Of a stretch of 64,000 bases of DNA, positions 1 to 64,000 are shown in pieces. Each line of letters starts with the position of its first letter. Within the stretch, counting starts at the first letter, position 1. The translations under genes were made by a program, and so were the position numbers. Source of the stretch: Roseibium sp. (lineage in GTDB: Bacteria > Pseudomonadota > Alphaproteobacteria > Rhizobiales > Stappiaceae); assembly GCA_017643215.1 (NCBI GenBank), contig JAEPNV010000004.1, positions 186,001-250,000 of the forward strand. The letters run 5' to 3'. The notes beneath the pieces were generated by a model. That model was not told the DNA's origin. It saw only the letters and a list, made by a program, of their open reading frames with translations, and searched no databases.

Positions 1-2
1 AA

Positions 3-395
3 AAGCTCAAACGGCTGTTCCAGGAGCAGGACGGCATCTTTATCGCTTGTCCGGAGTACAATGCCGGCGTGACGCCGGTTCTGAAAAACGCCATTGATTG
101 GATCAGCCGGCTGAGCGACCCCGGGGAACCATCATCGGCCGCCTTCAAGGATCGTATCTTCGCCCTGGGCAGCGCATCGCCGGGGGCGTTTGCCGGTATG
201 CGCGGGCTGATCGGCATGCGAACCATCCTCGAGGTCGGGCTGGGCGCCCATGTCCTGCCCTACATGGTGTCTGTCCCCCGCGCTTCAACGGCCTTTGACG
301 GCAACGGCGACTTGACCGACGAACGGACGGGCGCGCAAGCTGATACGCTCGTCAAAGCCTTGATTAAGAACACGAAAATTAGGCGCTTGGGCTGA
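3..395 (+). CDS. NADPH-dependent FMN reductase family protein (3' part)
   Basis: The open frame runs in from the left edge, so the N-terminus is missing. The visible part contains [18 protein letters not shown], the signature of the NADPH-dependent FMN reductase/flavodoxin-like fold, where the P-E-Y-N segment helps bind the FMN phosphate or ring. Members are cytosolic flavoproteins that reduce FMN, quinones, chromate or azo dyes; the substrate cannot be told from this fragment. The C-terminal helix ends normally with a TGA at 393-395. It lies upstream of hslV in the same direction, with a promoter-like sequence between them, so it is probably a separate transcription unit. Family is clear from sequence; physiological role is unknown. 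Confidence 0.82.
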
Positions 396-410
396 GCCGG
401 GTCGCACCGC

Positions 411-439
411 TTGGAATCCCGCAGTGAGCGGCTTACATA
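411..439 (+). promoter_or_regulatory. Candidate promoter of hslV
   Basis: TTGGAA (411-416) and TACATA (434-439) are separated by 17 bases and lie 33 bases before the hslV start. The -35 part reads CTTGGAA, which also resembles alphaproteobacterial RpoH heat-shock promoters (CTTG-type -35). hslVU is a classic heat-shock operon, so RpoH control is plausible, but this is inference from a weak motif. Confidence 0.4.
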
Positions 440-471
440 GAGCGCCGGTTGGACAAGCGCACGAGGATCAC

Positions 472-1029
472 ATGAGCGACAGCGGGGCACCGCAAAGCTG
501 GCACGGCACGACAATCGTCATGGTGCGCAAGGGCGGCAAGGTCGTCATTGCCGGCGATGGCCAGGTCTCGCTCGGCCAGACCGTGATCAAGCACACGGCG
601 CGGAAGGTCCGGCCGCTGGCCAAAGGCGACGTCATTGCCGGGTTCGCGGGCGCGACGGCCGACGCCTTTACCCTTTTCGAGCGGCTTGAAAGCAAACTTG
701 AGCAGTATCCCGGTCAACTGATGCGCGCCTGTGTGGAACTTGCCAAGGACTGGCGGACCGACCGGTATCTGCGCCGCCTCGAAGCCATGATGCTTGTCGC
801 GGACAAGAATATCTCCTTGGTCCTGACCGGAACGGGCGATGTTCTGGAGCCCGAAGGCGGCGTGATGGGCATTGGCTCCGGGGGCAATTATGCGCTGGCT
901 GCGGCAAAAGCGCTTGCCGATACGGACACGGACGCGGAAACCATCGCCCGAAAGGCCATGGCTATCGCGGCGCAGATTTGCGTCTACACCAATGACAGCG
1001 TCACGGTGGAGACGCTGGCAACGGAGTAG
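472..1029 (+). CDS. hslV: ATP-dependent protease peptidase subunit HslV (ClpQ)
   Basis: Proteolytic subunit of the HslVU (ClpYQ) protease, a bacterial proteasome relative in the cytoplasm; stacked hexameric rings cleave unfolded or regulatory proteins fed by HslU. The 185-residue frame contains GTTIVMVRK near the N-terminus. The first Thr of TTIV (Thr13) is the expected catalytic N-terminal nucleophile after removal of a 12-residue leader, the usual alphaproteobacterial form. AGDGQVSLG and the [13 protein letters not shown] segment are typical family motifs. I start it at ATG 472 because this gives standard length; the frame is open further upstream without homology. It is followed by an acetyltransferase gene and hslU, spaced as one operon. 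Confidence 0.97.
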
Positions 1030-1035
1030 GGCGCC

Positions 1036-1560
1036 ATGATCGAGTTTCGCGCGGTCACGGAGGCGGACCTTCCGCTCCTGTCGCGCTGGATGCATCAGCC
1101 GCATTGGCAAGAATGGTGGGGTGACCCGGAAACCGAGCTGGGGTATGTGCGTGACATGCTGGCCGGCAAAGACAGCACGCGGCCTTATCTGTTTCAAGTC
1201 GACGGCAGCGCTGCCGGCTACATCCAGGTCTGGTTCATCAAGGATCAACTGACGCCGCGCTGGCTCGCGGTCGCGCCCTGGATGAAGCTGGTGCCTGAAG
1301 ATTCCGTTGGGGTCGATTTGTCCATCGGTGATGGCGCCAGCCTGTCCAAAGGCATTGGATCGGCCGCGCTGCGCGCCTTTGTCCAAGGACTTTTAAAAGC
1401 CGGGCACGAATCGATCCTGATTGATCCGGATCCGCACAATACACGGGCCGTCGCCGCCTACCGGAAAGCCGGGTTCCGGGAGATTCCGGACCTCATTGGC
1501 AAGACCGGCGACAGCCTGATCATGCAGTATCAAATTGAAGAAGGCGCGCCTTTCTCATGA
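1036..1560 (+). CDS. GNAT family N-acetyltransferase between hslV and hslU
   Basis: A 174-residue acyl-CoA-dependent acetyltransferase of the GNAT superfamily. The beginning ([16 protein letters not shown]) and the C-terminal [16 protein letters not shown] segment resemble the aminoglycoside 6'-acetyltransferase/AacA4-like branch; a [11 protein letters not shown] stretch supplies the acetyl-CoA pyrophosphate loop. The substrate is unknown and resistance should not be assumed. It starts 6 bases after hslV and its TGA overlaps the hslU ATG (ATGA at 1557-1560), so it is co-translated with the HslVU protease subunits. That placement could mean a functional link to protein quality control or only inherited operon order. 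Confidence 0.88.
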
Positions 1561-2861
1561 CCGACTTTTCGCCGCGCGAAATCGTCTCCGAACTCGATCG
1601 CTACATCATCGGACAAAAGGAAGCCAAGCGGGCGGTTGCAATCGCCCTGCGCAACCGTTGGCGCCGGCAGCAACTGGAAGGCCAGATGCGTGAGGAGGTG
1701 CTGCCGAAGAACATTCTCATGATCGGGCCGACGGGCGTGGGCAAGACCGAGATCTCCCGACGGCTCGCCAAGCTCGACAACGCGCCGTTCACCAAAGTCG
1801 AAGCCACGAAGTTCACCGAGGTCGGATATGTCGGCCGGGATGTGGAGCAGATCGTGCGTGATCTGGTTGAGGTCGGCATCAGCCTGGTGCGGGACGCCAA
1901 ACGGGAAGCAGTCAAGGCCAAGGCGCATATTCTGGCTGAAGAACGCGTGCTCGATGCCCTCGTTGGCAACAACGCAAGCCCGGCCACCCGTGACAGTTTC
2001 CGGCAAAAGCTCAGGGATGGTGCTCTGGACGAAAAGGAAATCGAGGTGGAGGTCCGGGCCCAGGCGCAAATGCCGAGCTTCGATTTGCCGGGCATGCCGG
2101 GCGCCAGCGTTGGCGTCATGAATGTCTCGGATCTGTTGGGCAAGGCGTTTGGCGGTCAGACCAAAACCAAACGGACCTCGGTCCGTGATTCCTACGAGCT
2201 GTTGATCAATGAGGAGTCCGACAAGCTTCTCGATGAGGATAAGATTGTCGAAGAAGCCGTCTCGCTGGTGGAAAACTCCGGCATCGTGTTCCTGGACGAA
2301 ATCGACAAGATCTGTGCTCGGGAAGGCCGTGCGGGCGCGGATGTGTCGCGCGAGGGCGTACAAAGGGACCTCTTGCCGCTGATTGAGGGCACGGTCGTGT
2401 CGACAAAGCACGGCCCGGTGAAAACGGACCATATTCTTTTCATCGCCTCAGGGGCGTTTCATGTTGCCAAGCCGTCTGATCTTCTGCCCGAACTCCAGGG
2501 CCGACTGCCAATTCGTGTCGAATTGCGTGCGCTGAACAAGGAGGACTTCCGCGCGATCCTGACCGAACCGGAAGCCAGCCTGATCAAGCAGTATGTGGCG
2601 CTGATGAAAACCGAGGAGGTCGATCTCGTCTTCACCGAGGACGCGATCGAGGAAATTGCCAGTGTGGCGGTCGACCTGAATGCATCGGTTGAAAACATCG
2701 GCGCACGGCGTTTGCAGACGGTGATGGAAAGGGTCCTGGACGAGGTCTCGTTTACCGCAACGGACCGGCCCGGCGAGACGGTCGAGATCACCGCGCAATT
2801 TGTGCGGGAGAATGTCGGCGAACTGGCGAAGAACATCGATCTGTCGCGGTTTATCCTTTGA
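1557..2861 (+). CDS. hslU: ATP-dependent protease ATPase subunit HslU (ClpY)
   Basis: AAA+ unfoldase that recognises, unfolds and threads substrates into HslV. The 434-residue protein has the N-terminal [17 protein letters not shown] segment, Walker A GPTGVGKT at about residues 57-64, Walker B VFLDEID at about 244-250 and the C-terminal LSRFIL tail that docks into HslV pockets. The family pore loop is seen as [10 protein letters not shown]. Length matches the family. It overlaps the preceding acetyltransferase gene by four bases, so translation is likely coupled. The insertion (I) domain between the Walker motifs is present. Confidence 0.98.
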
Positions 2862-2924
2862 TCTGCTGGAACTGCGTATGCCGCACCGCTTGCGGCCCGC
2901 TATGGCTGGTGGCAGCATGCGTGC

Positions 2925-3419
2925 ATGGTAGCGATCAGAAAAAGCAATGAGGAAGGCCACCGCCGGAAATTCCTGGTGGTGGTCGATGACACGCCCGAAT
3001 GCGACCGGGCCATCGTTTACGCCGCCAAACGCGCGGCGCGGACTGGCGGTGTTGTCGTCATGCTGTCGATCATCGCGTCGGACGACTTCCAGCATTGGCT
3101 CGGCGTGGAAGACCTGATGCGGGCGGAAGCCACCGAGGAAGCCGAGGCGACGCTCGCCAAAGCATCTGAACGGGTTCGCTCGGTCGCTAGGACGGAACCG
3201 GAGACGGTCATTCGCGAAGGCAACAAATCCGAAGCGATCCTCGACCTGATCGACAGCGACGCGGACATCGCCATTCTGGTCCTGGCGGCGGGCATGGGAT
3301 CTGAAGGACCTGGGCCATTGGTGTCATCCATCGCCGGCAAGGCGGTCGGCAGTTTCCCGATCCCGGTGACGATTGTCCCGGGCAACCTTGATGACGACTC
3401 GATCGCCGCGCTGGCGTAA
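2925..3419 (+). CDS. Universal stress protein (UspA family)
   Basis: A 164-residue single-domain Usp protein. KFLVVVDDTPECDRAIVYAA is the usual first strand with the Asp that contacts nucleotide. The C-terminal part LAAGMGSEGPGPLVSSIAG carries a form of the glycine-rich G-x2-G-x9-G-S/T nucleotide loop, though it is degenerate compared with ATP-binding Usps. It ends in the common IPVTIVPG strand. Usp proteins act in the cytosol under starvation and other stress; no specific role can be given. It follows hslU by 63 bases and may be in the same transcript. Confidence 0.88.
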   Translation: MVAIRKSNEEGHRRKFLVVVDDTPECDRAIVYAAKRAARTGGVVVMLSIIASDDFQHWLGVEDLMRAEATEEAEATLAKASERVRSVARTEPETVIREGNKSEAILDLIDSDADIAILVLAAGMGSEGPGPLVSSIAGKAVGSFPIPVTIVPGNLDDDSIAALA

Positions 3420-3635
3420 CCCTGCCCAGAATTCGGCTTGATTCACAGGCCAAATCGATTATCTAGTTTTTAATAGTTCCAATGTTTGGCGCGGTGGGCT
3501 ATTAAATTCATCGCCGATTAACGATGGATTTCGGTGTCTGGTGATCCTGATACGACCATCATGTCGTAGATCCCATGATGGTTGCCGGCTCCGGACCGCG
3601 GAAAGACGCAGCTGCAAGGCGCAAGGAATATCAAA
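3420..3635. other. Intergenic region before nfu with two hairpins
   Basis: The region is visibly richer in A/T than its neighbours around 3455-3510 and contains two inverted repeats. One has arms AAATTCATCG and CGATGGATTT with an 8-base loop (about 3504-3531). The other is perfect: CCATCATG at 3556-3563 and CATGATGG at 3574-3581. No coding frame with family features is seen. It probably carries the promoter of nfu, and one hairpin may lie in its 5' leader. Confidence 0.5.
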
Positions 3636-4196
3636 ATGTTCATTCAGACCGAAGCAACCCCCAATCCCGCGACGCTGAAGTTTTTGCCCGGGCGCGTGGT
3701 TTTGGACGAGGGGACCTATGATTTCACTTCGCCGCATGAGGCCGGTGCCTCGCCGCTGGCCGAGAAGTTGTTTCAGGTACCGGGCGTCGCCGCCATCTTT
3801 TTCGGCTACGACTTCATCACCGTGACGAAGAAGGAAGGCACAGACTGGCCGCACATGAAGCCGGCGATCCTTGGAGCGATCATGGAGCAGTTCATGTCCG
3901 GGCAGCCGGTCATGGCCGCCGGCCAGAAAGAGGATCTTGAAGAGGGCGAGTTCTTCGACGCCTCCGATCAGGAGACGGTGACGGTGATCAAGGACCTCCT
4001 TGAAACCCGTGTACGTCCGGCGGTCGCGCAGGATGGCGGGGACATTACCTTCAAGGGGTTCAAGGAAGGTGTCGTGTACCTGTCCATGCGCGGTGCCTGC
4101 GCGGGTTGCCCGTCCTCGACTGCGACACTGCAGCACGGGATCCAGAACCTGCTGCGTCACTTTGTACCGGACGTTCAGGAAGTGCGGCCAATCTGA
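3636..4196 (+). CDS. NifU-like Fe-S scaffold/carrier protein (Nfu)
   Basis: A 186-residue two-domain Nfu protein that receives Fe-S clusters from the assembly machinery and passes them to apo-proteins in the cytosol. The N-terminal Nfu_N domain begins MFIQTEATPNPATLKFLPG. The C-terminal NifU domain carries GACAGCPSS with Cys155 and Cys158, which bridge a [4Fe-4S] cluster between two subunits. ATG 3636 is preceded by AAGGA and gives the standard family N-terminus, so I prefer it to the upstream in-frame codon at 3582. A strong terminator follows, so the gene appears to be monocistronic. Confidence 0.95.
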   Translation: MFIQTEATPNPATLKFLPGRVVLDEGTYDFTSPHEAGASPLAEKLFQVPGVAAIFFGYDFITVTKKEGTDWPHMKPAILGAIMEQFMSGQPVMAAGQKEDLEEGEFFDASDQETVTVIKDLLETRVRPAVAQDGGDITFKGFKEGVVYLSMRGACAGCPSSTATLQHGIQNLLRHFVPDVQEVRPI

Positions 4197-4223
4197 CCGC
4201 AATCGCACCGTTTTCCGGTCGAT

Positions 4224-4250
4224 AAACCCGGCTTTCGGCCGGGTTTTTCG
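4224..4250 (+). terminator. Rho-independent terminator after nfu
   Basis: A 9-bp perfect stem (AAACCCGGC at 4224-4232 with GCCGGGTTT at 4238-4246) and a 5-base loop are followed by a short T run. It lies 28 bases after the nfu stop and before tsaB. Confidence 0.88.
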
Positions 4251-4345
4251 TTACCCGTTGTGAAAAGGAAAATGCAAGCCCCACCTTCGGGCTAAGCCGA
4301 AAGCGCGGCTCGACTCGGCGCATTTTGACGATTACCCCTGAACAT

Positions 4346-5023
4346 ATGCGTGTTCTTGCGATCGATACGGCCCTTGCCAACTGCGCCGCCGCCGTTTTGG
4401 ACGACAGCGAAGCGCATCCGTGCCAAACAGAATGCGGCGCGGAGATCGGCCGCGGGCATGCCGAACGGCTGATGAACATGATCGGCGAGGTCATGGCCGA
4501 ATCCTCCACCGCATTCAAGGATCTCGACCGGGTGATTGTGACAACCGGCCCCGGCAGCTTCACGGGGCTGAGAGTGGGATTGTCTGTTGCCCGTGGCTTC
4601 GGACTGGTTTTGGAAAAACCGGTGGTCGGGGTCACGACATTGGCGGCGCTGGCCCGATCCGTCGCCGGGTCTGCGGACGGTGACCCGATCCTGGTTGCGC
4701 TCGACGGCAAAGCCGACGAGGTCTATTGCCAACTGTTTCATTCCGACGGCACGCCTTTGGACGAACCGGAGGTCAAATCCCTGACTGCGCTTGCCAGCGG
4801 CCTGCCGGCTGGCATACGGTTTGCCGGATCAGCGGCGCGTCGGGTCGCCGAAGCGTGTGGTCTTGGGCCGGATCGCGTCCTTTCGGAACGCAGTTATCCG
4901 GATATTGCGGATGTGGCCCGTCTGGGCATGGAAAGCGATCCGAGAAGTGCGGCGGCCGTGCCTTTGTACCTGCGACCGCCCGATGCCAAACCGGCCACGT
5001 CTGGAAGGATCGAACGGCAATGA
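4346..5023 (+). CDS. tsaB: tRNA threonylcarbamoyladenosine biosynthesis protein TsaB
   Basis: Partner of TsaD and TsaE in forming the t6A37 modification of ANN-decoding tRNAs. TsaB is an ASKHA-fold protein that dimerises with TsaD and lacks its metal-binding histidines. The sequence starts MRVLAIDTALANCAAAV and contains TGPGSFTGLRVGLSVARG, the strongest TsaB signature. I choose ATG 4346 because it gives the canonical start; a TTG at 4325 is in frame but has no support. The gene is 225 residues long. The stop overlaps the ATG of rimI (ATGA at 5020-5023), a widespread bacterial pair. Confidence 0.95.
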   Translation: MRVLAIDTALANCAAAVLDDSEAHPCQTECGAEIGRGHAERLMNMIGEVMAESSTAFKDLDRVIVTTGPGSFTGLRVGLSVARGFGLVLEKPVVGVTTLAALARSVAGSADGDPILVALDGKADEVYCQLFHSDGTPLDEPEVKSLTALASGLPAGIRFAGSAARRVAEACGLGPDRVLSERSYPDIADVARLGMESDPRSAAAVPLYLRPPDAKPATSGRIERQ

Positions 5024-5508
5024 GTTTTTGGTGGTTCTGGACAGCGCCGCCGGTCGTAGAGGACGCGCTGGATGAGGACCTCCCTAAACTGGCCGAAATC
5101 CACGAAAGCGGGTTTTCCCATCAGTGGGACGCGGATGAGTTGGCGCGCCTCAAAAGCCAGGACGGGATCTTGATGCTCACCGCACGACGGGCGGGCGCCT
5201 ATGGAACCCGCAATCCCCTGGGATTTCTGGTGATCCGGACCGTGGCTGACGAGGCGGAGGTGCTGACCATCGCGGTCCATCCCCGCCATCGTGGCCGTGG
5301 GGTTGGCAAAAAGCTGATGCAGGAAGCCATCTTCCGGCTGTACGGGGACCGTTGCGCCTGCCTTTTCCTGGAGGTCGACGCGGCCAATGAAGCCGCGCTT
5401 CTGCTCTACCGCAGCCTGGGATTTCGGCAGGTCGGCGAACGGAAGGGGTACTATCGCGAGGCCGACGGTGAAGGCACCGCGCTTGTCATGCGGATCGATC
5501 TTCGCTAA
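5020..5508 (+). CDS. rimI: Ribosomal-protein-alanine N-acetyltransferase RimI
   Basis: A 162-residue GNAT enzyme expected to acetylate the N-terminal alanine of ribosomal protein S18, and possibly other proteins. The acetyl-CoA loop is HPRHRGRGVGKKLM (from about residue 87), followed by LEVDAANEAALLLYRSLGF, which is characteristic of RimI. The N-terminus MSFWWFWTAPPVVEDALDED is slightly longer than in E. coli RimI and rich in Trp. It overlaps tsaB by four bases. The tsaB-rimI-fur order is common in Rhizobiales. Confidence 0.93.
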   Translation: MSFWWFWTAPPVVEDALDEDLPKLAEIHESGFSHQWDADELARLKSQDGILMLTARRAGAYGTRNPLGFLVIRTVADEAEVLTIAVHPRHRGRGVGKKLMQEAIFRLYGDRCACLFLEVDAANEAALLLYRSLGFRQVGERKGYYREADGEGTALVMRIDLR

Positions 5509-5545
5509 TCGCTCATGTCAATAAGGCAATGAGCGGACGGTAACC

Positions 5546-6016
5546 ATGAGCGACGACCGGATCCCGACCTTGGCCGAGTTGTGCGCGGCAAAGGGAATGC
5601 GCATGACCGAACAGCGGCGGGTGATCGCGACCGTTCTGGAAGACGCATCGGATGCCCATCCAGATGTGGAGGAACTTTACCGCCGCGCGTCCGCCATTGA
5701 TCCAAGGATCTCGATTTCGACCGTCTACCGGACGGTGAAACTCTTTGAGGACGCGGGCATGATCGAACGCCATGACTTTCGTGATGGCCGGTCCAGGTAC
5801 GAAACGGTTCCAGAGGAACATCATGATCACCTGATTGACCTGCGGACCGGCCACGTCATTGAATTCCGGAACGAGGAAATCGAGGCGCTTCAGGAGTTCA
5901 TCGCCAAGCGGTTGGGATACAAACTGGTCGATCATCGCCTGGAGCTTTACGGCGTGCCCCTTGAAAAGCCCGTTCCAGGTGAAGCTGGAGACCGAGACGG
6001 TGATGGCACAGATTAA
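5546..6016 (+). CDS. Fur/Mur family metalloregulator
   Basis: A 156-residue dimeric DNA-binding repressor of the Fur family. The winged helix contains ISISTVYRTVKLFEDAGMIE; metal ligands are in HHDHLIDLRTGHVIEF and DHRLELYG. The family CxxC structural zinc site, which should follow HHDHL, is absent (LIDLRTG instead). This is the pattern of rhizobial Fur proteins that act as Mur and respond to manganese rather than iron, so Mur is the likelier name, though metal specificity cannot be read directly. The start has the upstream GGTAACC context but no strong ribosome site. Its 3' end overlaps plsC by 14 bases. Confidence 0.93.
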   Translation: MSDDRIPTLAELCAAKGMRMTEQRRVIATVLEDASDAHPDVEELYRRASAIDPRISISTVYRTVKLFEDAGMIERHDFRDGRSRYETVPEEHHDHLIDLRTGHVIEFRNEEIEALQEFIAKRLGYKLVDHRLELYGVPLEKPVPGEAGDRDGDGTD

Positions 6017-6866
6017 AGCCGCAGTGACGGTTTTTCTGCTTGCTTTGGTCTCAGCGGCGCTCATCCCGCTTCAATGGCTCGCCATCCGGCTTAGCACGCG
6101 CCTGCAACACAGGCTCCCGCAGATCTGGCATTGGATTGCAATTCGCCTTGTTGGCATTCGTATTCATCAACATGGAAAACCGGCCCGCGCCCGCCCGCTG
6201 TTGATCGCCGCAAATCACACGTCCTGGGTGGATATCGCTGTGATTGGGTCGCTCCTGCCATTGTCATTTATCGCAAAGTCGGAGGTCGCCGGCTGGCCGG
6301 TCTTTGGCTTGCTCGCGAAACTGCAGCGAACGGTCTTCGTCAACCGGGAGCGGCGCAGCGACACCGGGCGCGTTGCCGGTGAAATCGCCGGCCGGATGAC
6401 GGACGGTGATGCGATGGTGCTGTTTGCCGAAGGCACGTCGAATGATGGCAACACGGTGCTTCCGTTCCGGTCCGCGCTATTGGGCGCGGCAACCCGGGCG
6501 CTGGGCGGAGGTGACCATGATGTGTGGATTCAGCCGCTGTCCATTGCCTATGTGGATCTTCACGGTCTTCCCATGGGCCGGCAATTCCGGCCCCATGTCG
6601 CCTGGTATGGCGACATGGAACTCGCAGGCCATTTATGGGGTGTGTTTGCCGAAGGCGCGATCGATGTGGTGATCACATGGGGCACTCCGGTGCGTGTCGG
6701 GCCGGAGACCGATCGCAAGGCCTTGGCACATGACTTGGAGCAGGCGGTCAGGGCCATGACCATCGCGGCCCTGCGTGAAAATCCCGAAAAGCCGCCTGAT
6801 TTAACGGATATCGTTGAAACGCGGCTATTCTCAAGCGGCAAAAAAACCGCTAAAGCTGGCGCCTGA
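6003..6866 (+). CDS. plsC: 1-acyl-sn-glycerol-3-phosphate acyltransferase (PlsC family)
   Basis: Membrane enzyme that adds the second acyl chain to lysophosphatidic acid, giving phosphatidic acid. It has one N-terminal hydrophobic segment (AVTVFLLALVSAALIPL). The catalytic H-x4-D box is NHTSWVD with His72 and Asp77, and the glycerol-phosphate binding motif is seen as FAEGTSNDG. Length (287 residues) is usual. ATG 6003 lies inside the end of fur in another frame, so translation is probably coupled. Some relatives acylate ornithine lipids instead (OlsA), which cannot be excluded; the position beside fur and miaB fits the housekeeping or OlsA-like Rhizobiales copy. Confidence 0.9.
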   Translation: MAQIKAAVTVFLLALVSAALIPLQWLAIRLSTRLQHRLPQIWHWIAIRLVGIRIHQHGKPARARPLLIAANHTSWVDIAVIGSLLPLSFIAKSEVAGWPVFGLLAKLQRTVFVNRERRSDTGRVAGEIAGRMTDGDAMVLFAEGTSNDGNTVLPFRSALLGAATRALGGGDHDVWIQPLSIAYVDLHGLPMGRQFRPHVAWYGDMELAGHLWGVFAEGAIDVVITWGTPVRVGPETDRKALAHDLEQAVRAMTIAALRENPEKPPDLTDIVETRLFSSGKKTAKAGA

Positions 6867-6979
6867 TTGGCACGGCGTGGCCCCTGAATGGACCGTGACT
6901 GGAAACAGTGGGTCGAGATCGCGCCGGCCTGAGGCCCCAACACCATTGAACGTATCGGCCAAATGGCCACGAGGAGCGC

Positions 6980-8452
6980 ATGACAAGCCGCCCGCACATG
7001 AAAGACCCTGAGCGCCTGACCGACGAGCCGGGCGACAAAGCCGGGCAAGCGGGCCCGCGCAAGGTGTTCGTGCGCACCTATGGCTGCCAAATGAATGTCT
7101 ATGACAGCGAACGTATGACCGACGTTCTGGCGAAAGAGGGGTATGAAGCGACCGACACCGTGGAGGACGCGGATGTCGTGTTGCTCAATACCTGCCACAT
7201 TCGCGAAAAGGCCGCCGAGAAGGTGTATTCCGAACTCGGCCGCATCCGGAAGGTCAAGGACGAGCGCGCCCGGTCCGGCAAACAGACAATGATCGGTGTT
7301 GCCGGATGTGTCGCCCAGGCGGAAGGCGCGGAAATCTCCCGGCGGGCGCCGGTGGTCGACCTTGTGGTCGGCCCGCAGAGCTACCATCAGCTGCCCGGAT
7401 TGTTGAACAAGGCAAAGAACGGCGAAACGGTTGTCGAGACCGAATTCGACATCGATGCCAAATTCGATCACTTGTCGCAGGCTGCGGACGCCAATCCCGT
7501 CCGGCGGCCGCCGGCGGCGTTTTTGACGGTCCAGGAGGGATGCGACAAGTTCTGCACCTTCTGTGTGGTGCCCTACACGCGCGGCGCGGAAGTTTCCCGT
7601 CCGGTCCAGCAGATTGTGGCGGAAGCCACGCGCATGGCTGCGGCTGGCGTGCGCGAAGTGACGCTGCTTGGTCAAAATGTGAATGCCTATCATGGCGACG
7701 GACCCGATGGCAGGACGTGGGGTCTTGGACGCCTGCTGCGCCATCTGTCCGAAATCGACGGTCTCGACCGGCTGCGCTACACGACAAGCCACCCGCGCGA
7801 TATGGATGACGAACTGATCGAGGCGCACCGCGACCTTAAATCGCTGATGCCTTATCTGCATCTCCCGGTTCAGTCCGGCTCCGACAACATCTTGAAAGCC
7901 ATGAACCGCCGGCACACCCGGGACGACTATTTCCGGCTGATTGACCGGATCCGGCAGGCGGCGCCCGGCATCGCGCTGTCCGGTGACTTCATCGTCGGGT
8001 TTCCAGGCGAAACGGATGCCGACTTTGAAGACACGATGGATCTCGTGAGGCGGGTCGGCTACGGATCGGCGTTTTCGTTCAAATACAGTCCGCGGCCGGG
8101 CACGCCGGGTGCGAACCTGGCGGATCAGGTGCCGGAAGAGGTCAAAAGCGCCCGATTGGCGGAATTGCAAGCGCTGTTATCCGCGCAGCAGCGGGCCTTC
8201 AACGACTCGCGCCTCGGCATGGTTTGCGACGTTCTTTTGGAAAAAGCGGGCCGGCAGCCGGGCCAGCTTGTTGGCAAATCGCCCTGGTTGCAGGCCGTGC
8301 AACTCGACGCGCCGAAGGAATTAATTGGAACCATACAAGCGGTGGAAATCGTCAAGATCGGAAGCAATTCCCTGTTCGGACGGCTGACGGACGGGCAAGA
8401 TAGCGCCGAGTCGTACGCCCCGGACCTCAAGGAGGTGGCATTTGACGCGTGA
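6980..8452 (+). CDS. miaB: tRNA-2-methylthio-N6-dimethylallyladenosine synthase MiaB
   Basis: Radical-SAM methylthiotransferase that converts i6A37 to ms2i6A37 in tRNAs reading UNN codons. The N-terminal UPF0004 domain has the auxiliary-cluster cysteines Cys36 (YGCQMN), Cys72 (NTCHIRE) and Cys110 (AGCVAQ). The radical-SAM triad is CDKFCTFC at 188-195. A C-terminal TRAM domain ([19 protein letters not shown]) completes it. The 490-residue length is normal. GAGGAG lies just before ATG 6980. Its end overlaps the phoH gene by 11 bases, so the two are in one operon. Confidence 0.97.
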
Positions 8453-9551
8453 CAGCCAATCCACGGCGCGCAAAGTGCCGGCGGCACATCCTGCCCCGGC
8501 GTCCGATCTCACCCACATCGTTCTGGCCTTCGAAGACAACCGCCTGATTGGTGACCTTTTTGGTCAATTTGATCAAAACCTTGCCTTGATCGAGCAGCGG
8601 CTTGGACTGGATGCGATCGCCCGTGGCAACCAGGTGACGCTCAAGGGCAGCCACGCCGGCTGCAGTCAGGCGCGCGCCGCGCTTGAAGCGCTTTATCAGC
8701 GTCTGCAGCAGGGCCACGAAATTCATCCTGGCGACGTGGAGGGCGCGCTGCGCATGGCGGCCGCCGCCGAGGCTCAGCTTCCCTTGCCGACGCTGGAGCC
8801 AAAATCCCGGCTCGCCTTCGCGCAGATTTCCACCCGGCGCAAGACGATCGTCGCGCGCACGCCGACGCAAGACGCCTACATCCGGTCCATGGACCGGGCG
8901 GACCTGGTGTTTGGCACCGGTCCCGCCGGGACCGGCAAGACCTTTCTCGCTGTTGCCTATGCCGCAACGCTCTTGGAGCGCGGCGACGCGGCGCGTTTGA
9001 TCTTGTCCCGCCCGGCGGTGGAAGCCGGTGAACGGCTTGGATTCCTGCCCGGCGACATGAAGGACAAGGTCGATCCGTATCTGCGCCCGCTTTATGACGC
9101 GCTTTATGAGATGATGCCGCCGGAAAAGGTCGACCGGGGCCTGCAATCGGGCATGATCGAGGTGGCGCCGCTGGCATTCATGCGTGGGCGGACCTTGTCC
9201 AACGCGGTCGTTCTGCTTGACGAGGCGCAAAACACGACGTCCATGCAGATGAAGATGTTCCTCACGCGGCTGGGAGAAGGGTCCAAGATGATTGTGACCG
9301 GAGATCCGAGCCAGATCGACCTGCCGCCGGGGCAGATGTCAGGATTGCGGGAAGCCCTGGCGCTGTTGAACGCGGTTGAGGGCGTTGCCCATGTCCGGTT
9401 TACCGAACAGGATGTCGTGCGCCATGAACTGGTCGCGCGGATCGTGACGGCTTATGACAATGCCTCCCGGGAAGCCTCGCAAGACCGTGAGCGCCGGTTT
9501 CGGGAACGCCAGGACGGCGGAAAATCGGATGAGACCGGTGAGCGGTCCTAG
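8442..9551 (+). CDS. phoH: PhoH family NTPase
   Basis: Cytosolic P-loop NTPase of the PhoH/YbeZ type, found in most bacteria next to ybeY and linked to RNA metabolism and ribosome maturation. The 369-residue protein has an N-terminal KH-like part, Walker [11 protein letters not shown] at about 158-167, and Walker [13 protein letters not shown] followed by GDPSQIDLP. It starts at TTG 8442: a strong AAGGAGGT at 8429-8436 sits 5 bases upstream, and no ATG fits. The start lies inside the miaB 3' end, and ybeY overlaps its 3' end, so miaB-phoH-ybeY are translationally linked. Confidence 0.95.
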
Positions 9552-10071
9552 TCAGGACGAAAAACGCGATGCGCCGCAATCGGTGTTGATCGACATTTCG
9601 GTTGAGGCAGGCGACTGGCAGCCGGAGATGGGCCTACGCAAGGTCTGTGAGCAGGCCGTCATGGCCGCGCTGGGCATGGGCTTGACGGTTTTGCCCGGGT
9701 CCGAACTGTCGATCGTGTTCACCGATGATGCGGCGATCCGCGACCTGAACCACCGGTGGCGCGAAAAGGACGCGGCCACCAATGTGCTGTCCTTCCCGGG
9801 CAGTGGTCCGGCCGGCACTGACTTTGGGCCGCTCCTCGGTGATATCGTGCTGGCCCAGGAAACGGTCGCGCGGGAAGCGGAGGAATTGGGAATTGAATTT
9901 CAGGCCCATCTTTCCCATCTGATTGTTCACGGATTGCTGCACTTGTTTGAGTATGATCACCAGACCGATGCCGATGCCCAGCAAATGGAAGACCTGGAAC
10001 GGCGTATCATGGCCAAACTCGGGCTCAATGATCCCTATGGGGACCGGTCTTTGGCCGCAGACGCCGGCTGA
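9529..10071 (+). CDS. ybeY: Endoribonuclease/rRNA maturation factor YbeY
   Basis: Zinc-dependent endoribonuclease needed for 16S rRNA 3'-end processing and ribosome quality control; in Sinorhizobium it also affects sRNA regulation. The metal triad is in HGLLHLFEYDH with His134, His138 and His144, and VLSFPGS and LGDIVLA are family strands. I choose ATG 9529, which gives 180 residues and an overlap of 23 bases with phoH; the frame is open further upstream without family similarity. It precedes the corC gene, a conserved group. Confidence 0.95.
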   Translation: MRPVSGPSQDEKRDAPQSVLIDISVEAGDWQPEMGLRKVCEQAVMAALGMGLTVLPGSELSIVFTDDAAIRDLNHRWREKDAATNVLSFPGSGPAGTDFGPLLGDIVLAQETVAREAEELGIEFQAHLSHLIVHGLLHLFEYDHQTDADAQQMEDLERRIMAKLGLNDPYGDRSLAADAG

Positions 10072-10102
10072 AACAGGTGGCAATGCCGATTTTTGACGGA
10101 TT

Positions 10103-11347
10103 ATGATGAACACGACAAACGCCGTAAAAACCGAAAACGACGCTGAAGCCGGGTCACCCTCCAGCGGCGTGTCTCAAGACGCCGACGACCCCCAGCAGCG
10201 CAGGCCGCAGGGTTCTGCGGCGCTCTGGACCAAATTGAAACGCCTGCTGGGCTTCAATCGCGGTGCCAACTTACGCGAAAATCTGGAAGATGAACTCGCC
10301 CGCGAGAGCGGCGATGCGACCTTCTCGCCCGAGGAGCGTCTTTTGCTTGGCAACATCCTGCGCCTGCGCGAGTTGCGCGTGGACGATGTGATGATCCCGC
10401 GCGCCAATATCGACGCGGTGGAAAGCTCCATCACCCTCGGCCGCGTGATGGACATCTTTCGGGAAAGCGGACATTCGCGCATGCCCGTTTATGAGGACAC
10501 GCTCGATGATCCGCGCGGGATGGTGCATATCAAGGACCTGATGTCCTATATCGCTGAATGCGGCGGAAATTGCGCGCCGCCCGCGCGCACCAATGGCGCC
10601 GGCGGTGGTCCCGCCCTGACCGGCAAAGAAGATCTCGATGTGGATCCGGCGTCCGAACCAAACGGCGATGCGCTGCCGCCGAAGGACCACAATCGCCGTC
10701 CCATTGACCTGGGGCTGGTGGATTTGTCGGCGCGTCTGAAGGACACCGGCCTTGTGCGCGATCTTCTGTTCGTGCCGCCGTCCATGCCGGCCACCGATTT
10801 GATGGCCAAGATGCAGGCCGGACGGATTCAGATGGCGCTGGTCATCGACGAATATGGCGGAACGGATGGTCTCGTCTCGTTGGAGGATCTTGTCGAGGAA
10901 GTCGTCGGCGACATTGAGGACGAGCACGACGAGGACGAAGAGGCGATGCTCGCACCGGTCAGCGACGGCATCTGGATCGCCGATCCCCGGCTCCCGCTCG
11001 AAGATCTGGACAAGGCGCTGGGAACGGACCTGGCCGCGGGCGAGATTACCGAAGACGTCGATACGTTGGGCGGCCTCTTGTATGTGACCGCCGGCCATGT
11101 CCCCGTGCGCGGCGAATTGCTGTTCGTGCCGGATATCCCCGGCTTTGAGTTTGAAATCCTTGATGCCGACCCGAGGCGGATCAAACGGTTGCGGGTCCGC
11201 CGCCGGCGGCCGGAAGTCCGGGTGTCTGACCTGCGCCGGCGGCTGAAACGGGCGGAAACGGCTCCAGGGACCGATACAGCCGGCGCGAACGAGCCATCGG
11301 CGGACAACGCGCCCGGGGCAGCGAGCCAGGGCGCGCCGCGGCCGTAA
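10103..11347 (+). CDS. corC: CorC/HlyC-type CBS-domain protein
   Basis: A 414-residue cytosolic CBS-pair protein of the CorC/TlyC family, associated with magnesium/cobalt efflux. After a low-complexity N-terminus come two CBS domains (about 80-135 and 215-275) with VDDVMIPRANIDAVE and MALVIDEYGGTDGLVSLED, then the CorC_HlyC (transporter-associated) domain with DVDTLGGLLYVTAGHVP. Between the CBS domains is a long Gly/Ala/Pro-rich insert of roughly 55 residues (CAPPARTNGAGGG and on) that most family members lack. It has no membrane segment, so it is the CorC form rather than a CNNM transporter. It sits between ybeY and lnt, its usual place. Confidence 0.92.
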   Translation: MMNTTNAVKTENDAEAGSPSSGVSQDADDPQQRRPQGSAALWTKLKRLLGFNRGANLRENLEDELARESGDATFSPEERLLLGNILRLRELRVDDVMIPRANIDAVESSITLGRVMDIFRESGHSRMPVYEDTLDDPRGMVHIKDLMSYIAECGGNCAPPARTNGAGGGPALTGKEDLDVDPASEPNGDALPPKDHNRRPIDLGLVDLSARLKDTGLVRDLLFVPPSMPATDLMAKMQAGRIQMALVIDEYGGTDGLVSLEDLVEEVVGDIEDEHDEDEEAMLAPVSDGIWIADPRLPLEDLDKALGTDLAAGEITEDVDTLGGLLYVTAGHVPVRGELLFVPDIPGFEFEILDADPRRIKRLRVRRRRPEVRVSDLRRRLKRAETAPGTDTAGANEPSADNAPGAASQGAPRP

Positions 11348-11433
11348 CAGCGATTTCACATCGCCAGGTCCGCCTTGACCAGCGCCGATGAGTTTGACCA
11401 AGCTCAGCCGGATTGAAACACTGCTGAGTTTCC

Positions 11434-13059
11434 ATGACCCCGTTTCCCGGTTTTTTTGCGGTTTCCGCGCTTGCGAATGTGTGTCTGCTGTCCTGGGGAT
11501 GGCGCCGGTCCGCCCTGGCGGTCCTGGCAGGCGTGGTCACGGCCCTGGCTATGCCGCCTTACGATGCCCTTGTTGTTCTGGCAGTCAGTCTCCCCTGTCT
11601 TGTCTGGCTTTTGGACGGGGCGGTGTCGACGGCTGATGATCGCTGGCGGTCCAGGTTCTGGCGCGGCTGGAGCGTTGGATGGTGGTTCGGCGCCGGTTTT
11701 TTTCTGGCCGGCTTGTGGTGGATCGGCGCGGCCTTCCTCGTTGAGGCGGACCGCTTCGCCTGGATGATGCCTTTCGCCGTCCTGATCATGCCGGCCGGGC
11801 TTGCCCTTTTTACCGGCCTGGCATTGGGCGTGGCGGCGGTAGCCTGGACCGACAACTGGAGCCGCCTTCTGCTTCTGGCGATCGTCCTGTCAGGGTCAGA
11901 CTGGCTCCGCGGCCATGTGCTCACCGGCTTTCCCTGGAACGCGTTTGGTTATGCGGTGTCGGACCACCTGGTGCTTGCCCAGGCCGCCAGTGTTTTTGGC
12001 GTGTTTGGTCTTGGTTTCTGGGTGGTTCTGATCGCCGCGACGCCGGCCACATTGATCGATGCCGGCCGCTGGGCCGCTCGCGTGGGGCCACTCACCGCCG
12101 GCGCGGTGCTTCTGGCGGTGTTTGCCGGATTTGGCTTGGTCCGGTTGCATGTCGTTCCGGATCCCGGCATCACGGACACGGACATACGCATCGTCCAGCC
12201 ATCGGTGGATCAGGCTGAAAAGTGGCAGCCGGAGAACCGCGAGCGGATATTCAGTTTGCTTCTCGACCTCACGCAGCGGCCTTTGGAGGGGGCCGCGCGG
12301 GTCGGTCAGAACCGGATCGTGGTTTGGCCCGAATCGGCGGTTCCCTTTCTTTTGACGCGCGAGCCGCGTGCGCTGTTCCGGATTTCTCAGGCCCTGAACA
12401 GCCAAACGGAGCTTGTGACCGGCGCGATTCGCGCCGAGGCGGGCCCTGATGGGCCGGTTTATTTTAACAGCGTCTACCTGATCGCCAGCGACGGCACGGT
12501 CCGCGATGTTTATGACAAGGTCCGGCTTGTCCCCTTCGGTGAGTATTTGCCCTTGGAGCCGCTCCTGGCCACGCTGGGGATTACGACACTGGTCGACACG
12601 CCTGCCGGTTTCGGGTCCGGTTTCCGGCATATGACACTCACACCCGGAAACGGGCCCGGATTTCACCCGCTGATTTGCTACGAGGCGATTTTCCCGCGTT
12701 TTGCACGCTCCGGTCCCACGCGTCCGGGCTTTTTGTTGAACGTCACAAACGACGCGTGGTTCGGCCGCACTGCGGGTCCGTACCAGCATTTTTACCAAGC
12801 AAGCATGCGTGCAATCGAGCAGGGTCTGCCACTTTTGCGGGCTGCGAATACCGGTATTTCAGCGGTCGTGGATGCAAAAGGCAGGGTTGCAGCCGGCCTC
12901 GATCTTCACGAGGTCGGGGTCGTTGATGTCCCCCTACCCGGAAAATTTACAATGACCATCTTTGGAACCTACGGCGATGCAGTGTATGGTGTTTTTGCCA
13001 TTCTGGCCGGTCTTCTTTTGATCTTCAATCGATACAACCGGGATTCGCGTAAAAATTGA
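11434..13059 (+). CDS. lnt: Apolipoprotein N-acyltransferase Lnt
   Basis: Inner-membrane enzyme that adds the third acyl chain to the N-terminal cysteine of lipoproteins. Several N-terminal membrane helices (about residues 5-210) are followed by a periplasmic nitrilase-like domain. The catalytic triad is visible: Glu300 in VWPESA, Lys362 in YDKVRLVPFGEYLP and Cys415 in LICYEAIFP. The 541-residue length is typical. In Sinorhizobium the homologue is actA, needed for acid tolerance, with phrR next to it, as here. The last codons of the gene carry one copy of the repeat described upstream of phrR. Confidence 0.96.
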   Translation: MTPFPGFFAVSALANVCLLSWGWRRSALAVLAGVVTALAMPPYDALVVLAVSLPCLVWLLDGAVSTADDRWRSRFWRGWSVGWWFGAGFFLAGLWWIGAAFLVEADRFAWMMPFAVLIMPAGLALFTGLALGVAAVAWTDNWSRLLLLAIVLSGSDWLRGHVLTGFPWNAFGYAVSDHLVLAQAASVFGVFGLGFWVVLIAATPATLIDAGRWAARVGPLTAGAVLLAVFAGFGLVRLHVVPDPGITDTDIRIVQPSVDQAEKWQPENRERIFSLLLDLTQRPLEGAARVGQNRIVVWPESAVPFLLTREPRALFRISQALNSQTELVTGAIRAEAGPDGPVYFNSVYLIASDGTVRDVYDKVRLVPFGEYLPLEPLLATLGITTLVDTPAGFGSGFRHMTLTPGNGPGFHPLICYEAIFPRFARSGPTRPGFLLNVTNDAWFGRTAGPYQHFYQASMRAIEQGLPLLRAANTGISAVVDAKGRVAAGLDLHEVGVVDVPLPGKFTMTIFGTYGDAVYGVFAILAGLLLIFNRYNRDSRKN

Positions 13060-13103
13060 TTTATCCGGTTGTTCGATGTGACACAACCGTGATACAACCG
13101 TGA
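13031..13103 (+). promoter_or_regulatory. Cluster of ACAACCG repeats upstream of phrR
   Basis: A short motif recurs: GATACAACCGGGA (13031-13043, inside the lnt 3' end), GACACAACCGTGA (13080-13092) and GATACAACCGTGA (13091-13103), plus one inverted copy ATCCGGTTGTT (13063-13073). The last two are tandem and share two bases. Repeats of this kind before a regulator gene suggest a binding site, perhaps for PhrR itself, but this is inference. Confidence 0.5.
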
Positions 13104-13257
13104 CATCGCTCAGAACAGGCGAAACGTGCTGAACTGGCTGGCAGATCTTTTTAAGCATTTGCAACGGACCTTGGAGGGGTAGGAACGTGCGGGGTTCACC
13201 GGTTCGAATGAAGACATCAGCGGGGCAACCGCTGAGAGCAGGAAAGAACTAAGAATT

Positions 13258-13665
13258 ATGCCAAGCAAAAAGGCTCCAAATCCAATCGATATCCATGTCG
13301 GAAGCCGGGTCCGGTTGCGGCGTATGATGCTGGGAATGAGTCAGGAAAAACTCGGTGAAAGCCTTGGGATTACTTTTCAGCAGATTCAAAAATACGAAAA
13401 AGGCACGAACCGGATCGGCGCCAGTCGCCTGCAGCACATCGCGACCATTTTAAAGGTGCCGGTCGCGTTCTTTTTTGAAGACGCACCAGGCAGTCCGGAG
13501 GAAGCGGAAGGATTTGGCGAAACGCAACCCACATCCTATGTCGTGGACTTTCTGTCCTCCTCGGAGGGCCTGTCGCTGAACAAGGCGTTTGTCCGGATTG
13601 ACGACCCCAAAGTACGTCGCCGTATCGTCGATTTGGTCCGTTCCCTGGCGGGCGAAGACCAGTAG
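13258..13665 (+). CDS. phrR: XRE-family regulator, PhrR-like
   Basis: A 135-residue DNA-binding protein with an N-terminal helix-turn-helix of the Cro/CI (XRE) type at about residues 17-70; RRMMLGMSQEKLGESLGITF and QQIQKYEKGTNRI are the helices. The C-terminal half has no recognised domain. Position between lnt and metK matches phrR of Sinorhizobium, a regulator gene induced at low pH beside actA/lnt. Equivalent XRE proteins are common in Alphaproteobacteria, so the name is by position and similarity. The leader contains a small hairpin (CAGCGG 13218-13223 with CCGCTG 13229-13234), and AGGAAAG lies about 11 bases before the ATG. Confidence 0.8.
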   Translation: MPSKKAPNPIDIHVGSRVRLRRMMLGMSQEKLGESLGITFQQIQKYEKGTNRIGASRLQHIATILKVPVAFFFEDAPGSPEEAEGFGETQPTSYVVDFLSSSEGLSLNKAFVRIDDPKVRRRIVDLVRSLAGEDQ

Positions 13666-13716
13666 CTGCACATATCGGCTTGACGTCCTGTCTTTCTTTC
13701 GGAATTGATGGCATCC

Positions 13717-13750
13717 GAAGCGGCGAGGTCATTCGCCGCTTCTCTTGTAT
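13717..13750 (+). terminator. Perfect hairpin between phrR and metK (terminator or metK leader element)
   Basis: GAAGCGGCGA (13717-13726) and TCGCCGCTTC (13733-13742) form a 10-bp perfect stem with a 6-base loop, followed by a moderately T-rich tail. It ends 32 bases before metK. It may terminate phrR transcripts or act in the metK leader. It does not match the short SAM/SAH riboswitch consensus known upstream of metK in Rhodobacterales. Confidence 0.6.
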
Positions 13751-13774
13751 TCATTCCCAGAAGGACGATCGCCA

Positions 13775-14947
13775 ATGGCCCGTCAGAATTACCTCTTTAC
13801 CTCCGAGTCCGTATCTGAGGGGCATCCGGATAAAGTCTGCGACCGGATCTCGGATGCGGTCGTGGATGCATTCCTGTCTCAAATGCCAGACGCTCGGGTT
13901 GCATGCGAAACCCTGGCAACGACGAACCGGATCGTAATCGCCGGCGAAACGCGCGGCCCGGAAACGGTGACCCACGAGCATCTTGCGCATTTGGCACGCA
14001 TGGCGGTCCGCGATATCGGCTATGCGCAAGACGGCTTCCACTGGGAAAACTGTAACATTGCGGTGCATTTGCACGCGCAATCGGCGCACATCGCGCAAGG
14101 CGTCGATGCGGGGGATAACAAGGACGAGGGCGCTGGCGATCAGGGCATCATGTTCGGCTACGCGTGCCGCGAAACGCCGGAATTGATGCCCGCTCCGATC
14201 CTGTATTCGCATAAAATCCTGAAGACCATGGCCGAGGCGCGCAAATACGGCGACGCCGGCATGCTGGGACCGGATGCCAAGAGCCAGGTGACGGTCCGCT
14301 ACGAAAACGGCAAGCCGGTCGCGGTAACGTCGATCGTCGTATCCACCCAGCATCTCGATCCGGGCCTGACATCGGCGGATGTCAAAGCCATCATCGAACC
14401 GCATGTACTGACGTCTTTGCCGGCAGGCTGGATCAGCGATGAGACAGTGTGGCACGTCAATCCGACCGGCGCGTTCGTGATCGGCGGACCGGATGGCGAC
14501 TGCGGACTGACCGGCCGGAAAATCATTGTTGACACTTATGGCGGTGCCGCGCCCCATGGCGGCGGTGCGTTTTCCGGCAAGGACCCGACCAAGGTGGACC
14601 GCTCGGCCGCCTATGCCGCCCGGTATCTGGCCAAGAACGTGGTGGCCGCCGAGCTGGCTGACCGGTGCACCATCCAGTTGTCTTATGCGATCGGCGTCCC
14701 GGAACCGCTGTCCGTCTATGTCGATTTGCACGGCACGGGACGGTGCGACGAGGCGAAGCTGGAAAAGGGCCTGCGCGAAGTGATGGGCCTCAGCCCGCGC
14801 GGGATCCGTCAGCACCTGAAGCTGAACAATCCGATCTATGAGCGCACGGCCGCCTACGGTCATTTCGGCCGCGAACCCGACCAGGACGGCGGGTTCTCCT
14901 GGGAAAAGACCGATCTGGTCAATGACCTGCGCACGTTGGCAGGCTGA
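13775..14947 (+). CDS. metK: S-adenosylmethionine synthase MetK
   Basis: Forms S-adenosylmethionine from methionine and ATP in the cytosol as a tetramer. The sequence starts [20 protein letters not shown], with the catalytic His and the Mg-binding residues. [30 protein letters not shown] and [14 protein letters not shown] are the remaining signatures. Length is 390 residues. ATG 13775 is preceded by AGAAGGA; an in-frame TTG at 13745 has no support. It is followed by trmB, a methyltransferase that uses its product. Confidence 0.98.
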
Positions 14948-15010
14948 GCCCGCGACGGTGTGATCGCAACAAGACCGCCGCTGGCCGGGTCGCGAACCGC
15001 GGCCGGCGGC

Positions 15011-15709
15011 ATGGATTTCCGTATGAAAGACCATTACGAAGGCGCATTTTTCGGCCGTCGCGTCGGCAAGCCGCTAAGCACCCGGCGGGCGGCGTTGATG
15101 GAAACCCATCTGCCCCGCCTTCAGATCGATCTTGACCGGGCACCGCCGGCAATTCTGACCGACCTCTTCGATGGGCCCGTGCGTGCCGTGTGGCTCGAAG
15201 TCGGCTTCGGTGGCGGCGAGCATCTGCTGCACCGGGCGAGGGAACATCCGGATATCGGCTTCATTGGTGTTGAGCCCTTCGTCGGCAGCATGGCGAAAGC
15301 GGTGGCGGCGATTGTCGAGCAGGATCTGAAGAACATCCGCCTCTATGCCGATGACGCGGTGAATGTTTTGGATTGGCTCCCGCCGGCCTCCCTCGACGGA
15401 GCCTATCAGCTCTATCCCGATCCGTGGCCCAAGCGACGGCATTGGAAGCGGCGGTTTGTCAACGCTGAGAACCTTGACCGTTACGCCCGGGTCCTCAAGC
15501 CTGGCGCCGAATTCCGGTTTGCCAGCGACATCGACACTTATGTCGACTGGACGTTGCACCATTGCCGCGATCACCCGGCTTTTGTCTGGCCGGCGGAGAC
15601 GGCCGCCGACTGGCGGATCCCCTGGAAGGGCTGGCCGGGCACACGCTACGAGGCCAAGGCCATCCGCGAGGGCCGCGTGCCCCGTTACCTGACCTTCCGG
15701 CGCCGTTAA
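15011..15709 (+). CDS. trmB: tRNA (guanine-N7-)-methyltransferase TrmB
   Basis: SAM-dependent enzyme making m7G46 in the variable loop of tRNAs. Motifs seen are [17 protein letters not shown] (SAM loop), [30 protein letters not shown] (the TrmB hallmark with the catalytic Asp) and [16 protein letters not shown]. From ATG 15011 the protein has 232 residues and a family-like N-terminus before [14 protein letters not shown] at 14960 is also in frame and would add 17 residues; neither start has a clear ribosome site. It follows metK by about 60 bases. Confidence 0.94.
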
Positions 15710-15761
15710 AGCCGGTTGTACAGCCCGATTGTCCGGCCCGTCACGAATTGCTTGGCAGGTC

Positions 15762-15791
15762 TTGCGTTAAAGGTGCCTTTGGCGGTATACA
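15762..15791 (+). promoter_or_regulatory. Candidate promoter of the rimP-nusA-infB operon
   Basis: TTGCGT (15762-15767) and TATACA (15786-15791) are 18 bases apart. Transcription would start near 15798, run into the hairpin at 15833-15863 after roughly 65 bases, and reach rimP at 15960. The match to a sigma-70 promoter is fair. Confidence 0.45.
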
Positions 15792-15832
15792 GCTCGTGTT
15801 TCACCTCAAACGGCTAACTTAAGGCAGGTTGA

Positions 15833-15863
15833 GAGTGGGCCCGGACGGGACCCGCTCTTTTTT
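15833..15863 (+). terminator. Terminator hairpin in front of rimP
   Basis: The arms GAGTGGGCCC and GGGACCCGCTC (15833 to 15857) pair over about ten positions, with one G-T wobble and one mismatch, and are followed by six T. It could end the metK-trmB transcript. Because a promoter-like sequence lies just upstream, it could equally attenuate the nusA operon. Confidence 0.8.
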
Positions 15864-15959
15864 GTTTAGCCATCGGCCTGTGAGGCCGTTGAGTGCGGCG
15901 GCGCCGGCGTGGTGCCGTGGTCATGAGGGTTCGAAAGCAGCGAGGCGCAGGAGCACGGA

Positions 15960-16553
15960 TTGAGCGTACACGAGGCACGGATCGTATTGGAGCAGGGATT
16001 GGACGCCCGCGTGGCGGCCATCGTGGAGCCTGTTATTGAGGATCTGGGCTATCGTCTTGTGCGGACAAGGATCAGCGCCGCGAATGGCTGTACGCTCCAG
16101 ATCATGGCCGAGCGCCCGGATGGCACGATGACCGTTGAGGACTGCGAAACCGTCAGCCGGGCGGTCTCGCCCGCGCTGGATGTCGAGGATCCAATCAACC
16201 GGGCGTACCACCTCGAGATCTCATCTCCCGGCATCGACCGTCCTTTGGTGCGCGAAAGCGATTTTGCCCGCTGGGCCGGACATGATGTGAAGATCGAAAT
16301 GGCGGTGTTGCAGGACGGCCGCAAGCGGTTTCGTGGAACACTGGCGGGCGTTAAAGGCGGCGCGGCGAAGGTGAAGCTTCCCGATGTGAAAGCCGGCAAC
16401 GCCGATATGGTCCTGCTGCCCTTGGAAGACATTGGCGAGGCAAAACTCGTCCTCACCGACGAGCTGATTACTGCCGCGCTGAAGGCGGAAAAGGCCGCGC
16501 TTGCGGCGCGCGGCGAAACACCGGGTTTTGAACAGGACAACACCCCCAACTGA
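15960..16553 (+). CDS. rimP: Ribosome maturation factor RimP
   Basis: Cytosolic factor needed for assembly of the 30S subunit. The 197-residue protein has the N-terminal alpha/beta domain with [19 protein letters not shown] and [19 protein letters not shown], the SSPGIDRPL motif at the domain joint, and the C-terminal SH3-like domain. A C-terminal tail of about 40 residues is longer than in E. coli but usual in Rhizobiales. The start is TTG 15960, with CAGGAG eight bases upstream; no ATG is available at this position. It is the first gene of the nusA-infB operon. Confidence 0.94.
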
Positions 16554-16628
16554 GCGGAGACGCTTGAGGGGTCAGGATGACAGCGCGCCGAAGATGTAAG
16601 GCAACACGGCGCCAGAGGAGTTAAAGGC

Positions 16629-18281
16629 ATGGCTATCAGCGCGAACCGGCTGGAATTGCTGCAAATTGCTGACGCGGTCGCACGGGAAAAGTCGATCGAC
16701 CGGACCATCGTCATCACGGCGATGGAAGACGCAATTCAAAAGGCGGCCCGCTCCCGGTACGGCACGGAGACGGAAGTGCGCGCGGAGATCAATCCGAAAA
16801 CCGGCGAAATTCGCCTGCAACGCCTTTTGCAGGTTGTCGAGCATGTTGAGAACATTTCGACGGAGATCGGTCTGGAGGATGCGCGCGCGCGAAATCCGGA
16901 GGCGACACTGGGGGATTTCATCGCAGAGCCTTTGCCGCCACTCGACTTTGGCCGGATTGCCGCGCAGTCCGCCAAGCAGGTGATCGTGCAAAAGGTGCGT
17001 GAAGCCGAGCGCGACCGGCAATACGAAGAGTATAAGGACCGCGTCGGAGAGGTCGTCAACGGCGTCGTCAAGCGGGCCGAATACGGCAATGTCATCGTCG
17101 ATCTTGGCCGCGGGGAAGGCATTGTCCGCCGGGATGAACTGATCCCGCGCGAAATCTTCCGCACCGGCGACCGGATCCGCGCTTTCATCTACGACGTGCG
17201 CCGGGAACAGCGCGGCCCGCAGATCTTCCTGTCGCGCACGCATCCGCAATTCATGGCCAAGCTGTTTTCCCAGGAAGTGCCGGAGATCTACGACGGCGTC
17301 ATTGAGATCCGGTCCGTGGCCCGTGATCCCGGCTCACGCGCCAAGATCGCCGTCATCTCCAAGGACAGCTCCATTGATCCGGTCGGCGCCTGCGTGGGCA
17401 TGCGCGGCAGCCGCGTTCAGGCGGTTGTCGGTGAGCTCCAGGGCGAAAAAATCGACATCATCCCCTGGAACGAGGACCCGGCAACGTTCATCGTCAACGC
17501 CCTGCAGCCGGCGGAAGTCGCGAAGGTCGTTCTGGATGAGGACGCCGAACGCATCGAAGTCGTCGTCCCGGATGAACAATTGTCGCTGGCAATCGGCCGG
17601 CGCGGCCAGAACGTGCGCCTGGCCTCCCAGCTGACCGGCTGGGCGATCGACATCATGACCGAGCAGGAAGAATCCGAACGCCGTCAGAAGGAGTTCCTGG
17701 AGCGGTCGCAGCTCTTCATGGAAGCGCTGAATGTGGACGAGATGGTCGGACAGCTCTTGGCCACGGAAGGCTTCTCATCGGTGGAAGAAGTGGCCTATGT
17801 CGAAATCGAAGAGATTTCGATGATCGAGGGCTTCGATGATGAAACCGCGGAGGAGATTCAGGCCCGCGCCCGTGACTATCTGGAAGAGCTGGAAGCCAAG
17901 CTCGACGCTGAACGCCAGGAACGGGGCGTGTCCGATGACCTGCGGTCCATTGACGGTCTGACAACGGCGATGCTGGTGGCGCTCGGCAAGGACGACGTCA
18001 AATCCATCGACGATCTGGCCGGTTGCGCGGCGGACGACCTCGTCGGTTGGACTGAGCGCAAGGATGGTGAAACCAAACGCTTTGAGGGTACCTTGTCCGG
18101 CTTTGATCTGTCGCGGGCCGAAGCGGAGTCCATCGTCATGGCCGCGCGCATTGCGGCCGGTTGGGTGACCGAGGAAGAACTCGCCGCCCAGGCCGCGGAA
18201 GACGAGCTTGAAGAAGATGGCATCGAGGACGAGCCGGACCTGGCGCAGGCGGCGCCCACGGGCGCGATCCTGAACGGGTGA
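16629..18281 (+). CDS. nusA: Transcription termination/antitermination protein NusA
   Basis: RNA-polymerase-associated factor for pausing, termination and antitermination. The 550-residue protein has the N-terminal RNAP-binding domain (1-130), an S1 domain ([20 protein letters not shown]), and two KH domains with [21 protein letters not shown] and [16 protein letters not shown]. The C-terminal helical region carries an acidic helix-hairpin-helix repeat ([19 protein letters not shown]), and the end is acidic. ATG 16629 follows AGAGGAG. The order rimP-nusA-ylxR-infB is conserved. Confidence 0.98.
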
Positions 18282-18326
18282 TCGATCAAGCCGGCCGGCG
18301 TTCGCGCGGTGTGAACGGAGGGCGCA

Positions 18327-18980
18327 GTGCCGAGAAAGAACGAGCCAAGGGAGCGCAAATGCGCCGTTTCCCAGCAGGTTCTGCCGGTTGACCGCCTGAT
18401 CCGCTTCGTTCTTGATCCGGACGGGCAGGTGGTCCCGGACCTGAAACGCACCCTTCCGGGGCGCGGGGTCTGGGTGACGGCGACACAAGAGGCCGTGGCC
18501 AAGGCGGAGAAGGACCGGAAACGGGTCTTTGGCCGCGGGTTCAAGGCTGAGGCCCGGGTTGATCCTGGCCTCGCTGAGCGAGTGGCGGATTTGATGAGCC
18601 GGGCGGCGCTTCAAGCTCTGCCGATGACCCGGAAAGCCGGTGGGCTGGTGACCGGTTTTTCGAAAGTCGAGGCCGCGTTGCGCGGAGGCAACGTTGTCGG
18701 ACTGATCCATGCCTGCGATGCGGCGGAGGATGGTGTCAGGAAGCTGGCAGCGGCGGCGTCGAGAGAACAAAAAACTGCAAACGGGTGCCCAGTTGTCCGT
18801 TTGTTCGATTCGACTCAATTGGATTTGGCATTGGGTCGGTCAAATGTGATACATGCTGCACTGCTTGCGGGTCCGGCGAGCGAAAACTTCCTGTCGCGGG
18901 TGCGCGAATTGGAGGCGTTCCGGTCGAGGCCTGCAAAAACAGACACAGGCAGCGCAGGCAGTGCGTTTGCGCAGGACTGA
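18327..18980 (+). CDS. YlxR-type RNA-binding protein (DUF448)
   Basis: A 217-residue protein of the nusA-infB operon. The N-terminal YlxR domain has [20 protein letters not shown] and LPGRGVWV; the C-terminal half resembles the L7Ae-like extension common in alphaproteobacterial members ([20 protein letters not shown]). YlxR proteins bind RNA, and one has been linked to RNase P or transcription control, but its role here is not established. The start is GTG 18327 with GGAGGG just upstream. It is followed within 8 bases by infB. Confidence 0.88.
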
Positions 18981-18987
18981 AGGCAAT

Positions 18988-21633
18988 ATGAGCGATACGA
19001 AGAATCCAGGCGACAAGACAATCAGCGTTGAGCGCAAGACGCTCGGCCTCAAGCGCGGCGGCGATCAGGGGACGGTGCGTCAGTCCTTCTCCCACGGCCG
19101 GTCGAAAGCTGTCGTGGTCGAAAAGAAAAAGCGCCGTGTGGTTGTTCCTGGTCAGGAGCCGAAAGCGGACGCCGGTGCTCAACGCGCCGAGCGGCCTGCC
19201 GATGCCACGCGCACGCCTCAGTCGGATGCTGCGATGTCCGGCGCGCCGGCGCGCCGGCCCGCACCGGGTCAACGGCCGCAAAAGGGCGGCGGCAATGTGT
19301 TGCGCACGCTGACCAAGGAAGAGGCGGCGGCCCGCGCGGCCGCGCTGAAACTGGCGCAGGAGCGCGACGCGGTGGAACGCCAGCGCGCCGCCGAAGAGGC
19401 CGAGCGCCGTGCCGAAGAGGAAGCGCAGCGCAAGGTCGACGAAGCGGCCCGGCTAAAAGTCGAGGAAGAAGAGCGTCAGCGGCGCGAGGAAGAAGAAGCC
19501 AAGCGCGCCGCCGAAGCACCGCCTGAGCCGGTGGCCGCTGAGCCTGTTGCGGCCGCCGCGGCGGCGCAGCCGGCCGAAACCGCTGCGGCCGCAGCAAAAC
19601 AGGCACGTGCCGAAAGATCCGCTCCGCCCGCAAAGACGGCGGGCCGCGAGCAAGAAGACGACGACAGCCGCAACAAGTCCCTGCGCCCGGTCAAGCGCCA
19701 GAAGCCGGCACCGACGCCGACGCGCTCGCGCGGCGGCGAAGACCGGCGCCGGTCCAAGCTGACCATTTCCACCGCGACGGGGGGCGAGGAGCAGCGCTCA
19801 AGGTCGCTGGCCTCCATGCGCCGGCGTCAGGAGAAAGCCAAGCGCGGTCAGCAGCAGGTCGTGCGCGAGAAGATCTCCCGGGAAGTCGTTCTGCCCGAAG
19901 CCATCACCATTCAGGAACTGGCCAATCGCATGGCCGAACGGGCCGTGGATGTGATCAAGCTTTTGATGAAGCAGGGTCAGATGCTCAAGATCAACGACGT
20001 GATCGATGCCGATACGGCTGAACTGATCGCGGAGGAGATGGGCCACACGGTCAAGCGTGTGTCGGAAGCCGATGTCGAGGAAGGCCTCTTCAGTGTCGAC
20101 GACGATGAAGCGAGCCTGCAGGCCCGCCCGCCCGTGGTCACCATCATGGGCCATGTCGATCACGGCAAGACGTCACTGCTGGATGCATTGCGCGATTCCA
20201 AGATCGTGACGGGCGAAGCTGGCGGCATCACGCAGCATATCGGCGCCTACCAGGTCGAACAGGCCGGTCAGAAGATCACTTTCATCGACACGCCCGGCCA
20301 CGCGGCATTCTCGCAGATGCGTGCGCGCGGCGCTAAATCGACCGACATCGTGATCCTGGTCGTCGCGGCCGATGACGGCGTCATGCCGCAGACCAAGGAG
20401 GCGATCGCGCACGCCAAGGCCGCGGATGTGCCGATCATCGTCGCGATCAACAAGATGGACAAGCCAGACGCCGATCCCAATCGGGTACGCACCGAACTCC
20501 TCAGCGAGGAGATCGTGGTGGAATCGATGGGCGGCGAAGTGATCGATGTCGAAGTGTCGGCGTTGAAGGGCCAGAACCTTGACAAACTGCTTGAGATGAT
20601 CCTGCTGCAGTCCGAAGTCCTGGAACTGAACGCCAATCCGGACCGGACCGCGGAGGGCATCGTCGTGGAAGCCCAGCTCGATCGGGGCCGCGGTCCTGTG
20701 GCCACCGTTCTGGTCCAGAAGGGCACCTTGCACACCGGTGACATTCTGGTCGCCGGCGCCGAATGGGGCCGGGTCCGTGCGATGCTCGATGAGGACGGCA
20801 ACCAGGTGAAGGAAGCCGGCCCGTCGAAACCGGTCGAGGTGCTCGGCTTCCAGGGGACCCCCGAAGCCGGCGATCTTGTCGCCGTTGTCGAAAACGAAGC
20901 GCGGGCGCGGGAAATCACCGATTACCGCCAGCGCCAGATCCGAGAGAAGGCATCTGTCGTCGCCTCCGGCGCGCGCGGCTCGCTCGAGCAGATGATGAAC
21001 CGGCTTCAGGAGCAGGGGAAACAGGAATTCCCGCTCGTTCTGAAGGGCGACGTTCAAGGCTCGGTGGAAGCGATCTCGCATGCGCTCGCCGAACTCGGCA
21101 CCGAAGAAGTGGCCGCCCGGATCCTGCTCGCCGGCGTCGGCGGCATCACGGAAAGCGACATCACGCTTGCCGCCGCCTCCAACGCGCCGATCATCGGCTT
21201 TAATGTGCGTGCCAACAAGCAGGCCCGGGAAGCGGCGAGCCGGGATGGTATCGAGATCCGGTACTACAACGTGATCTACGATCTGGTGGACGACGTGAAG
21301 GCGGCCATGTCCGGCCTTCTGTCGCCCGAGCGGCGTGAGACCTTCCTGGGCAATGCGGAGATCAAGGAGATCTTCCACATTTCCAAGGTCGGCAAGGTTG
21401 CGGGTTGTCTGGTCACCGAGGGCATTGTCGAACGCGGCGCCAATGTCCGGCTCATCCGCGACGATGTGGTCATCCACGAAGGCAAGCTTGGCACGCTCAA
21501 GCGCTTCAAGGACGAGGTCAAAACCGTCGAATCCGGCCAGGAATGCGGTATGAACTTCGTCAATTATCAGGACATGCGCCCGGGTGACGTGATCGAGTGT
21601 TTCCGGGTCGAGGAAATCGCCCGGACCTTGTAA
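18988..21633 (+). CDS. infB: Translation initiation factor IF-2
   Basis: GTPase that places initiator fMet-tRNA on the 30S subunit and drives subunit joining. The 881-residue protein has a long charged, Ala/Glu/Arg-rich N-terminal region (about 1-290) with a repetitive [14 protein letters not shown] coiled-coil stretch, then the IF2_N helical motif. The G domain carries GHVDHGKT (388-395), DTPGHAAFS and [10 protein letters not shown]. The C-terminal domains end normally. I choose ATG 18988, which gives the family start [19 protein letters not shown]. rbfA and truB follow in the same direction. Confidence 0.98.
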
Positions 21634-21740
21634 CCGCCGGACGACATGATGATCTGACGCGCCGGCGTGACCCGATCAGGATCGCGCCGGCGCGCTGCAT
21701 TCGGGCGCAATTGCGGCCGGCAAGACATTTGGAAAAGACC

Positions 21741-22151
21741 ATGGCGAAACATCGCGGACACGGCGAAAAAGGTCCGTCACAACGTCAACTGCGCGTCGGT
21801 GAAACCGTCCGCAAGGAGCTGTCCGATATCCTTACCCGTGGCGCGTTGAACGACCCGGCGCTGTCCGGCGCGATCATTACCGTTCCAGAGGTCCGGATGA
21901 CCCCGGATCTGCGTCTTGCGACATGCCTCATCATGCCGCTGGGCGGGGCGGACGGCGACAAGGTGACGACGGCGTTGAACCGGCACGCCAAATTCCTGCG
22001 CGGTCAGGTGTCACGGCGGCTGACGATGAAATACATGCCCGATCTCAGGTTCGTGCTCGACACGCGTTTTGACGACGATGACCGGATTGGATCGCTGCTG
22101 CATTCGCCCGATGTCGCCCGTGATCTTGACAAACCCGAGAGCTCCGACTGA
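21741..22151 (+). CDS. rbfA: 30S ribosome-binding factor RbfA
   Basis: A 136-residue KH-fold protein that binds immature 30S subunits and helps process the 16S rRNA 5' end. SQRQLRVGETVRKELSDIL opens the domain, and KYMPDLRFVLDTRFDDDDRI is the conserved C-terminal strand. ATG 21741 gives the usual start; the frame is open further upstream without similarity. It lies between infB and truB, the standard order. Confidence 0.95.
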   Translation: MAKHRGHGEKGPSQRQLRVGETVRKELSDILTRGALNDPALSGAIITVPEVRMTPDLRLATCLIMPLGGADGDKVTTALNRHAKFLRGQVSRRLTMKYMPDLRFVLDTRFDDDDRIGSLLHSPDVARDLDKPESSD

Positions 22152-22158
22152 CGGCACG

Positions 22159-23103
22159 ATGGCCCGGCAAAAACAGGTTAAACGCAGGAAGAACGCCATC
22201 AACGGCTGGCTGGTGCTCGACAAGCCGTATGGGCTGACGTCGAACGATGCGCTTGGCAAACTGAAGCGGATTTTTTCGCCGCAAAAGGTCGGCCATGCCG
22301 GGACGCTCGACCCAAGGGCGACCGGTTGTTTGCCGATCGCGTTCGGCGAGGCCACGAAGACGGTCCCCTTCGTCATGCAGGGCCGCAAGGTCTACCGGTT
22401 CGAAGTCACCTGGGGGGCGGAAACCGACACGGACGACACCGAAGGGGCTGTGACCGCGACCTCCGGCCACCGGCCGGACGCCAATGCGATCTGCGCGGTC
22501 CTGCCCGACTTCACCGGCACGATCTTGCAGGTGCCGCCGAAATTCTCCGCCATCAAGGTTGCGGGTGAGAGGGCCTATAACCTTGCCCGCGACGGCGAGG
22601 TGGTCGAGCTCGATCCCCGCCCGATCGACGTCCACCGGCTGACGCTCGTTGCTTGTCCGGATTCCGACCGCGCGGTCTTCGAGGCCGAATGCGGCAAGGG
22701 CACCTACGTGCGGGCCCTGGCGCGCGATCTTGGCCGGCGGCTGGGAACCTGTGGACATGTCACGGAGCTGCGCCGTCTGTTGGTTGGCCCGTTCGGCGAG
22801 GAAGATCTGAGCGGGCTCGACGACATCATTCAGGCGGCAGAAAATCTCAAAGAGGGCGCGGGCGTCGACCCGCTTGTCGCGGAGTTCATTCGCCCTGTTC
22901 GCGAGGCGATGGAGGATCTTGTCGAAATCCCGGTATCGGAGGAGGACGGGGCGAAGATCCGAAGAGGCATGGCGGTCCTGCTGCGCGGCCGGGACGCGCC
23001 GCTCAATTGCGAAACGGCCTTTGCCAGCCATGCCGGTGTGCCGGTCGCCCTCGGCGCGATCGACAAGGGCCGATTTCGGCCAAGCCGGGTGTTTCATCTG
23101 TAG
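22159..23103 (+). CDS. truB: tRNA pseudouridine(55) synthase TruB
   Basis: Makes the near-universal pseudouridine 55 in the T loop of tRNAs and also acts as a tRNA chaperone. GWLVLDKPYGLTSNDAL opens the domain, and the catalytic Asp51 is in GHAGTLDPRATG. KTVPFVMQGRKVYRFEVTWG and KGTYVRALARDLGRRLG are family motifs. The 314-residue length and C-terminal PUA-like part are normal. The start, 7 bases after rbfA, gives MARQKQVKRRKNAINGW. In related genomes rpsO follows directly, but here about 3 kb of accessory sequence intervenes. Confidence 0.96.
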   Translation: MARQKQVKRRKNAINGWLVLDKPYGLTSNDALGKLKRIFSPQKVGHAGTLDPRATGCLPIAFGEATKTVPFVMQGRKVYRFEVTWGAETDTDDTEGAVTATSGHRPDANAICAVLPDFTGTILQVPPKFSAIKVAGERAYNLARDGEVVELDPRPIDVHRLTLVACPDSDRAVFEAECGKGTYVRALARDLGRRLGTCGHVTELRRLLVGPFGEEDLSGLDDIIQAAENLKEGAGVDPLVAEFIRPVREAMEDLVEIPVSEEDGAKIRRGMAVLLRGRDAPLNCETAFASHAGVPVALGAIDKGRFRPSRVFHL

Positions 23104-23124
23104 GGGGAGTGTCACTGGAGGCAC

Positions 23125-23382
23125 ATGACCCTGTATCAGCGTCGGACAACGCCGAATGTGCGTGCCGGCGCTTTTCGGACCATTGATTTCATCCGCTGGT
23201 ACGCGGTAAAAAACCGCATGAGCAAAACAGCGGAAAAAAAACCGGCCGAGGACTGGCCCAACACCGTGAAGACGCGGAAAGAGTTGGACGCCGCCTTGGA
23301 AAAGGGTTTGGAAAGCGGCCGCGGCACCCGCTCACTTGATACCCTCTATCGGGACGCGGTGGCCAGTTCCAAAGATGGCTAG
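23125..23382 (+). CDS. Putative antitoxin of a ParE-type toxin-antitoxin pair
   Basis: A small basic protein of 85 residues directly upstream of, and overlapping by 8 bases, a parE-like toxin gene. The C-terminal part TRKELDAALEKGLESGRGTR resembles the segment of ParD-type antitoxins that wraps the toxin, but I do not recognise a clear ribbon-helix-helix. ATG 23125 has GGAGG three bases upstream, a little close. A second in-frame ATG at 23218 would give 54 residues, preceded by a small GCGGT/ACCGC hairpin and a weak promoter-like TTGATT. The role is inferred mainly from position. Confidence 0.62.
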   Translation: MTLYQRRTTPNVRAGAFRTIDFIRWYAVKNRMSKTAEKKPAEDWPNTVKTRKELDAALEKGLESGRGTRSLDTLYRDAVASSKDG

Positions 23383-23671
23383 GGTTTCTTTTTCAAAAGA
23401 AGCCGAAAACGACCTTTTCTCAATCTTTCATTACACAATCGAAACGTACGGCAAAACCAAGGCCGACGAATACTACGCGATCATCCTGCGAAGCTTGGAA
23501 ACTGCGGCAAGATTCCCGGAGCTTGGCCGACCTCACAGAACGCAAGCTGGTAAAGCGTTTAGGCAATTTAACGTCGGACGTCATTCTGTTTTCTATCAAG
23601 AGGAGGAAAACGGAATTTTCATTGTCCGCGTTCTTCACCAAGCAATGAATTTTGACCGCCATCTCGGATGA
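23375..23671 (+). CDS. ParE/RelE-superfamily toxin
   Basis: A 98-residue toxin of the ParE branch of the RelE/ParE superfamily. The pattern is clear: FSKEAENDLFSIFHYTIETYG at the N-terminus, AARFPELGRPH in the middle, and RHSVFYQEEENGIFIVRVLHQ with the final MNFDRHL. ParE toxins generally poison DNA gyrase. ATG 23375 overlaps the antitoxin stop, the usual coupling. It lies in the interval between truB and rpsO, with visibly lower GC than neighbouring genes. Confidence 0.9.
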   Translation: MARVSFSKEAENDLFSIFHYTIETYGKTKADEYYAIILRSLETAARFPELGRPHRTQAGKAFRQFNVGRHSVFYQEEENGIFIVRVLHQAMNFDRHLG

Positions 23672-23762
23672 AGAGCGGCAGCGGACGGGCAACGTGTCTG
23701 GCGGCGAAGGTCTCAAAGGCGGAAAGGCACATGCGGCATCGGAGCAGCGCGCCGCCCTTTGC

Positions 23763-24602
23763 TTAGATAGCGGGTAGGTTTGGACCATCAAACACCGCCA
23801 GCTCATAGTCGCACCGCAAGGTGTCGCCGGTTTTCAGGTCCAGCGGACCCGCGTTCGTGGGACCAAGACAGACCAGCGGGAACGGGTCTTTGGTTGCAAA
23901 GAGCGCGTCGGTCCGCATTTGGCGGACCCTCACGCCGGCCTTGGGCGGGCTGTCAAATCCGTCCAGCGTGCCGATGAAAGCAATCTCGTGTGGCCGTTGG
24001 CCCAGTCCTTCAGAAAAATCCGTCTCGACACCGTCGAGAAACAGGTGCGTCCCGCGAAAGACGCTGCCGAATTCGCGCCGGAACCGGATCCCGAGCCCGT
24101 GGTAGTTGATCGATCGGCCGTCAGCCGCGGCGTGGGCCCAATGGCTTTGAATGAGCCGCACATCCTTAAGCGCTTCAAGAATTGACGACCAGGTCCACCG
24201 ATAGGCTTCGCCATTGCCGGGATCGCTGCAGGTGATGGTCCTCAGTTCCTTGAATGTGGGCAGATCGTCCGTTTCGGACGTCCACAACAAGGACTGCTCA
24301 AATCCGATCCGGTCGCCGGTTTCGGTGATCGTTCCAAACCCGAGATGCCGCTGGACCCCGACCGCTTCGCCGGGCCGAACCTGGCGTTCCTCCCAAAAAT
24401 TGATGTCGTCGGCCGAAAGCGCAAACATGACACCCTTGTGATGCGGGTGATCATGCGGCTTTGCCAGCGTCAGACAATGACCGTTCGGGGTGGAGAGCGG
24501 GTGGAGATACGGTTTGAACCGGTCCGAATAAATGTATTTTCCCGCATTGTTTCCGTCATCGTCCTGAAACGCCACGAATTTATGTGCGAATAATAGGTTC
24601 AT
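23763..24602 (-). CDS. DUF6807 (PmoA-like) family protein
   Basis: A 279-residue protein whose best-recognised motif is KPHDHPHHKGVMFALS near residue 48, typical of the family often labelled methane oxygenase PmoA and now DUF6807. That name is misleading: these are soluble proteins without the membrane helices of particulate methane monooxygenase, and they often accompany sugar-utilisation genes. Function is unknown. The His-rich motif could bind metal. I start it at the ATG at 24602, giving MNLLFAHKFVAFQDDDG; an upstream in-frame start at 24707 is possible. It is divergent from the next gene and lies in the truB-rpsO interval. Confidence 0.7.
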   Translation of the reverse strand: MNLLFAHKFVAFQDDDGNNAGKYIYSDRFKPYLHPLSTPNGHCLTLAKPHDHPHHKGVMFALSADDINFWEERQVRPGEAVGVQRHLGFGTITETGDRIGFEQSLLWTSETDDLPTFKELRTITCSDPGNGEAYRWTWSSILEALKDVRLIQSHWAHAAADGRSINYHGLGIRFRREFGSVFRGTHLFLDGVETDFSEGLGQRPHEIAFIGTLDGFDSPPKAGVRVRQMRTDALFATKDPFPLVCLGPTNAGPLDLKTGDTLRCDYELAVFDGPNLPAI

Positions 24603-24808
24603 TCTTCTGCTCGAAAGCCGGAGGATATGGTCGCGGAATGAGCGCGCCGGCACGGCACTTATCGCCGGTAATGCCTGTGCGCCCATCGCCTTCGGTGCCG
24701 GCGACAACGGGCGGTTTAGACTACGTGCATGGGTTTAATCCTTCGTTGGAACCAGTGCCAGTCGCTTGCTGGTCGAATGATGTCTCTTCAAAAGCGAAAG
24801 GGTCGACG

Positions 24809-25615
24809 TTGAACAGCGCGGTGAGCCGAGAGCAAGCGATCGATTCGATCGCGGAAAGACTCAAGCCGGATCATTCGATCAGAGCGCTTTATTTGAGCGG
24901 AAGTTTTGGCGCGGGATTGGAAGATCGTTTCAGCGACATCGATTTTCTGGCAGTTGTCGACGACGACCGGTTGCAAACGCTGCCGCAGACTTGGCGGTCT
25001 GCCGTGTCGGAGATCTGCGAGATCGTGTTGTGGCGGGAGTTCAAGCGCCGCAATCTTTTGATCAACATCGTGACAGCGGAATGGCTGCGGATTGATCTCG
25101 TCACTGTTTCTCCAGATCAAATGGGCAGATATGCGCAAGACGGCTTGAAAATCCTTTTTGACAGGGATCGGCTGTTTGATGGTTTGCCGCCTGACAGCGC
25201 GCCTTCCGCCCCACAGCCCGAGAAACTAAAATACCAGATTGAGGAGTTTATTCGGATACTCGGGCTGATGCCGGTGGCCATGGGGCGCAAGGAGTATTTC
25301 AATTCGATTACGGGCACGTTTCACCTTCGTAATCTGCTGGTAGATCTCCTGATTGAGGAAACGGGGGCGCCGCATCGCGGCGGGGCGCTTCATATTCAAC
25401 GGTTGATTACGGACGAGCAAAAAGCGTTGCTTTATTCGCTGCCTGCATTGTCGGCCGATCGGGAATCGGCGATTGAGGCCAATCTGGCCTATGCGGCCGC
25501 TTATCTGCCGCGCGCCCGCAAACTGGCCGAGCGAGTGGGTCTGGAGTGGCCGCAGCGCTTTGAGCAGGTGACTCGGGAAAACCTCAAGCGGGAGCTGGAT
25601 ATCGATCTGCCCTAG
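24809..25615 (+). CDS. Nucleotidyltransferase-domain protein
   Basis: A protein of about 268 residues of the polymerase-beta-like nucleotidyltransferase superfamily. LYLSGSFGAGLEDRFSDIDF carries the GS motif and the metal-binding D-x-D; a third acidic residue is likely in WLRIDLVTVS. A helical C-terminal part follows, like streptomycin adenylyltransferases or other small-molecule NTases; the substrate is unknown. The start is uncertain: TTG 24809 has GAAAGGG upstream, and the reading frame is open back to 24584. The TAG stop at 25613-25615 abuts an inverted-repeat element, so the true C-terminus could have been altered. Confidence 0.72.
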   Translation: MNSAVSREQAIDSIAERLKPDHSIRALYLSGSFGAGLEDRFSDIDFLAVVDDDRLQTLPQTWRSAVSEICEIVLWREFKRRNLLINIVTAEWLRIDLVTVSPDQMGRYAQDGLKILFDRDRLFDGLPPDSAPSAPQPEKLKYQIEEFIRILGLMPVAMGRKEYFNSITGTFHLRNLLVDLLIEETGAPHRGGALHIQRLITDEQKALLYSLPALSADRESAIEANLAYAAAYLPRARKLAERVGLEWPQRFEQVTRENLKRELDIDLP

Positions 25616-25879
25616 GGCCCGGACTCATTCATGTGATTGAAATGGCGCTGCGGCCGGCAAAGAGGTGCCAGGAAAAACGCGACAAGCGGGCTGGTGGCCC
25701 GGTTGAGCGGCTCGACACGGCAGATCGCAGCCGGTCGCGCGTCCCGTCGGGATATGAGCGATTTTCCCCGCCACAGCGTCGCACGCCCTTGAAAATCGGA
25801 AGGTGTCCGGCAAGCTTGCTTCTTGTATCGAGGCAGATTGCTTGCATGCCATTTCAACCAGATGAATGGGTCCTGACCC
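25615..25879. mobile_element. MITE-like element with imperfect terminal inverted repeats
   Basis: The left arm 25615-25646 begins GGGCCCGGACTCATTCAT. The right arm 25848-25879 is its inverse with 27 of 32 positions identical. Total length is 265 bases and no transposase frame is present. The left end lies on the TAG stop of the nucleotidyltransferase gene; no matching target duplication is seen at the right end. It could be a non-autonomous or decayed insertion-sequence derivative; the family is not identified. Confidence 0.6.
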
Positions 25880-26154
25880 GAGTAGGGCGGACGGCCCATC
25901 GTGTCTGCGGGTTGATCGCGGTTTGGCCGTCCGCTTTGGACCAGGGGCGGTTCGCAAACGGCTTCCATCAAGAAAGCCCTTCCCTTTCGCGCTGTTTTCC
26001 GGCATAACCCAGCGCCATTGGGCCAAGGCCTGATGTTTCCGCTCCCCCTTTGCTGACCGACATCTCGGCTCATGGATCCGGACGGGAACGCCGTGTGAAC
26101 GGTGACATCAACGCGCCGGGGCGAACCCGGCCTTCTTTTTGAAAGGACACTCCG
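25880..26154. other. Non-coding stretch before rpsO
   Basis: This rest of the 539-base gap between the nucleotidyltransferase gene and rpsO has no frame with family features. It contains an inverted repeat GCGGACGGCC (about 25887-25896) with GGCCGTCCGC (about 25928-25937). A CAGCGCCATT at about 26012 is the inverse of a sequence just inside the left arm of the element before it. It presumably holds the rpsO promoter and leader; GAAAGGAC precedes the rpsO ATG. Confidence 0.5.
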
Positions 26155-26424
26155 ATGTCGATTACCGCAGAGCGCAAGGCTGAGCTCATCAAGGAATACG
26201 CCACCAAGGACGGCGACACCGGGTCTCCGGAAGTCCAGGTCGCGATCCTCACCGAGCGCATCAACAATCTGACCGAGCATTTCAAGGGACACGGCAAGGA
26301 CAACCATTCCCGCCGCGGTCTTTTGAAGATGGTGGCGCAGCGCCGTTCGCTCCTCGACTATGTCAAGGGCAAGAACGAAGAGCGCTACAAGACCCTGATC
26401 CAGCGCCTCGGCATCCGCCGATAA
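26155..26424 (+). CDS. rpsO: 30S ribosomal protein S15
   Basis: An 89-residue primary binder of 16S rRNA helices 20-22 in 30S assembly. It begins [20 protein letters not shown] and has [20 protein letters not shown] and [20 protein letters not shown], all diagnostic. A GAAAGGAC ribosome site lies before the ATG. It is followed by a strong hairpin and then pnp, the universal rpsO-pnp pair. Confidence 0.98.
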
Positions 26425-26440
26425 GACGTGGATCTTCGAC

Positions 26441-26474
26441 ACGCGGTGGGTGGATGTGCCCGCCGCGTTTGTTT
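26441..26474 (+). terminator. Hairpin between rpsO and pnp
   Basis: ACGCGGTGGG (26441-26450) pairs with CCCGCCGCGT (26459-26468), ten pairs with one wobble and an 8-base loop, followed by TTTGTTT. It probably causes partial termination of rpsO transcripts or serves as the processing site for the rpsO-pnp mRNA, as known for this locus in other bacteria. Confidence 0.7.
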
Positions 26475-26691
26475 CCGTGTTTCCCTTAGGACAGGAAACG
26501 CATTATAGGAAGTCTCGTGACAGTCATGGGGCAGGATTGCCGGCCGCTTTGAAAAGGGTCAAAGCGGCTTGTCGTCTTGCCCGTGGCTTGTCCGATCCGG
26601 TAACCGGCCCATCCGGGGCCGACCGGGATCCGATCCCTGCGCGCCCGACGAACGGTTCGCGCGCAAGCGGACACAGCTTTAAGGACTAGAT

Positions 26692-28815
26692 ATGTTCGAC
26701 ATTCATCGTGTGGAAGTCGAGTGGGGCGGGCGTCCGCTCATCCTCGAAACCGGCAAGGTCGCACGGCAGGCCGACGGCGCCGTGATGGCGACCTACGGCG
26801 AAACCAAGGTGCTGGCCACCGTCGTTTCCGCCAGGGCGCCCAAGCCCGGCCAGGACTTTTTCCCGCTCACCGTCAACTATCAGGAAAAGGCGTTCGCGGC
26901 CGGCAAGATCCCCGGCGGCTATTTCAAGCGTGAAGGCCGTCCGTCGGAGCACGAAACACTGACCTCGCGCCTGATCGACCGTCCGATCCGGCCGCTCTTT
27001 GCCGATGGCTACAAGAACGACACCCAGGTCGTCATTACGGTGCTTTCCCATGACATGGAAAACGCCCCGGACATTCTGGCGATGGTGGCGTCCTCTGCGG
27101 CCCTGACCCTCTCCGGTGTCCCGTTCATGGGCCCGATCGGCGGCGCGCGCGTCGGTTTGATCAACGGCGAATACGTTTTGAATCCGCTGGTTGATGATAT
27201 GCCGGAGTCCTCGCTGGACCTGATTGTGGCCGGCACCACCGACGCGGTCCTGATGGTTGAATCGGAAGCCAAGGAACTGGACGAGGACACCATGCTCGGC
27301 GCCGTCATGTTCGGCCATCAGGGCTTCCAGCCGGTGATCGACGCGATCATCAAGCTGGCCGAGACGGCCGCCAAAGAACCGCGCGAACTGACCGTTCCCG
27401 ATCACTCGGCGCTTTATGCCAAGATCAAGGAGATGGCCGCCGACGACCTTAAGGCGGCCTACACCATCACCGTGAAGACGGACCGCAAGAACGCGGTCGA
27501 CGCGGCCAAGGCCAAGGTCGTCGAGGCGTTGATCGACAACGCGGCCGAAGGCGAAGCGGTCGAGGCGACGGTGCTCGGCGACCAGTTCAAGAAACTGGAA
27601 GCGGAAATCGTCCGCGGCGGGATCATCGAGACCGGCAACCGGATCGACGGCCGCGACCTGTCGACCGTCCGCGCCATTTCCTCCGAGGTCGGCTTCCTGC
27701 CGCGCGCGCACGGCTCGGCGTTGTTCACCCGTGGTGAGACGCAGGGTCTTGTGGTCGCAACGCTCGGCACGGGCGAAGACGAGCAGTTCATCGACCTTTT
27801 GGAAGGCACCGTGAAGGCACACTTCATGCTGCACTACAATTTCCCGCCCTATTCGGTCGGTGAAACCGGCCGCATGGGTTCGCCCGGGCGCCGCGAGATC
27901 GGTCACGGCAAGCTGGCGTGGCGCGCGATCAATCCGATGCTGCCGCAGCATCACGAATTCCCGTACACGCTTCGCGTTGTCTCCGAGATCACCGAATCCA
28001 ACGGCTCGTCGTCTATGGCGACCGTGTGCGGCACCTCGCTGGCCCTGATGGACGCCGGCGTGCCGCTGAAGGCACCGGTGGCGGGTATCGCCATGGGCCT
28101 TATCAAGGAAGGTGACAGATTTGCGGTTCTCTCCGACATTCTCGGTGACGAGGATCATCTTGGTGACATGGACTTCAAGGTGGCCGGGTCTGAGAACGGC
28201 ATCACGTCGCTTCAGATGGACATCAAGATCGACGGCATCACCGAGGAGATCATGAAGGTGGCCCTTGCCCAGGCAAAGGATGGCCGCATCCACATCCTCG
28301 GCGAAATGTCGAACGCGATCTCCGAGGCACGCTCCGAGCTTGGCGAACATGCCCCGCGCATCGAGGTGATGAAGATCCCGGTCGACAAGATCCGCGAAGT
28401 GATCGGCTCCGGCGGCAAGGTCATCCGCGAAATCGTCGAAAAGACCGGCGCCAAGGTGAACATCGAGGACGACGGCACGGTCAAGATCGCCTCCGCGGAC
28501 GGCAAGGCCATCAAGGCGGCGGTCAACTGGATCAACTCCATCGCGGCCGAACCGGAAGTTGGCATGATCTACGAGGGCACGGTCGTCAAATGCGTCGACT
28601 TCGGAGCGTTCGTCAATTTCTTCGGCGCCAAGGACGGCCTGGTCCACATTTCCCAGCTCGCGCCGCGCAAGGTCGGCAAGGTGACCGACGTGGTCAAGGA
28701 AGGCGACAAGGTCTGGGTCAAGCTCATGGGCTTTGACGAGCGCGGCAAGGTGCGCCTGTCCATGAAGGTGGTCGATCAGGAGACCGGCAAGGAGATCGAA
28801 AAAGAAGACGCGTGA
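26692..28815 (+). CDS. pnp: Polyribonucleotide nucleotidyltransferase (PNPase)
   Basis: Phosphorolytic 3'-5' exoribonuclease of the RNA degradosome. The 707-residue protein has two RNase PH domains (the first beginning [20 protein letters not shown], the second containing [18 protein letters not shown]), separated by an alpha-helical linker. A KH domain ([19 protein letters not shown]) and an S1 domain ([20 protein letters not shown]) follow. AAGGAC lies before ATG 26692. It is probably autoregulated through its 5' leader, as in E. coli, but nothing specific is seen beyond the hairpin upstream. Confidence 0.98.
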
Positions 28816-28843
28816 TTGAAGCGCATCGACCTCGATCCTTTTC

Positions 28844-28880
28844 AAGGGGCGGCGGACAGGTGTTCGCCGCCCCTTTGTCC
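28844..28880 (+). terminator. Rho-independent terminator after pnp
   Basis: An 11-bp perfect stem (AAGGGGCGGCG at 28844-28854 with CGCCGCCCCTT at 28865-28875) and a 10-base loop are followed by T residues. Confidence 0.85.
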
Positions 28881-28987
28881 GTTTCGGCATAAGCATGGTG
28901 CTGGACCGGGCCATAAAATTTTCCCGCGCCATTTCCTGTCCGGTGGCAAGCTGATATATCCCGCGCGATGTCTTTTGAGGAATGTGT

Positions 28988-29800
28988 ATGGGTGATATGC
29001 GTTTGAGCGTCGTCGGCGCCGGGGGCCGTATGGGCCGCGCCCTGGTGAAGGCCGTGTCCGAGGTGCCGGGTGCAAAAGTGACCGGGGCCGTGGAGCGGGC
29101 GGGTTCCCCGTTCATCGGCCAGGACGCCGGAGAGTTGGCGGGCCTTGGACCGATTGGCGTTCCGATCACGGACGATGCGCTTCCGGTCTTTGCCAGCACC
29201 GACGGCGTCCTAGATTTCACCGCGCCCGATGCCTCGCTCCATTTCGCTGAACTCGCCGCCCAGGCGCGGATCGTGCATGTGATCGGAACCACCGGCTGGT
29301 CCGAGGGACAGGATGAGCCGCTTTACGCAGCGGCGCGCCACGCACGCATCGTCAAATCCGGCAACATGAGCCTTGGCGTCAACCTGCTGGCCAATCTGGT
29401 GCGCAAGGCCGCGGCGGCGCTGGATGCGGACTACGATGTCGAGGTGCTGGAAATGCACCACCGGCACAAGGTCGACGCGCCGTCCGGGACCGCGCTGCTC
29501 TTGGGGGACGCGGCCGCGAAGGGCCGCGGGATCGCGCTGGAGGACCATGCGGTTCGGGTCCGCGACGGGATCACCGGTGAACGGCAGGCTGGTACGATCG
29601 GCTTTGCCACCTTGCGCGGCGGCAGTGTGATCGGCGAGCATTCGGTGATTCTGGCCGGTGAAGGCGAACGGATCGAACTGACCCACCGCGCCGAGGACCG
29701 GCAGCTTTTTGCGCGGGGCGCGGTCAAGGCCGCTCTGTGGGCGTTTGATCAAAAACCCGGATTTTACACGATGGCCGACGTGCTCGGCCTGACGGAGTGA
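28988..29800 (+). CDS. dapB: 4-hydroxy-tetrahydrodipicolinate reductase DapB
   Basis: NAD(P)H-dependent step of the lysine and diaminopimelate pathway. The Rossmann loop is [12 protein letters not shown], the catalytic region is [15 protein letters not shown] with the conserved His pair and Lys, and TRAEDR-like end motifs are present. The length is 270 residues. I choose ATG 28988 because GAGGA at 28976-28980 is then 7 bases away; ATG 28982 would be too close. gpmA follows about 30 bases later, a conserved Rhizobiales pair. Confidence 0.96.
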
Positions 29801-29830
29801 TGCAACGGCCTCTTGGAAGGGAGCGGAGAC

Positions 29831-30451
29831 ATGGAACGTCTGCTGGTGCTGGTTCGGCACGGCCAGAGTGACTGGAACCTGAAAAACTTGTTCACCGGCT
29901 GGAAGGATCCCGGCCTGACGGAGCAAGGCATTTCCGAGGCGGAACGGGCCGGTCAGCAGCTCAAGGAATTGAAGCTTGAGTTTGACATCGCCTTCACCTC
30001 CGATCTGAGCCGGGCGCAAAAGACCCTGGATCTGATCCTCGACGGGTTGGGTCAGACCGGTCTGGAGACGGTAAAGGATCAGGCGCTGAACGAGCGCGAC
30101 TACGGCGATCTGACCGGCATGAACAAGGATCAGGCGCGCCAGGAATTCGGCGAGGAACAGGTCCACATCTGGCGCCGGTCGTTCGACGTGCCGCCGCCCG
30201 GCGGGGAAAGCCTGAAAATGACGGCCGAACGGGTCCTGCCTTATTACCGCGCGCAGATCCTGCCCAAGGTCCTGCAGGGCCAGCGGACCATCGTGTCCGC
30301 GCACGGGAACTCGCTCCGCGCCTTGATCATGGATCTGGAAGACCTGACGCCGGATCAGATCCTGAAACGGGAGCTGGGAACCGGAACCCCGATCATCTAC
30401 CGGTTCGATGAGGAAGGAAACGTGCAGAGCGTCCAGGATCTGGCCGCCTAA
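29831..30451 (+). CDS. gpmA: 2,3-bisphosphoglycerate-dependent phosphoglycerate mutase
   Basis: Glycolytic/gluconeogenic interconversion of 3- and 2-phosphoglycerate. The phosphohistidine is His10 in [44 protein letters not shown] and [14 protein letters not shown] (second His) are dPGM signatures. At 206 residues it belongs to the short alphaproteobacterial form. ATG 29831 has GGAGCGGAG upstream. Convergent with the PfkB kinase gene; only 33 bases separate them. Confidence 0.95.
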
Positions 30452-30484
30452 TGTTTAAAAGCCGGCATCCAGCTTAGCCTCCGT

Positions 30485-31486
30485 TTAGATGCTGAACCCG
30501 TCCTGCAGCGCCACGTCCTTCAGCGAGCGTTCCGGGCGGGCGCCCACATGTCCGATGACGCTCGCCGCGCACAAACAGCCGAGCTCGCAGGCGATTTTGT
30601 AATCGTAGTCGCGGGCGAGCGCGAACAAAAAGCCCGATGCGAACAGGTCCCCGGCGCCAGTCAGATCGACAACCTCGTCGATCGTCTGCGCATCGACCTT
30701 GACGCGCCCCTGCGGCGAAATGGCCATGGCCCCGTTCTCGCCAAGCGTCAGAGCCGTCAGGATTCCGGTCGCCTCTGCCGCGGAGATGGCGGTCTCCAGA
30801 TCCGCGGTCTCATAAAGGGATTTCAGTTCATGGTCGTTGGCGAACACGATGTCGACGACCCCGTCCTTGATCAGGCCGTGAAATTCCGGCCGGTAGCGGT
30901 CGACACAAAAGGCATCCGACAGTGTGATGGCGACTTTCCGGCCATTTTGGTGCGCGATCTCGGCGGCGGCGAGGAAGGCTTTTTTGGCCTCTTCGGGATC
31001 CCACAAATAGCCTTCCATGTAGGTGATCGCCGATGCCGCAACGATCTCCTGGTCGACATCGGACGGACCGAACTCTGTGCAGGCACCGAGGAACGTGTTC
31101 ATGGTCCGCTCGCCATCGGGCGTGATCAGGATCATGGAGCGGGCCGTTGGCACGCCGTTGACCAGCGGTGTCGTTTTGAAATGAACCCCAGTGCCGGTCA
31201 TGTCGTGGGCATAGGTTTCGCCCAGCTCGTCCTTCGCCACCTTGCCGAAATAGGCCGGTTGGCCGCCCAGCGAGGCGATGCCCGCGGCGGTGTTGCCGGC
31301 GCTGCCGCCGGACACGCGCACGGTCTGTCCCATCTTGCCGTAAAGCGTTAAAGCCTCGTCCGTGTCGATGAGGCGCATCGCGCCCTTCACCAGGTTTTCG
31401 CGGACAAGAAAATCCTCCTCCACATGGGAGAACACATCGCAAATGGCGTTGCCTATGCAAAGGGCATCAAAACGCGCGTCTGTCAT
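30485..31486 (-). CDS. PfkB-family carbohydrate kinase (adenosine kinase-like)
   Basis: A 333-residue ribokinase-fold enzyme. GGSAGNTAAGIASLGG is the N-terminal PfkB signature, and DLTGAGDLFASGFLFAL is the C-terminal one with catalytic Asp280. Alphaproteobacterial homologues are usually annotated as adenosine kinase, but substrate specificity cannot be derived from these motifs. It starts 23 bases after pheA in the same direction and so is the last gene of a kdsB-pheA-kinase operon. Confidence 0.88.
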   Translation of the reverse strand: MTDARFDALCIGNAICDVFSHVEEDFLVRENLVKGAMRLIDTDEALTLYGKMGQTVRVSGGSAGNTAAGIASLGGQPAYFGKVAKDELGETYAHDMTGTGVHFKTTPLVNGVPTARSMILITPDGERTMNTFLGACTEFGPSDVDQEIVAASAITYMEGYLWDPEEAKKAFLAAAEIAHQNGRKVAITLSDAFCVDRYRPEFHGLIKDGVVDIVFANDHELKSLYETADLETAISAAEATGILTALTLGENGAMAISPQGRVKVDAQTIDEVVDLTGAGDLFASGFLFALARDYDYKIACELGCLCAASVIGHVGARPERSLKDVALQDGFSI

Positions 31487-31509
31487 AACTGGTTCCGGTT
31501 CTAAAACGG

Positions 31510-32400
31510 TCAGATTTGCGGGGTCGGCCTGAGGGCCCGGTTGGCGTCCGGCTCGCGGATCTTGTCGCGGAACGGGCTCGCCCGGTAAACGCCGAGAATT
31601 TTGAGCTCCGCGCAGAAGAAGGCGAGTTCCTCCAGGGCCAGGCCAACCGACGGATTTTCAGGATGTCCTTCCACGTCGGCATAGAACATGGAGGCGAAGA
31701 ACTGGCCTTCAAGCTGATAGGATTCCAGCTTGGTCATGTTGACGCCGTTCGTGGCAAACCCGCCGAGCGCCTTGTAGAGCGCGGCCGGCACGTTGCGGAC
31801 CCGGAAGATGAAGGTCGTGATCACCGGCTGGCCGCTGTCGGCGGCCTCCAATTTGTCCCGTGACAGGATCAGGAACCGTGTCGTGTTGTGTTCCGCGTCT
31901 TCGACGTCCCGTTTCAGGATGTCGAGACCGTACACCTCCGCCGCCATTTCAGGCGCCAGCGCCGCAGCCGTCAGATCGCCCTGTTCGGCAATCTGGCGGG
32001 CCGAACCGGCGGTATCGGCGCCAACGATCGGGCTCAGTCCCAGGTCGCGGATGATGTTCCGGCATTGGCCAAGCGCCATCACGTGGCTCTGCACGGTTTT
32101 CAGGCCGTCGAGCGTTGCGCCCCTGGGCGCCACGAGCTGGAAGCGGATGGGCAGAAAATATTCGCCGATGATGTGAAGGCTGGACCGGGGCAGGAGGTGA
32201 TGAATATCCGCCACCCGTCCGGCCACGGAATTCTCGACCGGAATCATGCCCAAATCGGCCTCTCCCGATTCCAGCGCGGCAAAACAGTCCTCGAAGGTCG
32301 GGCACGGGATGGCCTGATAGTCCGGATAGGCATTCCGGCAGGCCATATGCGAGTTGGCGCCGGTTTCACCCTGGAAAACGATTTTCTTGCGGTCGATCAT
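31510..32400 (-). CDS. pheA: Prephenate dehydratase
   Basis: Converts prephenate to phenylpyruvate in phenylalanine synthesis. This is the monofunctional form: no chorismate-mutase domain precedes it. The 296-residue protein has VFQGETGANSHMACRNAYPD, IPVENSVAGRV and the catalytic TTRF (173-176). A C-terminal ACT domain (TFIFRVRNVPAALYKALGGF, then VNMTKLESYQ) should bind phenylalanine for feedback inhibition. Its position behind kdsB is conserved in Rhizobiales. Confidence 0.95.
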   Translation of the reverse strand: MIDRKKIVFQGETGANSHMACRNAYPDYQAIPCPTFEDCFAALESGEADLGMIPVENSVAGRVADIHHLLPRSSLHIIGEYFLPIRFQLVAPRGATLDGLKTVQSHVMALGQCRNIIRDLGLSPIVGADTAGSARQIAEQGDLTAAALAPEMAAEVYGLDILKRDVEDAEHNTTRFLILSRDKLEAADSGQPVITTFIFRVRNVPAALYKALGGFATNGVNMTKLESYQLEGQFFASMFYADVEGHPENPSVGLALEELAFFCAELKILGVYRASPFRDKIREPDANRALRPTPQI

Positions 32401-32435
32401 CTTTGGCTTTCGAATTGTGGGTTGACCAAAGCGCG

Positions 32436-33164
32436 TCAGGCAAACGCGGCACGGGCGCGCTCAAGGTCTTCTGGTGTATTAACATCCATCGGCGCGCTGT
32501 CGATGATGGAAACGCCGATCCGCATATCCGCCTCCAACGCGCGCAGTTGTTCGAGTTTTTCCCGTTTTTCCAACGGCGATGGGGGCAGCGCGACGAAGGT
32601 CTCCAGCGCCGACCGCCGGAACGCGTAAACACCAATGTGTTGATAGAGCGGGCCCTCGCCGGTTGGTGCGGTCGCCCGGGTGAAGTAGAGTGCGCGGTGG
32701 TATCCGTGCGGCGTGGGAGTCGTCACGGCCTTCACGAAACTCGGATCGTTGCGAAAACGTGGATCAGTGATCTCCGTCATGATCGTGCCGATCGCGATAT
32801 CCGGGTCCTTGAGCGGCGCCAGCGCGGCCCGGATGGCGTCGGGATCTATAAGCGGCACGTCGCCTTGAAGGTTCAAGATGATGTCGTGGGCCTGGGTCTC
32901 ATCCACCAAAGCAGCGGCTTCGAAAATCCGGTCCGACCCGGAGGCGTGGTCGGGGCGCGTCATCACTGCCCGGCCGCCATGATCCTGGACCGCAGCAAAA
33001 ATCGCGTCGTGGTCACAGGCGACGACCGCCGGTCCGATGTCGGCATTGACCGCCTGCTCCAGAACGCGGACGATCATCGGCTTGCCGCCGATCTCTGCAA
33101 GCGGCTTGTTCGGCAGCCGCGTGGCCGCCATCCGGGCCGGAATGACAATGAGGGGTGAGGCCAA
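32436..33164 (-). CDS. kdsB: 3-deoxy-manno-octulosonate cytidylyltransferase
   Basis: Activates Kdo with CTP for the inner core of lipopolysaccharide. The 242-residue protein has VIPARMAATRLPNKPLAEIG (nucleotide-binding), VACDHDAIFAAVQDHGG, NLQGDVPLIDPDAI and HIGVYAFRRSALETF. Length is standard. First gene of the minus-strand kdsB-pheA-kinase operon, divergent from the cytochrome c gene with a 190-base region between. Confidence 0.96.
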   Translation of the reverse strand: MASPLIVIPARMAATRLPNKPLAEIGGKPMIVRVLEQAVNADIGPAVVACDHDAIFAAVQDHGGRAVMTRPDHASGSDRIFEAAALVDETQAHDIILNLQGDVPLIDPDAIRAALAPLKDPDIAIGTIMTEITDPRFRNDPSFVKAVTTPTPHGYHRALYFTRATAPTGEGPLYQHIGVYAFRRSALETFVALPPSPLEKREKLEQLRALEADMRIGVSIIDSAPMDVNTPEDLERARAAFA

Positions 33165-33354
33165 GTCTTTTTCAAAGTCCTGCTTGCGGGCGCAGCGCGC
33201 CAGCGGGCGCGTCCGAATGTCGTAGTTGTCGGTCTTTTATACCTATGGACAGCAAGGTCAAAAAATTTGTAGGGTCCGCGCAAAATCAAGAGCGTGTCGG
33301 GTATGTAGCGAAGGCTGCGGCTGACCGCGCCGATCAGTTTGGAGCCGGAAAAGA

Positions 33355-33906
33355 ATGGATGCCTTTACGTTAAACAAGGCCGCGGGGGCGGTTTTGATGG
33401 TTCTTCTCTTGACGTTGGGTGTCGGCGTCATGTCGGATCTCATTTTTGCACCGACCATCCCGGACGAACCAGGCTACCGGATTGTTTTGGCCGAGCCGAC
33501 GGACAGCACGGCCGAAGTGACCGCAGAGCCGGACGTGGTACCCATTTCCGAACGGCTTTTGGCGGCATCGGTCAGCGACGGCGAAAGTGCCGCAAGAAAA
33601 TGCGCGGCCTGTCACGCATTTGAACAGGGCGGCGCCAACAAGGTCGGACCGCCGCTTTGGGACATTGTCGGGCGTCTGCCGGGCGGTCTGGACGGCTTCG
33701 GCTATTCCTCTGCCATGGTCGCGTACGGCGAAGCCAATCCGGAATGGACCTATGAGGGCCTCGACAACTTCCTCGCGGCTCCCAAAGGTTACATCGCTGG
33801 CACGTCCATGGGATTTGCCGGCATTCGCAGACCCGAAGAGCGGGCCGATCTGATCGCTTACATGCGCGCCCAGGCCGAAACGCCAGCGCCTCTGCCGGGC
33901 GAATAA
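33355..33906 (+). CDS. Membrane-anchored class I c-type cytochrome (CycM-like)
   Basis: A 183-residue cytochrome with an uncleaved N-terminal membrane anchor (AGAVLMVLLLTLGVGVM, about residues 10-27) and a periplasmic cytochrome c domain. Heme attachment is CAACH (Cys83, Cys86, His87); the likely Met ligand is Met152 in GTSMGFAG. It resembles CycM/cytochrome c552 of Bradyrhizobium and Paracoccus, which carries electrons from the bc1 complex to oxidases. Divergent arrangement with kdsB is the usual Rhizobiales order. A strong terminator follows. Confidence 0.92.
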   Translation: MDAFTLNKAAGAVLMVLLLTLGVGVMSDLIFAPTIPDEPGYRIVLAEPTDSTAEVTAEPDVVPISERLLAASVSDGESAARKCAACHAFEQGGANKVGPPLWDIVGRLPGGLDGFGYSSAMVAYGEANPEWTYEGLDNFLAAPKGYIAGTSMGFAGIRRPEERADLIAYMRAQAETPAPLPGE

Positions 33907-33934
33907 TCGGCACATATTCCACCGATCAGATCAA

Positions 33935-33969
33935 AAGACGCCGGAGCCTGGTTTCCGGCGTCTTTTTTT
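33935..33969 (+). terminator. Rho-independent terminator after the cytochrome c gene
   Basis: An 11-bp perfect stem (33935-33945 with 33954-33964), an 8-base loop and a run of seven T. Confidence 0.93.
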
Positions 33970-34046
33970 CATGGCCCATTGTCGAAGTTGAAGCTTATCT
34001 TAAGAAAATACCCTTAGAGTTGTAAAAGTAGTTGCAAGGTTCAGGC

Positions 34047-35501
34047 ATGGGTTTCCGGTTTAGCCAATTGCGGTCGATGCAAGAATTCTTTTTGTCGGCG
34101 CAGAATGCCTTTTGGGTATCCGCCGGTATGGGGGCTTTTTGCTTCGTTCTCGGTGCCGCCGTAACCCTGCACATCAGCGATCTCGTCCGCGATGTCCTTG
34201 TCTCGCAGCACAAGCAGGAAACCTTCGCGATCTTGTCCGAGGAGCGGGCTCGTTTGGAGGGCCAGATCGGGAAGACGCTCGCCCTTGGGCAGGGACTGCG
34301 CTCTCACATCATTGTGCATCCCGAACAGGTGATGTCTCAGGACAATTTCGCCAAGATCAGCGCCCATTTGACGGAAAACAATCCCGTCATACGGTTGATT
34401 GGACTTGCGCCCTCGAACGTCATTTCAGCCGTTTATCCGCGCAAGGGCAACGAGAAGGCGATTGGGCTGGATTATACGTCAGTTCCGGCCCAGTGGCCGT
34501 CGGTAAAAGAAGCCATGGAACGGCGCAGCACCGTCATTGCCGGTCCCGTCAATTTGGTCCAAGGCGGCCGTGCACTGATCGCCCGCATGCCGGTGTACAT
34601 GCCCGAAACGCCGGATCAGCCTCTGGAGGAGCGGACCTATTGGGGCGTTATTTCGGTCGTTATTGACGAAACCAACTTGATGGTGGCCGCGGGCATAACG
34701 GATCTCAGCAATCAATATCGCATCGCGGTTGTCGAGCACGGTGACGCAACGGCATCGGATAAAATCGTCTTCGGCGACGCGGGCGCGATGAGCGCCGATG
34801 CGATTTCCTTGCAGCTGCATTTGCCGGGCATCATCGATTGGGAGATCCGGAGTTTGCCCATAAATGGATGGCGCAACAACGGTAAGGAAGTCTGGATCAG
34901 TCTGTTGGCCGGCCTTGCCCTGTCCGCGCTGTTCGCGGTCATGGCGTTCTTGCTGGTACTGGAAGTGATCCGTGTCCGGACGATGGCTCTGCACGACGCG
35001 CTCACGGGTCTGGCCAACCGCCGGCTTTTGAACGACCGCATGTCGCAATTGGCCACCATGTCCGAGCGAACCGGCGCCGGATTTGACATCTTTTACGTGG
35101 ATCTCAACGCATTCAAGCCGGTCAATGACAATTTTGGTCATGTTGTGGGCGATCTGCTGCTCATTGAAGTCGCCAAGCGCCTGAAGGAACACACCCGCCG
35201 GATGGATACGGTCGCGCGGGTGGGCGGCGATGAGTTCGTGGTTCTGGCACCTGGCGGCATGACCCTTGAGGAAAGAGCCGGCTTCTCCAAACGTCTTTCC
35301 TCACGTGTGGGCCGGGCCTTCAAGCACGGCGATGCCAATATCTCGGTGCGGGCGAGTATCGGAAACGCCAATTTCCCGGGCGACGCCAACACGGTCGACG
35401 ATCTTCTGCGCATTGCGGACGCGCGCATGTATGAGCAGAAGGGCAAAACCGATGCGATGACCGTTGCGGTCCACGCAGCCGCTTTGTCACGGCACGGTTA
35501 A
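34047..35501 (+). CDS. CHASE-GGDEF diguanylate cyclase
   Basis: Membrane enzyme making cyclic di-GMP. The 484-residue protein has a first membrane helix (about 25-45), a periplasmic CHASE-type sensor (SEERARLEGQIGKTLALGQG through LIARMPVYMPE) and a second helix near 285-310. The cytosolic GGDEF domain has an intact active site GGDEF at 393-397. RRMD at 384-387 is the RxxD inhibitory site, five residues before GGDEF, so product feedback inhibition is expected. No EAL domain is present. ATG 34047 has AAGG seven bases upstream; an in-frame TTG at 34032 is less likely. The CHASE ligand is unknown. Confidence 0.92.
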   Translation: MGFRFSQLRSMQEFFLSAQNAFWVSAGMGAFCFVLGAAVTLHISDLVRDVLVSQHKQETFAILSEERARLEGQIGKTLALGQGLRSHIIVHPEQVMSQDNFAKISAHLTENNPVIRLIGLAPSNVISAVYPRKGNEKAIGLDYTSVPAQWPSVKEAMERRSTVIAGPVNLVQGGRALIARMPVYMPETPDQPLEERTYWGVISVVIDETNLMVAAGITDLSNQYRIAVVEHGDATASDKIVFGDAGAMSADAISLQLHLPGIIDWEIRSLPINGWRNNGKEVWISLLAGLALSALFAVMAFLLVLEVIRVRTMALHDALTGLANRRLLNDRMSQLATMSERTGAGFDIFYVDLNAFKPVNDNFGHVVGDLLLIEVAKRLKEHTRRMDTVARVGGDEFVVLAPGGMTLEERAGFSKRLSSRVGRAFKHGDANISVRASIGNANFPGDANTVDDLLRIADARMYEQKGKTDAMTVAVHAAALSRHG

Positions 35502-35632
35502 TTTTCTGTCATTTTCCCCGGCGAAGGGTGACGTTGCCGCGCGCGAACCTTACACTCCAACACAGAACTGGCCTCGTCGGGAGGCCGATCGGGCCCGGCT
35601 TGCCGGATTTGCCCGCTATTGGAGGCGCGCGA

Positions 35633-37513
35633 ATGTCCGCATGGGCATGTCTTGAACTGCGGAATTGGACCTTTGCCACGGCGCTGGCTCTGGCCGTCTT
35701 GGGTGGTACAACCGGACCCGGCCAATCGGATGATGTTTTGGAATGGCGTCACGCGACGGCCTTGAATGGGACGCCCGGATATGCGGCCGATACGGCACAT
35801 TTTGACTATGTCAATCCGGATGCGCCAAAGGGCGGATCCGTGCGGCTGTCCGACACCGGGGGCTTTGATTCGTTCAATGTCCTTCTGCCGAAAGGCAATC
35901 TCGCGCCCGGGCTCGGGCTGATCTACGAAAGCCTGATGGAGACCGCGCTCGACGAGGCGGACATCAGCGCGCAATACGGTGTCCTGGCGGAGGCCATGCG
36001 GTATCCGGAGGACTATTCCTGGGTTGAATACCGCCTCAATCCCGATGCGCGCTGGCATGACGGCGTGTCCGTGACGGCCGAGGATGTCGTCTGGTCGTTT
36101 GAGACAGCGGTTGAGCTCGATCCGCGCCAGAAATTCTACTACCAGAACGTGGTGAAGGCGGAGGTGCTGGAGGGTGGCATTGTCCGGTTCACGTTCGATG
36201 GGGCCGGCAACCGGGAACTGCCGCACATTATGGCCCAGATACTTGTTCTGCCGAAGCATTGGTGGCAGGGCACAGGGCCGGACGGCACCCCGCGCGACAT
36301 CACCAAGAGCAGCCTCGAGCCGCCGCTCGCCTCCGGCCCATATCGGATCAAGGATTTTGCCGCCAATCGCCAGATCACCTACGCGCGCGTGGAGGATTAT
36401 TGGGGCGCGCAGATCCCGATCCGCGTTGGAACCTACAATTTCGACGAGATCCGGTATGTGTCGTTTCTGGACCAGTCGGTTGAGTTGGAAGCGTTCAAGG
36501 GCGATCAATACGATTGGCGGGTCGAGCGCAGCGCCAGCCAGTGGTCCAAGTCCTATGATTTTCCCGCGGTTCGCGATGGCCGCGTCGTTTTGGAGGAATT
36601 CCCGGACAAGGGCAGTGGCCGCATGCAGGGCTTTGTCCCAAATCTGAGGCTGGACAAATTCAGCGATGCCCGTGTGCGCCAGGCCTTCAACTACGCCTTC
36701 GATTTCGAGACGACCAATGAGATCGTGTCGGCCAACCTGTTGAAGCGGATCAACTCCTATTTCGCCGGAACCTATCTGGCCGCCAGCGGTCTGCCGGAAG
36801 GCAAGGAACTGGAGATCCTGGAAGAGGTCCGCGATCTGGTGCCCGCCGAGGTTTTCACCACCGAGTACAAGAACCCGGTCGGCGGTTCGCCGCAAAACGT
36901 CCGGGCCAATCTGCGTCAGGCGGTCCAATTGCTCGGCGACGCCGGTTACCGTCTGGACGGGCGCAAAATGGTCAATGCGCAAACCGGAGAACAGCTCTCC
37001 GTCGAGTTCATCTATTTTGACAAGAGCGCGGAACGGTCGCTGCTGCCGTACTCGAAGAACCTAAACAACATCGGGATCGCCACAACCCTGCGCCTCGTCG
37101 ATCTGCCGCAATACATCAACCGTATCCAAAACCGAGATTTTGAAATGGCGACGCTGGTCTGGGGTCAAAGCCTATCACCGGGCAACGAACAGCGCGATTT
37201 CTGGGGGTCGGAAGCTGCGGACCGCCCGCAATCCCGGAACTATGCGGGTATCAAGAACCCGGCGGTCGACAAGATCATCGACAAGATTATCTTTGCCAAG
37301 GACCGTGAGACGCTGGTCGCAGCCACCCGAGCGCTCGACCGGGTGCTGTTGTGGAACCACTACGTGGTGCCGCAGTTCTATGCCGATGTCGAACGGACGG
37401 CCCGGTGGAACCGGTTCGGGCATCCGGAAAACATGCCGGAGTTTTCGATCGGATTCCCGACCATCTGGTGGCACGACGCGGAGCTTGCGGCGCAAACCGC
37501 AGCGAAAAAGTGA
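35633..37513 (+). CDS. Oligopeptide ABC transporter substrate-binding protein (YejA-like, first copy)
   Basis: Periplasmic SBP_bac_5 protein of 626 residues, with a Sec-type signal (WTFATALALAVLGGTTGPG) after the start at ATG 35633, which has GGAGG upstream. Family motifs are FDYVNPDAPKGGSVRLSDTG, YRLNPDARWHDGVSVTAEDV and LASGPYRIKDF. It is the binding protein of a Yej-type importer, which takes up peptides and, in other bacteria, microcin C or host antimicrobial peptides. A second paralogue follows 8 bases later, then the permease genes. Confidence 0.93.
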   Translation: MSAWACLELRNWTFATALALAVLGGTTGPGQSDDVLEWRHATALNGTPGYAADTAHFDYVNPDAPKGGSVRLSDTGGFDSFNVLLPKGNLAPGLGLIYESLMETALDEADISAQYGVLAEAMRYPEDYSWVEYRLNPDARWHDGVSVTAEDVVWSFETAVELDPRQKFYYQNVVKAEVLEGGIVRFTFDGAGNRELPHIMAQILVLPKHWWQGTGPDGTPRDITKSSLEPPLASGPYRIKDFAANRQITYARVEDYWGAQIPIRVGTYNFDEIRYVSFLDQSVELEAFKGDQYDWRVERSASQWSKSYDFPAVRDGRVVLEEFPDKGSGRMQGFVPNLRLDKFSDARVRQAFNYAFDFETTNEIVSANLLKRINSYFAGTYLAASGLPEGKELEILEEVRDLVPAEVFTTEYKNPVGGSPQNVRANLRQAVQLLGDAGYRLDGRKMVNAQTGEQLSVEFIYFDKSAERSLLPYSKNLNNIGIATTLRLVDLPQYINRIQNRDFEMATLVWGQSLSPGNEQRDFWGSEAADRPQSRNYAGIKNPAVDKIIDKIIFAKDRETLVAATRALDRVLLWNHYVVPQFYADVERTARWNRFGHPENMPEFSIGFPTIWWHDAELAAQTAAKK

Positions 37514-37521
37514 GGACCATA

Positions 37522-39384
37522 TTGACTCCTGATCGCCGAACTGTCTTGAAACTCACCGGAGCGGGCGCGGCCGCCTCGCTGCTTCCCGCGGCTCTCTTTC
37601 CAGCTCAGGCCAACGCCCGGATGCACGGATTGTCCGTGTTCGGCGATCTGAAGTATGGCCAAGACTTCAAGCACTTCGACTATGTCGTTCCCGATGCGCC
37701 GAAAGGCGGCCGGTTTGTGTTCCAGGCGCCGAGCTGGGCGTACAATCAGAACCCGCGGACGTTCAATTCCCTGAACACCTTCATCTTGAAGGGTGATGCG
37801 CCGCCGCGCATGGAGCTGTGCTTTGACGCATTGATGGTGCGCGCGCTGGATGAACCCGACGCGCTATACGGTCTGGTGGCGGAGACCGTTGAGATTTCGG
37901 AGGACGGCAACACCTATATCTTCAACCTGCGGCCGGAGGCCCGCTTCCATGACGGATCGCGCCTGACGGCGCAGGACGTGGCCTTTTCTCTCTTGCTGCT
38001 GAAGGCCGATGGCCATCCCCAAATCAGCCAGACGATCCGGGAGATGAAGGACACCGAGGTTCTCGATGAACATCGGGTGGCGGTGCATTTCACCGGCCGG
38101 CAAACCCGGCAATTGCCGCTGGTTGTTGCCCAGTTGCCGATCCTGTCCAAACGCTACTACACGACCTATGACTTCAAGCAGACGACCTTGACCGCGCCCC
38201 TGTCGTCTGGCCCCTACCGGGTCGGCCGCCATGCGGTCGGCCGGTTCATCGAATACGCGCGGTTCGACGATTATTGGGGCAAGGATCTGCCGGTTGTCGT
38301 CGGTCAGAACAATTTCGACGCGATTAGGATTGAATTTTTCCGCGACTATCAGGTCGCGTTTGAGGCCTTCAAGAAGGGCACGGTGACGTTCCAGGAGGAA
38401 TTCAGCTCGAAGATCTGGGCGACCGAGTACAATTTCCCCGCCGTTGAGGACGGACGGGTCATTCAGAAGATCTTTCCCGACAACCGGCCATCAGGTGCGC
38501 AAGGCTGGTTCTTCAACACGCGGCGCGCAAAATTCTCCGATCCGCGCGTGCGCGAGGCGATCGGTTATGCCTTCGATTTCGAATGGTCGAACACAAACCT
38601 CTTTTATGGACTTTATGAACGAACCCAGTCGTTCTTCGAAAACTCGACCATGAAGGCGGACGGGGCGCCCGCTGGGGACGAACTTGCCCTATTGGAACCC
38701 TTCCGCGCGCAGCTGCCCGAGGAAGTGTTCGCCGAGCCTTATCTGCCGCCGGTCTCCGACGGGTCCGGCTTCGACCGGTCCTTGTTGCGCAAAGCCGCAG
38801 AGCTTCTGTCGGCCGCCGGATACAAACGCGACGGGTCCGCGCTTGTCGGTCCGGACGGTGCGCAGTTGACCATCGAGTTCTTGAACAACTCGCCGGCGTT
38901 CGAGCGCATCACCATGCCGTTCATCACAAATCTGGAACGGCTCGGGATCAAGGCAACGTTCCGGCTTGTGGATCCGGCGCAGTACCAGTCGCGCCTCAAC
39001 GACTTTGATTTCGACATGTGCAGCCGGCGGTTTTCACTGTCGGCGACACTGACGGATTCCATCCGCCAATTCTGGGGATCGGAGGCGGCAGAAACACCTG
39101 GCAGCTTCAATCTTGCCGGTATTTCGGATCCGGTGATCGATGCGCTGATTGAAACCGCGCTCGCCGCACAGACACGCGCGGACATGGTTGTGGCCGCGCG
39201 GGCAATCGACCGGGTCCTGCGATCGGGGCGCTACTGGGTGCCGCAGTGGAACAAGGGGACGCACACGGTCGCCATGTGGGATATGTTCGGCTATCCCGAA
39301 GACCCGCCCTTTTATGATTTTCCGGTGGAAACCACATGGTGGGTGGACACAGAAAAAGCGGAAAAAATCGGCAAGGCCGACTGA
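37522..39384 (+). CDS. Oligopeptide ABC transporter substrate-binding protein (YejA-like, second copy)
   Basis: A 620-residue paralogue of the preceding gene, with FDYVVPDAPKGGRFVFQAPS and YIFNLRPEARFHDGSRLTAQ. Its N-terminus has the twin-arginine pattern DRRTVLKLTGAGAAASLLP, so it is probably exported folded by the Tat system, whereas the first copy looks Sec-dependent. The start is TTG 37522 with GAGGA five bases upstream; no ATG fits. Rhizobiales often have two YejA proteins serving one YejBEF. The copies have diverged enough to suggest different peptide preferences. Confidence 0.92.
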   Translation: MTPDRRTVLKLTGAGAAASLLPAALFPAQANARMHGLSVFGDLKYGQDFKHFDYVVPDAPKGGRFVFQAPSWAYNQNPRTFNSLNTFILKGDAPPRMELCFDALMVRALDEPDALYGLVAETVEISEDGNTYIFNLRPEARFHDGSRLTAQDVAFSLLLLKADGHPQISQTIREMKDTEVLDEHRVAVHFTGRQTRQLPLVVAQLPILSKRYYTTYDFKQTTLTAPLSSGPYRVGRHAVGRFIEYARFDDYWGKDLPVVVGQNNFDAIRIEFFRDYQVAFEAFKKGTVTFQEEFSSKIWATEYNFPAVEDGRVIQKIFPDNRPSGAQGWFFNTRRAKFSDPRVREAIGYAFDFEWSNTNLFYGLYERTQSFFENSTMKADGAPAGDELALLEPFRAQLPEEVFAEPYLPPVSDGSGFDRSLLRKAAELLSAAGYKRDGSALVGPDGAQLTIEFLNNSPAFERITMPFITNLERLGIKATFRLVDPAQYQSRLNDFDFDMCSRRFSLSATLTDSIRQFWGSEAAETPGSFNLAGISDPVIDALIETALAAQTRADMVVAARAIDRVLRSGRYWVPQWNKGTHTVAMWDMFGYPEDPPFYDFPVETTWWVDTEKAEKIGKAD

Positions 39385-39405
39385 AGCACATAAGAAGATA
39401 TCTTC

Positions 39406-40521
39406 ATGGGCGCCTATATCCTACGCCGGTTGCTTTTAATGATCCCGACCCTGGTCGGCATCATGGCGATCAATTTCGTGATCATTCAGTTTGCGCCGGG
39501 CGGTCCGGTGGAGCGGGTCATCGCGCAATTGTCCGGCACGGATGTGTCCGCGACATCCAGGATCAGCGGCGGTGGCGGGGATCTCGGCGGCAATCTGGGC
39601 GAGGCAAGCGGCGGCGGGGCGGCGGATGCGATCACCTCCAAGTACCGCGGCGCCCAGGGGCTGGATCCGGAATTCATCAAGGAGCTGGAAGCCCAGTTCG
39701 GGTTCGACAAACCGCCCTTCGAGCGGTTTCTCATCATGCTATGGGACTACGCCCGGTTCGATTTCGGCGAGAGCTACTTCCGGGACATTGCGATCATCGA
39801 CCTGATCGCGGAAAAACTGCCGGTCTCCATCTCGCTCGGCCTCTGGATGACGCTGATCTCCTATGTGGTCTCCATTCCGCTGGGCATACGAAAGGCCGTG
39901 TCCGACGGCTCCCGCTTCGATGTCTGGACCTCCGGCGTGATTGTCGTGGCCTATGCGATCCCCGGGTTCCTGTTCGCCGTCCTTCTGATCGTGTTGTTCG
40001 CCGGCGGATCGTTCCTGGACATCTTCCCCTTGCGCGGCCTTGTCTCGGAAAATTGGGAAAGCCTGTCCTGGCCGGAACGGATCCTGGACTATTTCTGGCA
40101 TCTGGCGCTGCCGCTCACCGCCATGGTTCTGTCGGCCTTCGCGACGACGACGCTGCTCACCAAGAACTCCTTTTTAGACGAGATCCGCAAGCAGTACGTC
40201 ATGACCGCCCGCTCCAAGGGCTTGACCGAACGCCAGGTGCTTTACGGCCACGTGTTCCGCAATGCCATGCTCATCGTTGTCGCTGGCTTTCCGGGCGCGT
40301 TCATTTCCTCGTTTTTTGCCGGATCGCTTCTGATCGAGACCATCTTCTCCCTGGACGGCCTCGGGCTGCTCGGATTTGAATCGGTGATTAACCGGGATTA
40401 CGCCGTGGTGTTCGCCACGCTCTACATCTTCTCGCTGATGGGTCTTTTGGTGAACCTGATTTCCGACCTCACCTACACCTGGATCGATCCCCGGATCGAT
40501 TTTGAGACGCGGGAGGTGTGA
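39406..40521 (+). CDS. yejB: Peptide ABC transporter permease YejB
   Basis: A 371-residue inner-membrane permease with about six helices. The start is [20 protein letters not shown], then a long periplasmic loop with a Gly-rich segment, and the cytosolic EAA-type loop with [20 protein letters not shown], which couples to the ATPase. YejB family members have this extended first periplasmic region. It overlaps the region just before yejE by spacing of 4 bases. Confidence 0.95.
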
Positions 40522-40525
40522 GGTG

Positions 40526-41710
40526 ATGGACAAGCGGCTCACGAAGGATCTGGAGGACACCGGCTACGACGTCCTCAATCCATTGCCGGAGGAAACGGCG
40601 CCGCCGCCGCGCCGGATGCGCCTGTCGCCGATCAATCAGCGCCGGCTCGACAATTTCAAGGCCAACCGGCGCGGGTATTGGTCCTTGTGGATCTTCCTCG
40701 TCCTGTTTGTGCTCGCCATGGCTGCCGAATTCCTGACCAACGACCGGCCGGTCCTGGTGTCCTATCGGGGCGAACTCCTGGTGCCTGTTTTTGTCGATTA
40801 CCCGGAAGAAAAGTTCGGCGGCTTTCTCGCGGTGACCGACTATCGTGATCCGTTCATCCAGGATGAGATCAACGCCAATGGCTGGATGCTGTGGCCGGCG
40901 GTGCGCTACTCCTACCGGACGGTCAACAACGAGATCCCGGTGCCCGCGCCCGCGCCGCCGTCTTGGACGATGACCAAGGACGAGCGCTGCGCCCGCTATC
41001 CGATGGGCGCGGACGATCCCAATTGCGTGATGGGCAACTGGAACTGGCTTGGAACGGATGACCAGGGCCGCGATGTCCTCGCCCGGCTGGTCTATGGCTT
41101 CCGGATCTCGGTCCTGTTTGGACTGGCGCTGACGCTGGCCTCGTCGGTCATCGGCATCGCAGCCGGCGCGGTCCAGGGCTATTATGGCGGTTGGGTCGAT
41201 CTGATTTTCCAGCGCTTCATCGAGATCTGGACGGCGATCCCGACGCTCTATCTCATCCTGATCGTGTCTTCGGTGCTCGTGCCCGGATTCTGGACGTTGT
41301 TCACGATCCTTCTGGCGTTTTCCTGGGTGGCGTTGGTGGGTGTTGTGCGCGCCGAATTCCTGCGCGGCCGGAATTTTGAATATATATCGGCGGCCCGGGC
41401 GCTCGGGGTCTCGAACGCCGTCATTATGCGCCGGCATCTGTTGCCCAACGCCATGGTCGCGACGCTGACCTTCATGCCATTTATTCTCAACGGATCGATC
41501 TCGACGCTGACGGCGCTCGACTTCCTCGGCTTTGGTCTGCCACCAGGATCGGCATCCCTCGGCGAGTTGCTCGCCCAGGGCAAGAACAACCTTCAAGCGC
41601 CCTGGCTGGGTATCACCGGTTTCTTGGTGATCTCCTTGATGCTGAGCCTTCTGATCTTCATCGGCGAAGCGGTGCGCGATGCGTTCGACCCGCGCAAGAG
41701 CCTGGCGTGA
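40526..41710 (+). CDS. yejE: Peptide ABC transporter permease YejE
   Basis: The second permease subunit, 394 residues. A cytosolic N-terminus (about 1-50) is followed by the first helix WSLWIFLVLFVLAMAAEFL, a periplasmic loop, and WLGTDDQGRDVLARLVYGFR, the family landmark. The coupling loop is SAARALGVSNAVIMRRHLLP. ATG 40526 has GGAGG upstream; a GTG at 40523 is adjacent. It is followed 26 bases later by an antitoxin-like gene, not by yejF. Confidence 0.94.
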   Translation: MDKRLTKDLEDTGYDVLNPLPEETAPPPRRMRLSPINQRRLDNFKANRRGYWSLWIFLVLFVLAMAAEFLTNDRPVLVSYRGELLVPVFVDYPEEKFGGFLAVTDYRDPFIQDEINANGWMLWPAVRYSYRTVNNEIPVPAPAPPSWTMTKDERCARYPMGADDPNCVMGNWNWLGTDDQGRDVLARLVYGFRISVLFGLALTLASSVIGIAAGAVQGYYGGWVDLIFQRFIEIWTAIPTLYLILIVSSVLVPGFWTLFTILLAFSWVALVGVVRAEFLRGRNFEYISAARALGVSNAVIMRRHLLPNAMVATLTFMPFILNGSISTLTALDFLGFGLPPGSASLGELLAQGKNNLQAPWLGITGFLVISLMLSLLIFIGEAVRDAFDPRKSLA

Positions 41711-41736
41711 GGGGCCGCAAGGCCGGACGGAGGACA

Positions 41737-41979
41737 ATGATGAACAGGATCGTCAAACGGCACTATCCCGTCGACAAGCTTCCGGAGGACCTGAGGGCGG
41801 GTCTGGCATCCGGTGGATTGGTCAGTGTGACTGTCGAAGAGGAAGCCGGTGAAAAAAAGTTTGATTTTGATAGGTTTAAATCCGAAGTCGATCGAATTCG
41901 AGGGACATTTGACCACCGGGTGACGGGAGAAGCTGCCGCTCAAAGAGTCCGGTCTCTTCGCGATGAATGGGACGACTGA
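41737..41979 (+). CDS. Putative antitoxin of a PIN-domain toxin
   Basis: An 80-residue protein starting MMNRIVKRHYPVDKLPEDLR, with a GGAGG ribosome site six bases upstream. The middle VSVTVEEEAGEKKFDFDRF and the basic C-terminus look like small antitoxins paired with PIN toxins, although I cannot assign a named DNA-binding fold. Its TGA overlaps the toxin ATG by one base (TGATG at 41977-41981), which is typical of toxin-antitoxin pairs. It is inserted in the yej operon between permease and ATPase genes. Confidence 0.75.
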   Translation: MMNRIVKRHYPVDKLPEDLRAGLASGGLVSVTVEEEAGEKKFDFDRFKSEVDRIRGTFDHRVTGEAAAQRVRSLRDEWDD

Positions 41980-42485
41980 TGGAGCTTTTCCGGCCGGTTT
42001 ATCTGGATACAAACATCTTCATCCTGCTTGGTGAGGGTGTGCAGGATGAACGCCGGGCGGCTCTCTTGGAACTCGTTGCCAGCCAGCGGGACGGAGAACA
42101 ACCCAGTTTGTGCACCAGTGAACTGACGCTTGCCGAGCTTCTGGTTGACCCCTTCCGCAATGGAGACGAAGATCTTGTCCGGTTGTATGACAGCTGGATT
42201 GTTGAGGGAAAATCTTGGTTGACCGTCCATCCCGTTTCCAGGGATCTGCTGTTAACGGCCGCATTTCTTCGTAGTGAGTTTTCCGCGCTCAAACTTCCCG
42301 ACGCGATCCATGTTTCGACGGCGATTGAACTTGAATGCAGCCATATTCTGACATTCCACAGAAGGCTCCCCTCGCCGATCGGGATTTCACCGAAATGGTT
42401 CTCGAACCGAGTACAAACCCGGAGGATTGACGTTGTGGAACAGACACCAGACCTTCTTGAAGCTATTGCTGCACAAACAAAATGA
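41979..42485 (+). CDS. PIN-domain toxin (VapC-like ribonuclease)
   Basis: A 168-residue PIN-fold protein. Acidic metal ligands are visible in VYLDTNIF (Asp near residue 10), SELTLAELLVDPF (Glu) and LKLPDAIHVSTAIE (Asp), followed by SHILTFHRRL where a fourth acidic residue is usual but here is TFH. VapC-type PIN toxins cleave tRNA or rRNA. The stop overlaps the yejF ATG (ATGA at 42482-42485), so toxin and transporter ATPase are translationally coupled. A slightly longer start at 41967 is less likely because it would overlap the antitoxin more. Confidence 0.88.
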   Translation: MELFRPVYLDTNIFILLGEGVQDERRAALLELVASQRDGEQPSLCTSELTLAELLVDPFRNGDEDLVRLYDSWIVEGKSWLTVHPVSRDLLLTAAFLRSEFSALKLPDAIHVSTAIELECSHILTFHRRLPSPIGISPKWFSNRVQTRRIDVVEQTPDLLEAIAAQTK

Positions 42486-44113
42486 CCCAAGCCCCGCTTC
42501 TGTCCGTTGAAGACCTGTCCGTCGCCTTCACCCAGGGCGGCCGGACGACGGTGGCCGTCGACCGGGTGTCCTTTGGAATCAAAAAGGGCGAGACCGTCGC
42601 CATTGTCGGTGAAAGCGGATCGGGCAAATCCGTGTCCGCCCTGTCGATCCTGAAACTGTTGCCCTATCCCGCCGCCTCGCATCCGTCCGGAAAGATCCTG
42701 TTTCGCGGTGCGGATCTCCTGACCGCCGGAGAAGACGAGATGCGAAAGGTGCGCGGCAACGAGATCTCGATGATCTTTCAAGAGCCGATGACCTCGCTCA
42801 ATCCCTTGCACACGGTGGAACGGCAGGTCGCGGAGATCCTGAAGATCCACCGCGGCATGAGTGACACCGCGGCCCGGGCGCGGGTTCTGGAACTGTTGAA
42901 CCAGGTTGGGATCCGGGAGCCGGAAAGCCGCCTGAAGTCCTACCCGCACCAGCTGTCGGGCGGCCAGCGCCAGCGCGTGATGATCGCCATGACACTGGCG
43001 AACGAACCGGATCTTCTGATTGCGGACGAGCCGACCACCGCGCTCGATGTCACCGTTCAGGCGCAGATCCTGAAACTGCTCAAGGAATTGCAGGCCGCGC
43101 GCGGAATGGCGCTGTTGTTCATCACCCACGACCTCGGCGTTGTCGAAAAATTCGCCGATCGGGTCTGTGTCATGACCAAGGGCCAGATCGTTGAACAAGG
43201 CCCGGTCGCCGAGATCTTCATGAGCCCGCAGCACCCCTATACAAAGCACCTCTTGGCCGCCGAACCGAAAGGCGATCCGCCTCAGACGGATGTCTCCCGG
43301 CCGATCGTGATGGAAGCCGACGACCTGAAGGTCTGGTTCCCCATCAAACGGGGCCTGCTCCGCCGGACGGTCGGGCACGTGAAGGCGGTCGACGGCATCG
43401 ATGTGTCCGTCCGCGAAGGCCAGACCCTCGGCATTGTTGGGGAAAGCGGCTCGGGCAAGACAACGCTGGGTCTGGCGTTGCTTAGAATGATTTCCTCCAC
43501 TGGCCGGATCACATTCAACGGTCAGGACATTCAGGAACACTCGTGGAAGGAGATGCGGCCGCTCCGTCGGGACATTCAGATCGTCTTTCAGGATCCGTTC
43601 GGGTCGCTTAGTCCCCGCATGTCGGTGGCCGACATCGTTGGTGAAGGCCTGGAAATCCACTTTCCCGCAATCAGTCCTGCCGAGCGGGACCGGAAAGTGG
43701 CGACCGCCCTGGAAGAGGTCGGCCTCGACGCCTCCACCCGCAACCGCTATCCGCATGAGTTTTCCGGCGGTCAGCGTCAGCGCATTTCAATTGCCCGGGC
43801 GATGGTGCTGGAGCCGAGATTCGTCATGCTCGACGAACCAACCTCGGCGCTCGACATGAGCGTTCAGGCCCAGGTCGTCGATCTGCTGCGTGATCTGCAA
43901 CGGGCGCATGGGCTGGCCTATCTCTTCATCTCGCATGATTTGAAGGTCGTGCGCGCGCTCGCCAATGAGGTGGTCGTGATGCGCCAGGGCAAGGCCGTCG
44001 AGGCCGGGCCGGCTGAACAGATCTTCGACAATCCGCAGACGGATTACACCAAGGCGCTGATGGCCGCCGCGTTCCGCCTGGAAACGGCACCAGAAGGGGT
44101 CGTCAACGTTTAA
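42482..44113 (+). CDS. yejF: Peptide ABC transporter dual ATPase YejF
   Basis: A 543-residue fused pair of ABC ATPase domains powering the YejBE permease. The first domain has GESGSGKS (about residue 43) and [15 protein letters not shown]; the second has GESGSGKT (about residue 320) and [15 protein letters not shown]. Each has the OppD/OppF-type C-terminal extension ([15 protein letters not shown]). Length matches the family. Its ATG lies in the stop of the PIN toxin gene, so it depends on translation through the toxin module unless an internal start exists. Confidence 0.95.
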
Positions 44114-44239
44114 GACCGGACCGGCCGGTCGGCGCGCTCGGTTTTAGCGTTGTCCCTCGTTAGGCTTGCGCGCCCGCTATAAGCCCTGCTGTGGCCAGGG
44201 TGGCGCAAGTATGACCGCCGAAAATTGCGAGAGGACGCC

Positions 44240-44647
44240 ATGACGGCTTACCGAAAACTTCTGCCCATCGCGATTCTGGGTCTTGTGTTGGCCGGACCCG
44301 CGCAGTCGGGGCCGCGCCAGATCTACTCCTGTGCCGTTCTGGAATTCACGTCGAGCGATCGCGGGCACGCCGGTTTTGCGGCGGCCAATGCCGGCAAGGT
44401 GTTTCAGATCGAGGATCACGGCGACTCGTTGATGTCCTATTCCAACGGTCCGGGATTTTCCGAAGGGGCATTGGTGTTCAACGTGGTCCGGCGCTCAAAA
44501 AGTGTCCTGGCGGGAGCGGGCCAGGATCAATATGTCGCCCGAAGCCTCACCGTGTTTTTCGGCGACCACCAGATTGAAGCCGAACTGTCCTTAAGCGGCG
44601 GTTTTGGCGCCAACACCTGGAAACTCGCCTGCGGCCTGACGTCCTGA
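44240..44647 (+). CDS. Small secreted protein of unknown function
   Basis: A 135-residue protein with a Sec signal peptide (LLPIAILGLVLAGPAQSG, cleavage near residue 24). The mature part is beta-rich, with two cysteines (YSCAVLEF and WKLACGL) that could form a disulfide. I do not recognise the family. GAGAGGA lies seven bases before ATG 44240. It is separated from yejF by about 125 bases and is convergent with the next gene. Confidence 0.7.
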   Translation: MTAYRKLLPIAILGLVLAGPAQSGPRQIYSCAVLEFTSSDRGHAGFAAANAGKVFQIEDHGDSLMSYSNGPGFSEGALVFNVVRRSKSVLAGAGQDQYVARSLTVFFGDHQIEAELSLSGGFGANTWKLACGLTS

Positions 44648-44671
44648 GCCGCCGGGCCAAGTCCTTCCGGC

Positions 44672-46204
44672 TCAGTGATGTTTGGACATGTGTTTCAGGC
44701 GGCCGTTCTGGCCCGGTTCGAACAGGTGCAGGTCCCACCGCCGGCGTTTGGATCTGTCGCGTTCGAGCCGCTGGGCCATCACCACATTGGTCCCGTCGGT
44801 GCGCAGATTGATCATGCCGTAATTGGCAACGCTGCGTTCGATGATCTTGAGCGCCGCGTTGATCTTCTTTTCAGCCTTTTCCTTGGCGTTCGCCGAAGCC
44901 CCGGGATCGGCAAGCACGGCCTCGTTTTCCTGCAGCGTCGCGCGCAGCTCTTCGCGCACCGTGTAGGGATGTTTGATCGTCTCCTTGCTCGACCGGGCCA
45001 GCTCGGTGCTGAAGATCAGTGGCCGCGCGCCCCGGCCGTATTTGCCGATGATCCCGAGCGTATCGGGACGCGGATGGCAATGCGGTTCGTCATCGCCGCT
45101 GGAGACAACGGTTGCAATCGGATTGACCGCCTGAAGGAACGCGGTCGAAATGTCCGGACTGCCATGGTGGCAGGCTTTGGTGACATCGGCTTCGAAATGG
45201 GCCCGGGCCGCATCGACCAGTTCCTCCTCGGCGGCAGCGCCATGTGGGGGATGTTTAAGGCCCGTGTACCGCTCCAGGAGATAGTCCTGCGACGGTTCAT
45301 TGAGATCCCCGCCGAGCTGGATTGTCACCGCGCCGATTTCTATCTGCAAAATCACCGAGTGGCCGTTCTTGGTTTTGCCGGTACCGCCAAATTCCGGCAG
45401 GCCAAGTTTGCCGTTCGACAACGTTGCCGGCAGCGGCCCGAGCAGTTTGATTGTCATTCCCCGGTTATCAGTGGGCGCGAAACCTGGAAGGTAAGCCGGA
45501 TCTGAAAACTGTTGGCTTGCCAGGACACCGGAAAAGTCGCCGACCCGGCCGCCGGTGTCGGCGATCCGCATCAGTTTGGGGAAAAGCCGCCTGCCGCGTT
45601 TTGCGGCGCTGTCGGTAATGGCTTTCAGCTCCGCGCGGGTCCGTACAAGCCCGGTGAGATGTTTCCGGGTGGCTCCGGCCGGCTTTTCCGATTTGCCGAG
45701 CGTGGATTTTCCGGCCGTGACCTGTTCCACGATGCAATTGTGAAACACCGTGTCGAACCGCACGTTCTCGTGCTCAAACAGCGGAAAGAATCCGGCGTAG
45801 TGGTCCTTGTCGGGATGGGTAATGACCGCCGCTTCAAACGTGAACGGGTTTTCGAACCGGCCGAAACGCCAGCGCATGAAACGGTACATATTGTCCTTTT
45901 CGCCCGCATCGACGATCAGCGCCCGGTCGTCCGGTGTCTGGATATGGGCACCGTCCCCCTGTCCGACATCGACGAAATTGACTTCAAGGATCCGGTTCGT
46001 TTGCAGGTCGCCCCGGCGGACCCAGCCGTCCCGGCCGCGGGACCGCACCTTGATCCAGTCACCTGAAATCTCGCCGACCCGCGCCCAATCGCCCCAAAGG
46101 AGTTGATTGACCGGCGTCTTGCCCTTGGCCGCGCCGGCCGGGCCCTTCTCGCCCCAGTGGATCGCAAACGGATAGGCGATGAAAACCTCGTCCCCCACAT
46201 GCAT
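44672..46204 (-). CDS. SH3-like and metallo-beta-lactamase-fold (ComEC/Rec2 C-terminal-like) protein
   Basis: A 510-residue protein. The N-terminal 65 residues look like a bacterial SH3 domain (GDWIKVRSRGRDGWVRRGDL). Then comes an MBL fold close to the ComEC/Rec2 C-terminal hydrolase: VNFVDVGQGDGAHIQTPDD, then ITHPDKDHYAGF (130-135; the second His of the usual HxHxDH is replaced by Asp132), and TKACHHGSPDIS near residue 345. There are no membrane helices and no signal peptide, so it is not a DNA-uptake channel. Stand-alone members of this group are often in accessory or defence contexts, with nuclease or second-messenger hydrolase activity guessed. A helical, charged C-terminal tail of about 100 residues follows. 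Confidence 0.8.
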   Translation of the reverse strand: MHVGDEVFIAYPFAIHWGEKGPAGAAKGKTPVNQLLWGDWARVGEISGDWIKVRSRGRDGWVRRGDLQTNRILEVNFVDVGQGDGAHIQTPDDRALIVDAGEKDNMYRFMRWRFGRFENPFTFEAAVITHPDKDHYAGFFPLFEHENVRFDTVFHNCIVEQVTAGKSTLGKSEKPAGATRKHLTGLVRTRAELKAITDSAAKRGRRLFPKLMRIADTGGRVGDFSGVLASQQFSDPAYLPGFAPTDNRGMTIKLLGPLPATLSNGKLGLPEFGGTGKTKNGHSVILQIEIGAVTIQLGGDLNEPSQDYLLERYTGLKHPPHGAAAEEELVDAARAHFEADVTKACHHGSPDISTAFLQAVNPIATVVSSGDDEPHCHPRPDTLGIIGKYGRGARPLIFSTELARSSKETIKHPYTVREELRATLQENEAVLADPGASANAKEKAEKKINAALKIIERSVANYGMINLRTDGTNVVMAQRLERDRSKRRRWDLHLFEPGQNGRLKHMSKHH

Positions 46205-46356
46205 GCCCGCACCTCAAAAACAAATGGCTTCCAAATCTGAACCGCCGCCGAAATTGACCGGCTCATGGTCTCAATGGTCGCAGATTAGCACGTTGCGCCT
46301 TATGCGGGAAATTATGGCTAAATCAATCGCGTACGGAAGGTAGCCTTGTGCGGTCG

Positions 46357-47562
46357 TTATCCAACCCAGCATGTCGCGAAAAAGCCCCCCGCCTCCTGGT
46401 CCTTGCCGATGGACCGCCGGGTCTTGAAGCCGATGAGGCCGTCCGCGCCCCCAACGTCGTGGCCTTTGTCCTCCAGGCGTTTTTGCAAGGTGCGCACGGC
46501 GCCGCGGGTGGTTTGTTTGGTCGGTAACCAGGGCTGGACGAAGCTCTTGTTGGAGCCGTAGCGGTCGGCAAGATGACCGACAAACAGCGCGTAAACGTCG
46601 GACTCGTTGTATTCCTTCAGCACATAAAAGTTCTCGGTCGCGATGAAGGCCGGCCCGTAACGCCCGGCCGGCAGGAGGATGTTGCCCGGCTGGCGAAGCT
46701 CAAGGCCGGGAAACGGCCGGCCGCTGACACGGGTCACGCCTTCGGCGACGAACGCAGAAACCGGCTGACGGTTGTCGGGCCCTTCCCGCGTGCAGGACAC
46801 GCTGTCGGGCAGGCGCACTTCATAGCCCCAGTCGCGGCCCTTAACCCAGCCGTGTTTCGACAGGTAGTTGGCGATGGAGGCGAGCGTATCGGGTTCCGAC
46901 CGCCAGATGTCCCGGCGCCCGTCACCGTCGAAATCGACCGCGTATTTCAGAAAACTGGATGGCAGAAACTGTGGCTGTCCCATGGCCCCGCCCCAGGAGC
47001 TTTTCATGTGCGATCGGGTGATCTTGCCGCTTTGCAGGATCTTGAGGGCGGCGATCAGTTCGTCCTGAAAAAACGCCCGGCGCTGTCCCATGAAGGCGCG
47101 GGTCGCAAGTACCCGAATGGCGTCGTGGGGAATTTTTGCCCCGCCATAGGCTGATTCCCGCGCCCAGATCGCCAGGATGATGCGCCGGGGCACGCCGTAT
47201 TTCTGTTCGATCCGGGCGAGCGCCGCAGCATGTTTTTGCATCAAACGCCGGCCAGGCCCGACCAGGGCGTTGAACTGGCTGCCCCTAAAATAACCCGCCG
47301 GTGCGCGGAACTCGGCCTGGAAATTGACCTTTGGTGGCGTGCCCTTGCCATAAGGTCCGACAAGGCCGGGAAGGCTGGTGTCGGGAGTCAGGCCCGACAG
47401 TTCCCGGCTCAAGACGGCGGCTGAGACGCCGGCGGCCTGTGCCGCCGGCGCAACATCCCGGTCCAGGAACCGTTTGAATTCCGCGTCATGCGGTCCCGCA
47501 AGAGCCGGCTGGATGATGGCAACCACCGCACATAGGCGGGCAAGCAATTTCACAAAGAGCAT
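46357..47562 (-). CDS. Lytic murein transglycosylase (MltB-like) with peptidoglycan-binding domain
   Basis: A 401-residue periplasmic enzyme that cuts peptidoglycan glycan strands to form 1,6-anhydro-MurNAc ends. The Sec signal is LFVKLLARLCAVVAIIQPALA. The SLT2/MltB domain has IEQKYGVPRRIILAIWARES with catalytic Glu, then SSWGGAMGQPQFLPSSFL and DFDGDGRRDIW. The C-terminal peptidoglycan-binding domain (LQKRLEDKGHDVGGADGLIG) ends abruptly in FFATCWVG, slightly shorter than I expect, so the last helix may be truncated. No lipobox is seen, so it is the soluble form. Confidence 0.9.
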   Translation of the reverse strand: MLFVKLLARLCAVVAIIQPALAGPHDAEFKRFLDRDVAPAAQAAGVSAAVLSRELSGLTPDTSLPGLVGPYGKGTPPKVNFQAEFRAPAGYFRGSQFNALVGPGRRLMQKHAAALARIEQKYGVPRRIILAIWARESAYGGAKIPHDAIRVLATRAFMGQRRAFFQDELIAALKILQSGKITRSHMKSSWGGAMGQPQFLPSSFLKYAVDFDGDGRRDIWRSEPDTLASIANYLSKHGWVKGRDWGYEVRLPDSVSCTREGPDNRQPVSAFVAEGVTRVSGRPFPGLELRQPGNILLPAGRYGPAFIATENFYVLKEYNESDVYALFVGHLADRYGSNKSFVQPWLPTKQTTRGAVRTLQKRLEDKGHDVGGADGLIGFKTRRSIGKDQEAGGFFATCWVG

Positions 47563-47693
47563 TTTGGATCAGCCGCCGGGTCCGCAATTGAAGGAAATGA
47601 AGGCAAAGCCTAGCACGGTCTTCTACTCGATAGGTGCCGCTGTTGCCGGAAACCCACAAGCGGGCGGCGGACAAGCCAGGTGCGGATGGACCG

Positions 47694-48650
47694 CTAAAGC
47701 CGCCGCTCAAGCCAGCCGGTAATCAGGTGATGCGCGATGGAAATGGAGGGCGGAATGATGTCGCCGTCGGGGTGGGTGCCGTCGATCATCTGGCGCACTT
47801 CGGCCCTGTCGCACCACCGGCAGGCTTCCAGCTCGTCGTCCTCGATATCGATGTCGAAGCTCAGCGCCTCGCCGAGGCAGCCGAGCATCAGGTTCGCCGG
47901 AAACGGCCACGGCTGGTCGCTGATCAAGGTGACCTTGCCGACCCTAATCCCGCTTTCCTCAAGCGTTTCCCGCCGGACCGCGTCCTCGATCGTCTCCCCG
48001 GGCTCCATGAAGCCGGCGAGCGTTGTGAAAATGCCCTCTGGAAGGCGCGGCGGACGGCCGAGAAGGGCACGCTCGCCGTCCGTGATGAGCATGATCACGC
48101 ACGGGTCCGTGCGCGGGAAGTGATGGCCGCCGCACGAACCACAGTCGCGCCGGTAACCGCCCTCGGCCATCTTCGACGGCTGTCCGCAGCGCGAGCAGAA
48201 CCGGTGTGTCCTGTGCCAGTGAATGAGGGCGCGTGCCTGCGCCAGGATGCCGAGGTCGGACGGCGGCAACTCCGCGCGCAGCGCCAGGGTGCGCAAGTCG
48301 ATCACTTTCAATCCCGGCATTGCCGCGATTTCATCGTCGTCCCGGTCGATCGTGGTCGCGAAATACGGTTTTGCGGTCGACGGCTCCACGCCCAGGAACA
48401 CCATTTCCCGGCGGTCGGCGCCAACGGCGAGCGCGGCGTCAAGTTGGTGGCCGATGGTTTCGCCGGTGTTGTCCGGCAAGATCAGCTTGGTTGGCGTCGA
48501 CAGGACGATCCGTGCGGCCGGACCTTCCAGGAGGTCTTGAAGATAGGCCGTATCCGATCGCTGCACCGCCTGCCGGTCGAGGGTGTTGGCGGTGAAACTC
48601 ATTTCGGCGGTCATCGGATCGTGGATCGGCTCGGCGGCGTGGGCCGTCAT
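47694..48650 (-). CDS. nudC: NADH pyrophosphatase NudC
   Basis: Nudix hydrolase that splits NAD(H) into NMN(H) and AMP and can remove NAD caps from RNA. The 318-residue protein has an N-terminal domain, the zinc ribbon CSRCG...CGSCG, and the Nudix box GFMEPGETIEDAVRRETLEE. It is followed by SDQPWPFPANLMLG, the NudC-specific array after the box. The ATG at 48650 is preceded by AAAGGAG, so I prefer it to an upstream in-frame start at 48695. Confidence 0.94.
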   Translation of the reverse strand: MTAHAAEPIHDPMTAEMSFTANTLDRQAVQRSDTAYLQDLLEGPAARIVLSTPTKLILPDNTGETIGHQLDAALAVGADRREMVFLGVEPSTAKPYFATTIDRDDDEIAAMPGLKVIDLRTLALRAELPPSDLGILAQARALIHWHRTHRFCSRCGQPSKMAEGGYRRDCGSCGGHHFPRTDPCVIMLITDGERALLGRPPRLPEGIFTTLAGFMEPGETIEDAVRRETLEESGIRVGKVTLISDQPWPFPANLMLGCLGEALSFDIDIEDDELEACRWCDRAEVRQMIDGTHPDGDIIPPSISIAHHLITGWLERRL

Positions 48651-48741
48651 GGGATGCTCCTTTGAAGCCAGTCTGGCTTGGCCGGCGGGTCGCAATTATC
48701 GTTTTTGGCGCGATGATCGGGACGGAGGGTCGTACGTGCGG

Positions 48742-49152
48742 TCAATTCCTCAGGGCCTGCCGCAATCGGTCGATCAGCGCGATCGCCGCCATCTCTGTGT
48801 AGGCTGTGGGCGCGGCCGCGCCCCACACCGGGCCCGGCCAAGCCGGATCGGTGCGAAAACGGGCGATGACGTGGACGTGGAGTTGAGCCACCTGATTACC
48901 GAGCGCGGCGACATTCAGTTTTTCGCAGGCCGTGACCTCCCGCAACGCGCGGCTGGCCTGCGCGATTTCATCGGCGAGCTGATGCTGGTCTTCCCGGCTG
49001 AGATCGATGAGTTCAATCATGTCGTTGTGGCGCGGGATCAATAAGAGCCAGGGATAGTTGGCGTCCTTCATCAACCGGAGCGCGCTGAGCGGGAGATCGG
49101 CCACCGGATAAGTGTCGCCGTCCAGGCGCGGATTAAGTTCAAAAGCGGTCAT
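48742..49152 (-). CDS. HIT-family protein
   Basis: A 136-residue histidine-triad nucleotide hydrolase/transferase. The signature QLHVHVIARF carries the H-x-H-x part of the triad; the third position after it is Ala instead of His, and a Gln-Val-Ala-Gln stretch precedes it, which is the usual alphaproteobacterial version. PWLLLIPRHNDMIELIDLS is typical. Substrate unknown. It is transcribed toward nudC. Confidence 0.88.
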   Translation of the reverse strand: MTAFELNPRLDGDTYPVADLPLSALRLMKDANYPWLLLIPRHNDMIELIDLSREDQHQLADEIAQASRALREVTACEKLNVAALGNQVAQLHVHVIARFRTDPAWPGPVWGAAAPTAYTEMAAIALIDRLRQALRN

Positions 49153-49226
49153 GAAAGGGCCTGAAGCGCGATAAAGTCCCGCCGACTATACCGCGCGCTT
49201 GCCGCTTTGCCAGTCTCGATCCGGTT

Positions 49227-49985
49227 TCAGCCGGCCTTGGTCCCGCCTTGGGGCAGGAGGTCGAGCGGCAGCGGAAAGACGATCGTGTTGCTCCTGTCGC
49301 TTGCGATCGACTGCAATGCGGTCAGGTACCTGAGTTGCATCGCCTCGGGCCTTGAGGACAGAATCTGGCCGGCTTCGAGGAATTTTTCGGCCGCCTGGGA
49401 TTCGCCTTCGGCATCGATCACCTTGGCGCGCCGCAGGCGCTCGGCCTCCGCCTGTTTGGCGATCGCGCGGATCATGCGGTCATCGAGATCGACGTGTTTG
49501 AGTTCAACATTGGACACTTTGATGCCCCAGGCGTCGGTCTGCTCATCCAGGATCTGCCGGATATCGGCGTTCAGGCGATCCCGTTCGGCGAGCATTTCGT
49601 CCAGTTCGTGCTGACCGAGCACCGACCGCAGCGTCGTTTGGGCAAGCTGGCTGGTGGCAGACAGAAACTCTTCGACCTGGATGATGGCCTTTTCCGCGTC
49701 GATCACCCGGAAATAGACCACCGCGTTGACCTTGACCGAGACGTTGTCGCGGGAGATGACATCCTGCTCCGGCACGTCCAGAACCCGGGTGCGCAGATCG
49801 ACCCGAACCATCTGCTGGATAATGGGAATCACGATGATGAGTCCGGGCCCCTTCACCCGCCAGAACCGGCCGAGCATGAAAACGACGCCGCGTTCGTATT
49901 CCCGCAGGATCTTGAGCGCCGACAAGACGATCAACGCGGGCACAATGAAAACAAGGATCCAGGACATGTTCAAGATCTCGGTCAT
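49227..49985 (-). CDS. Slipin (stomatin/SPFH-band 7 membrane protein)
   Basis: A 252-residue inner-membrane protein. One N-terminal helix ([18 protein letters not shown]) is followed by an SPFH domain with [20 protein letters not shown] and [20 protein letters not shown] and a coiled-coil [18 protein letters not shown] segment. It forms oligomers and is the partner of NfeD. Its ATG overlaps the NfeD stop by four bases (49982-49985), so the two are co-translated, a conserved pair. Confidence 0.94.
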
Positions 49986-51361
49986 TGCGTGTCCTTTCCG
50001 ATTGGGATGACCTTGAGGCGCAGGCCGTCCATGGCGTGCACTTCGACCTGTTGCCCTGGGCGCAGGGGCAGGGCGGCCGAGGCCAGCCAGACTTCACCGT
50101 GAATCCGGACATGGCCGCTCGTTCCGGACCAATCGATGACCTCGCCATGGCTTGCGATCATTTCTTCCATTCCCGTCGCGACCCGCCGCCGCCGTGCGCG
50201 CAGCAGCATCCACATCACGAACAGGAACAGGCCGGAGGTGAGCGTTGCGATCGACCCGATGAAAACCCGCGAGATCTGGAAACCGGGGGCATCGGTCTCC
50301 ATCAGCATCAGCGATCCGGCGACGAACGCCGCCGCCCCGCCGATGCCGAGCGCGCCGAAACTGGGGGCGAACGCTTCGGCCACCATCAGCACGACGCCAA
50401 GGCCGACCAGCGCAAACCCGGCATAGTTCACGGGAAGGAGGTTGAGCGCATAAAGGCCGAGGAACAGGCAGATCGCGCCGGTAATGCCGGCGATGAACGT
50501 GCCCGGACTGTAGAACTCAAGCAGCAAGCCGTAGACGCCGATCAGAAGGAGGATATAGGCGACGTTGGGGTTGGTAATCACCGCCAGGATGCGCGTGCGC
50601 CAATCCGGCTCGTAGGCAATGAGCGGGATCGCGGCCGTGTTGAGAACGCTGCGTCCGTGGACGGTCTCCACCGTCCGTCCGTCAAGTTGCCGCATAAGGT
50701 CGGACGTGTCCGCCGCGATGATGTCAATGACGCCGGTTTCCAGAGCTTCGGTCGCCGAAACGCTGGCCGCTTCCCGAACCGACGCTTCGGCCCAGTCGGC
50801 GTTGCGGCCGCGCAATTCGGCAAGGCTGCGCAGATACGCGATGCTGTCGCTGATCGCTTTTTCAGCGGCCGCCGGCGGTGCATCGGCTTCTCCGTCCTCG
50901 TCTTTTTCAGGTGAGGGAAACACGGATCCGCCGCCGATTTGGATGGGGGTTGCCGCGCCGACATTTGTGGCCGGCGCCATCGCGGCAACGTGGCTGGCGT
51001 AAAGAACATAGGTGCCGGCACTGGCCGCCCGCGCGCCGCTGGGCGAGACATAGGCAACGACGGGGACCGGCGAAGCGAGAATGGCCTGCACGATCTCCCG
51101 GGTCGAGCTGTCAAGGCCGCCGGGCGTGTCGATGGTCAGGACAACCAGGGCCCGCCGGTCAGTGAGCGCCTGCTCCAGGGACCGCACGATATAGGCGCTG
51201 GTGGACGGTCCGATCGGCCCGTCGACCGACACCAGCGCTGCACCGCTCAGCGTCACGTCCTGGGCCTGGCTTGAGCCCATGCAAAAGATAAGCAAAAAGC
51301 TGGTGGCCAGCACGGCCAGAATGCCGGTCCTTAAACGCACGGCTCTACTCTCCCTGGGCAT
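49982..51361 (-). CDS. nfeD: NfeD-family membrane serine protease (long form)
   Basis: The long, ClpP-class NfeD with an N-terminal protease and C-terminal OB domain. A signal peptide ([20 protein letters not shown]) is followed by a protease domain with [20 protein letters not shown] and [20 protein letters not shown], where the Ser of SAG is the nucleophile. Several membrane helices and the cytoplasmic OB domain end the protein. Relatives cleave stomatin C-termini. I use the ATG at 51361, which gives a textbook signal peptide but lacks a ribosome site; an ATG at 51400 has GGAG upstream and would add 13 residues. Confidence 0.9.
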
Positions 51362-51523
51362 TTGCGACAGGGGAAAAAAGCCGGATCGGATGCGAAACAT
51401 GTCCACGCTCCAGGCTAGCAGGGCAGAGCGTGTTTTTGCATTGACCCTTATCAAGCGCCGGCCCGGATGGAGCCCCGTTGGATCGAACTGCCCTCGTCAA
51501 ACTCGGCGGCGTCGATTTGCCTC

Positions 51524-51554
51524 TTGCCAAGTCACCTGTGTCTTCTGATATAAG
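51524..51554 (+). promoter_or_regulatory. Promoter of the SRP RNA gene
   Basis: TTGCCA (51524-51529) and GATATA (51547-51552) are separated by 17 bases, with the start of transcription expected near 51558-51560, where the mature RNA begins. Confidence 0.7.
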
Positions 51555-51557
51555 GGG

Positions 51558-51661
51558 CGCGGGAGGTTGGTGGTGGACGCGCCACTCGCCAACCGGGTCA
51601 GGTCCGGAAGGAAGCAGCCCTAACGAGTCCCGGCACGGGTCGCCGTGCCAGCCTCCCACCT
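51558..51661 (+). ncRNA. ffs: Small signal recognition particle RNA (4.5S type)
   Basis: The conserved SRP core GGTCAGGTCCGGAAGGAAGC lies at 51596-51615, with the tetraloop GGAA and the asymmetric loop that binds Ffh. The ends pair: GGGAGG at 51561-51566 with CCTCCC at 51652-51657. The resulting hairpin of about 100 bases is the usual short SRP RNA of Alphaproteobacteria. It directs inner-membrane proteins to the translocon with Ffh and FtsY. The position just upstream of dnaX is standard for this group. Confidence 0.96.
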
Positions 51662-51798
51662 TTCAGAATTCCATCCAGCCCGCGAGATTGAACGCCTTTG
51701 TGGCGCGGCAACTTCGCCCCGCCCGGCTGTGTTGGCCCCTCCACATGTTTTCCTGATTTATCGCGACAGCGCCCGGGGAAAGAGGCTAATGTCGCGCC

Positions 51799-53682
51799 AT
51801 GGATGAGATGGCATTTCCCGACGGGGGCAGCGCCGCCGAAAAAGATGGCGCCTACCGCGTTCTGGCGCGCAAATACCGGCCCAGCACCTTTGAGGACCTT
51901 GTCGGCCAGGAGCCGATGGTGCAAACGCTGGAGAACGCGTTTGAAACCGGGCGGATCGCGCAGGCCTGGATGCTGACCGGCGTGCGCGGCGTGGGCAAGA
52001 CCACGACCGCCCGCATCCTCGCCCGTGGCCTGAACTACGAGATTCCAGGCGAAATCGACAAGCCGACCGTGCGTTTGACCGGCGAGGGCAGCCATTGCCG
52101 CGCGATCATGGAAGGCCGCCATGTCGACGTCATCGAGATGGACGCGGCCTCCCACACCGGCATCAACGATATCCGCGAGATCATCGACGCGGCGCGGTAC
52201 CGGCCGGCGACCGCCCGCTACAAGGTCTACATCATCGACGAAGTGCACATGCTCTCCAACGCGGCCTTCAACGGTCTTTTGAAGACCCTTGAGGAACCGC
52301 CCGAGCACGTGAAGTTCATTTTCGCGACCACCGAGATCCGCAAAGTTCCGATCACGGTTTTGTCGCGCTGCCAACGGTTCGATCTGCGCCGGATCGACCA
52401 GGCAAAGCTCATCGGCCTGTTGCGGCGGATCTCCGATGCCGAACAGATCCAGATTTCCGACGAGGCGTTGCTGCTGATCGCGCGGGCCGGGGAGGGTTCG
52501 GCGCGCGATTCCCTCTCGTTGCTGGACCAGGCAATGGCCCATGCGTCCGGTCCCGTCGAAGCGGACGATCTGCGCCAGATGCTGGGTCTTGCGGACCGGG
52601 CGCGGGTGATCGACCTCTTCGAACATGTCATGGCCGGCCGGATCGCCGAGGCGATCGACGAATTGCAGGCGCAGTATGAGGTTGGCGCCGATCCGGCGGT
52701 CGTCCTGACCGACCTTGCCGATTTCACGCATCTGGTGACGCGGCTGAAGGTGGCGCCGAAGGCGGCGGACGAGGCGTCGGTCACCGAGATCGAGCGTGTG
52801 CGCGGTCAGGCGTTTGCCGAAAAACTTTCGATCCGGCTGTTGTCGAGGACCTGGCAGATCCTGCTCAAAGGTGTCCAGGAGGTGCAAACCGCGCCGAAGC
52901 CGCTCGCGGCCGCGGACATGGTGTTGGTGCGGCTTGCATACGCCGCCGACCTGCCCGATCCCGGCGAGGCGCTGGCGAAATTGCAGGACGGCGCCACGGT
53001 TTCGGCGGGCGGCGCGCCAGGGCCGCGATCCGGAGCACAGGGCAGCGCCCCACGGGGTACCACCGGCGTTTCGAACAACACCGCCGCGGCGGGCAAATCC
53101 GCGGACATCGCGGGTCCGTCTGCCATGACCCGAGGGCCGTCCGGCGGCGGAACTCCGCAGCTCACCGCCATCGCCGGCGGAGCGCCGCAAGCCATCCCCT
53201 CGTCCCAGCAAGCGCCAGAGCCTGAAGTGCCGCCTGTGCCGGCCGTGCCATTGCACTCGCTTCTGGACTGTGCCGCGCTGGCCTCTGAAAACCGCGACAT
53301 CCCGATGAAGGTCGCGATTGAACGGCAAATGCGGCTGGTGAAGTTCGAGCCCGGGCGGATCGAGATCCAGCCGACTGAGGACGCGCCGCCCGACATTGCC
53401 GGTGCCTTCGGCCGCAAACTCACCGAGTGGACCGGCATGCGCTGGATCGTGTCGGTCAGTCCGTTCGGGGGGCGGCCGACCCTCCACGAGGAGCGGGAGG
53501 CCAACCAGGCCCAGCTCTTGTCCGATGCCCGCGCGCATCCGACCGTGGCCGCCCTGCTCAGTCAGTTTCCGGGCGCAAAGGTCGTCGATGTGCGGGTTCA
53601 GGGCGCAGCCGATGATGACGAGCCAGCTTCCGACCCCTTGCTGGACGAAGCCCTTGGCGAGGGTGACGACGAGGATCTTTGA
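51799..53682 (+). CDS. dnaX: DNA polymerase III subunit gamma/tau
   Basis: Clamp-loader ATPase of the replisome, 627 residues. Domain III begins [16 protein letters not shown]; Walker A is GVRGVGKTT at 61-69, the Walker B region is [20 protein letters not shown], and sensor motif [15 protein letters not shown] follows. The zinc finger of other bacteria has only one Cys here ([10 protein letters not shown]), normal for Rhizobiales. A Pro/Ala-rich linker of about 70 residues (from about 410) leads to the tau C-terminal domain. No slippery sequence for making gamma was seen, so only tau may be produced. ebfC and recR follow. Confidence 0.97.
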
Positions 53683-53807
53683 CCCCGGTTTTTTTCGGGC
53701 TTGGCGTTCGCGTCCAAAAGCGCCGGGCCCGCTTGCCGGGGGAGGGCGGAACCCGATATGTAGGCCCAAAGGACGGCGCGCGACCGGCGCAATATGGAGG
53801 CAAGTCG

Positions 53808-54128
53808 ATGGACTTCATGAAGATGATGAAGCAGGCCAAGCAGATGCAGGAGCAGATGGGGTCGCTGCAGGAGCAGATCAGCGACATTGAGGCCGAGGGC
53901 GTTTCCGGCGGTGGTCTCGTGAAGGTGGTGCTGAACGGCAAGGGCGAGATGAAAAGCCTGAAGATCGACCCGTCGCTCTTCACCGAGGACGATGTGGAGA
54001 TCCTCGAGGACCTGATCATCGCCGCCCACACCGATTGCAAGGCCAAGACCGAGGCCGCGATCCAGGAAAAAACCCAGGAACTGATGGGCAGCCTTGGCCT
54101 GCCGGCGGGCATGAAACTGCCGTTTTAG
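53808..54128 (+). CDS. ebfC: Nucleoid-associated protein YbaB/EbfC
   Basis: A 106-residue DNA-binding dimer of unclear function, conserved between dnaX and recR. It starts [20 protein letters not shown] and has [20 protein letters not shown], then an acidic helix and [20 protein letters not shown] 53808 has GGAGG upstream and gives the family N-terminus; the longer open frame upstream has no similarity. Confidence 0.95.
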
Positions 54129-54152
54129 ATCCCGCGGTTTTTGAGCGTGTAG

Positions 54153-54761
54153 ATGAGCCAGAAAAAAGTCGCCGGGCCGGAGATCGAACGGCTGATCCAG
54201 CTTTTGGCCAAGCTGCCGGGCCTTGGCCCGAGATCGGCCCGCCGCGCGGCGCTTCATTTGATCAAGAAGAAAGACCAGCTTCTGGTGCCGCTCGCCGAGG
54301 CCATGGGCGTTGCGGTGGACCGGATCGGGATCTGTTCGATCTGCGGAACGGTCGACACGTCAGATCCGTGCGCCATCTGTGCGGATCCCCGGCGCGACGA
54401 GACCGTGCTCGTCGTTGTGGAGGACGTCGCGGATTTGTGGGCGCTGGAGCGGGCCGGTGCCATCAACGCCCGTTATCACGTCCTCGGCGGCACGCTGTCG
54501 CCGCTCGACGGTATCGGTCCGGAGGATCTAAATATCGCCGGCCTGATTGCCCGCTGCGAGGCCGGTGGCATCACGGAGGTGATCCTGGCGATCAACGCCA
54601 CGGTCGAGGGCCAGACGACCGCGCATTATGTCATGGATCAGCTGTCTCACCTTGACGTAAACGTCACGCGTCTCGCTCATGGTGTCCCCGTCGGCGGCGA
54701 ACTCGATTATCTCGATGAGGGCACGCTGGCGCAGGCCCTGAAGGCCCGGACACGGTTTTAG
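54153..54761 (+). CDS. recR: Recombination protein RecR
   Basis: Acts with RecO (and RecF) to load RecA on gapped DNA. The 202-residue protein has [20 protein letters not shown] (helix-hairpin-helix), the zinc finger [16 protein letters not shown] and the Toprim domain with [20 protein letters not shown] and [16 protein letters not shown]. Length is normal. It closes the dnaX-ebfC-recR group and is convergent with the chemoreceptor gene. Confidence 0.97.
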
Positions 54762-54817
54762 ACCGGCGTCGCGTCACTGGACAAACCTTGAAAAACCGGC
54801 GGCCGCGGCGGCGGTGA

Positions 54818-54850
54818 CCGCGGGGCTGTCTCTGGCCCCGCGGCATTTTG
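54818..54850. terminator. Hairpin between convergent recR and chemoreceptor genes
   Basis: CCGCGGGGC (54818-54826) and GCCCCGCGG (54835-54843) form a perfect 9-bp stem with an 8-base loop. The T tract that follows on the plus strand is short, so it may be a weak terminator for recR, or serve both converging genes. Confidence 0.65.
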
Positions 54851-54856
54851 TGTTGA

Positions 54857-56545
54857 TTAGGCCGCGCGGACCTTGGCCAGGAACGTTTCGATCGAGGCGG
54901 TCAACTCCTCCGATTTGTCCGCCAGTTCCGATGCGGCGGATGTGACCTGGTCGGCCGAGGAGCCGGCTTCGACCGCGCCATCCGATACGACGGAGATCCC
55001 GCTGCTGACCTGCTCGGCGCCGGACGCGGCTTCCTGGATGTTTCTGGCAATCTCCTGGGTGACCGTGTCCTGCTCTTCCATCGCCGCGGCGATTTCCGAC
55101 GACAGTTCCTGGAGCCCGAGGACCGCCGTGTTGATCTCGGAAATCGAGCCGACCGCGCCCTGGGTCATGTCCTGGATGGCTTCGATCTGTTCGTTGATGC
55201 TCTCGGTGGCTTTGGCGGTCTGATTGGCCAGTTCCTTGACCTCGCTGGCCACGACCGCAAAGCCCTTGCCGGCATCTCCGGCGCGCGCTGATTCGATCGT
55301 CGCATTGAGCGCGAGCAGGTTGGTCTGCTCGGCGATTTCCGAGATCATCTTGACGATCGTGCCGATGGTTTCGGTCTTTTCGGCCAGTTTTTCGATCTGG
55401 TCCGTCGTGACCGCCACGCGCTCGACCGCTTGGCGGGTATTTTCCGACGAGGTGGTCATCCGCCGGTTGATCTCGCCGAATGTCGCGGTCATTTCTTCCG
55501 TCGACGCGGCGACCGACTGCACATTTGTCGCCGCTTCGGAGGATGCCCGGCCAACCGATTCGGCCTGGCTTTGGGTCTTTTCCGATATCTCGGTCATGAC
55601 ATGGGCCGCGGAATTCAGTTGAACCGATGCGGAGGATACGGTTTGCACGATGTTTCCAACGCTTGACAACAACTCGTCGGCGAGTTGGTTCATCGCATCG
55701 CGCTTTTCCCGGGCCGCTTCCTCTTCGATGGTTTTCTGGCGCTCATCAAGGCGGCGTTTTTCAATGGCGTCTTCCAGGAAGGTGCGAAGCGAGCGCGCCA
55801 TATTGCCGGCTTCCGTTTTGGTGCCTTCATAGGGAATTTGGGTCTCCAGATTGCCTGCAGCGACTTCCCGCATCGCCCCGCTGAGCCCGTTCAGGCGCTT
55901 GTTGAGCAAGAACATCATCGAAAACGCGGCGACCACGCAGAAGGCGACAATGCCGCCGAGGCTGGCCCAGAAACTAAAGAAGGCCTGATCCTTGACGTTG
56001 CCCGACATGCCGTGGAATTCGCCGGCCTTCGTGTTGGCAAAGTCCAGCAGCGCGCCAAGCGATGTGTTGAGGCCGGAAACGGCATTTGCCTTTTGTGTGT
56101 CCAGCGCCGCGATCGCCGCGGTCCCGTTGCCGGCCTGGGCGAGCGTCATGATCTCGTCCAGCGTATCCTGCAGAGCCAGGTAGTCGTCCTCGGCTTTGGT
56201 CACCATGTTGGGATTGCCGAGAAACCGCTCCTTGATGAGGGCGAAATAGGACTCCACATTGGCACGTTCAGCCGCCATCTGGCCCATCAGCGGCGGCACA
56301 TCCGCCGCATTCTCTGTCTGCGCGGCCGTGCGCGCCAGAGCGGTCAGGTTCAAGGTGCTGATCTTGATGTCCCGCAGCGTCGTGCTGACCGTATAGGGGT
56401 GCTTGTAGAGCTTTTCCGTGAGCCCGGAGAGCGTCGTCATCTTGCCGGACGCGAACAATGCAAAACCAATCAACGAGAGAATAATGAGTAAAAATGACAT
56501 AGCCAAAAATACTGAAAGACTAATACCATTGATAAATCTTACCAT
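54857..56545 (-). CDS. Methyl-accepting chemotaxis protein
   Basis: A 562-residue chemoreceptor that signals through CheA/CheW to the flagellar motor. The first helix is [20 protein letters not shown]; a periplasmic helical bundle of about 150 residues follows, then the second helix ([20 protein letters not shown]) and a HAMP domain. The signalling tip is [20 protein letters not shown] with [17 protein letters not shown]. The C-terminus has no CheR-binding pentapeptide of the E. coli type, so adaptation may rely on other receptors. Ligand unknown. It is an isolated gene, without other che genes in the window. Confidence 0.95.
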
Positions 56546-56860
56546 GTCGTCTCACCTTTACAATTACGATTGCGGTCGGGAATATTGAAGACGATCGAAA
56601 ACAAGAGGTTAAGGAAATCGCGTCAACTTACTTAATGTTTGGATTGAACGGTTTTATATTTGAAAAACACTTCTTCTATTTTGGAAAAGGTGATTGTTGT
56701 TTTTGCGGTTACCCGGTTTCTATCTGTCGTTCTGTTTGTTGAAAATCCGTCGTTTCCGTCTTCATACCGGTCCGTGCCCGCCAGACACGCGCAAAGGCCT
56801 TGTTCCAGGATGCGCCTGTCCTTATGTGCGAAGTGGCCGATCCGAATGTGGAACTTGTGA
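56546..56860. other. A/T-rich divergent intergenic region
   Basis: The 315 bases between the chemoreceptor gene and the EI24-like gene are clearly richer in A/T than their surroundings, especially 56575-56760. No frame on either strand has family features. It presumably holds the two divergent promoters, but I could not define a convincing pair of promoter boxes. Confidence 0.5.
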
Positions 56861-57529
56861 ATGCTTTCCGACGCTTCCCTTGCCTTTCGCCAGGTTTTTG
56901 AGCCGCCGTTCCGGGCGATCTTCTGGAAAATGCTTGGGTTCACGCTGGCGGTGCTGGTCGCGATCTGGATCGCCCTTCAGGGGGCAGTCGCCGCGTTCGT
57001 CGCCCTGCCCTATCCCTGGCTGGAGACGGTTCTGGCACTCCTGACCGGCTTGGGCGCCATCTTCGCCCTGAGTTTCCTGATCGCGCCCGTTTCGGCCCTG
57101 TTCGCCGGTCTGTTTCAGGACACGATCGCGGAAATTGTCGAGCAGGGGGATTATGCCGCGGATCCGCCGGGCCGTGCCCTGCCGGTCGGCCAGTCTCTCG
57201 TCCTGACCCTGAAGTTCACGGGCGTTGTCATTCTTGGTAACCTGTTGGCCCTGGTTCTGTTGTTGGTGCCAGGGATCAACCTCATCGCGTTTTTCATGGT
57301 CAACGGCTATTTGCTGGGCCGCGAGTTTTTTGAATTCGCCGCCATGCGCTTCATGTCTCCGGAGGCCGCCCGGCAGCTCCGCCGCGGCCGGGCCGGCACG
57401 GTGTTCATGGCCGGTTTGGTTATCGCCGGGGTGCTGGCCGTGCCGGTCCTCAATCTGATCACCCCGATCTTTGCGACCATCTTCATGATGCATGTCTACA
57501 AACGGCTTGCTGCCGGTGCGCCGGTCTAG
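56861..57529 (+). CDS. EI24/CysZ-like membrane protein
   Basis: A 222-residue inner-membrane protein of the EI24 superfamily, whose bacterial members include the sulfate permease CysZ. It begins MLSDASLAFRQVFEPPFRAI, has four hydrophobic segments (about 25-50, 58-85, 125-150 and 180-205) and the GYLLGREFFEFAAMRFMSP segment characteristic of the family. Sulfate transport is possible but unproved; no cys genes are nearby. The TAG stop is made by the TA next to an inverted-repeat element plus the element's first G (57527-57529), so the C-terminus could have been shortened when the element inserted. Confidence 0.85.
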   Translation: MLSDASLAFRQVFEPPFRAIFWKMLGFTLAVLVAIWIALQGAVAAFVALPYPWLETVLALLTGLGAIFALSFLIAPVSALFAGLFQDTIAEIVEQGDYAADPPGRALPVGQSLVLTLKFTGVVILGNLLALVLLLVPGINLIAFFMVNGYLLGREFFEFAAMRFMSPEAARQLRRGRAGTVFMAGLVIAGVLAVPVLNLITPIFATIFMMHVYKRLAAGAPV

Positions 57530-57796
57530 GCCCTGTGGACGCATTGGAGGCGCATTTCGTGAGATAAGAGGCCAGAGATGGCGGGAAAAGACTCGAAGAG
57601 CGTATCGGCGATACGCTCAAGGGGCCTTTTCATGCCAGATCGACGTCTCTCGTCTCACCCGAAGGGCCGGGCCCGCATCGCCCAAACCCGGCGCAAATCC
57701 GTCTTGATGATGGGCGCGCATCACCTGCGCCGGATTGCCTTGATCTTGGACGATGCGTTTCCCGGCGAACTGCATCTCCAATGCGTCCACAGGGCC
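57529..57796. mobile_element. MITE-like element with perfect 21-bp terminal inverted repeats and TA flanks
   Basis: The arms 57529-57549 and 57776-57796 are perfect inverses over 21 bases (ends GGCCCTGTGGACGC), and both are flanked outside by TA, so the symmetry runs for 23 bases. Total length is 268 bases; no transposase frame is present. Inside is a perfect hairpin GAGCGTATC/GATACGCTC at 57598-57618 with a 3-base loop. TA duplication is typical of IS630/mariner-type elements and of the IS427 group of IS5; which family supplied it is not determined. Confidence 0.75.
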
Positions 57797-58025
57797 TAAA
57801 CACGGGGGCTCTGGCCGCGCGCCAAGCGACTGGCAGGCAAGCGGATCGCCGGATGTGCCCGTCGGCCCATGATCACTTGTTGTCTCCAGAACCAATTTCA
57901 ATCGATCTAAGCCATTAGGATGCTTTGACGAACCTTGGCGATGGCGCTAGAACGCTTCCAGAAAGCGCTTTGATTTGCTTACCTTTACGAAAAGGAAAGC
58001 AGGCGTCGTACAGGAGAACGCATCC
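57797..58025. other. Region upstream of sdhC
   Basis: The sequence between the inverted-repeat element and sdhC has no coding feature. It holds a good promoter candidate (listed separately), and GGAG before the sdhC ATG. Confidence 0.55.
57925..57953 (+). promoter_or_regulatory. Candidate promoter of the sdh operon
   Basis: TTGACG (57925-57930) and TAGAAC (57948-57953) are 17 bases apart and about 75 bases before sdhC. The -35 box fits the alphaproteobacterial sigma-70 consensus well. Confidence 0.55.
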
Positions 58026-58424
58026 ATGTCGAATGCCGACTTGCGGGGCAACCGCCCGCTCTCGCCGCACCTCCAGATCTACAAGCTGATCCTGACCATG
58101 GTCATGTCGATCCTGCACCGGATCACGGGCGCAGCGCTTTATTTCGGCACGGTCCTGCTGGCCTGGTGGCTGATCGCCGCGGCCGCCGGCCCGCAGTATT
58201 TCGATTTCGTCAACGGCATCTACGGCTCCTTCCTCGGCCGTCTGATCCTGTTTGGCTTCACCTGGGCGCTGGTCCACCACATGCTCGGCGGATTGCGCCA
58301 TTTCATCTGGGACATGGGCGCCGGTTTTGGCCAGCAGGCGCGCGAATGGCTGGCCCGCGCGACAATCATCGGGTCTGTCAGCCTGACGATCCTGTTGTGG
58401 ATCATTGGCTACGCGGTGCGCTGA
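58026..58424 (+). CDS. sdhC: Succinate dehydrogenase cytochrome b556 subunit
   Basis: Membrane anchor of complex II, 132 residues with three helices. [20 protein letters not shown] with SILHRITG is the diagnostic start (Ser and Arg contact quinone), and [15 protein letters not shown] holds the heme b histidine. ATG 58026 is preceded by AGGAG. First gene of sdhCDA, 14 bases before sdhD. Confidence 0.96.
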
Positions 58425-58438
58425 AGGAGGCTGAGATC

Positions 58439-58822
58439 ATGACCGATATGCGAACTCCACTCGGCAAGGTGCGCGGCCTCGGATCGGCCAAGGACGGCAC
58501 TGATCATTTCTGGCGCCAGCGTGTCACAGCGGTCGCTAATGTGTTTCTGATTTCGTTTTTTGTGGTTCTCGTCATCGCGCTGCAGGGCGGCAGCCATCAA
58601 GACGTGATTTCGACCCTGCAAAATCCGCTGGTCGCCATCCTGATGCTGCTCGTGCTGTTGTCCGGCGTCTACCACATGAAACTCGGCATGCAGGTGATCA
58701 TCGAGGACTATGTGCACGGCGAAGGCATGAAGGTGCTCGCGCTTCTCGGCAACACCTTCTTTTGCGCCGTGATTGGATTGGGCACGGTCTTTGCCGTGCT
58801 GAAGATTGGCTTTGGAGGCTGA
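58439..58822 (+). CDS. sdhD: Succinate dehydrogenase membrane anchor subunit
   Basis: The second membrane anchor of complex II, 127 residues and three helices. It starts [20 protein letters not shown], then [34 protein letters not shown] carries the second heme histidine and the quinone-site Tyr/Asp. AAGGAGG lies before the ATG. The longer open frame upstream is out of context and overlaps sdhC. Confidence 0.95.
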
Positions 58823-58827
58823 CCCGA

Positions 58828-60654
58828 ATGGCCAGGACGTATGAATTCGTGGACCACACATACGACGTGGTCGTCGTCGGGGCCGGCGGCGCGGGCTTGC
58901 GGGCAACGCTCGGAATGGCCGAACAGGGCCTTCGGACCGCCTGCATCACCAAGGTGTTTCCAACCCGCTCGCACACCGTGGCCGCCCAGGGCGGCATTGC
59001 CGCGTCCTTGCAAAACATGACGCCCGACAGCTGGGAATGGCACATGTACGACACGGTCAAGGGCTCCGACTGGCTCGGCGACACCGACGCCATGGAGTAC
59101 CTGGCCCGCGAGGCACCGAAGGCCGTCTATGAACTGGAGCACTACGGCGTGCCGTTCTCGCGCACCGAGGACGGCAAGATCTACCAGCGCCCGTTCGGTG
59201 GCCATATGCAGAATTTCGGCGAGGGTCCTCCGGTGCAGCGCACCTGCGCGGCCGCGGACCGGACCGGCCACGCGATCCTCCACACGCTCTACGGCCAGTC
59301 CCTCAAGAACAACGCCGAGTTTTTCATCGAGTATTTCGCCCTCGACCTGATCATGTCCGAGGACGGGGTCTGCCAGGGTGTGATCGCGTGGAACCTCGAT
59401 GACGGGACGATCCACCGGTTCGCCGCCAAGATGGTGGTGCTGGCGACCGGCGGCTATGGCCGGGCCTATTTCTCGGCGACCTCCGCGCATACCTGCACGG
59501 GCGATGGCGGCGGCATGATCGCCCGCGCCGGCCTGCCGCTGCAGGACATGGAGTTCGTGCAGTTCCACCCGACCGGGATCTATGGATCTGGCTGCCTGAT
59601 CACCGAAGGCGCGCGCGGCGAAGGCGGCTATCTGGTGAACTCCGAGGGCGAGCGGTTCATGGAGCGCTACGCGCCGTCGGCCAAGGACCTTGCCTCGCGC
59701 GACGTCGTCTCGCGCTGCATGACCCTGGAGATCCGCGAAGGCCGTGGTGTCGGCAAGAACAAGGACCACATCTTCCTGCATCTGGATCATCTGGATCCCG
59801 CGCTGTTGGCCGAGCGCCTGCCGGGCATTTCCGAATCGGCCCGGATCTTCGCCGGTGTCGATGTGACCAAGGATCCGATCCCGGTTCTGCCGACCGTCCA
59901 CTACAATATGGGCGGCATTCCGACCAACTATTGGGGTGAGGTGCTGGACGCCTCCGGCGAGCACCCGAACCGCATCCAGCCCGGTCTGATGGCCGTCGGC
60001 GAAGCCGGCTGCGCCTCCGTGCATGGCGCCAACCGGCTGGGGTCCAACTCGCTCATTGATCTCGTCGTCTTCGGCCGGGCCGCGGCGATCAAGGCCGCGG
60101 AAGTGGTTGATCCGAAGGAGGCCGTACCGTCCCCGAACGAGGCGTCCTGCGACAAGATCATGTCCCGCTTCGACGCCATGCGGCATGCCGACGGCGCCAC
60201 GCCGACGGCCGGCCTGCGCGACCAGATGCAGCGCGCCATGCAGGAGGATGCGGCCGTCTTCCGCACCCAGGAAACGCTGCAAAACGGCTGCCGGCGTCTT
60301 GATGACATCTGGAAAGGCATGTCCGATTTGAAAGTGTCCGACCGGTCGATGATCTGGAACTCCGATCTCGTCGAAACGCTGGAACTGGAAAACCTGATGG
60401 CCAACGCCATCACCACCGTCTATGGCGCGGAAGCGCGCAAGGAAAGCCGCGGCGCCCATGCCCGCGAGGACTTCAAGGACGGGCCGTTCGCCGGCCGGGA
60501 CGATGAGACCTGGCGCAAGCACACGCTGACCTGGGTGGACGACGCCGGCAAGGTCACGATCGACTACCGGCCGGTGGTCACCGAACCGCTGACGCCGTTC
60601 CAGCAGGGCGGCATCGACCCGGCCAAGATCGCCCCCAAGGCCCGGGTCTACTGA
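58828..60654 (+). CDS. sdhA: Succinate dehydrogenase flavoprotein subunit
   Basis: FAD-containing catalytic subunit of complex II, oxidising succinate to fumarate on the cytosolic face of the membrane. The 608-residue protein has [20 protein letters not shown] (FAD loop), and the covalent flavin His49 in [15 protein letters not shown]. The active-site parts [20 protein letters not shown] and [19 protein letters not shown] follow. ATG 58828 is 5 bases after sdhD. Unusually, sdhB does not follow directly. Confidence 0.98.
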
Positions 60655-60696
60655 CGGATCGGGCAAGGGCTGGAGCGCCACGCAGCGGAGAACGAA

Positions 60697-61053
60697 ATGG
60701 CCAAGATTGGTCACAATAGTGCGGGAGTTGGGTCAGTGTTTGCGATTGCATTTGATCTGGATACCGATACCCTCAAAAGGAGTTATCACAATCCATCCTG
60801 GCAAAACGCTTACAATGACATTGGGAAATTCTTGCGTGATCAAGGTTTTGACCGGCAGCAAGGTAGCGTCTACTTCGGTGGAGACAATGTAAATATGGTG
60901 ACGTGCCAGACAGCGGTTCAAAGACTGACGTTGGAATACGATTGGTTCGCACCATCTGTTCGCGATATCAGAATGCTACGGATTGAGGACAACAATGATC
61001 TGCAGCCGGCAATTGAACTCGCGTTGATGGCAAAGAAAATGGCCGGCGCCTGA
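60697..61053 (+). CDS. VapD-family endoribonuclease (Cas2-fold), orphan
   Basis: A 118-residue protein of the VapD family, whose Haemophilus and Helicobacter members are ribonucleases structurally related to Cas2. The family core is plain: FAIAFDLDTDTLKR (catalytic-type Asp20), NAYNDIGKFLRDQGF, QQGSVYFGGDNVNMVTC and WFAPSVRDIRMLRIEDNNDL. About 12 residues (MAKIGHNSAG) precede the domain; I associate such IGHNS starts with alphaproteobacterial phage and plasmid proteins. Composition is visibly A/T-richer than sdh genes, pointing to transfer. The 42-base gap upstream leaves no room for a VapX-like antitoxin. GCGGAGA precedes the ATG, so it is likely translated from the sdh transcript. Confidence 0.86.
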   Translation: MAKIGHNSAGVGSVFAIAFDLDTDTLKRSYHNPSWQNAYNDIGKFLRDQGFDRQQGSVYFGGDNVNMVTCQTAVQRLTLEYDWFAPSVRDIRMLRIEDNNDLQPAIELALMAKKMAGA

Positions 61054-61112
61054 GAGACACCAGTGCCTAACTTGGAGTGGAGTTTTCCTATTTTCTTGCA
61101 ACGGCTGAGAGC

Positions 61113-61964
61113 ATGACGAAATCTGCCGCCGCGACCCTGCACGATCTGACCTCTCCATTCGGTACCTATCCGGCCGAAGGCCTGGTCCGCATCGCCTGGC
61201 GGCTTGCCGATCGGCATGACCTGTCGCGCCGGCTGCGCAAGCGGCTGCGGTCGGTGGTCGCAAAGCTGTTTGACGGGCCCTATGACGCGGAGGCCGACGG
61301 CCTGAAGTTCCGGCTTTATCCGGGCCAGAATTACGACGACCGCAAGATCCTCGCCAAGGGGCGGTTGCCCGAGCGCGCCGAGCACGCGCTGCTGCGGCCC
61401 TATCTGCAAACCGGCACGGTGTTTGTCGACGTTGGCGCCAATATCGGCAGTTATTCGCTGTTTGCCGCCCGGGCGGGCGCTGAGGTCCTGGCGATCGAGG
61501 CCAATCCGGCGACCGCGGACAAGCTCTCCTTTAACCTTGCCGCCAACGGCCGTGAGAACGTGAAGGTGGCCGTGACCGCCGTCGGGGCAAAGGACGGCGC
61601 CTTGCCGCTGTGGCGCGAGCCGACCAATTGCGGCTTCGCGACGCTGGTTGAGGATCTCACGACGGGGGAATGGGCCGGTGATTGGTCCAAGGATCTGGTT
61701 CCGGTCCGCCCGCTGCGTGACGTCGTGGCGGAGCATGGCCTTGCCCGGATCGACGTGTTGAAGGTGGACGTGGAAGGGTTCGAGGACCGCGTCCTGCTGC
61801 CATTTTTACGGGCGGCGCCAAAGGCGCTTTGGCCGCGCGTGATCCTCATCGAAACCAACTGCCGGCCGCACTGGGCTGAGGACTGCCTGCCGGCGCTTTC
61901 GGCGGCCGGATACGCCCTGGCTGGTGAGACAAAAGACAACATGGTGTTTGAGCTCACGGCCTGA
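61113..61964 (+). CDS. FkbM-family methyltransferase
   Basis: A SAM-dependent methyltransferase of about 283 residues. [20 protein letters not shown] is motif [16 protein letters not shown], then [16 protein letters not shown] and VILIETNCR follow, the FkbM pattern. FkbM enzymes O-methylate sugars or small molecules, often at the cell surface; the substrate is unknown. I prefer ATG 61113 (GAGAG upstream); a GTG at 61077 is also in frame. It lies between the vapD-like gene and sdhB, and its base composition is like that of the sdh genes. Confidence 0.85.
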
Positions 61965-62020
61965 CACCGTTCGACGACGGCCCGGACGCGACAAAGGGCC
62001 AAAACGCGGAGCATTGGAAC

Positions 62021-62803
62021 ATGGTTCAGCTGACGCTTCCCCGGAACTCCAAGGTGACGGACGGCAAGGTCTGGGAGAAACCCGACGGCGCGACCACCCT
62101 GTCGGAATACCGGATCTACCGCTGGAATCCGGATGAAGGCCGCAATCCCCGGGTCGACACTTACTATGTCGACCGCGACGACTGCGGCCCGATGGTGCTC
62201 GACGGGCTCATCTACATCAAGAACAAGATCGACCCGACGCTGACCTTCCGCCGGTCCTGCCGGGAGGGCATTTGCGGGTCCTGCGCCATGAACATCGATG
62301 GCACCAACACGCTCGCCTGCACCAAGGGCATGGACGAGATCGCCGGCGATGTCGTCAAGATCTATCCGCTGCCGCACATGCCGGTGGTCAAGGATCTGGT
62401 GCCGGATCTGACAAGGTTTTACGCCCAGCACCGGTCGATCGAGCCGTGGCTGAAAACCACCACGCCGACCCCGGAAAAGGAATGGCGCCAGTCGCACGAG
62501 GACCGGGCCAAGCTTGACGGCCTCTACGAGTGCATTCTCTGCGCCTGCTGCTCGACCTCCTGCCCGTCCTACTGGTGGAACGGCGACCGCTATCTCGGCC
62601 CGGCGATCCTGCTTCAGGCCTACCGCTGGCTGATCGACAGCCGCGATGAGGCGACCGGCGAGCGCCTCGATGACCTGGAAGACCCGTTCCGGCTCTACCG
62701 CTGCCACACGATCATGAACTGCGCCGAAGCCTGCCCGAAAGGCCTCAACCCGGCCAAGGCGATCGCGGAGATCAAAAAGATGATGGTCGAACGGCGGGTG
62801 TGA
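62021..62803 (+). CDS. sdhB: Succinate dehydrogenase iron-sulfur subunit
   Basis: Transfers electrons from SdhA to quinone in complex II. The 260-residue protein has [17 protein letters not shown] with Cys80, Cys85 and Cys88 for the [2Fe-2S] cluster, and [19 protein letters not shown] plus [16 protein letters not shown] for the [4Fe-4S] and [3Fe-4S] clusters. GGAG lies near the ATG. It is separated from sdhA by about 1.36 kb with two unrelated genes. A terminator follows. Confidence 0.98.
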
Positions 62804-62848
62804 GTTTTTCGCGGCGTTTGCTGCTGAATCATTCTGACGTTGAGAACA

Positions 62849-62876
62849 GCCCCGGAGGACTTCGGGGCGGTTTTTC
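62849..62876 (+). terminator. Rho-independent terminator after sdhB
   Basis: GCCCCG (62849-62854) pairs with CGGGGC (62863-62868) around an 8-base loop, followed by GG and five T. Confidence 0.75.
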
Positions 62877-62962
62877 GTGAGTTCCATACCTTCCCGCGGT
62901 CATCCTCGGACATAGTTCCGAGGATCCATGTCATTCAATGTGTTACGAACTCTCGGGATTGA

Positions 62963-63439
62963 CCCACCGCTGTCCGGTTTAACCCGGTTGCGGGATGTTT
63001 ATTGTCAGCCCTCAATCCTCACCATGCCGCCCCGGCCTCCGAGCCGGGGCCCAGCACTTTGCGGAAAGTGTTGTTTTCCAGCACAAAATACGGTGGTTGC
63101 TGGGTCCCGGACGGCCGCTCACGCGGCCTCCGGGAAAGCACAGAACCGCTGGCAGCCCCAATGCCAGGTTCCATGTCCTTTTCCGTTTTGGCCGGACAAA
63201 GCGCAATTGGTTCAATGACCTATGCCAGCCTGCGGATTTTAAACCGGACAGCAATGGGTGTCACCCCGGACGACCCTCGGGAGATCCGGGGTGACGGTCA
63301 ATGACGGGCGCAGCCCACTCATAAAGTCCGGTAAAAGGCAGTCTTGCGCCAAACGGGATAGTCCTGCCTTGAGGAGGTATCTGCCGCCGGCCTGAGCAAA
63401 GAACGGCGGCCACCAAAAGCCAAACCGGACAGCAGTGGG
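62963..63439. repeat. Three copies of an 18-base repeat, two direct and one inverted
   Basis: The motif AAACCGGACAGCRRTGGG occurs at 63241-63258 and 63422-63439, and inverted at 62963-62980. The inverted copy pairs with 63241-63258 at 16 of 18 positions and with 63422-63439 at 17 of 18. They look like ends of one or two small elements (296 or 477 bases) without transposase. The family is not identified. Confidence 0.6.
63029..63295. repeat. Nested palindromes in the sdhB-DUF808 intergenic region
   Basis: GCCCCGGC (63029-63036) pairs with GCCGGGGC (63043-63050). CCCAGCA near 63051 pairs with TGCTGGG about 50 bases later, which leads into TCCCGGA...TCCGGGA around a GGCCGC/GCGGCC stem (about 63107-63139). 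GTCACCCCGGA (63260-63270) pairs with TCCGGGGTGAC (63285-63295). Such GC-rich palindromes are familiar as dispersed intergenic repeats in Rhizobiales; they may act in mRNA ends or be mobile. Confidence 0.65.
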
Positions 63440-63743
63440 CCTGTCCCGCGCATCCATCCCGTGACCGTGCCACCTGCAAAGCGGCGCTGTTCGGGGCGGC
63501 CCGCCATGGATGGAATGATCGAGACATGGCATGTCGTCCTTCCAGACGGTCCGCGGCACGGCCGCGTGCAGATCTGGAATCCTGTGTGTTTGAGCCGTGC
63601 CATGATTGGTGTGGGCGGGAGATCGTTGGAAGCGCGATCCTGAGACCGTTTGCCGGCCCGATTCCCACCCGGCCACGATTGGCGCGCCGCAAAAACGCAG
63701 GTAGGCTCGCCGCCAGACCACGCAGACGGATTCGGGAGCGGCC
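63440..63743. other. Rest of the intergenic region before the DUF808 gene
   Basis: The whole gap from sdhB to the next gene is 940 bases. Beyond the terminator and repeats listed, I see no frame with family features. Open frames on both strands here are long but mutually overlapping and composition-driven. GGGAG before 63744 is the ribosome site of the next gene. Confidence 0.5.
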
Positions 63744-64000
63744 ATGAGCGGACTACTTGCGCTACTTGATGACGTTGCGGCGATTGCCAAGGTGGCGGCC
63801 GCGTCCGTCGACGACGTCATCGGCCAGGCCGCCAAGGCCGGGTCCAAGGCCGCGGGCGCGGTGATCGACGATGCCGCCGTTACGCCGAAATACGTTGCCG
63901 GGTTTTCGCCCGCCCGAGAACTGCCGATCGTCTGGCGCATCGCCAAGGGCTCCTTGAAAAACAAGCTGATCTTCCTGCTGCCCGTCGGGCTGCTCCTGAA
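63744..64000 (+). CDS. DUF808 (YedI-like) membrane protein, 5' part
   Basis: The frame runs off the right edge. The visible 85 residues start MSGLLALLDDVAAIAKVAAA and include SVDDVIGQAAKAGSKAAGAV, DAAVTPKYVAGFSPARELP, the invariant start of the DUF808 family, a multi-helix inner-membrane protein of unknown function (YedI in E. coli). A first hydrophobic segment (KLIFLLPVGLLL) begins at the window end. GGGAG lies six bases before the ATG. Confidence 0.9.
   Translation, partial: MSGLLALLDDVAAIAKVAAASVDDVIGQAAKAGSKAAGAVIDDAAVTPKYVAGFSPARELPIVWRIAKGSLKNKLIFLLPVGLLL

Follow-up and report, generated by a model that had tools for sequence, protein, structure and literature searches.

A putative VapD-family nuclease gene without a recognised linked antitoxin recurs between sdhA and sdhB in alphaproteobacteria

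Three partners of VapD proteins, VapX, VapY and VapW, are named in the parts of Gilep et al. 2025 (PMC11980593) on which we draw, where the remaining half of the homologues is described as having no specific association and Helicobacter pylori HP0315 (PDB 3ui3) figures as a stand-alone VapD; neither sdh nor succinate is mentioned in the main text of that paper. On the arrival of foreign genes, the parts of Oliveira et al. 2017 (PMC5635113) used here describe transfer hotspots with recombination at the flanking core genes, and remark that the integration of new genes inside operons is rare. VapDs residing in an sdh operon were not found in print in the open-licence PMC literature: queries joining VapD with succinate dehydrogenase, or with sdhA and sdhB, returned open-licence PMC papers on other subjects, judging by their titles, and no open-licence PMC paper was found for "virulence-associated protein D" in a Rhizobi context.

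The gene analysed here lies in a stretch of 64,000 nucleotides of Roseibium sp. DNA (the window), where the open reading frame at positions 60697..61053 of the forward strand encodes, from an ATG start, a VapD-family protein of 118 aa with predicted catalytic residues Asp20 and Ser57. The protein resembles the VapDs of Haemophilus influenzae VapXD (PDB 6zn8), VapYD and VapWD in its ferredoxin-like, Cas2-related fold, its predicted catalytic Asp and Ser and a family-profile match below the curated cutoff, whereas the locus differs from theirs in that no VapX-, VapY- or VapW-like gene was recognised, in an N-terminal G[HD]N tag and in its place within a housekeeping operon. HP0315 is the best PDB match, about 36-38% identical when the folds are aligned, the tag and the recurrent slot being found on the window side only. 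The slot between sdhA and sdhB is comparable to the core-gene-flanked hotspots, as far as these are described in the parts of PMC5635113 cited above, in that accessory genes turn over between conserved genes, no mobile-element gene having been seen beside the window copy, but it lies inside an operon and one gene family refills it. Phage proteins of GapR-like type (PF10073), which carry the N-terminal motif MxxIGHNSG, have a near-identical tag and differ by their unrelated DNA-binding domain and their viral contigs.

The NCBIfam profile for VapD, NF041506, matched the window protein over positions 3-89 of its 91 (E=2.6e-17), scoring 63 bits where the curated cutoff is 100, and in a sequence search VapD chains of the PDB matched it with E values down to 3.4e-14. 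An AlphaFold2 model computed from a 60-row alignment reached a pLDDT of 88, and the nine chains that Foldseek matched to it at E<=0.001 all come from entries of VapD, alone or with an antitoxin, with E values between 4.7e-08 and 2.1e-05 and a TM by target of 0.58-0.84; the modelled fold is ferredoxin-like, of the VapD type. Asp20 lies in an FDL motif and Ser57 in a QGS motif, both of which align with the solved VapDs, and we equated the two residues with the catalytic Asp and Ser named in the consulted parts of PMC11980593. Judged from these alignments, the protein is VapD-like with its predicted Asp/Ser site intact, and its nuclease activity is putative. With Cas2 it has in common the fold and a narrow pass of the Pfam model PF09827 (24.8 bits, cutoff 23.8), and PADLOC returned Cas2 models alone for the gene; Cas2 identity was nevertheless ruled out, because TIGR01573 gave 15.6 bits, below its cutoff of 24.5, and no Cas1 match was found in the window genome. 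No second VapD, which could have been a VapW-like partner, was detected in that genome (next match E=2.8), and the protein had no match in PHROGs. An earlier note, made from the sequence alone, had proposed a VapD/Cas2-fold protein, which was borne out by the PDB sequence and fold matches, next to the profile match below cutoff.

The gene order in the window is sdhA, vapD, fkbM and sdhB, all on the forward strand, with sdhC and sdhD, identified by eye, upstream of sdhA. The sdhA gene occupies positions 58828..60654 (its open reading frame is listed from 58762, the ATG at 58828 being our reading, and its stop codon lies at 60652-60654) and is followed by a 42 nt spacer (60655..60696) with a GGAG ribosome-binding-like site about 10 bases before the vapD start, which confirms what the note had said of the distance, the shared direction and a ribosome site of its own. 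Downstream of vapD are a gene for an FkbM-family methyltransferase (61077..61964; likely start, by our reading, the ATG at 61113), a trait of the genus, and sdhB (62021..62803). Between 60500 and 62100 no promoter-like site was found on either strand and no terminator-like site on the forward strand; the opposite strand has one terminator-like site, fewer than in shuffled sequences. No phage genes surround the window vapD, its neighbours being sdh genes and fkbM, and no mobile-element gene was seen beside it. As the note had also stated, no linked antitoxin gene was recognised beside vapD, either by position or by homology to the small open reading frames upstream of five plasmid vapDs, whose homologues were absent from the window and seen in plasmid loci only. 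The reverse strand has an antisense frame (61142 to 60918; 74 codons, SD-like site) that extends across both the 3' end of vapD and the beginning of fkbM and is probably due to chance.

The composition of vapD (47.9% GC, GC3 51.3%) is AT-richer than that of sdhA (65.6% and 85.3%) and sdhB (63.2% and 87.4%), in agreement with the note. The GC3 of vapD was below that of sdhB in 42 of 42 loci, with a mean gap of 17 points, and followed that of the host sdhB (r=0.70, 42 loci); the gap of 36 points in the window was exceeded in 1 of the 42. Among 45 genomes of the genus and 87 of the family, vapD was present in a single one, in both cases the window's own. The window vapD thus looks recently acquired, as had been suggested earlier; the note had named as the contrary outcome a gene of normal composition standing here in the greater part of the order, and the gene is in fact AT-rich and present in a few percent of genomes. 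Import of the whole sdh operon was ruled out, since the window SdhA is 87-93% identical to that of 20 congeners and the operon itself was not replaced. The fkbM gene, found just upstream of sdhB in 28 of 29 congener loci and, in a separate comparison, in the slot of 19 of 20 congeners, is older in the slot than vapD and is a genus trait, and the nearest congener (SdhB 97% identical; locus L027/L332) has neither gene, its slot measuring about 90 nt. In some congeners fkbM occurs in tandem (L028, L030, L031, L039), with slots of about 1.8 kb in L333, L335 and L336, and an FkbM-type gene lies between sdhA and sdhB in two other families too (L316, L317), besides the congener loci L333-L351.

To this picture of a lone gene in the sdh operon, drawn in the note, the searches of other genomes brought a correction: it stands as far as the missing antitoxin is concerned, but the insertion is no one-off, the same junction being refilled in other alphaproteobacteria. 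Among 297 genomes of the order, 20 had a VapD match at E<=0.001, and close homologues (at least 50% identity) occupied 12 places in 11 genomes, and 10 of these 12 places adjoin sdhA and/or sdhB; for one of them, L006, sdhB alone lies within the locus, and its named counterpart L081 has sdhA 3.9 kb upstream. In one other family of the order (394 genomes, a set that overlaps in part with the genomes behind the named loci), 19 places matched at E<=1e-8 and all 19 were behind sdhA, with vapD 38-750 nt after sdhA in 17 and decayed remnants in the other two (L415, L416). Downstream, 12 of the 19 also showed sdhB, and the other 7 had none within the flank of about 1.5 kb, such flanks being the reach of all genome-search loci, beyond which an sdh gene would go unseen. 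The named loci were the best 80 of 252, and are thereby biased toward the subfamily of the window; 47 of these 80 were sdh-linked, both genes lying within 5 kb in 40 of them, and 5 having just sdhA and 2 just sdhB. Linkage within this best 80 was found for 30 of 33 loci in Hyphomicrobiales, 6 of 6 in Rhodobacterales, 5 of 5 in Acetobacterales, 1 of 2 in Rhodospirillales, 4 of 8 from Alphaproteobacteria without a named order, 1 of 4 with unassigned titles, none of 15 in Sphingomonadales and none of 7 in seven other orders. The stop codon of vapD overlaps the start codon of sdhB in L057, L058, L059 and L115 (TAATG) and in L128 (TGATG). Taken together, mobility and site preference are well supported.

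The address has its limits. In a draw of 387 genomes from the whole class, matches at E<=1e-15 were found in 12 genomes (13 loci), and among the eight loci checked the only sdh-linked one besides the window was L138, that is, one of the five close homologues other than the window (L137, L138, L139, L141, L142) within about 1.5 kb; the remaining four had neither sdh genes nor the sphingomonad neighbours described below within the same distance. Of the 15 sphingomonad loci, 13 have one or more genes of a different neighbourhood in common, 11 loci containing an AddA-like helicase-nuclease cluster and 10 containing ArgJ (Pfam assignments made on L112 alone); the genes of this cluster are those which we take to be AddA and AddB. 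A second recurrent vapD address is thus near the AddA-like gene and/or argJ, in L112 and 12 other sphingomonad loci; a thioredoxin gene beside the sphingomonad vapD was dropped, having no Pfam hit. In two Eremiobacterota bins (L125, L135) a vapD homologue stands behind one and the same gene cluster, with a glycine cleavage P-protein gene in L125. Hyphomicrobiales show a strong preference for the sdh site, which can also be seen in Rhodobacterales and Acetobacterales; for the whole subfamily it is no rule. Because sphingomonads have the gene elsewhere and most of the close homologues in the class-wide draw show no sdh gene within about 1.5 kb, the function cannot depend on sdh linkage alone. 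Common descent within families could account for part of the slot preference.

At the sdh address one VapD lineage replaces another, the identities of SdhB and VapD correlating with only r=0.42 across 903 pairs. Aliihoeflea sp. 2WW and A. aestuarii are 97% identical in SdhB and 62% in VapD, and Shinella and a Rhizobium 92% and 55%; at the DNA level, the Aliihoeflea pair shares 87% of the leader between sdhA and vapD and 90% of sdhB, and 63% of vapD. By eye, several loci of Rhizobiaceae or Phyllobacteriaceae type, whatever their VapD lineage, resemble each other in this leader, with GAAAGGA...CGCC ahead of the vapD start, and the leader of the window copy is unlike the one shared by its closest relatives. 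Clustering the VapDs by single linkage at 70% identity gave six clusters and a singleton, a division that depends on the threshold (groups of 36, 9, 5 and 2 at 68%, 11 groups at 72%). Placed on an SdhA tree of 52 loci (SdhA of at least 350 aa, de-duplicated by VapD sequence, L415 and L416 excluded and one unclustered row uncounted), these clusters required 16 changes against a minimum of 5, and the well-supported branches of this quick tree (SH-aLRT) alone force 8 changes for the cluster of the window. The VapD tree was poorly resolved; alignment A2 was made without L117, four canonical VapDs and L075, whose matched stretch contains a stop. Part of the VapD family has a precise and recurrent genomic address in a central respiratory operon, where lineages were swapped, and pairs such as the two Aliihoeflea species offer natural comparisons for the role of an antitoxin-less VapD and for the entry of genes into operons.

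The predicted catalytic residues are widely kept, Asp20 in 50 and Ser57 in 49 of 52 sdh-linked copies, five of the 52 lacking one of the two. Fourteen of 19 pairs gave a finite dS, and in these the dN/dS ratio ranged from 0 to 0.28 (13 of them under 0.17), the other five being saturated; by this measure the related vapD loci are under purifying selection. Broken copies also occur, with an internal stop in L085, a split gene in L094 and the remnants in L415 and L416.

The tag MAKIGHNSAG of the window protein (60697..60726, forward strand) had pLDDT values below 50 at residues 1-3 and 5-10, that is, at nine of its ten residues, and is probably disordered. The note had taken it for an N-terminal extra of this protein and for a sign of phage or plasmid origin; the extension proved to be a trait of the subfamily. 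Every one of the 52 sdh-linked homologues examined, among them that of the window, has G[HD]N: in the 47 named copies (from the best 80 of 252) it read GHN in 42 and GDN in five, and it was GHN in the window, L003, L009, L010 and L011. Thirteen sphingomonad copies had GHN (11) or DHN (2), and among 20 other named loci the tag was found in 8, none of these being outside the alphaproteobacteria; it is missing from all nine loci assigned to other groups and from those canonical VapDs of the order whose sequences were inspected. The codons of the tag vary, so that it is kept as protein.

As to a plasmid origin, the plasmid matches listed (30 of 467) all begin their alignment at residue 6 or beyond; on the phage side, a near-identical tag does occur on phage proteins, but it is absent from the VapDs of 21 of 22 loci on virus-like contigs (some of these loci identical), the contig of the exception having a ParB_N gene. 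In viral contigs MxxIGHNSG was encoded in 26 stretches (L360-L385), compared to 12 for a permuted control, or about 20 versus 7 after near-copies were merged by eye. All 26 frames have at least 85 codons, compared to 3 of 12 control frames with more than 60; L362 alone has the motif in the interior of a longer frame. On visual inspection, GapR-like proteins make up 17 of the 26; ten picked for variety and profiled comprised 3 GapR-like (PF10073), 2 Major_capside (one just under cutoff), 1 DUF7173, 1 weak HTH_36 and 3 without a match. In 199 genomes of the order a similar pattern was found 8 times versus 2 in a reversed control, among the matches listed, and 5 of the 8, including the window's, start plausible genes; in the window genome, IGHN-coding stretches were not enriched (15 versus 13 in the reversed control). 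GHN as a general mark of phage N-termini was ruled out in this loose form by a test on 120 viral loci, with IGHNGGPP-bearing open reading frames set aside, in which it occurred 3 times near frame starts, compared to 2-5 for permuted tripeptides; the stricter MxxIGHNSG alone exceeded its control.

One reading of the tag, which we consider rather improbable, is that [I/V/L]GHN[S/R/G] would be a docking motif for an alphaproteobacterial host protein that phages use on GapR-like and capsid proteins and on others that look replication-like or terminase-like to the eye, and that the sdh-slot VapDs would be tagged so that a phage-responsive nuclease, produced continuously along with complex II, is held at the partner and released or activated when tagged phage proteins compete, making up a tag-sensing defence without an antitoxin. 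No relevant paper on IGHNGGPP, on the IGHNS tag (by titles) or on GapR with DUF2312 was found in the open-licence PMC literature, and the shared tag provides a biochemical handle on a phage-protein motif for which that literature yielded none.

The account of the locus that we prefer, and to which we give an even chance, is that of a VapD-family nuclease with a predicted catalytic site and no recognised antitoxin, circulating in alphaproteobacteria and repeatedly installed between sdhA and sdhB, above all in Hyphomicrobiales. DNA would enter by homologous recombination across the sdhA and sdhB flanks or within a resident vapD, and not via a recombinase. The gene, which has the same direction as its neighbours and no promoter-like site of its own, would be co-transcribed with complex II, and its product would be a nuclease dimer restrained after transcription by poor codon usage, by the tag or by an unlinked partner. 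Such a protein would act as a growth-restraining or phage-responsive nuclease instead of as half of a linked toxin-antitoxin pair; we infer a restrained, stress- or phage-triggered nuclease, phage infection as the trigger being suggested by the shared tag only. The gene may alternatively be passive cargo, a mildly selfish or neutral passenger of a permissive sdhA/sdhB junction with no tie to complex II or defence, an explanation that we find unlikely while counting it a serious one. Of 17 one-per-family genomes of the order with both sdh genes in reach, 8 hold other material of at least 400 nt in the slot, with various open frames, and so the slot may simply be permissive; the presence of fkbM in nearly all congeners and the patchy, sometimes decayed vapD fit with this. 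On the other hand, the purifying selection, the conserved catalytic residues and tag and the stop-start overlaps with sdhB suggest a kept function, and a permissive slot leaves unexplained why close homologues in the order are rarely elsewhere (2 of 12).

A hidden antitoxin, unlinked, encoded antisense or made of RNA, would turn the gene into part of a toxin-antitoxin system. According to the consulted parts of PMC11980593, its relatives in the VapD family are toxins that have VapX, VapY or VapW as partners, a gene of 82-89 aa lies just upstream of three of the five plasmid homologues inspected, those of Pseudomonas aeruginosa, Pectobacterium and Aeromonas, and the antisense frame overlaps the window vapD; yet no linked gene emerged from position or plasmid-frame homology, the genome has no second VapD, and about half of VapD homologues go without an associated protein in the same parts of that paper, so that we deem this arrangement improbable. 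The place inside the operon and the tight junctions would also suit an RNase that acts in cis on the sdh mRNA and tunes the SdhA:SdhB ratio, which is very unlikely given the sphingomonad copies away from sdh, the absence of the gene from most genomes of the order (20 of 297 with any match) and the non-specific RNase activity in vitro of VapDs from elsewhere, as reported in the portions of PMC11980593 cited. Least credible of all is an ancient gene of the sdh operon inherited vertically with massive loss and no transfer: the GC3 of vapD tracking that of the host sdhB and the similar leader in Rhizobiaceae-like loci speak for it, but it conflicts with the Aliihoeflea pair, with the GC3 of the window gene at 36 points under sdhB and with its presence in 1 of 87 family genomes, and the SdhA tree would already contradict it unless the clusters of this small protein were misassigned.

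Two minor observations concern other replicons. The plasmids of Pseudomonas, Pectobacterium and Aeromonas (L308, L309, L310) encode before vapD the product of 82-89 aa, 75% identical between the first and the third, which ends in an apparent helix-turn-helix and is a candidate antitoxin or regulator. The related motif IGHNGGPP is encoded in at least 120 viral stretches (L164-L283), in many unrelated frames that form one cluster of 47, another of 12 and many singletons; among the matches listed, 38 of 123 frames end within 36 codons of it, and a single one of 57 class genomes contained it.
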